A DNA stretch of 50,147 nt from Bacteroidales bacterium (lineage in GTDB: Bacteria > Bacteroidota > Bacteroidia > Bacteroidales > UBA932), in assembly GCA_024398075.1 (NCBI GenBank), contig JAKSJM010000016.1, forward strand, positions 1 to 50,147, given 5' to 3'. The position numbers were made by a program, and so were the translations under genes. The notes under the pieces are model-generated. The model did no database searches. It had not been told where the DNA came from and saw nothing but the letters and a program-made list of their open reading frames with translations. This document shows, in pieces, positions 1-50,147 of this stretch. Every line of letters begins with the position of its first letter. The first letter of the stretch is position 1.

Positions 1-2
1 AG

Positions 3-821
3 CTCGCTTCTTACGCTGACTGCTGGGTTATGGATGCATTCGGTACAGCACACCGTAAGCACGGTTCTACCGCTGTCATCGCTGACTACTTCGCACCAGA
101 GGACCGTATGCTCGGTCTCCTCATGGAGAAGGAGGTTAAGGCTGTAGATAACGTACTTAACAATATCCAGCGTCCATTCATCGCTATCATGGGTGGCTCT
201 AAGGTATCTTCAAAGATCGGTATCATCGAGAACCTTCTCGGTAAGGTAGATAAGCTCATCCTCTGTGGTGGTATGACCTACACCTTCGCGAAGGCTCACG
301 GTGGTGAGATCGGCACTTCTATCGTTGAGATGGACAAGCTCGATGTGGCTCTCAATGTTGAGAAGATCGCTAAGGAGAATGGCGTAGAGCTCGTTCTCGC
401 TCCAGATGCTACCTGTACAGATGGTCTCGACTTCGCTACCATGACAGTTAAGCCAGGTTCTAAGGTTGAGGTTCATCCATCTACCGAGATTCCTGCTGAC
501 CTCGAGGGTGTAGACGCAGGTCCAGAGGCTCAGAAGCTCTTCGCTGATGCTATCAAGGGCTGTAAGACCATCCTTTGGAACGGTCCTGCAGGCGTATTCG
601 AGTGCGATGACTTCTGCGCAGGCTCAAAGGCTATCGGCGACGCTATCGCTGAGGCTACCGCAGAGGGCGCATTCTCTCTCATCGGTGGTGGTGACTCAGT
701 AGCATGCTGCACCAAGTTCGGTCTTACCGACAAGGTTTCTTACATCTCTACCGGTGGTGGCGCTCTTCTCGAGGCTATCGAGGGCAAGGAGCTCCCAGGC
801 GTAGCAGCAGCACTTGCATAA
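3..821 (+). CDS. pgk: Phosphoglycerate kinase, 3' part (5' end outside window)
   Basis: This is the C-terminal 272 codons of phosphoglycerate kinase, the glycolytic enzyme that transfers phosphate from 1,3-bisphosphoglycerate to ADP. The reading frame is open from base 3, and the family motif DAFGTAHR appears at once, so the true start lies upstream of the window. An internal ATG at base 30 is not the start. Further family blocks are [11 protein letters not shown] (hinge and nucleotide domain), [20 protein letters not shown] and the C-terminal loop GGGDSVAC, which is the phosphate-binding GGGDS of the family. The ORF ends with TAA and is followed by a strong intrinsic terminator. Codon use is strongly biased, as expected for a highly expressed gene. 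Confidence 0.97.
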
Positions 822-842
822 TCTGCTTACAGAATATCTTTG

Positions 843-877
843 AGAGGTCGGCCGTAAGGTCGGCCTCTTATTTTTTG
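843..877 (+). terminator. Intrinsic terminator of pgk
   Basis: A stem of 10 pairs (844-853 with 858-867, two of them G-U) closes a GTAA tetraloop of the GNRA class. It is extended by an A-T pair at 843/868 and followed by a T-rich run. It sits 20 nt after the pgk stop. Its T-run also supplies the TTTG-like -33 element of the next promoter. Confidence 0.88.
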
Positions 878-906
878 GGATAGGTGCCATTTTTGTAGTA
901 ACTTTG
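873..906 (+). promoter_or_regulatory. Bacteroidetes-type promoter for the GH95-like gene
   Basis: TTTG at 874-877 is followed after 21 nt by TAACTTTG at 899-906, a perfect match to the TAnnTTTG -7 box. The box ends only 6 nt before the ATG at 913. Transcription would therefore start at or next to the start codon, giving a leaderless or nearly leaderless mRNA. Confidence 0.6.
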
Positions 907-912
907 TAGATT

Positions 913-2040
913 ATGAAACAGATAGTATCCATCATATTGGCTCTGATGCTGCCGATGCTTGCCTATGCGCAGGCCACGCTGTCGTTTGATGAGCCTGCGA
1001 AAAGCGAGCACGAAGCCTTGCCTGTGGGAGACGGCTTCGCGAAAGCTCTCATGTATGGTGGCGTGGAGGATGATGTCATCCACTTTGATGATATAGAGTT
1101 TCATGTCCGTCAGTCATTTGCTTGTGACACAGTCACTTCCTATAAAAGGTCTCTGGATTTGCGTTCAGCTGTGGTATCTACAGATTGGAGCACCAAGGAT
1201 GGTCGACTTTATTCAAGAAGATGCTTTATGTCTCGCTTCGCTCGTGCTATGGTACTTCGTTTGAGGTCATGGGAGGAAGGAGGCTTGAACTTCCGCATGG
1301 AGGTGGATTCCACATGGGCTGGTGCTCAGGTGGATAGTCTGTCTGAAGAACAGTTCATGGTAAGTGGACTTGATGTCAAGGGCACTCCTTATCGATATCT
1401 TGTACACCTCATTTCTTGCGATGGTCTCTATGATACAGATCCTGGCTTGGTGGTAAGTGAGGCTTCTGAAGCTACCATTGTCATCATGTCTGTTTCGTCT
1501 GAGCAGATGAGAGAGGTGCAGCGCAAGAGCTATCGAGCGCTGTACGAGGAGCACGTGTGCGACTTCAGGCAGAGGCTTGATAAGCTTTCACTTGATGTGG
1601 TGGGAAGAGAAGATGATATGCTTCGTTTCCGCTTCGAAAGGTATTTGCAGGAAAGCGGATATGCAGTTACAGGTGTGCATCCACTTATGGAAGGCCGTCG
1701 ATATGGCATAGCGGAAGTCAGTGAGATGCTTGTGCATTCCGAGGGTGGGCAGATGCTTTTGCTGCCGTCACTTCCAAATGGCTGGGAAGAGGGCTCCGTC
1801 AAGGGACTTCCGGTTGATGGAGGCCATGAGGTCGATATAGAATGGGTGAAAGGCGCCTTCGAGCAGGCTGTAGTCCGCTGCGGCGGGCCTAAGTGCGTGC
1901 TGCGTAGCGCACGCCCTGTGGTAGTGGCCCGCTCAGGACGCGGCCGCCCGGTATCATCGCACATGGACAAGGTGGGCGACTGGTATGTCACAGAGGTTTC
2001 TGTCAGTACGGGAGACAAACTCCTTGTGGTAGCGAATTAA
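913..2040 (+). CDS. Secreted GH95-like protein lacking the catalytic barrel
   Basis: A signal peptide (residues 1-20, ending LAYAQ) leads into a region resembling the N-terminal beta domain of family GH95 alpha-L-fucosidases: LPVGDGFAKALMYGGVEDD at 36-54 and YKRSLDLRSAVVST at 77-90. Residues 211-250 match the linker and first barrel helix (FRQRLDKLSLDV, then LRFRFERYLQE). The sequence then jumps to the GH95 C-terminal region: YGIAEVSEMLVHSEGG at 264-279, LLLPSLPNGW, GSVKGLPVDGG. The several hundred residues of (alpha/alpha)6 barrel that normally lie between are absent. The usual QIDGNFG-type segment is replaced by HPLMEGRRY, so the family's catalytic acid and base are missing. The length is 375 residues against about 750-800 for the family. 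Fucosidase activity is very unlikely. It may be a binding protein or an in-frame deletion relic. Confidence 0.75.
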   Translation: MKQIVSIILALMLPMLAYAQATLSFDEPAKSEHEALPVGDGFAKALMYGGVEDDVIHFDDIEFHVRQSFACDTVTSYKRSLDLRSAVVSTDWSTKDGRLYSRRCFMSRFARAMVLRLRSWEEGGLNFRMEVDSTWAGAQVDSLSEEQFMVSGLDVKGTPYRYLVHLISCDGLYDTDPGLVVSEASEATIVIMSVSSEQMREVQRKSYRALYEEHVCDFRQRLDKLSLDVVGREDDMLRFRFERYLQESGYAVTGVHPLMEGRRYGIAEVSEMLVHSEGGQMLLLPSLPNGWEEGSVKGLPVDGGHEVDIEWVKGAFEQAVVRCGGPKCVLRSARPVVVARSGRGRPVSSHMDKVGDWYVTEVSVSTGDKLLVVAN

Positions 2041-2058
2041 TTGAATACATTTATTTTT

Positions 2059-2940
2059 ATGTTTGATATTCTAGCAGTTAATTGGCATGTGAATCCGATC
2101 ATCTTCCAGGTGGGAAGCTTTGGTCTTAGATGGTATTCACTGCTTTTCGTTTCAGGTTTCATCCTCGGATGGTTTATTTTCAAGTGGTTCTTCAAGAGGG
2201 AAGGAGTCCCAGAGACTCTTCTCGACCCGCTTCTCTATACTCTTCTTATCGCTACCATCGTGGGCGCCAGACTTGGGCATTGTCTTTTCTATCAGCCAGA
2301 CTATTACCTGGCCAGCTGGGACGGCTTCCTTGAGATATTCATGCCGTGGAAGGGTGGACTCGCGAGCCATGGAGGAGCTATAGCATTGCTCCTCGCCATG
2401 TGGTGGTTCTGCCATCATTATGGAAAGAAGTATCACTTCGACTTCCTCTGGATTATGGATCGCCTCTGCATCGCGGTGGCTTTTGCTGGCTGTTTCATCA
2501 GACTTGGAAATCTTTTTAACTCAGAGATTTATGGTGGCCCTACATCGCTTCCTTGGGGATTTGTATTCCAGCTCAATGGCGAGACCGAGCCTAAGCATCC
2601 TACCCAGCTCTATGAGGCGTTCTCGTACCTCGTGCTTGGAGTCATCCTCATCTCGCTCTACTGGAAGAAGCTTGATTCTCTGTATCGCGGATTCTTCTTC
2701 GGTGCTTTCCTTCTCGGCTGCTTCGGTATGAGATTCCTCATCGAGTTCATCAAGAACCCTCAGGTGGAGTTTGAGCAGAGCATGGCCATCAACATGGGTC
2801 AGATTCTCTCCATTCCTTTCATTGTAGCTGGTATTGCCCTTCTCGTCTACGCCTTCATGAAGAAGACTCCTGCCAGAATCGTGCATCCTGCGCCACAGAA
2901 GAAAGAGCCTACCCATTACGCGAAGTCGCTTGTGAAATAA
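2059..2940 (+). CDS. lgt: Prolipoprotein diacylglyceryl transferase
   Basis: Lgt is the inner-membrane enzyme that attaches diacylglycerol to the lipobox cysteine of prolipoproteins, the first step in lipoprotein maturation. The 293-residue product has about seven hydrophobic segments and the Lgt signature SHGGAIALL around residues 103-111. It also has the conserved stretch FIRLGNLFNSEIYG at 146-159, HPTQLYEA, and RFLIEFIKNPQ near the end. I chose the ATG at 2059. A TTG at 2041, directly after the upstream stop, would add six residues. The gene lies 18 nt after the GH95-like gene and shares one base with the next gene (TAATG). Many lipoproteins in this window depend on this enzyme. Confidence 0.95.
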   Translation: MFDILAVNWHVNPIIFQVGSFGLRWYSLLFVSGFILGWFIFKWFFKREGVPETLLDPLLYTLLIATIVGARLGHCLFYQPDYYLASWDGFLEIFMPWKGGLASHGGAIALLLAMWWFCHHYGKKYHFDFLWIMDRLCIAVAFAGCFIRLGNLFNSEIYGGPTSLPWGFVFQLNGETEPKHPTQLYEAFSYLVLGVILISLYWKKLDSLYRGFFFGAFLLGCFGMRFLIEFIKNPQVEFEQSMAINMGQILSIPFIVAGIALLVYAFMKKTPARIVHPAPQKKEPTHYAKSLVK

Positions 2941-3713
2941 TGATAAAGGCGGTATTTTTCGACATCGACGGCACTCTGGTGCCTTTCGGCTCGCGCATGT
3001 TGGATTCCACGCTGGAGTCTCTTTATGCCCTTCAGCGCAGTGGCGTGAAGGTGATTGTTGCAAGTGGGCGCCCTAAGTATCTGATAGACAATGTAAGAGG
3101 CTTCAATTTCGATGCCTGGGTGTGCTGCAATGGAGCTCATGCCACTATAGGAGACCGTACTGTATGCAGCATTCCTATAGCCCGTGAATCTATCGTCAAG
3201 GTGGCTCAGATAGCTGCGTCCAAGCGTATTCCCATTTACCTCTTTGGCGCGGAAAAAGCGGGCGTGAACTACATGAATGAGGAGGCGGAGCGACTTCGCA
3301 AGCTCATAAACCTCCCCATGCAGGAGGCGGTGGATGTAGTGAAGATGGCGGAAAGTGAGCCTATCTACGAGTCGACGGTCTATGTGACCCTCGAGGAAGA
3401 GCGAAACATACTTCATCCGGAGGTGAGCGACGTCGAGTATACCAGATGGAATCCATACTTCACTGATGTGAATCCCAAGGGCCTGAGCAAGGCCACGGCG
3501 ATGAAGGCGGTGCTGGATCATTTCGGCATCAGCATCTCAGAGAGCATGGCTTTCGGCGATGGAGGCAATGATGTTCAGATGATAGCCGCTGCCGGTGTCG
3601 GAGTGGTGATGGCCAATGCTTCTGATGAGGTTAAATCCTATGCCGATTACATCACGATGGATGTCAATGATGACGGCGTTACGGCTGCATTGAAGCACTT
3701 TTTCCTCATTTAA
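2940..3713 (+). CDS. HAD-superfamily (Cof type) phosphatase
   Basis: A 257-residue cytosolic haloacid-dehalogenase phosphatase of the Cof/YbiV type, which removes phosphate from small phosphorylated metabolites (sugar phosphates, flavin or pyridoxal phosphates). Motif I is FFDIDGTLVP, with nucleophile Asp8 and Asp10. Motif II is in VIVASGRP, and the motif III/IV region is NPKGLSKATAM followed by FGDGGNDVQMI. A cap domain occupies roughly residues 80-190. The start codon overlaps the lgt stop in TAATG, which points to translational coupling. The substrate cannot be told from sequence. Confidence 0.9.
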   Translation: MIKAVFFDIDGTLVPFGSRMLDSTLESLYALQRSGVKVIVASGRPKYLIDNVRGFNFDAWVCCNGAHATIGDRTVCSIPIARESIVKVAQIAASKRIPIYLFGAEKAGVNYMNEEAERLRKLINLPMQEAVDVVKMAESEPIYESTVYVTLEEERNILHPEVSDVEYTRWNPYFTDVNPKGLSKATAMKAVLDHFGISISESMAFGDGGNDVQMIAAAGVGVVMANASDEVKSYADYITMDVNDDGVTAALKHFFLI

Positions 3714-3743
3714 CCCAAATTGGTGTATAGGTAAACCGATTTA

Positions 3744-3788
3744 CCCTCTGGGACCCCTTGAGAAAGGGTCTCCAGAGGGCAAGATTTT
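3744..3788 (+). terminator. Intrinsic terminator after the lgt-HAD pair
   Basis: An outer 8-bp stem (CCCTCTGG 3744-3751 with CCAGAGGG 3772-3779) encloses a second stem (3752-3759 with 3764-3770, one bulged C) with a GAGA loop. A short T-run follows at 3785-3789. It isolates this gene group from the efflux operon. Confidence 0.8.
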
Positions 3789-3834
3789 TGCAGTTGTTTT
3801 TGTCCTTTACGTTAGATAATAATAGTGAAATAAT

Positions 3835-5322
3835 ATGTCAGTTAGTTCGAAGAAAGCCTTGTTAATAGCAGCGTTTGCGCTCCTTTTTCAGGGTATTATG
3901 TCGGCTCAGTATAAGGATGGACAGGCTCCAGCGGAAGAAAAACCTGCAGTTCTGACCCTTGAGGACGCCTTGAAGGTGGCACTGAGCGAGAATGTGTCTG
4001 TCAAGGTGGCAGACAAGGAGATTACAAGAGCCCAGTACGCGAAGAAGGGCTCGTATGCAGCACTTTTCCCATCTATTGATGGCTCTGCATCATATCAGCG
4101 TACCATCAAGAAGCAGGTCATGTATATGGATGGAGGTGGTTTCGACATGTCATCCATGATAGGTGATGCTCTGCTCGGATATCTCATGCCTCTTTATGCG
4201 CAGCATCCAGGAGTGATGCCACCAGTGCCAGAGAAACCAGATCCTAGCGAGGAGACTTCCTCTTCAAATGAGGGCTTCTCTGTCGGACGTTGGAACACTT
4301 GGTCTACTGGAGTGAGTGCTTCCATGCCTATCGTCAATTTCCAGCTCTGGGAGAGCCTCAAGATTTCTGGTCAGGATGTAGAGCTTGCAGTTGAAAAGGC
4401 ACGCGCAAGCCGTCTGGAGATGGTGACTCAGGTTAAGCAGGCATTCTTCGCTGTTCTTCTCGCCAAGGAGTCACGCTCGGTGTTCCAGGAGGTGTTTGAA
4501 AACGCTGTGAAGAACTTCGAGAAGACAGAGATGAGATACAAGGCTCAGAAAGCCTCGGAGCTCGATTACGCTCGCGCTAAGTCTACCGTTCAGAATGCTA
4601 TTCCTAACCTGTACAACGCAGAGAGTCAGGTGGCTCTTGCACTCTGGCAGCTCAAGGCTGTGATGGGTGTGGATCTGGACGAGAACATCGATGTAGCGGG
4701 AACATTGGCAGACTATTCGACACGCATGCTCGCAGATATCCACGAGAATGATGACTTCACCCTCGATGGGAACTCAAATATCCGTCAGCTCGCCATTCAG
4801 CTTGAGGAGCTTGCGGGAGCGGTTCGCATGCAGAAATACGCTACTCTTCCTTCACTCGCAGTGTCATTCTCATATATGATGAATGCCATGGCCAATGATT
4901 TCAAGTTCAGCACATATCAGTGGTCACCATACTCTTTCGTGGGCCTCAGCCTCCAGATCCCTATCTTCGCAGGTGGCAGACGTCATAACGCCATCAGGCA
5001 GGCTCAGGTGCAGTATGACGAGGTGTATCTGCAGAAGGCAAATGCTGAGCGTCAGCTTCAGATAGCTATACGCCAGTATCTGAACCAGATGGAGACATCC
5101 ATGAAGACAGTCGAGTCTGCAGAGTCTGCAGTGGAGACCGCCGAGAAGGCTTACGGTATCGCAGAGATGTCCTATCAGGTGGGCCGTAGCACCATCACTG
5201 AGCTGAACGATGCACAGCTTGCGCTTACTCAGGCGCGTCTCGGTGTGTCGCAGGCTATCTATAACTTCATCGTAGCCAAGGCAAACCTCGAGCAGACCTT
5301 GGGCGCAGATTTCACAGAATAA
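3835..5322 (+). CDS. TolC-family outer-membrane efflux protein
   Basis: A 495-residue outer-membrane factor that forms the exit duct of a tripartite efflux pump. The signal peptide covers about residues 1-24 (ends MSAQ). The body has the two-fold TolC repeat of long helices and strands: LTLEDALKVALSENVSVKVADKEITRA-type helices near 40-75, and the second repeat ends with YQVGRSTITELNDAQLALTQARLG near the C terminus. A Pro-rich low-complexity insert (PPVPEKPDPSEETSSSNEG, about residues 130-148) is unusual but sits in the first half's strand-loop region. The next gene, the adaptor, follows after 13 nt. A possible but weak promoter lies at 3785-3815. Confidence 0.93.
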   Translation: MSVSSKKALLIAAFALLFQGIMSAQYKDGQAPAEEKPAVLTLEDALKVALSENVSVKVADKEITRAQYAKKGSYAALFPSIDGSASYQRTIKKQVMYMDGGGFDMSSMIGDALLGYLMPLYAQHPGVMPPVPEKPDPSEETSSSNEGFSVGRWNTWSTGVSASMPIVNFQLWESLKISGQDVELAVEKARASRLEMVTQVKQAFFAVLLAKESRSVFQEVFENAVKNFEKTEMRYKAQKASELDYARAKSTVQNAIPNLYNAESQVALALWQLKAVMGVDLDENIDVAGTLADYSTRMLADIHENDDFTLDGNSNIRQLAIQLEELAGAVRMQKYATLPSLAVSFSYMMNAMANDFKFSTYQWSPYSFVGLSLQIPIFAGGRRHNAIRQAQVQYDEVYLQKANAERQLQIAIRQYLNQMETSMKTVESAESAVETAEKAYGIAEMSYQVGRSTITELNDAQLALTQARLGVSQAIYNFIVAKANLEQTLGADFTE

Positions 5323-5335
5323 AAAAGCAATACAT

Positions 5336-6370
5336 ATGAAAAAGATCGTTTACTCAGCCCTCGTGGTAGCATCGGCTATCGTGGCAGTTTCTTGTGGATC
5401 AAGAAACACAGAGCAGAAAGAAGTGCAGGCCGCCGAGGCCGTAGAGGTGGTGACAAATGTCAATGTTATCTCTGCTGCTATTCAGGAAGTACCTCAGAAT
5501 GAGACCTATCCAAGTACGGTACAGGCTTATGTCACAAATAACGTTGTGCCTCAGGCAGGTTCACGTATTAAGAATATCAATGTCGAGATCGGCGACTTCG
5601 TGAAGAAGGGCCAGGTTCTTGCCGAGATGGATATGGCTAACCTTAATCAGACCAAGCTCAAGCTTGCGAACGACTCTACCGAGCTCGCTCGTCTCAAGAG
5701 TCTGTTTGAGCAGGGTGGACTCTCGAAGTCTGACTATGACAACGTAGTTCTTGCATACAAGGTAAGCAAGACTCAGTATGAGAACCTTCTCGAAAACACA
5801 GTGCTTCGTTCACCTATCACAGGCGTGGTTACTGCTAGAAACTATGACAAGGGCGATATGTATACCATGCAGTCTCCAATCTTCGTAGTGCAGCAGATTT
5901 CTCCAGTGAAGCTCCTCGTAGCCATCTCTGAGAAGGACTACACCAGAGTGAAGAAGGGTGACAGCGTAGGTGTCACTGCAGACGCTCTTCCTGGAAGGTC
6001 ATTCACCGGAAGGGTAAATCGCATCTATCCTACCATCGATCCAGCTTCACATACTTTCAATGCTGAGGTGCTCGTGACAAACGGTGACTACTCACTTCGT
6101 CCAGGCATGTACGCGAAGGCAAATGTCACCTTCTCTGTAAATCACAGCATCGTGGTTCCAGATATCGCTGTCCTCAAGCAGCAGGGCTCTGGACAGAGGT
6201 CTGTGTTTGTGGTAAATCCTGACAACACAGTCACATCGAAGGTCGTTACTCTCGGCCGTCACTTCGACTCGAACTTCGAGATTCTCGATGGTATCGACGA
6301 AGGCGACAAGGTAGTCATCAAGGGCCACTCTTCACTCAAGAATGGTTCAAAGGTTAACGTAATAGACTAA
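5336..6370 (+). CDS. RND efflux periplasmic adaptor lipoprotein
   Basis: A 344-residue membrane-fusion (adaptor) subunit that bridges the RND pump and the TolC duct in the periplasm. The signal peptide ends in lipobox AVSC with lipid-anchored Cys20. A biotinyl-lipoyl-like hairpin domain follows (GSRIKNINVEIGDFVKKGQ, about 78-96). Then come a short alpha hairpin (LARLKSLFEQGGLSKSDYD), the second lipoyl half (LRSPITGVVTARN), and beta-barrel and membrane-proximal domains (LRPGMYAKANV, VVIKGHSSLKNG). It sits between the outer-membrane factor and the pump with gaps of 13 and 3 nt, so the three should be made together. Confidence 0.95.
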   Translation: MKKIVYSALVVASAIVAVSCGSRNTEQKEVQAAEAVEVVTNVNVISAAIQEVPQNETYPSTVQAYVTNNVVPQAGSRIKNINVEIGDFVKKGQVLAEMDMANLNQTKLKLANDSTELARLKSLFEQGGLSKSDYDNVVLAYKVSKTQYENLLENTVLRSPITGVVTARNYDKGDMYTMQSPIFVVQQISPVKLLVAISEKDYTRVKKGDSVGVTADALPGRSFTGRVNRIYPTIDPASHTFNAEVLVTNGDYSLRPGMYAKANVTFSVNHSIVVPDIAVLKQQGSGQRSVFVVNPDNTVTSKVVTLGRHFDSNFEILDGIDEGDKVVIKGHSSLKNGSKVNVID

Positions 6371-6373
6371 ACT

Positions 6374-9300
6374 ATGAGCATTTATAGAACAGCGGTGAAT
6401 CATCCGGTCACCACGACGCTCCTCTTTGTAGCGTTCGCGGTGTTCGGAATATTCTCCCTTACGAAGACTTCCATCGCTCAGTTCCCTGAGTTTGATGCGA
6501 ATGTTATCATGGTCATGTCTTCATATCCAGGTGCCAATGCATCGGATATCGAGAATAACTTGACCAAGGTACTTGAGAACTCCCTGAATGGTGTGGCCGA
6601 CCTCAAGAGCCTCACCTCCAGCTCCAAGGAAAATGTATCCATGCTTACCCTGGAGTTCGAATATGGAACTGATATCGACGAGGCGACAAACAATGTCCGA
6701 GACAAGCTGGACATGGTGAATTCCACCTTGCCTGATGGCGCATCCATCCCTGTCATCTTCAAGTTCAGTGCGGATGACATGCCTATCATGTTCCTCTCAG
6801 CCACTGCAGACGAGAGCCTCCCTGGACTTGAAAAGATACTTGATGACAAGCTCGCTACCCCTCTTGCACGTGTGTCTGGTGTGGGTACAGTGTCAGTCAT
6901 CGGTGCTCCTACCCGTGAGATCCAGGTGTACTGTGATCCGAACAAGCTTGCTGCGTATGGTCTTAGCGTAAGTAATATCGCCAGCATCATTGCCATGGAG
7001 AACAAGAACATCCCTTCCGGAAACATTGACATTGGTTCCAGCACATACTCTCTTCGAGTACAGAAGGAGTTCGAGGATCCTTCAGACATTCTCGATGTCG
7101 TACTTGGCTCTTTCGGTGGCAGGACGGTCTATCTTCGTGATGTGGCTACTGTCTATGATGGTGGCAAGGAGCGTGAGCAGGAGTCATACACAAATGGTGT
7201 ACGCGCTGCCCGAATCTCCATTCAGAAGCAGTCAGGTGCAAATACTGTAGACGTAATCCGTAAGATCAAGAAGGAACTCAAGAAGATTGAGACCACACTC
7301 CCTTCTGACATCAAGATTACTACCATTGTGGATTCATCCACAAATATCATCAACACCATCAATACCTTGAAGGAGACCATTCTCATCACCTTCCTGGTCG
7401 TAATGTTTGTGGTGTTCATTTTCCTCGGTAGGTGGAGAGCAACCTTCATCATTGTCCTTTCCATCCCTATCGCGCTCCTCGCTTCGCTGGTTTACCTGTT
7501 TGCGACGGGAAATACCCTGAACATCATCTCCATGTCGGCATTGACCATTGCCATAGGTATGGTCGTCGACGATGCGATCGTGGTGCTGGAGAACGTCACC
7601 ACGCACTTGGAGAGGGGAGAGAAGCCTAAGGAGGCTGCGGTCCATGCTACATCGGAGGTGGCGATTTCAGTTATCGCATCCACACTCACCATGCTCTGCG
7701 TGTTCCTTCCTCTTACCATGGTAAATGGTATGGCGGGTATCATGTTCAAGCAGCTTGGATGGATCGTCAGCATCATCATGATCGTGTCTACGACGGCAGC
7801 GCTCACGCTTGTGCCTATGCTCTGCTCACGCTTCCTCAAGGCGGGACCTAAGACTGGCAAGCTTCACAATGCTGTCTTTGGACCTATCAACAAATTCCTT
7901 GACCTCATCTCACGTGGCTATGCTCGACTCATCGGTTGGGCCACCACTCACAGAACCATCGTGGTGGTGATAAGCATTGTGGCGTTTGTGGGCACTATCC
8001 TTCCTTTGGGATTGAACCTCAAGACAGAGTACTTCCCACGTGGTGACTCTGACCGTGTCAGCATTAATGTAGAACTTCCAATGGGTACTGCCCAGGATGT
8101 GACAAGAGACTTCGCTGAGAGGTTCTATGCTGAACTCAAGGAGTCTATCCCTGAGATCAATATCTGCAACGTGACCTTCGGTCAGGCTGATACAGACAAC
8201 ACCTTCGCAAACATGCAGAGCAACGGTACACATATCGTCTCTGTGAACATGAACATCGGCAGCACCGACTCACGTAAGCGTAAATGTGCTGATATCGCAG
8301 ACCAGGTCCGTGACATCCTCAAGAAATATCCAGAGGTGAAGAAGGCGACGGTTACGGAAGGCGGCGGTATGGCCATGGGTGGTGCTTCATCAGTCAAGGT
8401 GGAGGTCTATGGCTTTGACTTTGCTGAGACCGATGCTGTCGCAAAGGCTCTTCAGACAAAGATGCTTGCCGATCCTGCATATTCTCAGGTAAACCTTAGC
8501 CGTGATGCGTATACTCCTGAGTATCAGATGGATTTCGATCGTACCAAGCTTGCTCTCAATGGACTTAACTCATCTACTGCAGGTGCTGCTTTCAGTGCTG
8601 CGATGAGTGGCGCTCTGAGCTCATTCTATCGCGAGGATGGTGATGAGTACAGTATCAGGGTAAGATATGCTCCAGAGTTCAGAACTAGCATCGAGGACAT
8701 GGAGAACATCATGGTGTACAACTCCCAGGGTAGAGGTATCAGGATGAAGGAACTTGGAGAAGTAGTGGAGACTTCAGTGCCTCCTTCCATCGAGCGAAAG
8801 GACCGTTCTCGTCTCATTACCATCACTGGTGTGGTAGCCCAGAAAGCTACGCTGTCAGATGCTGTCGCAGCCGCAAACAAGGCCATTGCTGAGACTGAAA
8901 TCCCTTCAAGCATATCTACAGCGCTTGCCGGAGACTATGAGAACCAGCAGGATATGTTCAAGGATATGTTCACACTCTTCATCCTTATCATTATCCTTGT
9001 GTACATGGTGATGGCATCGCAGTTCGAGTCGTTCATGGCTCCTCTCGTGATCATGTTCTCCGTTCCATTTGCACTTGTGGGTGTAGTTCTTGGTCTGTGG
9101 ACCACTGGAACCGCTCTCGGAGTCATGGCTCTTATCGGAGTCATCATCCTCCTGGGTATCGTTGTGAAGAATGGTATCGTGCTCATCGACTACACCATCC
9201 TTTGCCGTGAGAGGGGAATGGGCATCGTAGAGGCTTCAGTGGAGGCTGCTCGCAGCCGTCTGCGCCCTATTCTCATGACCACCCTTACCACAGTGCTCGG

Positions 9301-9481
9301 TATGCTGCCTATGGCTATCGGCAAGGGTGAAGGATCAGAGTTGTGGAGAAGCTTGGGTATGACCGTTTGCTGGGGTCTTTCGATCTCTACACTCGTCACC
9401 CTCGTTCTTATCCCTACACTCTACTGCTCATTCTCAGTGATGCAGGAGAAGAGAAAACAGAAGAAAGCCTTAAAAAAGTAA
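6374..9481 (+). CDS. RND-family efflux pump (HAE1 type)
   Basis: A 1035-residue inner-membrane proton-driven resistance-nodulation-division transporter of the AcrB/MexB group. It starts with the typical IYRTAVNHPVTTTLLF first helix. The proton-relay Asp pair is visible in TM4 (IAIGMVVDDAIVVLENV, D399-D400), and the matching TM10 segment is LGIVVKNGIVLIDY, with K932-N933. The second half repeats the fold, with porter-domain motifs such as GMAGIMFKQLG and ALAGDYENQQDMF. The C terminus is short and basic. HAE1 pumps usually export hydrophobic drugs, bile acids or similar compounds. The substrate here is unknown. Confidence 0.96.
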   Translation: MSIYRTAVNHPVTTTLLFVAFAVFGIFSLTKTSIAQFPEFDANVIMVMSSYPGANASDIENNLTKVLENSLNGVADLKSLTSSSKENVSMLTLEFEYGTDIDEATNNVRDKLDMVNSTLPDGASIPVIFKFSADDMPIMFLSATADESLPGLEKILDDKLATPLARVSGVGTVSVIGAPTREIQVYCDPNKLAAYGLSVSNIASIIAMENKNIPSGNIDIGSSTYSLRVQKEFEDPSDILDVVLGSFGGRTVYLRDVATVYDGGKEREQESYTNGVRAARISIQKQSGANTVDVIRKIKKELKKIETTLPSDIKITTIVDSSTNIINTINTLKETILITFLVVMFVVFIFLGRWRATFIIVLSIPIALLASLVYLFATGNTLNIISMSALTIAIGMVVDDAIVVLENVTTHLERGEKPKEAAVHATSEVAISVIASTLTMLCVFLPLTMVNGMAGIMFKQLGWIVSIIMIVSTTAALTLVPMLCSRFLKAGPKTGKLHNAVFGPINKFLDLISRGYARLIGWATTHRTIVVVISIVAFVGTILPLGLNLKTEYFPRGDSDRVSINVELPMGTAQDVTRDFAERFYAELKESIPEINICNVTFGQADTDNTFANMQSNGTHIVSVNMNIGSTDSRKRKCADIADQVRDILKKYPEVKKATVTEGGGMAMGGASSVKVEVYGFDFAETDAVAKALQTKMLADPAYSQVNLSRDAYTPEYQMDFDRTKLALNGLNSSTAGAAFSAAMSGALSSFYREDGDEYSIRVRYAPEFRTSIEDMENIMVYNSQGRGIRMKELGEVVETSVPPSIERKDRSRLITITGVVAQKATLSDAVAAANKAIAETEIPSSISTALAGDYENQQDMFKDMFTLFILIIILVYMVMASQFESFMAPLVIMFSVPFALVGVVLGLWTTGTALGVMALIGVIILLGIVVKNGIVLIDYTILCRERGMGIVEASVEAARSRLRPILMTTLTTVLGMLPMAIGKGEGSELWRSLGMTVCWGLSISTLVTLVLIPTLYCSFSVMQEKRKQKKALKK

Positions 9482-9484
9482 GTT

Positions 9485-9778
9485 ATGAAAGCGATTTTTA
9501 TATCATATAACCAGGCCTATAATCAGGAGATTGTTGAGCTTCTGGAGACTTTCGGACAGAGGGGATTCACCCAGTGGCAGGAAATCCAGGGTAGAGGAGG
9601 CGTCGATGGTGAACCTCACTATGGCGACCATGCATGGCCTACCATGAACCATGCTCTTCTCACCATGGTTCCAGACGACAAGCTGCAGGGCATCATGGAT
9701 GCGCTCAAGGCTACCGATGAGACCAGTCCAAAGCTCGGATTGAGAGCTTTTGCCTGGAACATTGAGGCCGCCATTTAG
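9485..9778 (+). CDS. Small PII-like protein of the RND operon
   Basis: A 97-residue soluble protein starting 3 nt after the pump gene. The predicted order of elements is beta (MKAIFISYN), helix (EIVELLETFGQRGF), strand (TQWQEIQGRG), a long loop (GVDGEPHYGDHAWPT), strand (HALLTMV), helix (DDKLQGIMDALKATDE) and strand (LRAFAWNI). This matches the ferredoxin-like fold of PII/CutA/DUF3240 proteins, with the loop in the position of the PII T-loop. DUF3240 PII-like proteins are known beside metal-RND pumps, which supports a regulatory or ligand-sensing role. Family membership is inferred from topology rather than from a recognised motif. The loop is rich in His, Asp and Trp. Confidence 0.7.
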   Translation: MKAIFISYNQAYNQEIVELLETFGQRGFTQWQEIQGRGGVDGEPHYGDHAWPTMNHALLTMVPDDKLQGIMDALKATDETSPKLGLRAFAWNIEAAI

Positions 9779-9792
9779 GGCCTGGATTACAA

Positions 9793-9824
9793 TTTTTGAA
9801 ACCGACTATAAATTATTATATTTG
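9793..9824 (+). promoter_or_regulatory. Promoter for the trxA operon
   Basis: TTTTTG (9793-9798) is followed after 18 nt by TATATTTG (9817-9824), a full TAnnTTTG match. The -7 box lies inside the loop of the terminator hairpin. The predicted leader to the trxA ATG is about 27-30 nt. Confidence 0.65.
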
Positions 9825-9840
9825 TAGTCGGTTTATTATT
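9799..9840 (+). terminator. Terminator of the RND operon, overlapping the trxA promoter
   Basis: A perfect 10-bp stem (AAACCGACTA 9799-9808 with TAGTCGGTTT 9825-9834) is followed by ATTATTTTT. The loop is 16 nt long and AT-rich, and contains the -7 box of the next promoter. Because the flanks are AT-rich on both sides, it could terminate in both directions. Confidence 0.7.
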
Positions 9841-9857
9841 TTTAAATTAAGGGAACT

Positions 9858-10172
9858 ATGGCAAAAGTAGTTACAAACACAAATATTGACGAGCTTCTCG
9901 CATCCGAGCAGCCCGTTCTCGTAGACTTCTGGGCTACATGGTGTGGACCATGCAAGATGCTCTCTCCTACAGTGGATGAGATTGCAGATGAGTATGCTGA
10001 CCGTGTCGTTGTCGCAAAGTGCAACGTAGACGACGCCGACGAGGTGGCTATGCGCTTCCGTATCAGAAACATCCCTACACTCATGTTCTTCAAGGGTGGA
10101 GAGATGGTTCAGAGACTCGTGGGTGTAGTGTCCAAGGAGGAAATTGCGTCAGTGCTGGATTCAATGATGTAG
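9858..10172 (+). CDS. trxA: Thioredoxin
   Basis: A 104-residue cytosolic thioredoxin, the general disulfide reductant for ribonucleotide reductase, peroxiredoxins and other targets. The active site WCGPCK is at residues 28-33 (Cys29, Cys32), preceded by VDFWAT. The conserved cis-Pro motif RNIPTLMFFKGGE is near residue 73. Length and motifs are fully typical. It is the first gene of a tight eight-gene run ending at trmB, and has its own promoter just upstream. Confidence 0.97.
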   Translation: MAKVVTNTNIDELLASEQPVLVDFWATWCGPCKMLSPTVDEIADEYADRVVVAKCNVDDADEVAMRFRIRNIPTLMFFKGGEMVQRLVGVVSKEEIASVLDSMM

Positions 10173-10180
10173 TTTGAGGT

Positions 10181-10909
10181 ATGAAGAAATTTTTTGCAAT
10201 CGCAGTTGCCCTCATCGTGAGCGTGGGCGCTTATGCACAGATTGGAATGTTTGGTTCTGTTGGTGGAGCTGCTGCAAGTGGCGCTCTGCTCGGTCGTGGT
10301 ACAGGAGTCGTTGTAGGTGTGAACACCTCGAACATGTCTCTCGGAGAACTCTCAAAGCTTAACTCAAGCTCAATCGCAGGCTATCGTGTAGGTCTCGCAA
10401 AGAATATTCCTATCGCTGCAGGCTTCGCCATTCAGCCAGAGGTGGTAGCTTGTGCAAAGGGAGTGAAACTTCCTCAGAATCTTGGAGATGTTCCTGCTGA
10501 GGATATTCTCAATGGTTCTGTCACCGGTGCTATCAAGGATGATTTCAAGGCAAACATTACTTTCCTTGAGATACCTGTCCAGCTTCAGTACTCTCTTGAC
10601 CTTCTGTTCATCAAGCCTTTCGTATTCATCGAGCCTTTCGCTGGTATCGCTGTCGGAGGTAAGGTAGATGGTTCCAAGGTGACATTCAATGATATCAAGT
10701 CACGTCTCGAGTACGGACTCAGCCTTGGTGGTGGTATTTCACTTTTCGATCGCCTTCAGCTTTCTCTTCGCTACTATTGGAACATGGAAGATGTCCAGAA
10801 TTTCAAGGATTATGCTTCCCAGACCGGTCATAACATCAGTGGCATGTTCAATGGCAACGATGCCAAGAGCTTTGATGGAATAGCAGTTTCTCTCGGACTT
10901 TTCTTCTAG
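10181..10909 (+). CDS. Outer-membrane beta-barrel protein (porin-like, unknown role)
   Basis: A 242-residue protein with a signal peptide (residues 1-20, cleaved after AYAQ) and alternating polar and hydrophobic strands. It ends in an aromatic strand (GIAVSLGLFF), the usual C-terminal signature of outer-membrane barrels. Phrases such as GFAIQPEVV, FLEIPVQLQYS and FIEPFAGIAVGG are typical of the Bacteroidetes PorT/OmpW-like beta-barrel family. It starts 8 nt after trxA and ends 3 nt before the LOG gene. No specific function is visible. Confidence 0.85.
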   Translation: MKKFFAIAVALIVSVGAYAQIGMFGSVGGAAASGALLGRGTGVVVGVNTSNMSLGELSKLNSSSIAGYRVGLAKNIPIAAGFAIQPEVVACAKGVKLPQNLGDVPAEDILNGSVTGAIKDDFKANITFLEIPVQLQYSLDLLFIKPFVFIEPFAGIAVGGKVDGSKVTFNDIKSRLEYGLSLGGGISLFDRLQLSLRYYWNMEDVQNFKDYASQTGHNISGMFNGNDAKSFDGIAVSLGLFF

Positions 10910-10912
10910 GGG

Positions 10913-11437
10913 ATGAAAGCACTTTTTTATTGCTCAGCAAGCTTCGAAATCGATCCCAAGTTCAACCAGGCGGCGCACGACATCGTATGTGCAGCATGTG
11001 CATTGGGATATGACATAGTGTCTGGCGGTACTGTCAAGGGCACCATGAAGGTGGTCGCTGATGCGGCTGTGGAGTGTGGCGCGAAGAACATTGGCGTCAT
11101 CCCACGCTTCATGGAGCAGTATGTACATCCAAATCTCACAGAGTGCACTTGGACAGAAACCATGTCCGAGCGTAAGGAAAAGATGCGCGAGGGCGTGGAT
11201 GCTGTCGTGGCACTTCCTGGTGGCATTGGCACGCTTGACGAGCTCATTGAGACATTTGTTCTCGTCAAGCTCGACAGGTATCATGGAAAGGTGATCGTGG
11301 CGAATATAGATGGTTTCTACGAGCCTTTGAAGGCTCTTCTGGACCATTATGTGGCTACAGGCATGCTGGATGCCGCTTCGCGCCAGCTCATCGTCTTCCC
11401 AAGCACTGTCGAGGAGGTTACGGAGGCATTGAAATAA
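10913..11437 (+). CDS. LOG-family nucleotide phosphoribohydrolase
   Basis: A 174-residue protein of the LOG (TIGR00730/YvdD) family, which hydrolyses cytokinin riboside 5'-monophosphates or ordinary nucleotide monophosphates to base and ribose 5-phosphate. The hallmark PGGIGTLDE is at 102-110, and the catalytic Arg-Lys pair is in MSERKEKM (Arg87, Lys88). The upstream glycine loop reads SGGTVKGTMK instead of the more usual GGGxxGLMG, a modest departure. It is cytosolic and lies between the beta-barrel gene (3 nt) and the polyprenyl synthase (7 nt). Confidence 0.88.
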   Translation: MKALFYCSASFEIDPKFNQAAHDIVCAACALGYDIVSGGTVKGTMKVVADAAVECGAKNIGVIPRFMEQYVHPNLTECTWTETMSERKEKMREGVDAVVALPGGIGTLDELIETFVLVKLDRYHGKVIVANIDGFYEPLKALLDHYVATGMLDAASRQLIVFPSTVEEVTEALK

Positions 11438-11444
11438 GAACTAG

Positions 11445-12416
11445 GTGAGAAAGGAGATAATAGAGTATCTTGGAGAAGACTGGAGCAGGGTTCAGAACCT
11501 GATCCGGGCTTCGCTTTCCAGTGATATTGAGCTGCTGAATCAGACCAATGACTCCATACTTGAGAATGGAGGCAAGCAGCTTCGCCCGCTTCTCGCGCTG
11601 CTCGTCGCGAAGGCTGTCGCTAGCTCCGTGCCTGAGGACAGCATCCGCATGGCGGCTGCGTCAGAGCTTCTGCATAACGCTACGCTTCTTCATGATGACG
11701 TGGCAGATGGCAGCGAGGTACGCCGTGGTCGACCTACTGTCATGGCGCTGCTTGGTAGCCGTGCAGCTGTACTTCTGGGAGATTATTGGCTAGTGAAGGC
11801 TATGGACAACATTCTCGCTTCAAGTGTGAGCGACAGCGTCATGGGACTCTTCTCGAAGACCCTTTCGGATCTCGCTGTAGGTGAGATGCTTCAGCTTCAG
11901 AAAGCGGTGAAGGGAGATACGACGGAGAGCGACTACATTCGCATCATCTATTCGAAGACTGCGTCTCTTTTCGAGACCGCCTGCACTTCGTCTGCCATCT
12001 CTGTACACGCTTCAGAGGAGGTGGTCGAGTCCGTACGCAAGTATGCGGTGAGCCTGGGCATTGCCTTTCAGATCAAGGATGACATTCTTGATTATGCGGG
12101 CACTCAGATCGGCAAGCCTGTAGGAGTGGACATCCGCGAGCAGAAGATCACTCTGCCTCTTTTGGGTGCCTTTGCCGCTTCGTCAGAGAATGAAGTGAAG
12201 CATGCGAAGGAGATGCTGCGTGAAGTGGAAAGCCATCCTCAGTTCTGTGATGAACTGATGGCATATGTGAAGGAGAAGGGCGGTATCGCTTATGCGGAGG
12301 AAAGACTTGATGATTATGTAAATGAGGCCATCTCGGCGCTTTCAAGGCTTGAAGAGAGCCCTGCGAAAGAGTATCTGGTAAGACTGGCCAAATATACAGC
12401 AGATAGAAATAAATGA
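11445..12416 (+). CDS. All-trans polyprenyl diphosphate synthase
   Basis: A 323-residue trans-prenyltransferase that extends allylic diphosphates with isopentenyl diphosphate, probably for the menaquinone side chain. The first aspartate-rich motif is LLHDDVADGSEVRRGRPT (DDxxD at 84-88) and the second is IKDDILDYAG near residue 211. GGKQLRP is at 42-48. Translation must start at GTG 11445, because the next in-frame Met lies beyond essential sequence. The stop overlaps the next start by 4 nt (ATGA). Chain length of the product cannot be stated with confidence. Confidence 0.92.
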   Translation: MRKEIIEYLGEDWSRVQNLIRASLSSDIELLNQTNDSILENGGKQLRPLLALLVAKAVASSVPEDSIRMAAASELLHNATLLHDDVADGSEVRRGRPTVMALLGSRAAVLLGDYWLVKAMDNILASSVSDSVMGLFSKTLSDLAVGEMLQLQKAVKGDTTESDYIRIIYSKTASLFETACTSSAISVHASEEVVESVRKYAVSLGIAFQIKDDILDYAGTQIGKPVGVDIREQKITLPLLGAFAASSENEVKHAKEMLREVESHPQFCDELMAYVKEKGGIAYAEERLDDYVNEAISALSRLEESPAKEYLVRLAKYTADRNK

Positions 12417-13540
12417 GATTTTCGGATATAAAAGGAAACCAGGAGGTAAAGAATGCCCTTGCCAGTATGGTGAACAGTGGCAAGGTGCCTCATGCGATCA
12501 TGTTCCACGAGAACGAGGGTTGCGGAGGCATCGCCATGGCCATGGCTTTCCTTCAGTATCTGATGTGTGGTGCGCGCGATGGTGTAGACTCTTGCGGAGA
12601 GTGCCCTACGTGCAACAAGATAAATAAACTCATCCACCCTGACATCCACTTCATTTTCCCGGTGGCAAGTGGCTCGAAGGTGTCGACGGACAAGCCGACA
12701 TCCGAGTCTTATGCCAAGTACTGGCGTGAGCTTGTGGTGGAGAATCCTTTCTTCCTGGACAGTGACCTGAATGCTGCCCTGGGCATAGAAAGCAAGTCTT
12801 CGGTCATAGCTGTGGCTGAAGCCAAGGGTGTCATAGACACACTGGCGCTTAGCGCGCTGGAGGGAGGTTACCGCTGCATAGTGGTATACCTTCCTGAGAA
12901 AATGAATGCAGAGACGGCGAACCGTCTGCTGAAATCCATCGAGGAACCACCTGAGCTCACTCAGTTCGTGTTCATCACGCATGCGCCTGAAAAAGTGCTC
13001 GTGACTATATCGTCCAGGTGCCTGGCTATCAGACTGCTTCCGCTTGGCCGCGAGGAAGTCGCCGAGGTGCTCGTGGAGCGTTTTGGGAAAAACCAGGCGG
13101 AGGCGACGGACGCAGCGGCGATGAGTGGCGGAAGCGTAGGCAAGGCACTCTCGTACCTGGCCGAAGCGGAAGAGGCGGAAGCGGATTTTCAGCTGCTGTC
13201 GTCACTGCTGAGAGCATTGGCTCAGAAGGATCTCAGCTCTGCGCTCGATGCTGGCGAGGCCATGGCGGCTCTGCCATCGAGGGAGAAGCAGAAGGCGTTC
13301 TGCAAGTACATGGCGGAGGCCTTCAGGAGCATATTCATGCTGCAGCAGAAGCTGCCTCAGATGGTGTCTGCTCCTGAGAGGGAAATGTCTCTGTTCCAGG
13401 AGATTGCCCCACGTGTGCGTCGCACATTCCCGCGTCAGGCCGAGGAATATATGAATAGGGCGTACATGCTCATTGAAAGAAATGTAAATCAGAAAATCCT
13501 GTTCTGCGATATGGTGGACAGGCTTTATACAATGGTATGA
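12413..13540 (+). CDS. holB: DNA polymerase III delta' subunit (clamp-loader)
   Basis: A 375-residue clamp-loader delta' subunit, which with tau/gamma and delta loads the sliding clamp in replication. It has the four-Cys zinc module (Cys52, Cys61, Cys64, Cys67; CGECPTC). The P-loop position reads ENEGCGGIA without the Lys-Thr/Ser, so it should not hydrolyse ATP, as is usual for delta'. The sensor region LLKSIEEPPELTQFVFIT and SSRCLAIRL are also typical. Both ends overlap neighbours by 4 nt, which suggests translational coupling. Confidence 0.92.
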   Translation: MRFSDIKGNQEVKNALASMVNSGKVPHAIMFHENEGCGGIAMAMAFLQYLMCGARDGVDSCGECPTCNKINKLIHPDIHFIFPVASGSKVSTDKPTSESYAKYWRELVVENPFFLDSDLNAALGIESKSSVIAVAEAKGVIDTLALSALEGGYRCIVVYLPEKMNAETANRLLKSIEEPPELTQFVFITHAPEKVLVTISSRCLAIRLLPLGREEVAEVLVERFGKNQAEATDAAAMSGGSVGKALSYLAEAEEAEADFQLLSSLLRALAQKDLSSALDAGEAMAALPSREKQKAFCKYMAEAFRSIFMLQQKLPQMVSAPEREMSLFQEIAPRVRRTFPRQAEEYMNRAYMLIERNVNQKILFCDMVDRLYTMV

Positions 13541-14772
13541 CAGATAACAAGGAATCAATAAAGTATGACTGCTTCCGTGGCTGTACGGTCTCGCAGGATG
13601 AAGCCAGCGGCGAAGTGAATTGCACATATCGCCAGGGCTGCTGCAAGCTGGAGGACTATGACTGGCTTCACGGCGTAGGCTGCAAGTCAGATATATTTGA
13701 AGTTCGCTTCAAAAACACCCGTAAAGGCTTCTATGTCAATGCCTCAGGCCAGAATGTGAAAGTCGGCGACATGGTGATTGTGGAGGCAGCCAATGGTCAT
13801 GATTTAGGTATCGTGACCCTCGAAGGCGCCATCGTTGCGAAGCAGATGGCTTGCAAGGGTGTGGATCCCAAGCAGACTGAGCTCAAGAAAATCTACCGCA
13901 AGGCTAAGCAGAATGATATCTTGAAGTGGCAGGAGGCCATTGCGCGTGAGCAGGAGACAATGATCAAGTCGCGCCGCATCGCCGCCGAAATGGGACTTGA
14001 CATGAAGATCGGCGACGTGGAGTTCCAGGGCGATGGCACCAAGGCCATCTTCTACTATATCGCGGATGGCCGCGTGGACTTCCGTCAGCTCATCAAGGTC
14101 TTTGCAGAGGAGTTCCGCATCCGCATCGAGATGAAGCAGATCGGAGCACGTCAGGAGGCCGGCCTCATCGGAGGCCTCGGAGTCTGTGGACGCGAGCTCT
14201 GCTGTGCAAACTACATCAGCAGTTTCCAGTCCATCACCACCTCTGCTGCGCGTGTGCAGGATCTCTCTCTTAATCCGCAGAAGCTCGCTGGACAGTGCGG
14301 CAAGCTCAAGTGCTGCCTTAACTATGAGGTCGCAAATTATCTCGACGCCCAGTCTCGCATCCCTCGCGTGAGTGAACCTCTTGAATTTGAGGATGGTTTC
14401 GCATACCTCATGAAGACCGACATCCTCAAGGAGATGATGTATTTCTCATACGACAAGTCATCAATGGCGGAGCTTTTCCCACTCGATGCGTACGAGGTGG
14501 CAGAGATCATAAAGATGAACAGAAATGGCATCAAGCCAGAGTCTCTCAAGTCCGACATTGAGCCTCATGCTCCTGAGTTTGTGACTGCGGTGGGCGATGA
14601 CAGCATCACTCGTTTTGACAACACTGACAAGAAGCGCAAAAAGAACCGCGGCAGATCCCAGAATCGTGGCCAGCAGAGAGACGATCGCAGGCGAGATAGA
14701 GGTCCAAGGCAGGGCGGAGGACGTCAGAATCAAAAGAAGAACGGCGGAGAACAGCAGCATAAGGATGCGTAA
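13537..14772 (+). CDS. ricT: PSP1-domain protein, RicT/YaaT-like
   Basis: A 411-residue PSP1-domain protein related to Bacillus YaaT/RicT, which there binds Fe-S clusters and influences RNase Y. The N terminus is rich in Cys (12, 16, 29, 35, 36, 49). The core shows KQIGARQEAGLIGGLGVCG, followed by CGRELCC and CGKLKCCLNYE, the conserved cysteine pairs of the family. The last 50 residues are a basic, Arg/Gly/Gln-rich tail (RGRSQNRGQQRDDRRRDRG) that looks like a disordered RNA-binding extension. In Bacteroidetes this gene is regularly next to gldH, as here (8-nt overlap). Confidence 0.88.
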   Translation: MTDNKESIKYDCFRGCTVSQDEASGEVNCTYRQGCCKLEDYDWLHGVGCKSDIFEVRFKNTRKGFYVNASGQNVKVGDMVIVEAANGHDLGIVTLEGAIVAKQMACKGVDPKQTELKKIYRKAKQNDILKWQEAIAREQETMIKSRRIAAEMGLDMKIGDVEFQGDGTKAIFYYIADGRVDFRQLIKVFAEEFRIRIEMKQIGARQEAGLIGGLGVCGRELCCANYISSFQSITTSAARVQDLSLNPQKLAGQCGKLKCCLNYEVANYLDAQSRIPRVSEPLEFEDGFAYLMKTDILKEMMYFSYDKSSMAELFPLDAYEVAEIIKMNRNGIKPESLKSDIEPHAPEFVTAVGDDSITRFDNTDKKRKKNRGRSQNRGQQRDDRRRDRGPRQGGGRQNQKKNGGEQQHKDA

Positions 14773-15223
14773 TTTCCTTCATATCATTCTCTGCAGCATG
14801 TGCCTTATGGCGGTGGCTTCTTGTAGGAAGCCGTCTGCCATGGAGTTCTTTGTGCTCAATGAGGATAGGGGAGAAGATGGTCTGTACCGCTATGAGATGG
14901 ACTTCTCTGATTCTCTGGCGACTTACGACGTATATATTTATTCCAGGATAGACGAGCTGGGCTCCACTCTACTGGAGCGTGAGGATATACCTATGGCCGC
15001 TTATTGGACAGCTCCTGATGGTGAGGTCTACAAGGACACTTTCTACTTCCCAGTGAGGGATGCGAAGAGGGGATTCTTCTCGTCGGAGTACAAGATGCTT
15101 TATCGCGAGGGAATCACCCCGATACAGCGTGGCAAATGGAGCCTTCACATCGATGTGGCTCAGGGCGAGCAAATGCCTGTCCTTAGGGGCCTTGGCATCG
15201 CCTATAAAACAAATAAAGACTAG
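14765..15223 (+). CDS. gldH: GldH-type lipoprotein
   Basis: A 152-residue lipoprotein with signal peptide and lipobox VASC (Cys20). Its size and its position right after a PSP1 gene match GldH, a lipoprotein first known from Flavobacterium gliding motility and widespread in non-gliding Bacteroidetes. I used the ATG at 14765 because it gives a correct lipoprotein signal. An open frame extends further upstream inside ricT but is only overlap. Segments such as YRYEMDFSDSLATYDVYI and RGKWSLHIDV suggest a beta-sandwich. The role in this organism is unknown. Confidence 0.72.
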   Translation: MRNFLHIILCSMCLMAVASCRKPSAMEFFVLNEDRGEDGLYRYEMDFSDSLATYDVYIYSRIDELGSTLLEREDIPMAAYWTAPDGEVYKDTFYFPVRDAKRGFFSSEYKMLYREGITPIQRGKWSLHIDVAQGEQMPVLRGLGIAYKTNKD

Positions 15224-15224
15224 G

Positions 15225-16010
15225 ATGGGACACGATAAACTTAGAAAATTTGCAGAGAACGAGACATTCTCATGTCTGGTGCAGCCTTCATCGCAGGAAC
15301 TTCTCGCGGATGGCTACATGTCGTTGAGAGATCATGAGATCAAGGGCAAGTGGAATGAGACCATGTTTGCTGCTCCTCAGCCCATTGTCCTGGAGCTGGG
15401 ATGTGGAAAGGGAGAGTATACCATTGACCTCGCAGAGCGTATCCCTGAAAGAAACTACATAGGGGTGGATATAAAGGGAGCCCGTCTATGGAAGGGCGCG
15501 AAATATGCCCATGAGCATCAGCTTCCAAATGTGGCGTTCCTCCGCACCAGAATCGAGTTCATCAAGTCATTCTTCGCACCATCGGAGGTATCCGAGGTAT
15601 GGCTCACCTTCTCTGATCCGCAGATGAAGAGCGAAAACAGCCGCCTGACCTCACCTCTCTTCCTTGACAGGTATCGCTCTTTCATGAAGCCTGGTGGCAT
15701 TGTGCATCTGAAGACGGACAGCATGTTCCTGCACCAGTATTCCAAGGCCATGTGCGAGGCCAATGGTCTCAAGATACTCGCATGCACAGAGGATCTGTAT
15801 GGTTCTGACAGACTGGATGTTCCGTCCCTTTATGAGGTGCAGACTTTCTACGAGAAGATGTTTCTTCAGCAGGGATACAAGATCACATACCTGTCCTTCG
15901 TGATAGACCACGAAGGTGACTATGTGTATCCTGAATTTGATGATGAATACTGGCGTAGCGTAGAAGGACCTCGCAGGTCATTCTCTCACCAGCCACATAA
16001 GAAGGCTTAG
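15225..16010 (+). CDS. trmB: tRNA (guanine-N7-)-methyltransferase
   Basis: A 261-residue SAM-dependent enzyme that makes m7G46 in tRNA. Motif I is [15 protein letters not shown], and [13 protein letters not shown] is the second SAM-site block. The family motif region reads [18 protein letters not shown], where most bacterial enzymes have PDPWPKxxxxKRR. The DP and the following RLTSP are kept, but the basic run is not. I start at ATG 15225, one base after the gldH stop; an upstream extension of the frame is overlap with gldH. The stop overlaps the smpB stop from the other strand. Confidence 0.92.
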
Positions 16011-16456
16011 CCTCGCTCCATCTCTCTACGGAGATCCTTCTCCTTGATGGACTCTCTCTTGTCGTACTCCTTCTTTCCCTTCGCAAGGGCGATGTGGAGT
16101 TTCGCATAACCATTGTCCGCAATATAGAGCCTTACCGCCACGATGGTGAGGCCTTTCTGCTTTACGGCCTGCTGTAGATGACGCAGCTCTTTCTTGTTCA
16201 GGAGTAGTTTCCTGTCGCGTGCAGGCTCATGGCCATTCCAGCTGCCCCAGAAGTAGGTGGAGATGTTCATGCCTTTCACGTAGAGTTCTCCATTCACGAA
16301 ATAGCAGAATGCTTCGGAGAGCGATGCCTTGCCCATGCGCAGCGACTTGATCTCTGTGCCAACGAGTACGATGCCAGCCTCGTAAGTCTCCAGAAACTGG
16401 TAGTCAAACGATGCACGGCGATTGTTTATCTGTATTTTGCTCTTTGCTTTAGGCAT
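16007..16456 (-). CDS. smpB: SsrA-binding protein (trans-translation)
   Basis: A 149-residue SmpB, the partner of tmRNA in rescue of stalled ribosomes. Typical features are [38 protein letters not shown], the histidine-containing [12 protein letters not shown], and a basic C-terminal tail ([21 protein letters not shown]) that enters the mRNA channel. It is convergent with trmB, with stop codons overlapping in CTTAG, and divergent from miaA with only 44 nt between start codons. Confidence 0.96.
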
Positions 16457-16463
16457 AAGACTG

Positions 16464-16471
16464 CAAATGTA
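16464..16471 (-). promoter_or_regulatory. -7 box for smpB
   Basis: On the minus strand this reads TACATTTG, a perfect TAnnTTTG. It lies 7 nt before the smpB ATG, so the transcript would have a leader of only a few bases. No clear -33 TTTG was found. Confidence 0.45.
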
Positions 16472-16484
16472 CGATATTTTTCGC

Positions 16485-16492
16485 TAACTTTG
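16485..16492 (+). promoter_or_regulatory. -7 box for miaA
   Basis: TAACTTTG is a perfect TAnnTTTG box 8 nt before the miaA ATG. It is divergent from and 13 nt away from the smpB box, so two RNA polymerases could not occupy both at once. The -33 element is poor. Confidence 0.45.
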
Positions 16493-16500
16493 AGGGCGAT

Positions 16501-17316
16501 ATGCCAAAAATCAAGTTGACCATACCTGCAGAGCTCCCTTCGGCGGAGTTCATTGATGTAGAAGCACTCTCTTCCGCCTTTGATGCGGGAGAGGTCGATC
16601 TTGTGTGTGTACTGGGGCCGACAGCGTCTGGAAAGACGCGTTATGCAGTGGCGCTGGCGGGCAAGCTTGATACATTGGCTCAGGCTGCAGGCTCGCCACG
16701 AAGGTGCGAGATCATCTCTGCCGATTCGCGCCAGGTCTACAGGGGCATGGACATTGGCACAGGAAAGGATCTTTGTGAGTATGGCGATGTCCCATACTGG
16801 ATGATAGATATCCGTCCCGCTGGTGATAGGTACAATGTTTACGAGTACCAGAAGGACTTCGTGCGTGTGTATCAGGACATTATATGCCGTGGAAATCTTC
16901 CTATACTGTGTGGTGGCACGGGACTTTATATAGAGGCGGCGGTATGTCGCTATGACTTCAACAAGGAGACACCGACGGTGGATCCGTCTGCGCTGCCTCA
17001 GAAGACTTATTTCATCGGCACCCTCGTGGATCGTGAGACGAGAAACGCGCGCATCGATGCTCGTCTGCGCGCTCGCCTGGACGAGGGTATGGTGGATGAG
17101 GTGAAGCGTCTCATGGCTGAGGGCGTAGATTCGGAAACGCTTATTTATTACGGACTTGAGTATAAGTTCGTGACTCAGTACATTCTAGGCATCCTTTCAT
17201 TTGAGGAGATGTTTACACTTCTGTCAAATGCTATCCATCAGTTCGCTAAGCGTCAGATGACATGGTTCCGTGGCATGGAGAGGAAGGGTATGCTTATTCA
17301 TTGGACGGAAGTCTGA
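16501..17316 (+). CDS. miaA: tRNA dimethylallyltransferase
   Basis: A 271-residue enzyme that transfers dimethylallyl to A37 of tRNAs reading UNN codons. It has the P-loop GPTASGKT (39-46), the substrate motif ISADSRQVYRGMDIGTGK, GGTGLYIEA, and the C-terminal region YGLEYKF and FAKRQMTWFR. It is shorter than the usual 300-320 residues and carries an N-terminal extension of about 30 residues before the P-loop. This matches the shorter second MiaA type found in Bacteroidetes, so another miaA may exist elsewhere in the genome. Confidence 0.92.
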   Translation: MPKIKLTIPAELPSAEFIDVEALSSAFDAGEVDLVCVLGPTASGKTRYAVALAGKLDTLAQAAGSPRRCEIISADSRQVYRGMDIGTGKDLCEYGDVPYWMIDIRPAGDRYNVYEYQKDFVRVYQDIICRGNLPILCGGTGLYIEAAVCRYDFNKETPTVDPSALPQKTYFIGTLVDRETRNARIDARLRARLDEGMVDEVKRLMAEGVDSETLIYYGLEYKFVTQYILGILSFEEMFTLLSNAIHQFAKRQMTWFRGMERKGMLIHWTEV

Positions 17317-17342
17317 TTTCTTTTGTTGGCAATATTGCCAAA

Positions 17343-17375
17343 TTTTGTTTTTTCCCTTTTCGACACCTACATTTG
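17343..17375 (+). promoter_or_regulatory. Promoter for the 114-residue unknown gene
   Basis: TTTTG (17343-17347) is followed after 20 nt by TACATTTG (17368-17375), a full-consensus pair. The predicted start site is about 20 nt before ATG 17401. This supports that ATG over an upstream TTG at 17323, which lies before the promoter. Confidence 0.65.
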
Positions 17376-17400
17376 TCCCAGACAAAAAACGAAAGTTTTT

Positions 17401-17745
17401 ATGGGAAAATCTGGGATTTATTTTGATTCGTCGAAGTTCGACGAGGTGATGCCTTGTCAGCTTCGTGCTGTGGAGGGCTTGTCCCTCAGTGAGGACGAGT
17501 GGTTCTGTGCTCGCCTCAGGTGTAGACTGCGGCCTACTTTGTTAGGTGGGCTTACAGGTGAGTCGTATGGCTATGGCTTGGTTTTCTACGGCCAGACGCC
17601 ACCTCCCGCTGGTCTCATTTCTTACATTTCTCCTTTTCTGGCGGATGGAGTATGCATCACTCTGCGTTATGGGGACGAAAAAATCCCCAAGCGCATCGCT
17701 CATTGCGACTTGCTTGGGGATATGACTGTGCTTTATGAGGCTTAG
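17401..17745 (+). CDS. Protein of unknown function, 114 residues
   Basis: A 114-residue protein without a signal peptide or membrane segment, which I do not recognise. It has two Cys-containing segments (MPCQLRAVEG, WFCARLRCRLRPT), a Gly-rich centre (LLGGLTGESYGYGLVFYG) and a C-terminal part that may form strands (DGVCITLRYGDEK, DMTVLYEA). The ATG is supported by a clean promoter about 25 nt upstream. The last bases overlap the metK stop on the other strand in CTTAG. Confidence 0.65.
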   Translation: MGKSGIYFDSSKFDEVMPCQLRAVEGLSLSEDEWFCARLRCRLRPTLLGGLTGESYGYGLVFYGQTPPPAGLISYISPFLADGVCITLRYGDEKIPKRIAHCDLLGDMTVLYEA

Positions 17746-19064
17746 AGGCCGAAAGCTTCTTTGATCTTGTCTACCGAGTCGAGAAGCTCCCATCCGAAGA
17801 ACTGGACTTCCTTCTCTACCTGCTTTCCGTCGCGGATAAGGCTCATGGTCTTTGTGTAAGGCTTCTTTCCGAAGTGACCATAGGTGGCAGTAGCTTCGAA
17901 GATAGGGTTCTTGAGGCCGAACTTGCTGATGATTTTAGCTGGTCGGAGGTCGAAGATTTTCTTCACTACCTCTGCGATGTATGCATCGGTGGCCTCTCCG
18001 TGCTTGTCTGAGATGTTCTCAGTGGCAGGAGCGCTGACGTGTGCGGAGCCATAGGTGTCTACATAGACACTGACTGGCTCTGGCACTCCGATGGCGTATG
18101 CCACCTGGACGAGGCACTCATCTGCGACACCTGCAGCTACGAGGTTCTTCGCGATATAACGCGCCGCGTATGCTGCAGACCTGTCTACCTTGGAAGGGTC
18201 CTTGCCTGAGAATGCTCCGCCACCATGCGCGCCACGTCCACCATAGGTGTCCACGATAATCTTGCGGCCGGTAAGTCCGGTGTCTCCAGCTGGACCTCCG
18301 ATTACGAACTTTCCAGTAGGGTTCACGTGAAGGATGAACTTGTCGTCGAAGAGCTTCGCTGTCTTTTCAGGGAGTGAAGCGATGAGACGAGGGATGACTA
18401 TTTTACGTACGTCCTCCTCGATCTTGGCCCTCATGGCATCATCTTCGTCGAACTCGTCGTGCTGAGTGCTGAGCACGATGGTGTGTACACGAAGTGGCTG
18501 GTGCTTGCCTGAGAACTCGATGGTGAACTGAGACTTGGAGTCTGGGCGGAGGTATGGCATGGTCGTAGGCTCATTGTGACGAATGTCAGCGAGGATCTCG
18601 AGCATCTTGTGTGAAAGAGACAGCGCGAGAGGCATGTACTCCTCTGTGTCTGTGCATGCATAGCCGAACATCATGCCCTGGTCGCCGGCGCCCTGTGCGT
18701 CGTCGCTGTCCTTGGTCTTCTGTCCGGTGATGGCATTTGTCACACCTCTGTTTATGTCTACGCTCTGTCCGTGGATTCTGTTTATGATCTCGCAGGTCGC
18801 GGCGTCGAAGCCATACTCTGGTTTGTTATATCCGATATGGTCGATAACCTTACGTATGGTGTTCTCGACATCTTTCTTTGTGCCCTCTATGGCACTGGTC
18901 TCTCCTCCTACGAGGACGAGGTCGGTTGTGCAGAATGTCTCGCAGGCTACCTTCGCATCGGGATCCTGGGTGAGGTAGGCATCGAGAATCGCGTCTGAAA
19001 TCTGGTCGGCTACTTTATCAGGATGTCCCTCTGATACCGACTCACTTGTAAATAAGTAGTTCAT
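17742..19064 (-). CDS. metK: S-adenosylmethionine synthase
   Basis: MetK makes S-adenosylmethionine from methionine and ATP. The 440-residue product starts MNYLFTSESVSEGHPDKVAD, which holds the GHPDK methionine/ATP motif. Other blocks are DAQGAGDQGMMFGYA (the GAGDQG signature), GRKIIVDTYGG and GGGAFSGKDPSKVDRSAAY (the phosphate-binding P-loop). It has small insertions compared with the 384-residue E. coli enzyme, as in other Bacteroidetes. I use ATG 19064; an upstream ATG at 19103 would place the start inside a terminator hairpin. The leader holds a SAM-II-like riboswitch, so the enzyme is probably feedback-controlled by its own product. Confidence 0.97.
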   Translation of the reverse strand: MNYLFTSESVSEGHPDKVADQISDAILDAYLTQDPDAKVACETFCTTDLVLVGGETSAIEGTKKDVENTIRKVIDHIGYNKPEYGFDAATCEIINRIHGQSVDINRGVTNAITGQKTKDSDDAQGAGDQGMMFGYACTDTEEYMPLALSLSHKMLEILADIRHNEPTTMPYLRPDSKSQFTIEFSGKHQPLRVHTIVLSTQHDEFDEDDAMRAKIEEDVRKIVIPRLIASLPEKTAKLFDDKFILHVNPTGKFVIGGPAGDTGLTGRKIIVDTYGGRGAHGGGAFSGKDPSKVDRSAAYAARYIAKNLVAAGVADECLVQVAYAIGVPEPVSVYVDTYGSAHVSAPATENISDKHGEATDAYIAEVVKKIFDLRPAKIISKFGLKNPIFEATATYGHFGKKPYTKTMSLIRDGKQVEKEVQFFGWELLDSVDKIKEAFGL

Positions 19065-19077
19065 GTACTTTGTATAA

Positions 19078-19111
19078 ATAAAAAAAACTCCAGCATGGGA
19101 CATGCGGAGCT
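19078..19111 (-). terminator. Intrinsic terminator inside the metK leader
   Basis: On the minus strand, AGCUCCGCAUG (19111-19101) pairs with CAUGCUGGAGUU (19097-19086), with one bulged U and a 3-nt loop, and a run of eight U follows. The metK ATG lies 13 nt after the U-run. The terminator is therefore between the promoter and the gene, so metK is expressed only on read-through. Confidence 0.85.
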
Positions 19112-19146
19112 GCTTGATGCGACTATAAATGCAAATAAAATATGTA

Positions 19147-19196
19147 GAATTTTAGCATTTTTTAGTGTGGTTGCAAGCAGGCAAATCTTTCCACAT
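19147..19196 (-). ncRNA. SAM-II-like riboswitch aptamer upstream of metK
   Basis: Read on the minus strand, a 5-bp P1 stem (UGUGG 19195-19191 with CCACA 19170-19166) encloses the loop AAAGAUUUGCCUGCUUGCAA. It is followed by a tail with CUAAAAAAUGCUAAAA. The GAUUU, UUGCA and GCUAAAA elements occur in the order and spacing of the SAM-II aptamer. A consensus promoter lies about 15-20 nt upstream. An intrinsic terminator lies downstream, and the aptamer's P1 and loop strands can pair with its 5' half. Identification is by eye against remembered conserved positions. SAM-I and SAM-IV fit worse. Confidence 0.7.
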
Positions 19197-19215
19197 TCCT
19201 TATGTTTTGGGATTG

Positions 19216-19246
19216 CAAAGTTACTACAAAGAATCGTATTGACAAA
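19216..19246 (-). promoter_or_regulatory. Promoter of metK
   Basis: On the minus strand, TTTG (19246-19243), a 19-nt spacer and TAACTTTG (19223-19216) make a full-consensus Bacteroidetes promoter. Transcription would start near 19209-19212, leaving a leader of about 147 nt, unusually long for this window. Confidence 0.75.
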
Positions 19247-19328
19247 GCTTATGGATGAGTTTTTCTTTTGCTGTTGCATTGTCTTGATTTTTAAATCGTT
19301 AAATATTTTAGGAGACGTTTTTTTTAAG

Positions 19329-19336
19329 TATATTTG
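19329..19336 (+). promoter_or_regulatory. -7 box for the first TonB-dependent receptor
   Basis: TATATTTG is a perfect TAnnTTTG, 41 nt before the ATG at 19378. The region 20 nt upstream is T-rich but lacks a clear TTTG. Together with the metK promoter, riboswitch and terminator, it accounts for most of the 313-nt space between metK and this gene. Nothing else was recognised there. Confidence 0.5.
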
Positions 19337-19377
19337 CGCCCGCAAAGGAAACAATCCAAAATCAATTTCAATATTTT

Positions 19378-22300
19378 ATGAAAAGTTTAAAAAAGGTATT
19401 TGTCGCAATCGCTGCACTTTTCGCGAGTGTAGTGATGTTTGCACAGGGCACCACTTCTTCAATGACAGGTGCCGTTACAGACCAGAATGGTGAGCCACTC
19501 GTTGGCGCTACCGTTGTGGCTGTTCACACACCTTCAGGCTCACAGTACTTCTCTGTAGCTGGTAACAATGGTTACTATACCATCAACGGTATGCGTCCAG
19601 GTGGTCCATACGTTGTTACAGTATCCCTCATCGGCTGCAAGTCTGTACGTTTCGAGAACCTTACTCTCCAGCTCGGTGAGACTTCTACTCTCGACGCAGC
19701 TCTCGAAGAGGACACCCAGATGCTTAATGAGGTCGTTGTGATCGCTGACGCTGCTTCTCGTTTCGCTACTGAGAAGACAGGTGCATCAACCAACGTCTCT
19801 AACCAGCAGATGATGAACCTTCCAAACACCAGCCGTAGCATCTCTGCTATCGCTAAGCTTTCTCCTTATGCAAATGGCATGAGCTTCGCCGGTGGTGATG
19901 GTCGTTCAACAAACTTCACCGTGGATGGTGCGAACTTCAACAACAACTTCGGTCTTTCATCAAGCCTCCCTGGTGGCGGTACCCCTATCTCACTTGACGC
20001 TCTTGAGGAGATGCAGATCGTTGTCGCTCCTTTCGACGTTCGTCAGTCAAACTTCGTAGGTGGTGGTATCAATGCTATCACCAAGTCTGGTACAAACTCA
20101 TTCGCAGGTACCGCTTACACCTATTACTCAGATGAGAACTTCCGTGGTAACAAGGTTATGGGTGAGGACCTCGGTGATCGCAAGCCAGAGCAGAACAAGA
20201 TCTATGGTCTCACACTCGGTGGCCCTATCGTAAAGGACAAGCTCTTCTTCTTCGTAAACTTCGAGATGCAGAAGAAGCCTGAGCAGGCTATCAAGTATCA
20301 GCCATCTCCTGACAAGCAGGCTGTCCTCCAGAAGATCAGCGACAAGCTCCAGAATGACTACGGCTACAATGCTGGTTCATACACCGACTTCCCTGGTGGT
20401 ACCGACAACATGAAGATGCTCGCTCGTCTCGATTGGAACATCTCTGACGCTCACAAGCTCAGCTTCCGTTTCAACAAGACAAACAACCAGTATTGGTACG
20501 AGCCAAACGGAAACTCTTGTGATGATAAGTTCCGTAACAAGAGCTACAACCGTTCAAGCGAGCAGGCTCATCCTTTCTCAAACAACATGTACTCTCAGAT
20601 GAGTAATGTTACTTCATTTGCAGGTGAGCTTAACAGCCGCTTTGGTTCTAAGGTGGCTAACCGTTTCCTTGCTACTTACACAAATATCAACGATCAGCGT
20701 GGAAGCAACTCATCTTTCTTCCCTCACGTCGATATCATGGATAGCGCTGACTACTCTTCAGGTAACTTCAAGCCTTACACCTCATTCGGTTATGAGCTTT
20801 TCACCTATAACAATGGTGTGAAGAACAACAACCTCCAGATCCAGGATGATGTTACTCTCTACCTCGGTGAGCATACCGTTACCGCTGGTGCTCGCTTCGA
20901 GTACATGAAGGCTCATAACTCTTACATGCGTAACGGTACTGGTTACTACCGCTATGCAAGTGCTGAGGACTTCCTCAATGGCGCTCTCCCTCTCTCATTC
21001 TGTCTTACCTATGGTTATGACGGAAATGATAACCCTGCAGGTATCGTTGAGTACACTCAGTCAGCTGCTTACGCTCAGGATGAGTGGAAGATCGCCCGTA
21101 ACTTCAAGCTTACCTACGGTGTACGCGCCGAGCTCGTTGCTTTCGACGACAAGGCTATTGTGACAAACCCTAACATCGCTGCTATCGACTACGGCGGAAA
21201 GCACATCGATACCGGTGTATGGCCTAAGACTCGCATCCAGGTTTCTCCACGTGTAGGTTTCAACTGGGATGTTAACTCTGACAAGAGCCTCATCGTTCGT
21301 GGTGGTCTCGGTATGTTCCAGGGTCGTCTCCCTCTCGTATTCTTCACCAACATGCCTCAGAACTCAGGTATGATCCAGGGTAGCTACACTGCTTCTGCTC
21401 AGATCAAGGAAGGCGTGCTCGTTTATGATGATTCTGTAAAGGAGGTTCTCGGCAAGCTTACCGCTGGTGGCAAGATGATGACCGACACCAAGGAGATCGT
21501 AAAGCTTCTTGGTCTCCCTACCACAGCAGATCCTGCAAAGGCAGGTCTCGGTGGCCAGAACTATATCGGTGGTGTGGATTCAAACTTCCGCATGCCTCAG
21601 ATCTTCAAGACCTCTCTCGCAGTTGATTACACCGTTCCTGTTAACTTCCCATTCACTATCACAGCTGAGGGTATGTTCAACAAGACCATCTACGGTGTGA
21701 TGATCCAGGACTGGTCACTCAAGGATGATGCAAGCGTGCTCAAGCACTTCGCTGGTCCAGATAACCGTCTCATGAATATCAATGATTCACGTTATCACAA
21801 TACCAATGCATACGTGATGACAAATACAAACAAGGGTTACGGTTACTCTGCAAACGTTACTCTCAACGCAGAGCCTGTAAAGAACCTCAAGTTGATGGCA
21901 GCTTACACTCACATCGAGTCTAAGGAGCTCTCAGGTATGCCAGGTTCAGCTGCGAACTCAGTGTTCACAGGTCTCCCAACCATCAGCGGTGCAAACAACA
22001 CAGATCTTCAGAGAAGCCAGTATGTAGTTCCTAACAAGGTTATGGCTAGCGTTAACTACGCTATCTGGGGCTTCAACTTCAACCTCTACTACACAGCTTC
22101 TTCAGCTGCAGGTAACAGCTACATCTACACCAACGATATGAATGGTGATGGCAATGCTACCGACCTTATCTACATCCCTGCTACCAAGGACGAGATCAAC
22201 TTCAAGACCCCTGCAGATGCAGATGCATTCTGGGCATTCCTTGAGGCTGACAAGTACCTCAGCAGCCACAAGGGTCAGTACGCAGAGGCTTATGCAGCTC

Positions 22301-22638
22301 GTTCACCTTGGCTCCACAGATTCGATTTCAGCGTAAGCAAGGACTTCAGCTTCAAGATCGCGGGCAAGACCCACGGCTTCCAGCTCAGCGCTTCTATCGA
22401 CAACATTGGCAACCTTCTTAACTCTAACTGGGGTGTTACCAAGATGTCTGCTTACCAGACTTCACTCAACGGTACTATCGCTCCTCTCAAGTACGAGGGC
22501 GTAAATGCAAGCAACGAGCCTATCTTCTCAATGGTTAAGGCTGGTGAAGTATACCCTGTACAGAACTACATCAAGTCATTGATCAACAATTCACAGTGCT
22601 GGCATGCTCTCGTAGGCATCAAGTACTTCTTCAAGTAG
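19378..22638 (+). CDS. TonB-dependent receptor, Oar-like (copy 1)
   Basis: A 1086-residue outer-membrane receptor that imports a ligand using TonB energy. The signal peptide is about 1-23 (ends MFAQ). A carboxypeptidase-regulatory-like domain follows at 25-110 (GAVTDQNGEPLVGATVV, GYYTINGMRPGGPY). The plug is about 115-240, with DGANFNNNFGLSSSLPGGGTP and FVGGGINAITKSGTNSF. The rest is a 22-strand barrel ending in VGIKYFFK. The layout matches the Oar-like TonB receptors of Bacteroidetes rather than SusC, and no SusD partner is nearby. It is followed by a strong terminator and then by a paralogue. The ligand is unknown. Confidence 0.93.
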   Translation: MKSLKKVFVAIAALFASVVMFAQGTTSSMTGAVTDQNGEPLVGATVVAVHTPSGSQYFSVAGNNGYYTINGMRPGGPYVVTVSLIGCKSVRFENLTLQLGETSTLDAALEEDTQMLNEVVVIADAASRFATEKTGASTNVSNQQMMNLPNTSRSISAIAKLSPYANGMSFAGGDGRSTNFTVDGANFNNNFGLSSSLPGGGTPISLDALEEMQIVVAPFDVRQSNFVGGGINAITKSGTNSFAGTAYTYYSDENFRGNKVMGEDLGDRKPEQNKIYGLTLGGPIVKDKLFFFVNFEMQKKPEQAIKYQPSPDKQAVLQKISDKLQNDYGYNAGSYTDFPGGTDNMKMLARLDWNISDAHKLSFRFNKTNNQYWYEPNGNSCDDKFRNKSYNRSSEQAHPFSNNMYSQMSNVTSFAGELNSRFGSKVANRFLATYTNINDQRGSNSSFFPHVDIMDSADYSSGNFKPYTSFGYELFTYNNGVKNNNLQIQDDVTLYLGEHTVTAGARFEYMKAHNSYMRNGTGYYRYASAEDFLNGALPLSFCLTYGYDGNDNPAGIVEYTQSAAYAQDEWKIARNFKLTYGVRAELVAFDDKAIVTNPNIAAIDYGGKHIDTGVWPKTRIQVSPRVGFNWDVNSDKSLIVRGGLGMFQGRLPLVFFTNMPQNSGMIQGSYTASAQIKEGVLVYDDSVKEVLGKLTAGGKMMTDTKEIVKLLGLPTTADPAKAGLGGQNYIGGVDSNFRMPQIFKTSLAVDYTVPVNFPFTITAEGMFNKTIYGVMIQDWSLKDDASVLKHFAGPDNRLMNINDSRYHNTNAYVMTNTNKGYGYSANVTLNAEPVKNLKLMAAYTHIESKELSGMPGSAANSVFTGLPTISGANNTDLQRSQYVVPNKVMASVNYAIWGFNFNLYYTASSAAGNSYIYTNDMNGDGNATDLIYIPATKDEINFKTPADADAFWAFLEADKYLSSHKGQYAEAYAARSPWLHRFDFSVSKDFSFKIAGKTHGFQLSASIDNIGNLLNSNWGVTKMSAYQTSLNGTIAPLKYEGVNASNEPIFSMVKAGEVYPVQNYIKSLINNSQCWHALVGIKYFFK

Positions 22639-22660
22639 TCTAGATACAAATCTACATAAT

Positions 22661-22694
22661 GGGGCCGCTCCACTTTGGGGGCGGCCCTTTTTTT
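22661..22694 (+). terminator. Intrinsic terminator after TonB receptor copy 1
   Basis: A GC-rich stem (GGGCCGC 22662-22668 with GCGGCCC 22681-22687), a 12-nt loop and a run of T follow the receptor stop by about 22 nt. It separates the two receptor genes. Confidence 0.88.
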
Positions 22695-22742
22695 ACTGAC
22701 AATTTATACGTTAAACTGTCTAATTATGAACGAAATTAATTG

Positions 22743-22750
22743 TAACTTTG
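22743..22750 (+). promoter_or_regulatory. -7 box for TonB receptor copy 2
   Basis: TAACTTTG is a perfect TAnnTTTG, 13 nt before an ATG at 22764 and 34 nt before the preferred ATG at 22785. No good -33 element was seen. Confidence 0.5.
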
Positions 22751-22784
22751 CGTTTTAATAGATATGTTTAACTTTTCAGCATTT

Positions 22785-25700
22785 ATGAAAAAATCAATCA
22801 AGGTTGTGTTGTCGCTCATCGCGATGATACTAGTGAGTGTGTCTGCCTTTGCTCAGGTGACCACTTCATCTTTGAACGGTAAGGTCACCGATGCAAAAGG
22901 TGCTCCTGTGGCAGGAGCTGCAGTGATCGCCGTCCACACCCCTTCTGGTACCCAGTACTATGCAGTGGCTGACAATGATGGTAGCTACTACATCAACGGT
23001 ATGCGTGCCGGTGGTCCTTACACAGTACAGGCTACTTGTCTCGGCTACAAGGATGTAACATTCACTGATGTTACCCTCCAGCTTGCAGAGCCTTTTGTGC
23101 TTAATTACAATCTTCCAGATGATTCTGAAGTTCTTACTGAGGCCATCGTCATCTCGACCACATCTACCAAGTTCTCTTCAGAGAAGACTGGTGCTGCGAC
23201 AAACATCTCAAGCAAGCAGATTCTTACCCTGCCTTCCATCAGCAGAAGTGTAACTGACATCACCAAGCTTTCTCCTTACGGAGGAAATGGTATGAACTTC
23301 TCTGGTACCTCAGGTCGTTCTGCAAACTTCACCGTCGATGGCGCAAACTTCAACAACAACTTCGGTCTTTCTACCAGCCTCCCTGGTGGTGGTAACCCTA
23401 TCTCCATCGATGCTATCGAGGAACTCCAGGTCGTTATCTCACCTTACGATGTACGTCAGTCAAACTTCATCGGTGGTGGTATCAACGCTATCACAAAGTC
23501 TGGTACAAACACCTTCAAGGGTTCAGCCTACACATACCATCGTAATGAGAACATGCGTGGTAACCGCGTGAATGGCAAGGAGCTCGCTGAGCGTACCATC
23601 GACCGTACCACTACTTACGGTTTCACTCTCGGCGGTCCTATCATCAAGAACAAGCTCTTCTTCTTCGTGAACGGTGAGTACTCAGTGATTCCTTCGACCA
23701 TGAACAAGTGGAGACCATCTGAAGACGGTGTAGCTGATCCAGACAAGAACATCAGCCGTGTCACCATGACAGAGGCTCAGGACATGAGAGACTTCCTCAT
23801 CAAGAAGTATGGTTATGATCCAGGTTCTTTCACAGAGTATCCTGCTGACAAGAAGAACTACAAGATGCTCGCACGTCTCGACTGGAACATCTCAGACAAG
23901 CATCATCTTGCACTCAGATTCAACCACACAAACAGTGTGACCTGGTCTATGCCTTCTTCTTCACGTGATATCGCAGCATTCGCAAACAGCTCGCAGAGCC
24001 AGTATGCAATCACTTTCGCGAACTCTGCATATTCAATGAACAACAAGATCTCGACTGTTTCATTCGATTTGAACAGCCGTCTCTCAAATAATCTTTCAAA
24101 CCAGTTCCTCGTGACATATTCTGACATCGAGGACGTTCGTGGCAGCAACTCAGACCTCTTCCCTATGGTGGAGATCGCTGCAGGTGACCTCGGTGAGACC
24201 GATATGCCTTACATGCTATTCGGTTATGAGCTCTTCACCCTCTATAACAGGGTAGGTAACCAGACTCTTACCGTTAAGGATGACCTTACATACTACAAGG
24301 GTGCTCACAAGCTTACCGCTGGTATCAGCTACGAGGGCCAGGTCGCTCTGAACTGCTACATGCGTAATGGTACCGGTATGTTCCGTTATGACTCTATCTC
24401 AGCATTCAAGAATGGCGAGGCTCCTGTGGCTATGGCATTTGACTGGGGCTACAATGGTGCAGATGATCCATCTGCTACAGTCCGTTTCTCTCAGATCGGT
24501 GCATACGCTCAGGATGAGTGGAAACCAACTGACAACTTCAAGCTCACCGCAGGTGTGCGTTTCGATACCATCGCATTCAACAATGCTGACGTGATGACAA
24601 ACAATGCCATCCTCGCGGCTGACTTCGGTGGTCGTCACATCGATACTGGTATGTGGCCTAAGACCAACATCCAGATCTCTCCACGTGTAGGTTTCTCTTG
24701 GGATGTCCTCAGTAACAAGACCCTCACCGTTCGTGGTGGTACCGGTCTCTTCGCAGGTCGCCTCCCTCTCGTATTCTTCACAAACATGCCTACAAACTCA
24801 GGTATGGTGAAGGGTCGTGCTACACGTATCACCGACAAGAACCTTCTCGAGAAGTTCGCAGGTGGTCTCGTTACCGACAGAAAGGAGATCCTCAACATCC
24901 TGAACTCTTACGATCCTAAGAAGTATCCTACCACCATCACTCCAGAGGATGGTACCATGCCTTCAGAGATCGCAGGCGTAGACAATAACTTCAAGATGCC
25001 TCAGGTATGGAAGTCTTCTATCGCTGTCGACTATCGCCCTCAGACTTCGTTCCCTCTCTCATTCACCGCTGAGTACATCTTCAACAAGACCATCAATGGT
25101 GTAATGCTCTCGAACTGGAACATCAAGGAAGAGAATGCTGGTTGGGCTTCATTCAATGGTGCTGATGGACGTCACATCTATCCTGCATCTTACAAGTACA
25201 CAAAGACCGATGCATTTGTGCTTACAAACACAAACAAGGGTTACGGTTCAGTGCTTGCACTCTCTATGAACGCCGAGCCTGTGAAGAACCTCCACGTGAC
25301 AGCTTCTGCTACCCACACTGTGGCTAAGGAGCTCACCGGTATGCCTGGCTCAAATGCATCTGCAGCATGGCAGTACATCCCTTCAGTCGAGGGTCCTAAC
25401 TTCATGACTCTCCACAACTCTTCTTACAATAACCCATTCCGTGGTATGGTATCACTCTCTTACACTACTAAGAACGATACCTACAGCCTCTTCTACGAGG
25501 CAAATCAGTATGGTGGCAATAGCTACATGTACTTCAACGACATGAACGGTGACGGTTACTCATACGACCTCATGTACATCCCTAGAGATGAATCAGAGAT
25601 CTGCTTCGTTTCGCCTGCTGATGCTTCCCGTTACTGGGCATTCGCAGATCAGGACGCATATCTCTCGGCTCACAAGGGTGAGTATGCTGAGGCTTATGCT

Positions 25701-26021
25701 GTGACACAGCCTATCGTTCAGACCATTGATTTCCACTATGCACATGATTTCAAGATCAAGGTAGGCAAGAGCACTAACTCTCTCCAGCTTAACTTCGACA
25801 TCAACAATATCCTCAACCTCTTCAACTCTTCATGGGGCGTGGCAAAGGTATTCTCAACAGAAGCCATGTCTGGCCGTCTCCTCAAGTATGAGTACACAAA
25901 CAACGAGGGTAAGCCTGTATTCTCTACCAGAGTTCCTGAAGGTGCAAAGACTTGGGATTACTCATACTCAAGCGGCAACTGCTGGTACATGCAGATTGGT
26001 CTCAGATACATGTTCAACTAA
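22785..26021 (+). CDS. TonB-dependent receptor, Oar-like (copy 2)
   Basis: A 1078-residue paralogue of the preceding receptor, with the same domain order: signal peptide (MKKSIKVVLSL to AFAQ), carboxypeptidase-regulatory-like domain (GKVTDAKGAPVAGAAVI), plug (DGANFNNNFGLSTSLPGGGNP, FIGGGINAITKSGTNTF) and barrel ending in GLRYMFN. Plug and periplasmic parts are nearly identical to copy 1, while many barrel loops differ, so ligand range may differ. I prefer ATG 22785 because it gives a normal signal peptide; ATG 22764 would add seven residues. The next gene, a surface lipoprotein, starts 18 nt downstream and probably shares its transcript. Confidence 0.93.
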   Translation: MKKSIKVVLSLIAMILVSVSAFAQVTTSSLNGKVTDAKGAPVAGAAVIAVHTPSGTQYYAVADNDGSYYINGMRAGGPYTVQATCLGYKDVTFTDVTLQLAEPFVLNYNLPDDSEVLTEAIVISTTSTKFSSEKTGAATNISSKQILTLPSISRSVTDITKLSPYGGNGMNFSGTSGRSANFTVDGANFNNNFGLSTSLPGGGNPISIDAIEELQVVISPYDVRQSNFIGGGINAITKSGTNTFKGSAYTYHRNENMRGNRVNGKELAERTIDRTTTYGFTLGGPIIKNKLFFFVNGEYSVIPSTMNKWRPSEDGVADPDKNISRVTMTEAQDMRDFLIKKYGYDPGSFTEYPADKKNYKMLARLDWNISDKHHLALRFNHTNSVTWSMPSSSRDIAAFANSSQSQYAITFANSAYSMNNKISTVSFDLNSRLSNNLSNQFLVTYSDIEDVRGSNSDLFPMVEIAAGDLGETDMPYMLFGYELFTLYNRVGNQTLTVKDDLTYYKGAHKLTAGISYEGQVALNCYMRNGTGMFRYDSISAFKNGEAPVAMAFDWGYNGADDPSATVRFSQIGAYAQDEWKPTDNFKLTAGVRFDTIAFNNADVMTNNAILAADFGGRHIDTGMWPKTNIQISPRVGFSWDVLSNKTLTVRGGTGLFAGRLPLVFFTNMPTNSGMVKGRATRITDKNLLEKFAGGLVTDRKEILNILNSYDPKKYPTTITPEDGTMPSEIAGVDNNFKMPQVWKSSIAVDYRPQTSFPLSFTAEYIFNKTINGVMLSNWNIKEENAGWASFNGADGRHIYPASYKYTKTDAFVLTNTNKGYGSVLALSMNAEPVKNLHVTASATHTVAKELTGMPGSNASAAWQYIPSVEGPNFMTLHNSSYNNPFRGMVSLSYTTKNDTYSLFYEANQYGGNSYMYFNDMNGDGYSYDLMYIPRDESEICFVSPADASRYWAFADQDAYLSAHKGEYAEAYAVTQPIVQTIDFHYAHDFKIKVGKSTNSLQLNFDINNILNLFNSSWGVAKVFSTEAMSGRLLKYEYTNNEGKPVFSTRVPEGAKTWDYSYSSGNCWYMQIGLRYMFN

Positions 26022-26039
26022 TCTAATCCGCAAGCAATC

Positions 26040-28025
26040 ATGAAATTCAAGTATATTCTTACAGCTCTCGTAGCAGCTTCACTTGGTTTTGTAGGCTGTA
26101 ATGAGAAATTCGAGATCTCATCTCTCGAAGGTGTGGAGATTTCTAGCTCTGTGGTTGGTTTCGCCACTGAAGGTGGTACCAAGAGCATTACTCTCAACGC
26201 AGACCAGGCATGGCAGATCAAGGACGAGGATGTCCCAGCATGGCTTAGCATCCAGCCTGTGTCTGGCGGCGCTGGCCAGACTACCATTTCGCTCACTGCT
26301 ACCGCAAATACCGGTGCGCAGAAGAACGACCAGACCGTCATCACCTTCGCTGACGGCAAGACCCAGATCGTCAAGCTCCTCCAGGATGGTGGCGAGCCTA
26401 CAGCTTCTACCTGTGCTCAGGTAATCGCTGGCGATGACGGTGTCGCTTTCAAGGTTACTGGTACAGTCACAGGCATTGCCAATACCCATTATGGAAACTT
26501 CTACATCAACGATGGTACTGGTGAGGTCTACATCTATGGTACCATGGACAAGAAGGGCAACACAAACTCAAGCTCTAACTCGTACGATAACCTCAATGAC
26601 CCTAACAATGCAAACAGCTGGGATATTTCAGTAGGTGATGTTGTCACCGTGCAGGGTCCTAAGAAGAAGTACAACGACACTCACGAGCTCGTGGACGTGG
26701 CCATTCTCGGCATCACCAAGTCTCTTCTCACCATCGTCGGCGAAACCGAGTACAAGGTGGACAAGGAGGACAATACCATTGACGTGAAGGTTGTCTACAA
26801 GGGCAATGACCTCCAGGTGAACACCGACGCTTGCTGGCTCACACTCGCTGGCATCGACGTCCAGAAGGATACCACTTTTGTGAAGCTCCATGTAGCTGCA
26901 AACGCTGAGGATACCCGTACCGCAGAGGTGACATTCTCTTCAAATATCCCTGGCCAGGCTTCTTCAGCCAGCATCACCGTTACCCAGGCTACAGGTCTTT
27001 CTATGTACACTCTTCCATTTGCTGAGGATTTCCAGGCAGGTCAGGGTGCATTCGAGATCAATGATATCGTGGCTCGCGCAGACGGCAAGGATATCTGGGC
27101 ATTCGCTTCAGGCTATGGTATGAAGGCTACAGGTGGCTCAAAGGTTGACACCAAGTCAATGCTCATCTCTCCAAAGATCAGCCTTGCTGGCGTATCTTCA
27201 CCTGTGCTCACCTTTGAGCACTGTGGTAAGTACTGTGGCGATCAGGCTGAGGAGCTCACTGTATGGGCTTCTACCGATGGCGGTGAGACCTGGGCACAGC
27301 TCCTCATCCCTAACGAGCATCCAAACAACTATGGCTGGGTTAACTCAGGTGAGATCAGCCTCGCTAAGTTCGTGGGCAAGGATTATATCCAGGTGGCATT
27401 CCAGTACATCTCGAATGCTTCATTCTACGGCACTTGGGAGGTTAAGAACCTCAAGATCGAGGACAGAGCCCTCCAGATGACAAGCCTCGCAGAGCTCTCA
27501 AATGCCGCTACTTCAGCAAGCGTTGAGTATACTGTGAACCTCAAGGATGCCATTGTCACTTATGTGAATGGTTCGAATGCCTTCATCCAGGATGCTACAG
27601 GTGCAGTTCAGGTTTACTCAAAGACCCATGGTCTTGTGGCTGGTGACGTATTCAATGGCCCAGTCAAGTTCACCCAGACTCTCTACAGCGGCTACCAGGA
27701 GGCTACAGCCATCGATTTCTCTGCTGCCACCAAGACCACTGGCACAGTGGAGCCTATCGTCCTCACTGTAGACAAGCTCAACAAGGATTACACAAGATAC
27801 ACCTGCTGCCTGGTGAAGATCGAGGGCGCTACCTTCGCTACCGGTTCAGCTGGTACCGCCAAGGTAAATGACACCATGAGCCAGGATGGCGCTTCTGTCG
27901 CTACCCGTACTCAGGTCAATGCTGTCGCTTACGAGGCAGGCAAGGCTTACGATGTAGTCTGCGTTCCTGTAAGATACAACTCAGCTCCTCAGGTTTCTAT
28001 CTACGAGACCCCTGTCGCTAAGTAA
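26040..28025 (+). CDS. BACON/OB-fold/anchor-J surface lipoprotein
   Basis: A 661-residue lipoprotein (lipobox FVGC, Cys20). Domains in order: a BACON-type Ig domain at about 30-118 (WLSIQPVSGGAGQTTISL); an OB-fold domain at about 122-230 (FKVTGTVTGIANTHYGNF, YINDGTGEVYIYG, DVVTVQGPKKK); a second BACON-type domain at about 232-325; a MAM/choice-of-anchor-J-like sandwich at about 328-480 (LPFAEDFQAGQGAFEI, LISPKISLAGVSSPVLTFEH); and a second OB-like domain at about 485-600. It lies 18 nt after TonB receptor copy 2, where a ligand-capturing surface partner would be expected. BACON domains often bind glycans or mucin, and OB folds often bind nucleic acid or oligosaccharide. The ligand is not settled. 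Confidence 0.8.
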   Translation: MKFKYILTALVAASLGFVGCNEKFEISSLEGVEISSSVVGFATEGGTKSITLNADQAWQIKDEDVPAWLSIQPVSGGAGQTTISLTATANTGAQKNDQTVITFADGKTQIVKLLQDGGEPTASTCAQVIAGDDGVAFKVTGTVTGIANTHYGNFYINDGTGEVYIYGTMDKKGNTNSSSNSYDNLNDPNNANSWDISVGDVVTVQGPKKKYNDTHELVDVAILGITKSLLTIVGETEYKVDKEDNTIDVKVVYKGNDLQVNTDACWLTLAGIDVQKDTTFVKLHVAANAEDTRTAEVTFSSNIPGQASSASITVTQATGLSMYTLPFAEDFQAGQGAFEINDIVARADGKDIWAFASGYGMKATGGSKVDTKSMLISPKISLAGVSSPVLTFEHCGKYCGDQAEELTVWASTDGGETWAQLLIPNEHPNNYGWVNSGEISLAKFVGKDYIQVAFQYISNASFYGTWEVKNLKIEDRALQMTSLAELSNAATSASVEYTVNLKDAIVTYVNGSNAFIQDATGAVQVYSKTHGLVAGDVFNGPVKFTQTLYSGYQEATAIDFSAATKTTGTVEPIVLTVDKLNKDYTRYTCCLVKIEGATFATGSAGTAKVNDTMSQDGASVATRTQVNAVAYEAGKAYDVVCVPVRYNSAPQVSIYETPVAK

Positions 28026-28046
28026 ACACTACTTCTACATAATGAA

Positions 28047-28076
28047 GGGGCTGCGAGCAATCGCAGCCCTTTTTTT
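28047..28076 (+). terminator. Intrinsic terminator after the BACON/OB lipoprotein
   Basis: A 9-10 bp GC-rich stem (GGGCTGCGA 28048-28056 with TCGCAGCCC 28061-28069) closes a GCAA tetraloop and is followed by seven T. It ends the receptor-2/lipoprotein unit. Confidence 0.92.
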
Positions 28077-28107
28077 GTGCTCGCGCGGGATGACGTGGCC
28101 TTAATCG

Positions 28108-28139
28108 TTTTGAGAAAAGGATAAAAAGTGTTATATTCG
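28108..28139 (+). promoter_or_regulatory. Promoter of the 28.2-45.5 kb gene run
   Basis: TTTTG (28108-28112), a 19-nt spacer and TATATTCG (28132-28139, one mismatch to TAnnTTTG) lie 41 nt before the ATG at 28181. It is the only clear promoter seen before ten closely spaced genes. Confidence 0.55.
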
Positions 28140-28180
28140 TAAGTTAAATTGCATAAATAGCAACTAATCAGAATAATTAT

Positions 28181-30637
28181 ATGAAAATTAAGACATTAGC
28201 CTTATCAATGCTTGCATTTCTGGGCATCGCGACAGCGTGCCAGAACAAGCCTGAGGACCTCGGTCCTGCCGGTATCAAGGTAGACCAGACCGAGCTTACT
28301 TTCACATCTTCAGCTGGTAGCCAGACAGTAACCCTTCTCGCTACCCGTGACTGGACTGTATCCAGCGATGCTGAGTGGGTTATCTGCACTCCTAGCGAGG
28401 GCGAGGCTTCGAAGGAGAACAAGAAGATCGAGGTTTCAGTCCTTGCGAATCCAAACTATGACCGCACCACCACACTCGTGTTCTCTATCGGCCTCTCTAC
28501 CGAAGTGGTAACCATCAGCCAGGCCGGTGACAAGGGGCAGCCTAAGAAGGGTGACGGAACCAAGGAAAACCCTTATTCTGCTTCAGAGGCTCGCGACCTT
28601 GCCCTGAATGGAACTCCTTCTGATGACTACGTTTACATCCACGGTTTCATCACCAAGATCTCTACCGCGGAGAGCGCTATCAGCCAGTACGGAAACCACA
28701 ACTTCTACATCTGCGACACCGCTGAGGCTGACGAGAATGACTTCTACTGCTTCCAGGTATATGACCTTGGCAAGGTGAAGTTCACTGACTTCAACAAGAT
28801 CAAGGTAGGTGACGAGGTAGTGGTTTGTGGAAAGGTCACAAACTACAACGGCACTCCAGAGACAGTGGGCAAGGGTGATGCATATCTGTACTCCCTGAAT
28901 GGTGAGACCAGCGGAAACACCGGTGGCGGCACTGAGGTGGATTATGACAATGCTCCAGCCCTCACAGTCCAGGAGTTCATCACCAAGGCTGACGAGAAAA
29001 CCTACTACAAGCTCACTGGTAAGGTAAGCTCTTTCAATGCTACATACTGCAGCTTCGACCTCACTGATGATTCAGGCAAGATCTATGTGTACAGCGTGGA
29101 CAACAAGGATGAGTGGAAGTCCGTCATCGAGAATGGTGGCACCGTCACCCTCGCAGGCAAGTATCTCTACTATGCATCGAAGAGCCAGCATGAGGTGGTA
29201 AATGCACATATCATCTCATTCACCGCTGGTGGCAGCCAGGGTGGCGACACTCCAGCTGAGCCAATGGTGGCTACCGTGGCAGAGTTCATCGCAGCTGCTG
29301 AGTCCAACACCCAGCCTTATAAGCTTACCGGTACCATTGGCGGTAGCATCAACGCTACCTATGGCAACTTCGACCTCACCGATGCCACTGGCACAGTTTA
29401 CGTTTACGGTCTTACCGCTACAAACCTCGGCTATGGCGCTAAAAACGACCAGTCATATGCTTCCCTTGGCCTCAAGGCTGGCGACGAGGTGACCCTTATC
29501 GGCTACCGTGGCTCATATGGCGACAAGGTCGAGGTGCTGTCTGCATACTATGTAAGCCACAAGGCAGGTGGCCAGGGCGGTGACAACCCAGGCGGTGGTG
29601 ACAACCCAGGCGACGCTATCAGCCTTGCTGACTTCCTCGCTTCTGATGACAACACCCAGGCTACTGTAGCCAATGTTTTCGTTGCTGCACTTACCACCAA
29701 GGGTTATGTGATCACCGACGGAAAGGACAATGTATATGTTTACGCAAACAGCACTCCATCAGTGAAGATCGGTGACAAGATTCACCTCGCAGGTACCAAG
29801 ACCACCTACTATGGCCTTCCTGAGATCACCAGCCCTACAGCGACTGCAGTCTCTTCAGGAAACAAGGTGCCTTATCCTGGTGTACAGGACATCACCAAGA
29901 CCTTCGACACTTACGAGTCTACCAAGGCTGACTACATCACCTTCACCGCTACCGTCGCAAAGGATGGTAACTACACTAACTTCAAGGTGGAAGGCGCTAC
30001 CGCAAGGGTAGGTTCGCTCAGTTCAGCTCCTTCATCAATGTATGATGGTCTCAACGAGGGCGACAAGGTTCAGGTAACTGGTTTCTTCAACACCTTCAAC
30101 ACCTCTAAGACTCCTAACCTCCTCAGCGTCATCGCAGTATCTGTGACCAAGGATGGTGAGAACCCAGGCGGCGGCGACCAGGGTGGCGATAACCCAGGAG
30201 CCGGTGACGCTTCAGAGTACACCAGCAACGTTACTTGGACTCTTGGTGCCAATGCTTATGACAAGACTTCTTCTACTCCTCATACTGCAGTGGTAAACAA
30301 TGTTACTGTGGACAATGTCTTGAAGCTCGGTACTACCAAGAATGTCGGTGACGCCACCATCACCCTTCCTAAGGGCACAAAGAAGGTTACCTTCTATGGT
30401 GTTGCATGGACAGGCAAGACCGCAACCCTCGTTGGTACTGTAGGTGATACCGAGGTGCTCAAGCAGGAACTCGCTGGCAATGCTGGCGCGACAGGCAACC
30501 CTGTCTTCAACCTGACAGTAAGTGCATCTGACAAGTACACAAAGACATTCGATGCGCCGCTCGCAGCAGACACCCAGGTGAAGATCACCACAGATTCTGC
30601 TGTCCGCGTCATCCTCTTCGGTATCAAGGCTGAATAA
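28181..30637 (+). CDS. BACON lipoprotein with about five OB-fold repeats
   Basis: An 818-residue lipoprotein (lipobox ATAC, Cys20). A BACON domain (about 30-115, DWTVSSDAEWVICTPSEGE) is followed by about five OB-like domains. The first begins GTKENPYSASEARDLAL (about 127-245). The second and third are close repeats (YKLTGKVSSFNATYCSFDL and YKLTGTIGGSINATYGNF). The fourth has GYVITDGKDNVYVYAN and the fifth YITFTATVAKDGNYTNFKV. Two Gly/Asp/Asn-rich linkers flank the later domains. The last 125 residues look like a beta sandwich. Repeated OB folds suggest multivalent binding of a polymer at the cell surface. The next gene, 6 nt on, is an endonuclease, which favours nucleic acid. Confidence 0.82.
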   Translation: MKIKTLALSMLAFLGIATACQNKPEDLGPAGIKVDQTELTFTSSAGSQTVTLLATRDWTVSSDAEWVICTPSEGEASKENKKIEVSVLANPNYDRTTTLVFSIGLSTEVVTISQAGDKGQPKKGDGTKENPYSASEARDLALNGTPSDDYVYIHGFITKISTAESAISQYGNHNFYICDTAEADENDFYCFQVYDLGKVKFTDFNKIKVGDEVVVCGKVTNYNGTPETVGKGDAYLYSLNGETSGNTGGGTEVDYDNAPALTVQEFITKADEKTYYKLTGKVSSFNATYCSFDLTDDSGKIYVYSVDNKDEWKSVIENGGTVTLAGKYLYYASKSQHEVVNAHIISFTAGGSQGGDTPAEPMVATVAEFIAAAESNTQPYKLTGTIGGSINATYGNFDLTDATGTVYVYGLTATNLGYGAKNDQSYASLGLKAGDEVTLIGYRGSYGDKVEVLSAYYVSHKAGGQGGDNPGGGDNPGDAISLADFLASDDNTQATVANVFVAALTTKGYVITDGKDNVYVYANSTPSVKIGDKIHLAGTKTTYYGLPEITSPTATAVSSGNKVPYPGVQDITKTFDTYESTKADYITFTATVAKDGNYTNFKVEGATARVGSLSSAPSSMYDGLNEGDKVQVTGFFNTFNTSKTPNLLSVIAVSVTKDGENPGGGDQGGDNPGAGDASEYTSNVTWTLGANAYDKTSSTPHTAVVNNVTVDNVLKLGTTKNVGDATITLPKGTKKVTFYGVAWTGKTATLVGTVGDTEVLKQELAGNAGATGNPVFNLTVSASDKYTKTFDAPLAADTQVKITTDSAVRVILFGIKAE
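29578..29613 (+). repeat. Gly-Asp-Asn-Pro linker repeat in the OB-fold lipoprotein
   Basis: Two near-identical tandem copies of a GGTGACAACCCAGGCG-like unit encode GGDNPGGGDNPG between the third and fourth OB domains. A related linker occurs near 30160-30206. These are flexible spacers between domains and a likely site of slippage. Confidence 0.7.
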
Positions 30638-30643
30638 TCATTG

Positions 30644-31861
30644 ATGTTTGGACATAGAAAAATATATTTCGCGCTAGTCGCGCTGGCCACCCTCTTCATG
30701 GTGGCATCCTGCGAGCCCAAGACTCCGGATGTCCCAGAGGAGAGCACGGAAGTTTCTGTCGCTATCTACAAGGGAAAGGCCCTTGTAGATAGCAAGGCAG
30801 GAAGCCAGTTCATCATCGTGCAGGCACCGGGAGCATGGATACTCTCTGTGGAGTGTGCAGATGGTGGGAAATGGGCGACACTGTCCCAGACCAGCGGAGA
30901 AGGCTCGAAGAACAACATTATCCTTTCTTACGAGGAAAACAAGTCAGAGGACGCCCGCGTCGTGACTGTCACCTTGAGGTATAAGAGCGACGAGGCAGTC
31001 TGCTCCCTTACACAGGCAGGCGTGAACCAGAGTGGAAACAAGAACAATGGAGTCTCAAGCACCCAGAAGGGCTGGATGGAGCTTCCTGCTACATCTGAGA
31101 ATGATGGACTGGATTTCTTCACCCACATCATGAAGGTGGGCAGTTCTGACTTCAGAAACTTCTCGTATTACTGGGACTACACAAACTTCGTGTCTCACTG
31201 GGTGGCTTATCCATTGAACAAGACCCTGAGAGGCTCAGGAGATCGTTCCGATAAATGGTCGCTAGATCCAAACCTTCCCGAGGTAGAGCAGTCAAACATC
31301 ACAATGGGTGGCTTTAGACCTCGAGGTTACGACCGCGGCCATCAGTGCCCATCTGCTGACAGAGTCTTAAATGTAGCTGCGAATATTCAGACGTTCTGCG
31401 GTACGAACATGACTCCGCAGCTCTCTGATTTTAATCAGAATCTTTGGGCTAACATAGAAGGACGTGTTAGAAGCTGGGGAGACGCCTGTGACACACTATA
31501 CGTGGTCACTGGCTGCGTCGTGGCTCCGAACTCCACTGTAGGCGCTGAAGGTGCTGTCGGCGGATATGCGTGGGACAATGTCCAGCATAAGGTAGCTATC
31601 CCTAAGGCATACTACAAGGCAGTTCTACGCTACTCAAGGTCTTCGAGTGTTGGATGGGGTGGTTACGCTGCATGCGGTATTTATCTTGAGCATAAGAACT
31701 ACGGTAAAGTGGTCTTAAACAAGTCAATGTCAATGTCCATCGACGAGCTCGAGAAACTTACCGGCGTAGACTTCTTCGTGAATCTTCCTGCCGCCATCGG
31801 CAAGGAAGATGCAGACAAGGTGGAAGCCCAGAATCCTCAGAATGTGGGACTTTGGTGGTAA
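30644..31861 (+). CDS. DNA/RNA non-specific endonuclease lipoprotein (NUC)
   Basis: A 405-residue lipoprotein (lipobox VASC, Cys23) with a BACON-like domain (about 35-125) and a C-terminal NUC-family nuclease domain (about 145-400). The catalytic motif is RGYDRGHQCPSADR, with DRGH at 230-233 and catalytic His233. The downstream NMTPQ and FNQNLWANIE match the metal-binding Asn/Glu region. Such enzymes cut single- and double-stranded DNA and RNA with Mg2+. It is probably anchored on the outer membrane, where it would act on external nucleic acid. I use ATG 30644; a TTG three bases earlier is not needed. The gene contains a striking 14-bp perfect inverted repeat near its start. Confidence 0.9.
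   Translation: MFGHRKIYFALVALATLFMVASCEPKTPDVPEESTEVSVAIYKGKALVDSKAGSQFIIVQAPGAWILSVECADGGKWATLSQTSGEGSKNNIILSYEENKSEDARVVTVTLRYKSDEAVCSLTQAGVNQSGNKNNGVSSTQKGWMELPATSENDGLDFFTHIMKVGSSDFRNFSYYWDYTNFVSHWVAYPLNKTLRGSGDRSDKWSLDPNLPEVEQSNITMGGFRPRGYDRGHQCPSADRVLNVAANIQTFCGTNMTPQLSDFNQNLWANIEGRVRSWGDACDTLYVVTGCVVAPNSTVGAEGAVGGYAWDNVQHKVAIPKAYYKAVLRYSRSSSVGWGGYAACGIYLEHKNYGKVVLNKSMSMSIDELEKLTGVDFFVNLPAAIGKEDADKVEAQNPQNVGLWW
30761..30793 (+). repeat. Perfect 14-bp inverted repeat inside the nuclease gene
   Basis: GCTATCTACAAGGG (30761-30774) and CCCTTGTAGATAGC (30780-30793) are exact reverse complements separated by AAAGG. In mRNA this is a very stable hairpin about 117 nt after the start codon. It has no U-run, so it is not a terminator. 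Confidence 0.95.
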
Positions 31862-31878
31862 AAAAGAAATAATTGGAT

Positions 31879-32949
31879 ATGAAAAGAATAGTTACATTGG
31901 CATTCTGCCTCACTCTCTGCCTGGGTGCTCTCGCCCAGACAAAGACTCAGCAGAACTATGTGATAGGTTTCTATAACCTTGAGAATCTCTTCGACATCTA
32001 TGACGATCCTGTCAAGAATGATGCTGAGTATCTTCCTGATGGCGCGAACCAGTGGACGGAGGTCAAGTACAACAAGAAACTGCATAACATGGCCACTGTG
32101 ATCGCCGAAATGGCGAAGAACAATGGTCGTTTCCACACCATCCTTGGTGTGAGCGAGATCGAGAACCGTCTGGTGCTTGAGGATCTCGTGAGCCAGCCTG
32201 AGATCGCTAAGGCGAACTATCAGATCGTCCACTACGACAGCCCAGACAGACGTGGCGTCGACGTGGCCCTCCTCTATAAGCCTGACTCATTTGAATATCT
32301 TGATAGCGAGGCGATTCCATATACATTTGACCCTACCAAGACATACCCTGACACTGATACATCTTACTTCAAGACCCGTGATGTGCTTATGGTTCATGGA
32401 AAGATCGCAGGCGAGGACTTCGCATTCTACGTGCTTCACCTTCCATCACGTATCGGTGGCAAGGGAGGCGATCTTCGTAGCCGAGGTGCAGAGATCGCGT
32501 ACCTGCATTCTCTCAAGATGATGGAAAAGTATCCAGGCATCAAGATAGTGGTGATGGGTGATATGAACGATAACCCTACCGATGAGAGTATGGCCGTGGT
32601 CATGCGTGGCAAGGAAAACATCGAGGATGTAGGGGAGCTCGACTATTTCTCACCTTACATCTCCATGCTCAAGGCAGGCTACAGTTCCCTCTACTATCAG
32701 GGTGGCAATAACATTTATGACCTCGAGCTCGTGAATCATGCGCTGGCCAAGGCTCCAGAAGGCACACTTCAGATCCAGCCAGTCACCAAGAACAAGAAGA
32801 ATTGGTATTATGGCGTGATCTTCAAGCGCCCATTCATGACCTCACAGAGCGGTCAGTACAAGGGATATCCTATGCGTACATTCTCGAATGGCGCATTCAT
32901 GAATGGATATAGCGACCACTATCCTACATATATCGTTGTCGGAAAATAA
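31879..32949 (+). CDS. Secreted endonuclease/exonuclease/phosphatase-family enzyme
   Basis: A 356-residue protein with a signal peptide (1-20, ends GALAQ) and an EEP (DNase I-like) fold. Motifs are GFYNLENLFDIYDD, GVSEIENRLVLEDL (the catalytic Glu region), LPSRIGGKGGDLRSR, VVMGDMNDNPTDES (D228, N230) and SDHYP (D346, H347). These form the standard metal-dependent phosphodiesterase site. The family includes nucleases, sphingomyelinases and inositol phosphatases, so the substrate is open. Its place between a NUC endonuclease (17 nt) and a TonB receptor (13 nt) favours nucleic-acid breakdown. I use ATG 31879 rather than a TTG six bases upstream. Confidence 0.88.
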   Translation: MKRIVTLAFCLTLCLGALAQTKTQQNYVIGFYNLENLFDIYDDPVKNDAEYLPDGANQWTEVKYNKKLHNMATVIAEMAKNNGRFHTILGVSEIENRLVLEDLVSQPEIAKANYQIVHYDSPDRRGVDVALLYKPDSFEYLDSEAIPYTFDPTKTYPDTDTSYFKTRDVLMVHGKIAGEDFAFYVLHLPSRIGGKGGDLRSRGAEIAYLHSLKMMEKYPGIKIVVMGDMNDNPTDESMAVVMRGKENIEDVGELDYFSPYISMLKAGYSSLYYQGGNNIYDLELVNHALAKAPEGTLQIQPVTKNKKNWYYGVIFKRPFMTSQSGQYKGYPMRTFSNGAFMNGYSDHYPTYIVVGK

Positions 32950-32962
32950 AAATTGAGATAAT

Positions 32963-35900
32963 ATGTCTAAGAAAGTCTTTTTGGCACTCGCGGCTTTCCT
33001 TTGCTCAGTGTCACTTTTCGCCCAGGGCCTTCCTGGCGGTGTGACTGCGAAGGTAGTGAACCGTGCAGGACGAGTTCCTGTACAGGGCGCCACCGTCACC
33101 CTTTCCCAGGGAGGCGAGACAGTGGCTCAGGCCGTTTCAGACCAGGATGGTAAGTTCCTCATCGAGTTCCTCAAGAACGGAACATACCAGCTTGCTGTCA
33201 ATGCAGAGGGTTTCCTTCCTGCAAATGTCAATGTTTCAGTGGAAGGTTTCGTTCGTGACCTCATCTTCATCTCTCTCGTGGCAGAGAACGTGGTGGCAGA
33301 GGTAGACGATTCAAATTTCGCGGAGTTTGACATGGAGGATTCGGGTTATTCTGACAACCCAGCCATCCTCTATGGCTCGAATGACCCATACAACAACATT
33401 GTCGGTTACGGATTCAGCGACATCCGTTTCAAGAACCGTGGTTTCAACAGCGAGAACCAGGATGTGCTCCTCGCTGGCATCAAGCTTAACGATGCCATCA
33501 CAGGTTACTCTCCATATTCGCTGTGGAGCGGCCTTAATGAGGCGATGCGCGCGAAGGACACGACCATTGGCCTTGAGGCGCATGATGGCAGTTTCGGTGG
33601 CTACAATGGCGTGACCAACATCCTCGCGAACCCTTCATCTGTCCGCAAGGGATGGCGCTTCAGCGTGCTCTCAAACAGCGCACTCTATCGCCTTCGTCTT
33701 ATGGCGAATTATGCATCCGGTGAGCTTGACAATGGTCTCTCATACGCAGTGAATGTATCTGCTCGTCTGGGCGGAAATGACTGGGTACAGGGCATTTACT
33801 ACAAGTCTCTTTCTTACTACCTCGGCGTCGAGAAGAAGTTTGACGATGTGCATCGTCTCGCTTTCATGACCTTCGCGGCTCCTGGTGAGAGAGGTGCGCA
33901 GAACTCTTCTACCCAGGAGGTTTATGACCTCATGGGCGACAATATGTATAACTCAAACTGGGGTTATCAGAACGGCAAGCTTCGCAATGCTCGCGTACGT
34001 ACTACCTTCGAGCCTGTGTTTGTGCTGAAGTACACAGCTACTCCTACCGAGAAGCTTACTGCAAACGCTGCCATCCTCTTCCGTACAGGTATGAATGGCT
34101 ACTCCGCACTCGACTGGTATGACGCTGCAGACCCTAGGCCTGACTATTATAGAAATCTTCCTAGCTACTTCTGGCTTGATGACGAGGTCCTCCGTCAGGA
34201 TATGAACAGGGACAACCCATTCAAGTACGCTGCAGCCAAGGAGGCATGGACATATAATCCAAATGTCCAGCACATAGACTGGGATCATCTCTACAATGTG
34301 AACTATGCTTCCGAGGGCGGACGCGCCAAGTATGTACAGCAGGAGCGCCGCACCGACCAGAATGACCTTAACTTCGCCGCTTCAGCCAAGTGGCTTACAA
34401 ACAGCTGGTTCACCCTTACTGGTGGCGTGAATGCTCGCATGAACCGCACAGAGTTCTTCCAGACCGTTAGAGACCTTCTTGGTGGCGAGTACTTTGTGAA
34501 CATCGATAACTTCGCTGAGCGTGATTTCGCTTTCTCAGAGGCCAAGGTTCAGAATGACCTTGACTACTGGATGGCGCACGGTTCCGCAGAGAAGATAGGC
34601 AAGGGTGGCAAGTATGGTTATGACTACTATGCGCAGGTTCGCAACCTTGGCGCGTGGGCAAACACCAAGTTCGATCTTGGAATGTTCAAGGCATTTGTGG
34701 CAGGTCAGCTTGGTTACACCACTTTCTGGAGAGAGGGTCTCCTCAGAAAGGGCCTCTTCGCAGGTCTTGATGACAATGGTAGAGAGATCGTTGTCGACGG
34801 CATCAAGCTCACCAGCTATGATGCTGATGGCAATGTTATCAGTTCAAAGGGTAAGTCTGAGGCTCCTAAGTTCCTTACTGGTTCAGTGAAGACAGGCGCT
34901 GAGCTCGACTTCACCGGAGGACATCGAGTATATGCAAATGTGGGTTACTTCCAGGATGCTCCTAAGTTCAACCAGGCCTTCCTTTCTCCAAGAACCCGCA
35001 ACTCCTTGATTCCGAACCTTACCACTGTGAAGACCGCAGCGGCAGATATCAATTATCAGCTTTCTAACAATGGTTATGAGGTGCGTCTCACCGGTTTCTG
35101 GGCATTCATCAAGGACCAGACAGACATGATGAGTTTCTATGATGACTCTCATAACTCATTCTCAAATATGGCCCTCAGCGGCATCAATGAGCGCCACATG
35201 GGCATTGAGCTCGGTTTCAAGGTTCCAATGATTGTGAGTGGCCTTAACCTCCAGGGAGCGTTGAGCGCAGGTGAGTATGTGTATACCTCTACTCCTACCA
35301 TGACCGAGACCATTGACAATTCAGCAGAGGTGGTAGTTTCTGATGCGCCTGTAACCTATTGGGCAGCGCATCCTGTATATGCCAAGGGTGCTGATGGCAA
35401 GTACATCATTGATGAGTTTGGTAACTATCAGGTAGAGAAGGTTCAGAAGCACTATGTGCCTTCTACTCCTCAGCTTGCGGCAAACCTCGCCCTCAACTAC
35501 AGGACAAGCTCATACTGGTTCTTCACCTTCGGCGCAAACTACTATGCACATTCATACCTTGACATGAACCCTCTCTATCGTACAGAGCTTGCTGTGGTAG
35601 GTCCGGATGACCACCTCACAAACGCTGTGAGAAAGGAGCACCGTATGAATTGGTATATGAACGAGACTGTCATCAACCAGGGTCTTTCTCCAGACGAGAT
35701 CAGCTACATGGCTTCACAGGAGCGTTTCGCTCCAGCTTGTGTAGTGAACCTCTCCATCGGTAAGAGCTGGTATATCCAGAGAAAGTATAACTTCGGTTTC
35801 TCTCTTGAGGTCAAGAATATGCTGAATAATCGTGGCATCAAGACAGGTGGTTACGAGCAGACAAGACTCGTAAGCAGCCAGAGTTATGAGCGTTACTACA

Positions 35901-35968
35901 GGTTCGATTCCAAGTACTTCTACATGCCTGGAGCGAACTATATGTTGAACCTTTATTATAGATTCTAA
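32963..35968 (+). CDS. TonB-dependent receptor (third, DUF5689-associated)
   Basis: A 1001-residue outer-membrane receptor, only distantly related to the tandem pair. The signal peptide is 1-21 (ends LFAQG), the carboxypeptidase-regulatory-like domain is about 24-110 (GRVPVQGATVTLSQGGE, GKFLIEFLKNGTYQL), and the plug-like region includes GFSDIRFKNRGFNSENQDV. The barrel ends in YMLNLYYRF. In Bacteroidetes, receptors of this form are usually followed by a DUF5689 lipoprotein, as here (12 nt). It lies between the secreted EEP enzyme and that lipoprotein, so imported material could be the products of the two nucleases. Confidence 0.9.
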   Translation: MSKKVFLALAAFLCSVSLFAQGLPGGVTAKVVNRAGRVPVQGATVTLSQGGETVAQAVSDQDGKFLIEFLKNGTYQLAVNAEGFLPANVNVSVEGFVRDLIFISLVAENVVAEVDDSNFAEFDMEDSGYSDNPAILYGSNDPYNNIVGYGFSDIRFKNRGFNSENQDVLLAGIKLNDAITGYSPYSLWSGLNEAMRAKDTTIGLEAHDGSFGGYNGVTNILANPSSVRKGWRFSVLSNSALYRLRLMANYASGELDNGLSYAVNVSARLGGNDWVQGIYYKSLSYYLGVEKKFDDVHRLAFMTFAAPGERGAQNSSTQEVYDLMGDNMYNSNWGYQNGKLRNARVRTTFEPVFVLKYTATPTEKLTANAAILFRTGMNGYSALDWYDAADPRPDYYRNLPSYFWLDDEVLRQDMNRDNPFKYAAAKEAWTYNPNVQHIDWDHLYNVNYASEGGRAKYVQQERRTDQNDLNFAASAKWLTNSWFTLTGGVNARMNRTEFFQTVRDLLGGEYFVNIDNFAERDFAFSEAKVQNDLDYWMAHGSAEKIGKGGKYGYDYYAQVRNLGAWANTKFDLGMFKAFVAGQLGYTTFWREGLLRKGLFAGLDDNGREIVVDGIKLTSYDADGNVISSKGKSEAPKFLTGSVKTGAELDFTGGHRVYANVGYFQDAPKFNQAFLSPRTRNSLIPNLTTVKTAAADINYQLSNNGYEVRLTGFWAFIKDQTDMMSFYDDSHNSFSNMALSGINERHMGIELGFKVPMIVSGLNLQGALSAGEYVYTSTPTMTETIDNSAEVVVSDAPVTYWAAHPVYAKGADGKYIIDEFGNYQVEKVQKHYVPSTPQLAANLALNYRTSSYWFFTFGANYYAHSYLDMNPLYRTELAVVGPDDHLTNAVRKEHRMNWYMNETVINQGLSPDEISYMASQERFAPACVVNLSIGKSWYIQRKYNFGFSLEVKNMLNNRGIKTGGYEQTRLVSSQSYERYYRFDSKYFYMPGANYMLNLYYRF

Positions 35969-35973
35969 GGAGG
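35967..35973 (+). promoter_or_regulatory. Strong Shine-Dalgarno site before the DUF5689 gene
   Basis: AAGGAGG, overlapping the upstream stop codon, lies 7 nt before ATG 35981. It is a perfect Shine-Dalgarno match in a window where most genes have none, so this gene may be translated at an unusually high or independent rate. Confidence 0.75.
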
Positions 35974-35980
35974 CACGGAT

Positions 35981-37273
35981 ATGAAAAGATCATTCATTAC
36001 CATCGTTGCCCTCGCGGCATTGCTCACTTCTTGTCAGGAGTTTGAGCCAGTCGTTACCTTCAAGTATGATGACCCTGCAAACTACGGCAGCTCCCTTGCT
36101 GGGAACGTGGTTAAGCCAGGCGAAATCACTCCGAACTGCACCATTGCAGAGCTCGCTGCACTCTATAAGAACGGCCAGCCTATGGAGATTACCGAAAACC
36201 TCATCATCGCAGGTCGAGTATCTACCACTGACAAGCCGGGCAACTTCTACAAGAGCCTTTACATCCAGGATGAGTCTGGTGCTATCGAGCTCAAGCTTGG
36301 AAAGAATAGCCTTTACAATGATTACGCTCCAGGTTCGCTTGTATATGTGAAGTGTGGACCAGTGATCGATCCTGCTACAGGATACAAGACCCTCAAGGGC
36401 CTTTACCTCGGTAGCTACGGCTACAAGACAGGAAACTATGGCGGAAACGGTATGGTTCAGCTCGGATGTGAAGACCCTACTGGAAGTTATGAAACCTCGT
36501 ACATGGAGCTTGACTACATCATCAAGTCGCATGTGTTCCGTGGCCTTCCTACCGACATTCAGCCAGTGGAACCAGCTGTCATCTCAGAGTCTGACCTCCC
36601 GGCAGCCACAGCTACACTCGCTAAGTGTCCTTATCTTGGTAAGCTCGTGACCCTCAAGGGCTTGACTTATGGAAATCAGACCTTCACCCTTCTGTATATA
36701 AACGGAAACGAGTCAAACAAGAACTCAAAGAACCGTGTGTTCCTTTCAGACAAGACCTGGGGCATCGACACATGGGCAATGAGCAAGACAAACTTCCTCG
36801 CTCACCTCACCGCAGGTGACTGGGATGAGGCTACCATCGGTAACTCTGGTGACACAAACTACGGAACAGTGGGAAGCACCAAGATAGACTATGTGAAGGA
36901 GACGGATCCGGTCTATATCGAGAACCTCGAGAAGTCGGCAGACTACGTGGCTCAGGTATACAAGACCGTATATGGTACTGTCATGCCATCTACTGCGGAC
37001 TGGAAGGCCGAGGGCGAGAAACTCAAGGAGAAGTGGTGTCGCTACTGCCTCGTGAACAATGCGAATGGTTACAGCGTGAGCCAGTACTTCAACCTTGGAT
37101 CTAAGGAGATTCAGCTTCGTACCAGTGGCTTCTCGAAGTTCTGTGACGCCGCTATCCCTCAGTCAGTCCTCGAAGGCAAGGCTACAGTGGACCTCACAGG
37201 TATCCTCACACTTTATCAGGGAAGCATCCAGTTTGTGGTGAACTCCCTCGATGACATCAAGATAAACGAATAA
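35981..37273 (+). CDS. DUF5689 OB-fold surface lipoprotein
   Basis: A 430-residue lipoprotein (lipobox LTSC, Cys18). Residues about 45-260 match the DUF5689 type: TIAELAALYKNGQPMEI, LIIAGRVSTTDKPGNFYKS, LYIQDESGAIELKLG, GSLVYVKCGP, KLVTLKGLTYGNQ. This is an OB-fold arrangement like that in the other lipoproteins of the region. A C-terminal domain of about 150 residues follows (VYGTVMPSTADW, ATVDLTGILTLYQGSIQFV). It is paired with the TonB receptor just upstream and is probably its surface partner. The ligand is unknown. Confidence 0.82.
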   Translation: MKRSFITIVALAALLTSCQEFEPVVTFKYDDPANYGSSLAGNVVKPGEITPNCTIAELAALYKNGQPMEITENLIIAGRVSTTDKPGNFYKSLYIQDESGAIELKLGKNSLYNDYAPGSLVYVKCGPVIDPATGYKTLKGLYLGSYGYKTGNYGGNGMVQLGCEDPTGSYETSYMELDYIIKSHVFRGLPTDIQPVEPAVISESDLPAATATLAKCPYLGKLVTLKGLTYGNQTFTLLYINGNESNKNSKNRVFLSDKTWGIDTWAMSKTNFLAHLTAGDWDEATIGNSGDTNYGTVGSTKIDYVKETDPVYIENLEKSADYVAQVYKTVYGTVMPSTADWKAEGEKLKEKWCRYCLVNNANGYSVSQYFNLGSKEIQLRTSGFSKFCDAAIPQSVLEGKATVDLTGILTLYQGSIQFVVNSLDDIKINE

Positions 37274-39300
37274 TGACAATGAAAAAGACTATCGTAATGG
37301 TTGCAGCGGCTATGGCACTTTCAGCTTGCTCATCACATCAGAACCCATTCCTCACCGAGTGGGACACCCCATACGGCATCCCTCCTTTCGACAAGATTGA
37401 GTACGCTGACTATATTCCTGCTATCAAGGAAGGCATCAAGCAGCAGCAGGCTGAGGTCGATGCCATCATCGCAAATCCAGAGCCTGCGACATTCGAGAAC
37501 ACCATCGCCGCTTATGAACTCACTGGCGAGCTTCTCTCAAAGGTGACAGGTGTCCTTTACAATGTCTCAGAGACTGACAACTGTCCTGAGCTTGAGGCCA
37601 TCATCGAGGAGGCCACCCCTCTTATGAGCGAGCACAGCTCGAATCTCGGTCTTAACAAGGCCCTCTACGAGAGAGTGGCAGCAGTGTACAATGCTGACCA
37701 GTCAGCCCTCACAGAGGAGCAGAAGACTGTCCTCAAGAAGATGTACGATGGTTTCGTGCAGGGTGGTATCGCCCTTGATGAGACTTCTCAGAACCGTATC
37801 CGTGAGATTGATGCTGAGATGGCTGCCAAGACAAACAAGATAGGAAACAATATCCTTGCAGAGTCAAATGCCTTCAAGGCAAAGTTCGGCATCTCGGTGT
37901 CTGCTTATCCTACAGCGATGACCACCACAGAGGATAGAGCTCTCCGCGAGGAGATGTTCAAGGCGTACTCTTCGCGTGGCCACAATGGCGGTGAGAATGA
38001 CAACCGCAAGCTTGCGCTTGAGGTGCTTCGTCTTCGCCTCGAGAAGGCAAAGATCATGGGTTTCTCAAACTCAGCAGACTTCATCCTTCAGGACAAGATG
38101 GCGCATGACCATGAGACTGTGGACGCTTTCCTCGACGGTATCATCAAGGCTTCTGTAGCCAAGGCCAAGGAGGAGATCGTAGATATGCAGGCCATCATGG
38201 ATGAGGACATCAAGGCAGGTCTCCTTCCAGAGGGTACCAAGATCCAGCCATGGGACTGGTGGTACTACGCAGAGAAGGTGCGCAAGGCTAAGTACGACCT
38301 CGATGAGGACGTCACCAAGCCATACTTTGAGGCATCTCAGGTACGTGCAGGTATCTTCGAGGCAGCACACAGGCTCTACGGCATCAGCTTCGAGGAACTT
38401 GCAGACGTCCCTTCATATAACAAGGATTTCGTGCAGACCTTCAAGATCACTGACGCAGATGGCTCGCTCATCGGTATCTTCACCACTGACTACTTCCCTC
38501 GCGATTCGAAGAGAGGTGGCGCGTGGATGAACAACATCCGTGAGCAAAAGGTCGATGCCGAGGGCAATGATATCCGCCCTATCATCGTGAATGTCGGAAA
38601 CTTCACATCTCCAGACGAGAATGGAGTGTCACTCCTCACTGTCGACAATGTAGAGACCGCATTCCATGAGTTCGGTCATGCACTTCACGGACTTCTCACC
38701 AAGTGCCATTATCCATCAGTCAGCGGTACAAATGTAGCGCGTGACTTCGTGGAGACCTTCTCACAGTTCAACGAGAACTGGGCATTCCAGCCAGAGCTTC
38801 TCTCTTTCTATGCCAAGCATTATCAGACTGGTGAGGTGATCCCTCAGGAACTTGTGGAGAAGATCATCGCTGCGTCCAAGTTCAACCAGGGATTCATGAC
38901 CACAGAGCTCTGTGCGGCATCTATCCTCGATATGAAGTGGCATGAACTTACCGAGATTCCTGACGACGAGAACTTCGTGGATGAGTTCGAGGCGAAGGTA
39001 TGCGAGCAGATGGGACTCATCTCTGAGATCATCCCTCGCTATCGTACCACATACTTTAACCACATCTTCTCAAGCGGATATGCTGCAGGTTACTACGGCT
39101 ACCTTTGGGCAGAGGTCATCGACAAGGATGCATTCGACTACTTCGAGCAGAATGGCACATGGAATGTCGAGCTTGCGAAGTCATTCCGCGAGACCTTCCT
39201 CGAGAAGGGTGGTAGCGTAGAGCCGATGAAGCTCTACACTGGCTGGAGAGGCCAGGAGCCAGACTCAAAGCCATTCCTCAAGGGAAGAGGCCTTCTTTAG
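37273..39300 (+). CDS. dcp: M3-family peptidyl-dipeptidase lipoprotein (Dcp-like)
   Basis: A 675-residue zinc metallopeptidase of family M3 (Dcp/oligopeptidase A group), which removes dipeptides from short peptides. The active site is FHEFGHALHG (His465, Glu466, His469). Other blocks are FDKIEYADYIPAIKEGI near the N terminus and FSSGYAAGYYGYLWAEV, typical of Dcp. A lipobox (LSAC, Cys19) makes it a periplasmic or outer-membrane lipoprotein, unlike cytosolic E. coli Dcp. The first ATG overlaps the upstream stop (TAATG); a second ATG at 37279 gives an equally good signal. Confidence 0.92.
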   Translation: MTMKKTIVMVAAAMALSACSSHQNPFLTEWDTPYGIPPFDKIEYADYIPAIKEGIKQQQAEVDAIIANPEPATFENTIAAYELTGELLSKVTGVLYNVSETDNCPELEAIIEEATPLMSEHSSNLGLNKALYERVAAVYNADQSALTEEQKTVLKKMYDGFVQGGIALDETSQNRIREIDAEMAAKTNKIGNNILAESNAFKAKFGISVSAYPTAMTTTEDRALREEMFKAYSSRGHNGGENDNRKLALEVLRLRLEKAKIMGFSNSADFILQDKMAHDHETVDAFLDGIIKASVAKAKEEIVDMQAIMDEDIKAGLLPEGTKIQPWDWWYYAEKVRKAKYDLDEDVTKPYFEASQVRAGIFEAAHRLYGISFEELADVPSYNKDFVQTFKITDADGSLIGIFTTDYFPRDSKRGGAWMNNIREQKVDAEGNDIRPIIVNVGNFTSPDENGVSLLTVDNVETAFHEFGHALHGLLTKCHYPSVSGTNVARDFVETFSQFNENWAFQPELLSFYAKHYQTGEVIPQELVEKIIAASKFNQGFMTTELCAASILDMKWHELTEIPDDENFVDEFEAKVCEQMGLISEIIPRYRTTYFNHIFSSGYAAGYYGYLWAEVIDKDAFDYFEQNGTWNVELAKSFRETFLEKGGSVEPMKLYTGWRGQEPDSKPFLKGRGLL

Positions 39301-39327
39301 TAAACTCTAAAAACTTTTACATATAAA

Positions 39328-40836
39328 ATGAACAGAAAAGTACTTCTTATGATCCTCGACGGTTGGGGAGAGGGTCAGAAAAATTGGACAAATGCAATTT
39401 ACACCCAGGGCGCACCATATATCGAGTCACTCCGTGCCAAGTATCCTTTCGGACACCTTAAGGCATGTGGTGAGGCCGTAGGTCTCCCTGAGGGTCAGAT
39501 GGGTAACTCTGAGGTGGGTCACCTTAACCTCGGTGCAGGCCGCGTGGTATATCAGGACCTCGTGAAGATCAACATAGCATGCCGTGAGCACAAGCTCCTC
39601 GAGAATGCTGAGATCAAGGCTGCATACGATTATGTAGCAAAGACAGGAAAGAAGCTCCATCTCATGGGCCTCGCTTCAATGGGTGGTGTGCACTCTTCAC
39701 TTAATCATGTATACGAGTTCCTCGCAGTGGCTAAGGAGTATGGCCTTGAGGATGTATACGTACACTGCTTCATGGACGGCCGTGATACCGATCCTAAGAG
39801 CGGAAAGGGCTTTGTCGAGGGCCTTGAGGCTGAGATGGCGAAGACCACCGGTAAGGTGGCTACCGTCTGCGGCCGCTTCTATGCCATGGACCGTGACAAG
39901 AGATGGGACCGTATCCAGCTCGCATACAACATGCTCGTGAAGGGCGAGGGCGAGAAGGCTGCTTCTGCTACCGCCGGTATCGAGGCTTCTTACGCTGAGG
40001 GCGTGACCGACGAGTTCATCAAGCCTACCATCATCGAGGGTGTCAATGGTAAGGTAGAGGAAGGCGATGCCATCATCTTCTTCAACTTCCGTAACGACCG
40101 TGCGCGTGAGATCACTTCAGTGCTCACCCAGCAGGATATGCCAGAGATGGGCATGAAGACCCTTCCTCTCTACTACTGCTGTCTCACTCCATACGATGCT
40201 TCATTCAAGGGTGTGCACATCCTCTTCGACAAGGAGAATGTAGCTGATACCCTCGGCGAGACCGTTTCCAAGGCAGGCAAGAGCCAGCTCCGTATCGCTG
40301 AGACCGAGAAGTATGCTCACGTAACCTTCTTCTTCAACGGTGGCCGCGAGGCTCAGTTCGAGGGCGAGGACCGCGTGCTTGTGGCATCACCTAAGGTGCC
40401 TACATACGACATCATCCCTGAGATGAGTGCACCAGAAGTGACAGAGAAGCTCGTTGAGGTGCTCAAGAGCGGCGAGAAGGACATGGTGATTCTTAACTAT
40501 GCGAATGGCGATATGATCGGCCATACAGGTGTATACAGCGCTATCTGCCGTGCCGTTGCGAAGGTAGACCAGTGCGTGAAGGAAGTGGTGGAGACTGCTA
40601 TTGCCAATGATTACGTAGTCCTCATCACCGCAGACCACGGTAATGCAGACAACGCAGTGAACGTGGACGGAACACCAAACACCGCTCACTCACTTAACGA
40701 CGTGCAGTTCCTCGTGATCAACGAGCCTTCAGTGAAGGAGGTGAAGGACGGTGCCCTCTGCAACGTAGCACCTACCATTCTTAAACTCATGGGCATTCCG
40801 CAGCCTGCTGCGATGACCGCTGAACCTCTCATCTAA
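39328..40836 (+). CDS. gpmI: 2,3-bisphosphoglycerate-independent phosphoglycerate mutase
   Basis: A 502-residue cytosolic glycolytic enzyme that interconverts 3- and 2-phosphoglycerate using two manganese ions. [11 protein letters not shown] holds the first metal Asp. [19 protein letters not shown] carries the phosphorylated Ser61. Substrate and metal motifs [32 protein letters not shown] and ITADHGNAD are all present. It starts 27 nt after the peptidase gene, and its stop overlaps the next start (TAATG). Confidence 0.97.
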
Positions 40837-41813
40837 TGCCTATATTCAAGTTTACACCGTGGCTCCGTACAATGGTCTGGGGAGGTGCGCTCATCGCACC
40901 TTACAAGGGCATTGTCACGGACCAGGAAAAAATCGGCGAAAGCTGGGAAATCTCTGCCTTTAAAGGCCACGAGACCGTGGTTTCGGAAGGCGAGTACGCA
41001 GGCATGACCATCACCGAGCTCGTCTCTTTGAAGAAGGGCGAGCTCGTGGGTGAGAAGGTCTATGCCGAATATGGTGACAAATTCCCGCTTCTGATCAAGT
41101 TCATCGACGCTCGCGCCGACCTCTCCATCCAGGTGCATCCAGATGACGAGATGGCTGCGAGAGTCCATGGCGACAAGGGCAAGACGGAGATGTGGTATGT
41201 CGTAGATGCCGAGGAGGGTGCATCTCTCTATTCTGGACTCTCTGAGGCCATCACCCCAGAGGAGTACGAGAAGCGCATCGCAGACAGCAGCATCACTGAC
41301 GTGCTTGCACGCTTCCAGGTGAAGGAAGGCGACGTGTTCTTCCTGCCTGCAGGCCGCATCCACGCCATCTGCTCAGGCTGTTTCATTGCCGAGATACAGC
41401 AGACCTCAGATTTGACCTACCGTATCTATGATTATGGCCGTCTCGGCCTTGACGGAAAGCCTCGTGAGCTTCATACTGAACTCGCCAAGCAGGCTATTGA
41501 CTACAAGGTTTACGATGACTACAAGACAGACTATGTATCCAAGCCAAATGAGGAGAATGTGATAGTGAAGTGCCATTATTTCACCACTTCGCTTTATGAA
41601 CTCACAGAGCCTGTGACGAAGGACCTCAGTGCGCTGGACTCATTTGTCGTAGTGATGTGTGTCCGTGGAGAAGGTACACTCTGCCTTCCTGGTGAGGCTC
41701 CTGTAGCCGTGCGTCAGGGAGAGACAGTGCTTGTGCCAGCGAACGCAGCTGCTCTTGCTGTCACTCCATCGGGAGATGCGCCTATGAAGGTACTCACAAG
41801 CTGCATAGAGTAG
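40836..41813 (+). CDS. manA: Mannose-6-phosphate isomerase, class I
   Basis: A 325-residue zinc-dependent cupin isomerase that links fructose 6-phosphate and mannose 6-phosphate, feeding GDP-mannose and GDP-fucose synthesis. Visible motifs are TPWLRTMVWGG near the N terminus, LIKFIDARADLSIQVHPDDE with zinc ligands, EGDVFFLPAGRIHAICSG with the zinc His, and EIQQTSDLTYRIYDYGR with the catalytic Arg. The size fits the short Bacillus-type ManA. It overlaps gpmI by one base. Confidence 0.94.
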   Translation: MPIFKFTPWLRTMVWGGALIAPYKGIVTDQEKIGESWEISAFKGHETVVSEGEYAGMTITELVSLKKGELVGEKVYAEYGDKFPLLIKFIDARADLSIQVHPDDEMAARVHGDKGKTEMWYVVDAEEGASLYSGLSEAITPEEYEKRIADSSITDVLARFQVKEGDVFFLPAGRIHAICSGCFIAEIQQTSDLTYRIYDYGRLGLDGKPRELHTELAKQAIDYKVYDDYKTDYVSKPNEENVIVKCHYFTTSLYELTEPVTKDLSALDSFVVVMCVRGEGTLCLPGEAPVAVRQGETVLVPANAAALAVTPSGDAPMKVLTSCIE

Positions 41814-41829
41814 CAAATAATTATTCAAG

Positions 41830-43971
41830 ATGTCAAGACAGAAATCAAGCAGAGACTTGCGCAGAAGCGTGCGCAATGCAGGAAACGAGAGGAAGGGCCA
41901 GAAAGATCTCCCTCGTCTTACGGGAAAGGTCCTGATGTCTCGCGAAGGTCATATCTTCGTGAGAGTGGAGAACGATCCTGACGATATCTATGTCAAGTCA
42001 AGCAAGACAAAGAACGCCCTTCATGGGGATATCGTTCTTGTGGCATTGACCAAGGAGAAGGTGGGAAATAAGAGCCGCGAAGGAGAGGTGCTCAGCATAG
42101 TTGAACGCTCGACCAAGCCGTTTGTGGGTGTCCTGCATTTCGTGGGAAGTCAGGTATGGCTTCTCATGCAGTCGAAGACCATGCCTTATGACATCGAGCT
42201 GGATCAGCAGCAGGCCCTACAGATGGGTGGCAAGACTGGCATGAAGGCTGCGGTCGTCGTGGACAGCTTCGAGAGGTACGCTACATCTCCTAAGGGACAT
42301 GTGGTGGATGTGCTCGGCATGCCTGGTGAGAATGACACCGAGATGCATGCCATCCTCTCTGAGTTTGGCCTGCCATATAGGTTCGAGCCTGAGGTGGAGA
42401 ATGCCGCTGACAAGATTTCTGAGGAGATCACGAAGAAGGACCTGAAGGGAAGAAAGGACTTCAGGGACACATTGACCTTCACCATCGACCCATTTGATGC
42501 GAAGGATTTCGATGATGCACTCTCCTTCAGGCCGCTTCCGAATGGAAACTACGAGGTGGGTGTGCACATCGCGGATGTGTCATATTATGTGACGCCGGGG
42601 ACCGCTGTGGACAAGGAAGCCCAGGAGCGCGGTACATCCGTGTACCTTGTGGACAGGACTGTGCCGATGCTTCCGGAGAAGCTCTGCAACAAGCTCTGCT
42701 CGCTGCGTCAGGATGAGGACAAGCTCACTTTCTCCGCTGTGTTCGAGATCACGCCGCAGGCCAAGGTCGAGAGCCAGTGGATAGGCCGCACCGTCATCTG
42801 CTCGAACCGAAGGATGGACTACGAGCAGGCTCAGGCAGTCATCGATGCCGGCAAGGCAAATGACGAGGTGGAAGAGGCTATCCTCAAGCTCAATGAACTC
42901 GCTCTCATATTCAGGAAGAAGCGCTTCTCCGCTGGCGCGATGAGCTTTGACCGCCCAGAGATGAAGGTCATCTGCGACGAGAAGGGAAAGCCTATCGATG
43001 TGCGTCAGACCGAGTCCACGGAGTCTCACTGGCTCATCGAGGAGTTCATGCTCCTTGCAAACCGCACTGTGGCCGAGTTCATTGCCACTGACGGAAAGAT
43101 GAATGGCACCGCTTCGAAGAAGGCGAAGACCTTCGTATATCGTATCCATGACGAGCCAAACATGGAGAAGGTGTCAAACCTTCGTGAGTATGCGGCAGGT
43201 TTCGGCTACCAGATGGCAGAGGCGGAAGGCGGCAAGAGCGTGGCGAAGGCCCTGAATGGCCTTCTCTCGTCTGCCAAGGACCGTCCTGAGTTCAGTGCGC
43301 TCCAGATCATGGCGCTCCGCTCAATGGCCAAGGCTAAGTACTCTACCGAGAACATTGGCCATTATGGCCTGGCATTCAAGTTCTACACCCATTTCACCTC
43401 GCCTATCCGTCGCTACCCGGACACCATGGTGCATAGGCTTCTGTCGCTGTACCTCGATGGCGCGGATTCGCAGAGCCGTGACTACTATGAGCAGCAGTGC
43501 GTGCATGCTACGGAACGCGAGATACTCGCTGCGGAGGCGGAGCGCGCTTCCATCAAGTACAAGCTTGTGGAGTTCATGCAGGACAAGATAGGTCAGGAGT
43601 TTGATGGACATGTATCAGGCTGCACTGAATGGGGCATGTATGTCGAGGTTGAGCCTACGAAGATCGAGGGCATGGTGCCGCTCAGGACCATCAAGCAGGA
43701 CTTCTTCGATTTCGATGAGGCTCATTGCAGGCTCATTGGACGCCGTACCGGAAAGGTGTTCAATCTCGGCGATCCTGTGCGCATCAGGGTAAAGTCCACC
43801 AGCCTTGAGCAGAAACTTCTCGATTACGAACTTGTCGAGACTGCTCAGGAATCTGTACCAGAGCCTCAGACAGAGATGAAGCATTCAAGTCGAAAGGCTA
43901 TGGTTAAGGAGGCTATCAAGAAATCAAAGAAGATAGCAGAAGCTAAGAATTCACATAAAAAGAGAAAATAG
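41830..43971 (+). CDS. rnr: Ribonuclease R
   Basis: A 713-residue 3'-to-5' exoribonuclease of the RNB family that degrades structured RNA to mononucleotides. Order: basic start, two cold-shock-like OB domains (about 25-180), and the RNB catalytic domain with DPFDAKDFDDAL (Asp220, Asp226, Asp228, Asp229 as the metal ligands). Then HFTSPIRRYPDTMVHRLL, a C-terminal S1 domain (GQEFDGHVSGCTEWGMYV) and a Lys-rich tail. It is cytosolic. It follows manA by 16 nt and precedes an M28 peptidase by 3 nt. Confidence 0.96.
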   Translation: MSRQKSSRDLRRSVRNAGNERKGQKDLPRLTGKVLMSREGHIFVRVENDPDDIYVKSSKTKNALHGDIVLVALTKEKVGNKSREGEVLSIVERSTKPFVGVLHFVGSQVWLLMQSKTMPYDIELDQQQALQMGGKTGMKAAVVVDSFERYATSPKGHVVDVLGMPGENDTEMHAILSEFGLPYRFEPEVENAADKISEEITKKDLKGRKDFRDTLTFTIDPFDAKDFDDALSFRPLPNGNYEVGVHIADVSYYVTPGTAVDKEAQERGTSVYLVDRTVPMLPEKLCNKLCSLRQDEDKLTFSAVFEITPQAKVESQWIGRTVICSNRRMDYEQAQAVIDAGKANDEVEEAILKLNELALIFRKKRFSAGAMSFDRPEMKVICDEKGKPIDVRQTESTESHWLIEEFMLLANRTVAEFIATDGKMNGTASKKAKTFVYRIHDEPNMEKVSNLREYAAGFGYQMAEAEGGKSVAKALNGLLSSAKDRPEFSALQIMALRSMAKAKYSTENIGHYGLAFKFYTHFTSPIRRYPDTMVHRLLSLYLDGADSQSRDYYEQQCVHATEREILAAEAERASIKYKLVEFMQDKIGQEFDGHVSGCTEWGMYVEVEPTKIEGMVPLRTIKQDFFDFDEAHCRLIGRRTGKVFNLGDPVRIRVKSTSLEQKLLDYELVETAQESVPEPQTEMKHSSRKAMVKEAIKKSKKIAEAKNSHKKRK

Positions 43972-43974
43972 AAT

Positions 43975-45522
43975 ATGAAAAGAGTATTTATCACATCCCT
44001 CATTGCCCTTGCTGTGGCTTTTTCTGCCAGCGCTCAGGACAAGGTGGTAAAGAAGGTCCTAGAGCTCGGAAAGGAAGATAACAGGACCATGGAGCACGCT
44101 GACTTCCTCGCGAACAGGATCGGTGGACGCGTAGTGGGTTCGCATGCACTTCAGGATGCAGAAGCCTGGGTGGCAGAACAGTTCAAGTCATGGGGACTTG
44201 AAGTCATGATCCAGGAAGTGGGTGAGATCCCTGTGGGATTCACCCGTGGGCATTGGACCGGAAGGATGATAGGCGAGGGCGGTGAGATGCACCTGCATTT
44301 CGCGACTCCTTCATACACGGCAGGCACCAAGGGACCTCAGAAGGGACGCGTGTTCATGGAGCCTCGCACTCGCGCTGAGTTTGAGAGGATGAAGAGTGTC
44401 CTCAAGGGCTCGTGGGTGCTTATCGGAGGCACCTCAAATGGCTTCCCTACGGACTGGAGCGCCCAGGGCGACTCTATCCGTCGCGAGAAGATTGCGAAGA
44501 ATGAGGAGATCGCGAAGAGAAACAATGAAGTCATGATGTGGAACTACCAGCATCGTGACCAGCAGAAAGAGCTTGAGAAGCTCGACGAGACTCCGTGCCT
44601 ATTCTACCGCGAGATGGTGGATGCTGGCGTACTCGGATTCATCCAGTCTTCGGGTCTTCCTATCCAGGCGCATTATGACAGGAAGGGCTGCTATAACATC
44701 ACCATGGAGAACCTTCCTACCGTGTGCGAGATCAAGCTCGACAGGGAGCAGTACGATATCATTGCCCAGAAGGTGAAGGACAAGAGAGACATTCAGCTGG
44801 AGTTTGACATCAGGAACTATTTCTTCCGCGGGCCTGTGAAGTATCACAATGTGATCGGTATCATCCGTGGTGCCAAGTATCCTAAGGAGTATGTGCTTCT
44901 CGGTGGCCATCTGGATGCCTATGATTCAGCTACAGGTGCCGTGGATGATGGACATGGCGTCGCAGTGACCATGGAGGCAGCCCGCCTTCTCGCTGCCGCT
45001 GGCGCCAAGCCTGCCCGCACCATGATGTTCTGCGTGTGGACTGGTGAGGAGTATGGTCTTCTCGGTTCGAAGTACTTCGTGGAGAACAAGACTGTGCCTT
45101 ACGAGAAGATCGCCAATTACTTCAATAGAGATGGTGGCCCTCTTGCATCAGTGGGTATCGATGTGCCTTCGGCAATGTATCAGGACTTCGTGAAGATCTG
45201 CAAGCCTCTTGAGAATTATGACGAGAGCATGCCGTTCTCTGTCACCGAGCGCAAGGGTGAGCCTCGCCCACGCCCTAAGTCTGCCGGTGGTTCTGACCAT
45301 GCCTATTTCGCGATGAACGGCGTGCCAACTATCTCGTTCGCCGAAAGAGATGTAAAGGGTTATAACTTCAACTATCGTGAAATCTGGCATACCGACCAGG
45401 ATCTCTACTATCGTCTTTATCCTGACTATATCGAGTACTCAGCAGTCGTGGAGGCCGTCACCGCCTATGGCGTGGCGAACCTTGACCACCTTTTGAGCCG
45501 AGAAGGGCTGTATAAGGAGTAA
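43975..45522 (+). CDS. Secreted M28-family zinc aminopeptidase
   Basis: A 515-residue peptidase with a signal peptide (1-21, ends SASAQ). It has a PA-like inserted domain in the first half and an M28 catalytic domain from about 290. Zinc and catalytic residues are in LLGGHLDAYDS (His312, Asp314), AVDDGHGV (Asp324-Asp325), TGEEYGLLGS (Glu358-Glu359) and GGSDHAYFAM. It is likely periplasmic or exported and completes protein breakdown together with the M3 enzyme upstream. It is the last gene of the long run starting at 28181. Confidence 0.93.
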   Translation: MKRVFITSLIALAVAFSASAQDKVVKKVLELGKEDNRTMEHADFLANRIGGRVVGSHALQDAEAWVAEQFKSWGLEVMIQEVGEIPVGFTRGHWTGRMIGEGGEMHLHFATPSYTAGTKGPQKGRVFMEPRTRAEFERMKSVLKGSWVLIGGTSNGFPTDWSAQGDSIRREKIAKNEEIAKRNNEVMMWNYQHRDQQKELEKLDETPCLFYREMVDAGVLGFIQSSGLPIQAHYDRKGCYNITMENLPTVCEIKLDREQYDIIAQKVKDKRDIQLEFDIRNYFFRGPVKYHNVIGIIRGAKYPKEYVLLGGHLDAYDSATGAVDDGHGVAVTMEAARLLAAAGAKPARTMMFCVWTGEEYGLLGSKYFVENKTVPYEKIANYFNRDGGPLASVGIDVPSAMYQDFVKICKPLENYDESMPFSVTERKGEPRPRPKSAGGSDHAYFAMNGVPTISFAERDVKGYNFNYREIWHTDQDLYYRLYPDYIEYSAVVEAVTAYGVANLDHLLSREGLYKE

Positions 45523-45550
45523 GCAGTACTGCCTTTATTCAGAAAATAGA

Positions 45551-45583
45551 ATGACGTACATACCAAGAAAAATGAGAAAATGA
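45551..45583 (+). CDS. Possible 10-codon leader peptide
   Basis: ATG at 45551 opens a frame MTYIPRKMRK that stops in ATGA at the start codon of the next gene. Such an arrangement could couple translation of the lipoprotein to the leader peptide. Support is only the overlap and the absence of another obvious initiation signal, so it may be chance. Confidence 0.25.
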   Translation: MTYIPRKMRK

Positions 45584-45987
45584 AACGATTGGCTTTGCTC
45601 TTGATACTATTTGTTGCGGTGACGGGATGCGACTTTTTGAAAGCGCTAAACGATGAAATACACACCTTTGTGATACCGCTTCATGACTATCCTGAAATCA
45701 TAGATGCACCTCCTGAAGGATGTTCTGTTAATCTGTGCTTTCGCACAAATGCAAGGGATCTTGATATGTACCCGTTACATGATTCTACTCTAGCTGAATA
45801 CTGTACTATGGCGAAGGAAGTCAATGGAAATGTGTATAGTTTCACTTTTTCTTTAGACGAAAACGAAACAGAGGAAGAGCGAATGCAACGTTTAGTGGTC
45901 TGCTATAGGAAATTCTCTGGCACTTTTTGGGATAAAAGGTATACGATAAGACAATTAGGTCGTGGTCTCTCCAGTCGAAGAGATTGA
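45580..45987 (+). CDS. Small lipoprotein of unknown function
   Basis: A 135-residue lipoprotein (lipobox VTGC, Cys17) that I do not recognise. After the anchor it reads FLKALNDEIHTFVIPLHDYPE and has two Cys (GCSVNLCFRTN) and an acidic helix (LDENETEEERMQRLVV). Base composition is AT-richer than the operon upstream and codon bias is weaker, so it may be an accessory gene. It ends 4 nt before the stop of the convergent AraC gene. Confidence 0.6.
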   Translation: MKRLALLLILFVAVTGCDFLKALNDEIHTFVIPLHDYPEIIDAPPEGCSVNLCFRTNARDLDMYPLHDSTLAEYCTMAKEVNGNVYSFTFSLDENETEEERMQRLVVCYRKFSGTFWDKRYTIRQLGRGLSSRRD

Positions 45988-45990
45988 CCT

Positions 45991-46875
45991 TCAAAGTTTG
46001 CCTGCCTGCTTTGCCTTTCTGTACTCTCCTGGAGTTTGTCCTGTCTCTTTTTTGAAGAATTTCTGGAAATGAGGCGCCGTTTTGAATCCCAGATGGAAAC
46101 TTATCTCTTTAACGGAAAGGGATGTGTATTGCAGCATACGTTTGGCTTCATAGATGACTCTTCTTACTACTGCTCTTTGCGGTGGTATGCCTAAGTAGTC
46201 GATAGAGCTTAGTGTAAGTGTTTTAGTGGATATGCCCATAATTTGGGCGTATCCACTAATGGGTATGTGCTCAAGATAGTGTTGTTCTATTAGCTCTTTG
46301 AACTGTAGCCCATAGTTGTTGTTATTCTCAGTCAATACTAACGCTGAATCCCTATTTATGATATATAGAATGGATAATAGAAGACTACATAATATTTGAT
46401 GTCTAGCCCCTTTATCTTCGTTTTGATGTTCGAGTGAAAATGCCTTCAGGATACTCTCCAATGCTGATTCCGATGATACATTGATGCATTTCGGCGATGG
46501 GCCAAAGAGGTTATACTTGATGTTTTTTTGTTGCCTGTTATCTAAGATTGAAAGGAATTGTTCTGTAAATGCAATTATATATCCCTTCATACTCTTCACT
46601 TCTGTCAGATTGTGAACACAATGTGGTGGCAGCATAAATACGCATCCTGCATGAAGGGGTACAGATGCTCCGTCAATTTCATAAATGCCAGACCCAGATG
46701 TGACGAAATGAATGAAGAAATATGAGTGGGTATGTGGTTGAACCATAGCTCTACCGGCTGCCATTGGTATTTCTCCAATCTCTTCGATTATTATCTGAGT
46801 GCCGGTGGGGAGATCCTCTTTAATTGTAATATTGGGCACTTTCTTCCCGTAATCTTGTAACTGCATCTTTTCCAT
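45991..46875 (-). CDS. AraC-family transcriptional regulator
   Basis: A 294-residue regulator with an N-terminal cupin-like sensing domain (about 20-130, VQPHTHSYFFIHFVTSGSG, VPLHAGCVFMLPPHCVH) and a C-terminal AraC DNA-binding domain (about 190-290). The second helix-turn-helix is SVKEISFHLGFKTAPHFQKF with FKKETGQTPGEYRK, the family signature. The inducer is unknown. It is divergent from the small lipoprotein and alpha/beta hydrolase pair, which is its most likely target. A -7 box lies only 5 nt before its ATG. The gene is clearly AT-richer than the core genes to its left. Confidence 0.9.
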   Translation of the reverse strand: MEKMQLQDYGKKVPNITIKEDLPTGTQIIIEEIGEIPMAAGRAMVQPHTHSYFFIHFVTSGSGIYEIDGASVPLHAGCVFMLPPHCVHNLTEVKSMKGYIIAFTEQFLSILDNRQQKNIKYNLFGPSPKCINVSSESALESILKAFSLEHQNEDKGARHQILCSLLLSILYIINRDSALVLTENNNNYGLQFKELIEQHYLEHIPISGYAQIMGISTKTLTLSSIDYLGIPPQRAVVRRVIYEAKRMLQYTSLSVKEISFHLGFKTAPHFQKFFKKETGQTPGEYRKAKQAGKL

Positions 46876-46880
46876 AAATG

Positions 46881-46888
46881 CAAATATA
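46881..46888 (-). promoter_or_regulatory. -7 box for the AraC regulator
   Basis: On the minus strand this reads TATATTTG, ending 5 nt before the ATG, so the mRNA would be leaderless or nearly so. No good -33 element was found, which may fit a regulated promoter. Confidence 0.45.
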
Positions 46889-47018
46889 GGAAGATCTATT
46901 GTCTATTTGTTACCTATGTAATAAATGGATAATATAACGTAATGGATGTATAAGATGCCCGTAGTTGTCGCATTGGTTTATTGGTTATATTTACTTGAAT
47001 TATTAATTCTTTGTCACT

Positions 47019-47333
47019 ATGAATACGAAATTTGCTATGCGTTTTGCTCAATTGTTCATGCTTGGGCTCATGACATCCTGTGCAGTGATACAGGAAGAAC
47101 CTGTTCCCGCTCAAGTCGAGAAACCATCGAGGGGTAGAGTCGTCAGGATTTCTAACCCATCGCGATTCCAGTCGTCGCCAGATATTACTCTCATAAACAG
47201 CGTGGAGCGTAATACGGACGGGACCTATTGCCTGGCGATCGACGAAGATGAGGCGAAGGAGATAGGTATCCCTATCGAAATCTTTGAGAAGTATGTAAAG
47301 ATTGTCGAACTCATGAATACGCACAGAAAATGA
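47019..47333 (+). CDS. Small lipoprotein preceding the alpha/beta hydrolase
   Basis: A 104-residue lipoprotein (lipobox MTSC, Cys21) of unknown function. The mature part has a basic stretch (EKPSRGRVVRISNPSRF) and an acidic C-terminal helix (AIDEDEAKEIGIPIEIFEKY). Its stop overlaps the start of the hydrolase gene by 4 nt (ATGA), so the two are probably made together. A poor -7-like box (ATTCTTTG) ends 5 nt before the ATG. Confidence 0.65.
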   Translation: MNTKFAMRFAQLFMLGLMTSCAVIQEEPVPAQVEKPSRGRVVRISNPSRFQSSPDITLINSVERNTDGTYCLAIDEDEAKEIGIPIEIFEKYVKIVELMNTHRK

Positions 47334-50147
47334 AACAGGTAGCATCTATCATACTGGCGCTATTCGTGTCAGTGTCCATGTTCTCCCAGAACATTGAGGA
47401 CAGTCCAGCCATCCGCTTGTCCATAGAAAACCTCTTTCAGCAGCTCGATTTCACCCATGTGTCATCAGGCTATCTGCGTGACTACGCCACAGACCTGGTC
47501 GACCTTGACATGTATAACGGCATCCGTATGGATGACAGCAGTTATGTCGACATATCCACGCTGGAATCGATCATGAGGAGTATACGCTCGGCGAGAGTAG
47601 GTGGGCAGACCTTCCCTGATATTACGACTCTTATGAGTTCGATGTCCGAACAGACAAACTGCGCCACGATACCGGTAGGCAGTGCCCTGTACAGATATGA
47701 TTACATACGCGAGGATGCCATAACAGGAGGATATCTGTCTTATACTGGCGGTCAGGTGATTGACAGGACAGACGCTGGAGGCAACTGGATAGATCCGTAT
47801 CTGCAGGAGTATGTCTTTGCCCTTTCCCCTGCTTCGAACATTGTCGGTATCGGCTCCACATTCACGTTTGGGGAGTTTATGCTTTCAAATATAGAAGGAG
47901 TTCAGATCGAGGTTGATCTCGGCGATGGAAGTGGATATCATACAATCTCCTCAACTGGCGGCACATCATTGACTGCATCATACCCTAGCAGTGGCACATA
48001 CGAGATGAAAGCGCGTGTGACGGTCGGAGGACGTACACTTCAGACGCACAGTGAAGTATACGCAAAGGACTTAACACGTGCTACGCAGAATTATTACTCT
48101 TCATCATGCTATCACCTCCCTTTTTTCACAATATATAATGGCGTGACCGTGTCTGCGTTGGTCCACTTTCCTATAGCGTACATGTCCATGTCTAAGCCTT
48201 TTATACTAGTGGAGGGGTTTCAGCCTAAGGAACTCGTGTCTAATGGTGGTGTCGATGATTTGCGAATAATAAGGGATAATCTTGGCACAGAGATTACTTC
48301 AAATTATGATGTCATATTTGTTGAATGGAATAATATCGAGGCTGATATCCGAGCAAATGCTAAGTTGCTAGAGGAAATCATAGAATTCGTCAACTACATA
48401 AAGGTTGGAAACGAGCGCAATGTAATCATGGGATACAGCATGGGCGGTCTCATCGCCAGATATGCATTAAGGACAATGGAGATGGAAGGTAGACCTCATG
48501 AAGTGTCCTCATATATCAGTTATGACTCGCCGCATTTTGGAGTCAACATCCCGTTGGGTGCTCAGTATGCGATTAATGATCTCTTGTATGGAATCAATGT
48601 TTTTGGGGTAGATGTCAATAATATATGGCGCGTAGTTGGTTCGTTTAATAATGCCTTTGGGGATGGATCCATTGCCCATTATTACGACCTGATACAAAAG
48701 TACATAAATGCGACATCAGTCAAGCAGATGCTGATAAACTACGTAGGCCCGGACATGAGGATAGACAACTCAGTCCACGAGGCTTGGCAGTCTGAACTTG
48801 AGAGCATGGGCTTCCCGACAGGCGACCCTGGTTATCCTATGTTGAAACTTGCGGTCTCAAACGGAGGAATAAATGAGGTTGATACATCTCAGAACTTTGT
48901 TGATGTAGATCTTGATTTTAAACCAAGTAAACTGGCCAATCTCATTTATGGTATTCTTCTTCATGGACTCATAGATGAGAGTTCTGAGGTCTCTCATTTC
49001 GATTTATTTCTGCGTAGAATGGCGCTGGGTAAAGCCAATACACATGGAACAATAGCCATCACACCATATCACAATCACAATCAAACGATATACTCGTCAA
49101 GAATGACATATGTAAAGAGACTCCGTTGGTTAGCAGATATTGAGATTTCCTTGCACAGTATAGATGTTGATGCTCCTAGAAATGGCGTTGTCTGGGATAC
49201 TGTAAATGGATCATATTATGATTTTGATCCAGAAGATCTTGATTTTGACTTAGAATCGGAAATGGAGGTCGGGCTTCGCTACTTAATAGAGATTAACCCG
49301 CAATTCATGTTCGTCCCAACAGCTAGCGCGATAGCTCTAGGAGGCGATTATTCTGCCCTGTCGGACTCTGATTACAGAAGAGCGTATTACGCCAGCTCGG
49401 ATACTCCATTTGATGGAATCTACCTGAATGATACGTGGTCAAAACATACATTAGAACTCTCCGACAGCCTGCAGTATGAGTGGATATACAATTCCCTGCA
49501 GACCTTCTTGAGGCTTGACGGACCGCGGACGCCAGTGACCGGGCAGCGTTACTCCGTCACAGGATTCCTCGCAAATCCAGCATGGTCAACGACCGACCCA
49601 TCAGTAGCTACGGTCGATTCACATGGCGTGATAACAGTCATCTCCACAGGCTTCACGACTGTGCAGGTCACGGGCGTCGATCAGCTCGGAGAATCCAGAA
49701 CGCTGTCCATGAGGATCATGACTGGCATTCCAGAGTTTGTTATAACTCAAGGTGACGACGTTCTGAGGCTAACTAATTATGAGGCTGTGTGCGCGGACAA
49801 CGAGTTCTTCGACTTTGCCGATGAAATCGGAGCTGTATATAAGTGGGGCGTGAAAAACTCTACCAATAGGACGACCTGGACGTCTGGCTCATCGCTGACC
49901 ACAACGGTTAATAGGTACTCCGCGAAGTGGCTGTATTTCAGGGTCGAAACATCTTTCGCGAACAGTGAAACATACTCTCTCTTTGTAAGCAGGCCTATTG
50001 AATTCGACCCGATAGTTGTCACGAGTGACTCCACAATGTTCGCAAATGGTAGCGAAGGAGAGTATGTTGGTGTCAAGAGCTCTTCTGATAAGGTGGTCAC
50101 ATACTTGGTTGAGAATAGATTTTTACTTACCTTTGACCATATCCCAG
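47330..50147 (+). CDS. Secreted alpha/beta hydrolase (lipase-like) with Ig-like domains, 3' end outside window
   Basis: The frame is open for 939 codons to the window edge. The signal peptide is 1-20 (ends SMFSQ). A PKD-like domain lies at about 185-240 (VDLGDGSGYHTI, GTYEMKARVTVGGR). An alpha/beta hydrolase domain follows from about 285: FILVEGFQP near the oxyanion hole, then the nucleophile elbow VIMGYSMGGLIARYAL with Ser370, and SYDSPHFGVNIPLGAQ downstream. At about 730-800 there is a bacterial Ig-like (BIG2) domain (WSTTDPSVATVDSHGVITV). This layout suggests an exported lipase or esterase. Whether a type IX secretion tail follows is not visible. Base composition changes within the gene. 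Confidence 0.85.
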   Translation, partial: MKQVASIILALFVSVSMFSQNIEDSPAIRLSIENLFQQLDFTHVSSGYLRDYATDLVDLDMYNGIRMDDSSYVDISTLESIMRSIRSARVGGQTFPDITTLMSSMSEQTNCATIPVGSALYRYDYIREDAITGGYLSYTGGQVIDRTDAGGNWIDPYLQEYVFALSPASNIVGIGSTFTFGEFMLSNIEGVQIEVDLGDGSGYHTISSTGGTSLTASYPSSGTYEMKARVTVGGRTLQTHSEVYAKDLTRATQNYYSSSCYHLPFFTIYNGVTVSALVHFPIAYMSMSKPFILVEGFQPKELVSNGGVDDLRIIRDNLGTEITSNYDVIFVEWNNIEADIRANAKLLEEIIEFVNYIKVGNERNVIMGYSMGGLIARYALRTMEMEGRPHEVSSYISYDSPHFGVNIPLGAQYAINDLLYGINVFGVDVNNIWRVVGSFNNAFGDGSIAHYYDLIQKYINATSVKQMLINYVGPDMRIDNSVHEAWQSELESMGFPTGDPGYPMLKLAVSNGGINEVDTSQNFVDVDLDFKPSKLANLIYGILLHGLIDESSEVSHFDLFLRRMALGKANTHGTIAITPYHNHNQTIYSSRMTYVKRLRWLADIEISLHSIDVDAPRNGVVWDTVNGSYYDFDPEDLDFDLESEMEVGLRYLIEINPQFMFVPTASAIALGGDYSALSDSDYRRAYYASSDTPFDGIYLNDTWSKHTLELSDSLQYEWIYNSLQTFLRLDGPRTPVTGQRYSVTGFLANPAWSTTDPSVATVDSHGVITVISTGFTTVQVTGVDQLGESRTLSMRIMTGIPEFVITQGDDVLRLTNYEAVCADNEFFDFADEIGAVYKWGVKNSTNRTTWTSGSSLTTTVNRYSAKWLYFRVETSFANSETYSLFVSRPIEFDPIVVTSDSTMFANGSEGEYVGVKSSSDKVVTYLVENRFLLTFDHIP

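Follow-up and report, generated by a model that had tools for sequence, protein, structure and literature searches.

A SAM-II (RF01726) riboswitch before metK in a Bacteroidales genome, probably acting by conditional transcription termination, and the varied metK leaders of its relatives

The window, a stretch of 50,147 nucleotides from a Bacteroidales bacterium, carries on its minus strand metK, which encodes an S-adenosylmethionine synthetase of 440 amino acids (17742..19064). The match to TIGR01034 (485.7 bits, cut-off 309.4) agrees with the preliminary description, made from the letters of the window, in which metK was the target gene. The closest named relatives of this metK belong to the Bacteroidetes (uncultured Bacteroidales). 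Its ATG lies at 19064-19062, beyond a U run and 86 nt 3' of the GCUAAA element of an aptamer. A start at 19103, as given in the list of open reading frames, was rejected because this ATG falls inside a terminator arm and the conserved MNYLFTSESV begins at 19064. Along the minus strand, the leader presents in order a promoter, the aptamer, a 32-nt linker with CAAGCAG, a hairpin followed by eight U and the metK ATG.

The promoter expected from the preliminary description is an exact match to TTTG-N19-TAnnTTTG on the minus strand (19216..19246, read from 19246 to 19216), which we take to be the Bacteroidetes-type consensus. Across the family, once aptamers with fewer than 70 bases upstream and the duplicate L064 had been dropped (n = 154), the full consensus with a spacer of 17-23 was found upstream of 69 aptamers (0.7 expected) and its -7 part, TAnnTTTG, upstream of 129 (11.4 expected). 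A standard sigma-70 promoter was rejected as the start, with 2 sites versus 1.4 expected and a better fit of the Bacteroidetes-type site. Divergent from metK, two adjacent plus-strand open reading frames (19378-22638 and 22764-26021; 1086 and 1085 amino acids) have similar translations, which presumably resemble TonB-dependent outer-membrane proteins.

The aptamer (19142..19200, minus strand) aligns with positions 1-60 of the 60 in the covariance model RF01726 (the long-loop form of SAM-II), with a score of 62.2 bits and E 1.1e-9 against a gathering cut-off of 44. The P1 strands UGUGG (19191..19195) and CCACA (19166..19170) follow the RF01726 consensus structure. GAUUU, UUGCA and GCUAAAA lie on the minus strand as had been described, and the alignment holds P1 together with the whole conserved core, GAUUU / UUGCA / AAUGCUAAA. 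A gene of SAM metabolism stands downstream (metK, by TIGR01034). The locus is the sole match at Rfam cut-offs within the window, and no second RF01726 match occurs in the source genome, an assembly 82% complete. The SAM-II identity proposed earlier thus stands, but under another accession: membership of RF00521 (SAM_alpha) was rejected at 17.5 bits, under the gathering cut-off of 36, and RF01726 fits instead. The sequence GATTTGCC occurs in the window aptamer and in some other leaders. The same RNA family is carried by 175 of 199 family genomes, across all 25 genera drawn, by 58 of 61 genomes of the window's genus and by one of 14 named control genomes (Bacteroides ihuae). A degenerate or chance aptamer that does not bind SAM could be suspected from the loop, which has GAUUUGCCUG in place of the GAUUUGACUG of the RF01726 consensus. 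The score over the full model length and the presence of the family in most of the genomes surveyed argue against it, and we regard it as highly improbable. On sequence grounds, the RNA is a SAM-II (RF01726) riboswitch, a predicted SAM sensor and an ordinary representative of a known class.

In the portions available of PMC2864571, RF01726 is listed for Bacteroidetes and marine sources (table 1); the window shares with these long-loop RNAs its full-length match and its Bacteroidetes origin, and no function-relevant difference from what those portions describe was seen in its aptamer. With SAM_alpha RNAs (RF00521), as described in the available part of PMC1273637, it shares alignable P1, GAUUU, UUGCA and GCUAAA and, with many of them, a putative terminator between aptamer and gene. 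It differs from them in its score, well under their cut-off, and in its gene, since "metK" is absent from the main text of that paper. SAM-V, according to the accessible parts of PMC6061858, has a pseudoknot that closely resembles the SAM-II core but is translational and forms a separate class.

Between aptamer and gene stands a candidate intrinsic terminator (19080..19109, minus strand), indicated by sequence, folding and rule: a hairpin, CUCCGCAUG-UCC-CAUGC-U-GGAG (19109-19088), and then eight U (19087-19080). A terminator with eight U before metK had been predicted at a distance of 13 nt from the ATG; the distance from the eighth U is 15 nt. With its stem lengthened by one G-U pair, the terminator folds at -11.7 kcal/mol. 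A generic terminator scan matched it in part, with 1 site versus 0.4 expected (sd 0.6; 501 bases, both strands), a signal that is weak by itself. The two strand pairs of the earlier antiterminator proposal are also present on the minus strand. The outer strand AUGUGGA (19190..19196), which overlaps the 5' strand of P1, pairs with UCCGCAU (19102..19108), the left arm of the terminator, in the minimum-energy and constrained folds. The inner strand CUGCUUG (19174..19180), in the aptamer loop, pairs with CAAGCAG (19110..19116), as judged by sequence and constrained folds. The two helices, which had been called contiguous, are so on the terminator side, with one nucleotide (C19109) between them, but lie 9 nt apart on the aptamer side.

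Fold energies, computed without the pseudoknot, SAM or kinetics, place the two states close together. Without constraints, the leader reaches its energy minimum in the antiterminator (-28.9 kcal/mol), where the outer helix and the greater part of the inner helix are formed, and the centroid fold contains the terminator and the inner helix together. Thus, only the outer helix competes with the terminator, as had been anticipated, and the inner helix, being compatible with it, does not decide the state. The stability of the leader is mild (z -1.66; 13 of 200 shuffles equally good). Folding with and without a P1 constraint, an approach suggested in the preliminary description, put the antiterminator 4.6 kcal/mol lower in an RNA cut off at 19100, just short of the terminator's 3' arm (-22.6 versus -18.0 with P1 forced). 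For the RNA 19212-19081, the antiterminator, the terminator and the forced combination of P1 and terminator reached -28.9, -28.3 and -26.3 kcal/mol; for 19212-19073, the values were -28.9, -28.5 and -28.0, and for 19207-19081 they were -26.1, -27.1 and -25.8. Across these three RNAs, antiterminator and terminator differ by 0.4-1.0 kcal/mol, with a sign that varies with the assumed 5' end, and the OFF fold, with P1 and terminator forced, lies 0.3 to 2.6 kcal/mol above the antiterminator. Within this energy model, near-equal energies of two mutually exclusive predicted folds are as would be expected of a switch.

Comparisons with shuffled sequences and with relatives give the antiterminator uneven backing. 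The left half of the window's terminator ranked 3 in 200 shuffles for complementarity to the aptamer. Besides the energies of the OFF fold and the mild stability of the leader, three observations count against a switch. A scan of the whole window leader against the aptamer was not beyond chance (107 of 500 shuffles). Covariation among relatives, which the preliminary description had put forward as a check, went undetected in the window's antiterminator register, where own arms did no better than permuted ones (782/2000; 13 distinct pairs). Finally, some terminator leaders of the genus (L033, L034, L038, L042 and L055) have a poor antiterminator, with 130 to 163 of 200 shuffles equally good. 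In the whole-leader test, 5 in 100 shuffles was reached by 3 of 29 terminator leaders of the genus and by none of 8 others. Taken alone, the antiterminator of the window leader is plausible and weakly supported.

In the register of other genera, GUCAAAUC... against aptamer GAUUUGAC, own arms beat permuted ones (6/2000; 27 distinct pairs), and in 21 of the 27 pairs the own arm surpassed the average for arms taken from other genera. With all registers pooled, own-genus and other-genus arm energies were alike (-15.07 versus -15.14 kcal/mol). Within the window's genus, CUCCGC or CUCCCGCA, from the outer arm, recurs in 24 of the 37 sampled leaders whose start codon is more than 15 nt away, a set related by descent that includes the window (0.5 expected from shuffles for CUCCGC), and by eye the right arm of the terminator is more variable than the CUCCGC arm. 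In L083, both sides of the outer helix have changed, with C-G for the window's U-A (aptamer CGUGGA with UCCACG, by eye). The nearest relative by MetK, L066 (88% identity over 141 columns, on a starred branch), retains AUGUGGA/UCCGCAU, has an arm that ranks 1 in 200 shuffles and forms a different inner helix, CAGGUAAA with UUUGCCUG.

Of the two-helix antiterminator first proposed, the outer helix has a recurrent arm. The inner one is compatible with the terminator, and its strand CAAGCAG is absent from all 36 further genus leaders sampled whose start is distant. These two points on the inner helix weigh on the variant in which the helices act together as a single functional antiterminator that requires the inner one. 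The minimum-energy fold, with most of the inner helix formed, and the inner helix of L066, in other letters, speak for this variant; we consider it possible, although somewhat doubtful.

What computation establishes is the aptamer, the promoter match, a hairpin resembling a terminator, the metK gene and a pair of mutually exclusive predicted folds close in energy. We think it likely, and hold this with good confidence, that metK is governed by the SAM-II (RF01726) riboswitch through conditional termination of transcription. When SAM is scarce, the terminator's left arm, on emerging from RNA polymerase, would pair with the P1 5' strand, so that the terminator would be blocked and metK transcribed. 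At high SAM, the aptamer would keep the strand in P1, and the terminator would form and switch metK off. The role of the inner helix CUGCUUG/CAAGCAG would be limited to helping bring the strands together. This reading draws on the RF01726 score, the metK gene downstream, the promoter of the same type before many family aptamers, the antiterminator favoured in the RNA ending at 19100 and the near-equal folds of the longer RNAs. It draws further on the retained outer pairing of the sister L066, on the 70 of 156 family leaders that have a terminator and on the terminator arm complementary to the aptamer in 41 of 65. Homology, folding and the anatomy of relatives thus support the OFF switch on metK that the preliminary description had put forward.

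Alternatively, the aptamer may be real while control acts mainly at translation or RNA stability, the hairpin being a constitutive attenuator outside ligand control. Such an arrangement is suggested by the position of the start codon, at most 15 nt from GCUAAA or inside the aptamer, in 34 of the 72 genus leaders sampled, by the non-significant whole-leader complementarity of the window and by metA of S. meliloti, where, in the part available of PMC9373788, a terminator follows the SAM-II aptamer and no SAM-II-driven antiterminator could be predicted. It fits poorly with the window's ATG, 86 nt past GCUAAA and beyond the U run, and with the aptamer-complementary terminator arm of the window and of most terminator leaders tested. 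We judge it unlikely.

Conditional termination, our preferred reading, is of an already known kind, given published SAM-II terminators and RF01726 in Bacteroidetes. The portions available of PMC1273637 report putative terminators in many SAM-II representatives, suggesting an OFF switch, and include B. thetaiotaomicron among the organisms in a figure. In the sources available in part, putative SAM-II terminators were in print in 2005 and 2007, and by 2018 most SAM-II riboswitches were called transcriptional (PMC6061858); the earlier view of a transcription-terminating SAM-II as unusual finds no support in them. SAM-dependent premature termination is also predicted for metZ of S. meliloti in the available text of PMC9373788, a system like the window in its mode and unlike it in its gene, metZ, and in its host, an alpha-proteobacterium. 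The window would add one further SAM-II transcriptional switch, on metK, consistent with prior knowledge.

The comparative set, with 72 leaders of the same genus, may matter more, as its aptamer core is well conserved while the gene-controlling portion varies. We took 160 loci, all 58 of the genus survey (window included) and a choice from the family survey, and retained 156 leaders after removing L035 and L104, which had no aptamer by pattern, and two duplicates. By rule, these comprised 70 terminator leaders, 51 start-type leaders (metK ATG within the aptamer or no more than 15 nt past GCUAAA), 34 with neither and 1 that ran off its contig end; the corresponding numbers for the 72 genus leaders were 29, 34, 8 and 1. 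Seven of the eight genus leaders with neither were terminators by eye on the MetK tree, and a looser rule recovered a hairpin ahead of a T run in each of the seven (-9.1 to -12.6 kcal/mol); in six, a single unpaired A separates stem and T run.

The left arm of the terminator was complementary to the aptamer at 10 or fewer of 200 shuffles in the 41 of 65 terminator leaders mentioned above, five leaders of g4 and g11 having been excluded before counting. Whole-leader complementarity at 5 or fewer of 100 shuffles was found in 61 of 149 leaders, the window not counted. Three registers are used: the 5' strand of P1 (the window and its genus), GAUUUGAC (mainly g5, g6, g12, g16 and g19) and CUGCUUG (g17). 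In the g17 leaders L119, L136 and L137, the left arm, CAAGCGG, pairs with CUGCUUG, the strand of the window's inner helix.

Among start-type leaders, 34 of 51 come from the window's genus. The metK ATG lies 0 to 6 nt after GCUAAA in 47 of the 51 (e.g., L085, L088 and L095), inside the aptamer in 3 and 11 nt away in 1. A start 0 to 6 nt after GCUAAA leaves no room for a terminator, and start-type leaders are likely a translational form. In L090, L107 and L108, the sole in-frame ATG near the conserved MetK N-terminus is that in aptamer AAUGCUAAA, with an in-frame stop just 5' of it. A pattern search found metK apparently starting at the aptamer-core AUG in 12 of 300 genus genomes, and a reversed control pattern found none. 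These twelve loci are L241-L252; three of them coincide with leaders named above, L241 with L090, L248 with L107 and L243 with L108. All twelve genes encode MLKNYLFTSESV...; the next M is residue 34 in seven, and the other five lack one through residue 40. In one of the twelve, L246, an in-frame TTG is present upstream as well. All twelve loci match RF01726 at E 4e-4 or better, three over the cut-off of 44 and nine below it (39.1 to 43.3 bits). No description of this form was found in the portions available of the openly licensed literature. If such a start is true, the start codon for the SAM-making enzyme would be hidden once SAM binds.

Within one genus, therefore, the same aptamer before metK may have been joined to a terminator arm that copies the aptamer, to an abutting start or to a start at the AAUGCUAAA AUG, with more than one replacement of one form by another; we advance this tentatively, at a little under even chances. 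The window is a terminator-type case within this genus set of platform types. A quick MetK tree of 154 rows, with many weak branches, implies at least 11 changes among the three types within the genus, and no more than 4 to 5 changes per type across the family are required by its starred branches. Among the starred clades, one with nine members (SH-aLRT 96) combines three start-type leaders with six that the first rule missed and that count as terminators both on inspection and under the looser rule. The genus leaders offer a natural series for studying the exchange of riboswitch platforms and raise the question of whether a start codon within a ligand-binding core makes a working switch.

Beyond the sampled leaders, an aptamer lies by pattern at most 450 nt upstream in 52 of the 80 most similar named MetK loci, four of the 80 having less than 450 nt of upstream sequence. 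Among the more distant leaders (L177-L240, e.g., L213, L214 and L226), 36 of those with the aptamer leave 30 nt or more ahead of the gene, and 4 of the 36 have a terminator by rule. In 16 of these 36, part of the leader is complementary to the aptamer at 5 or fewer of 100 shuffles, about 2 being expected, and one of the 16 has a terminator by rule.
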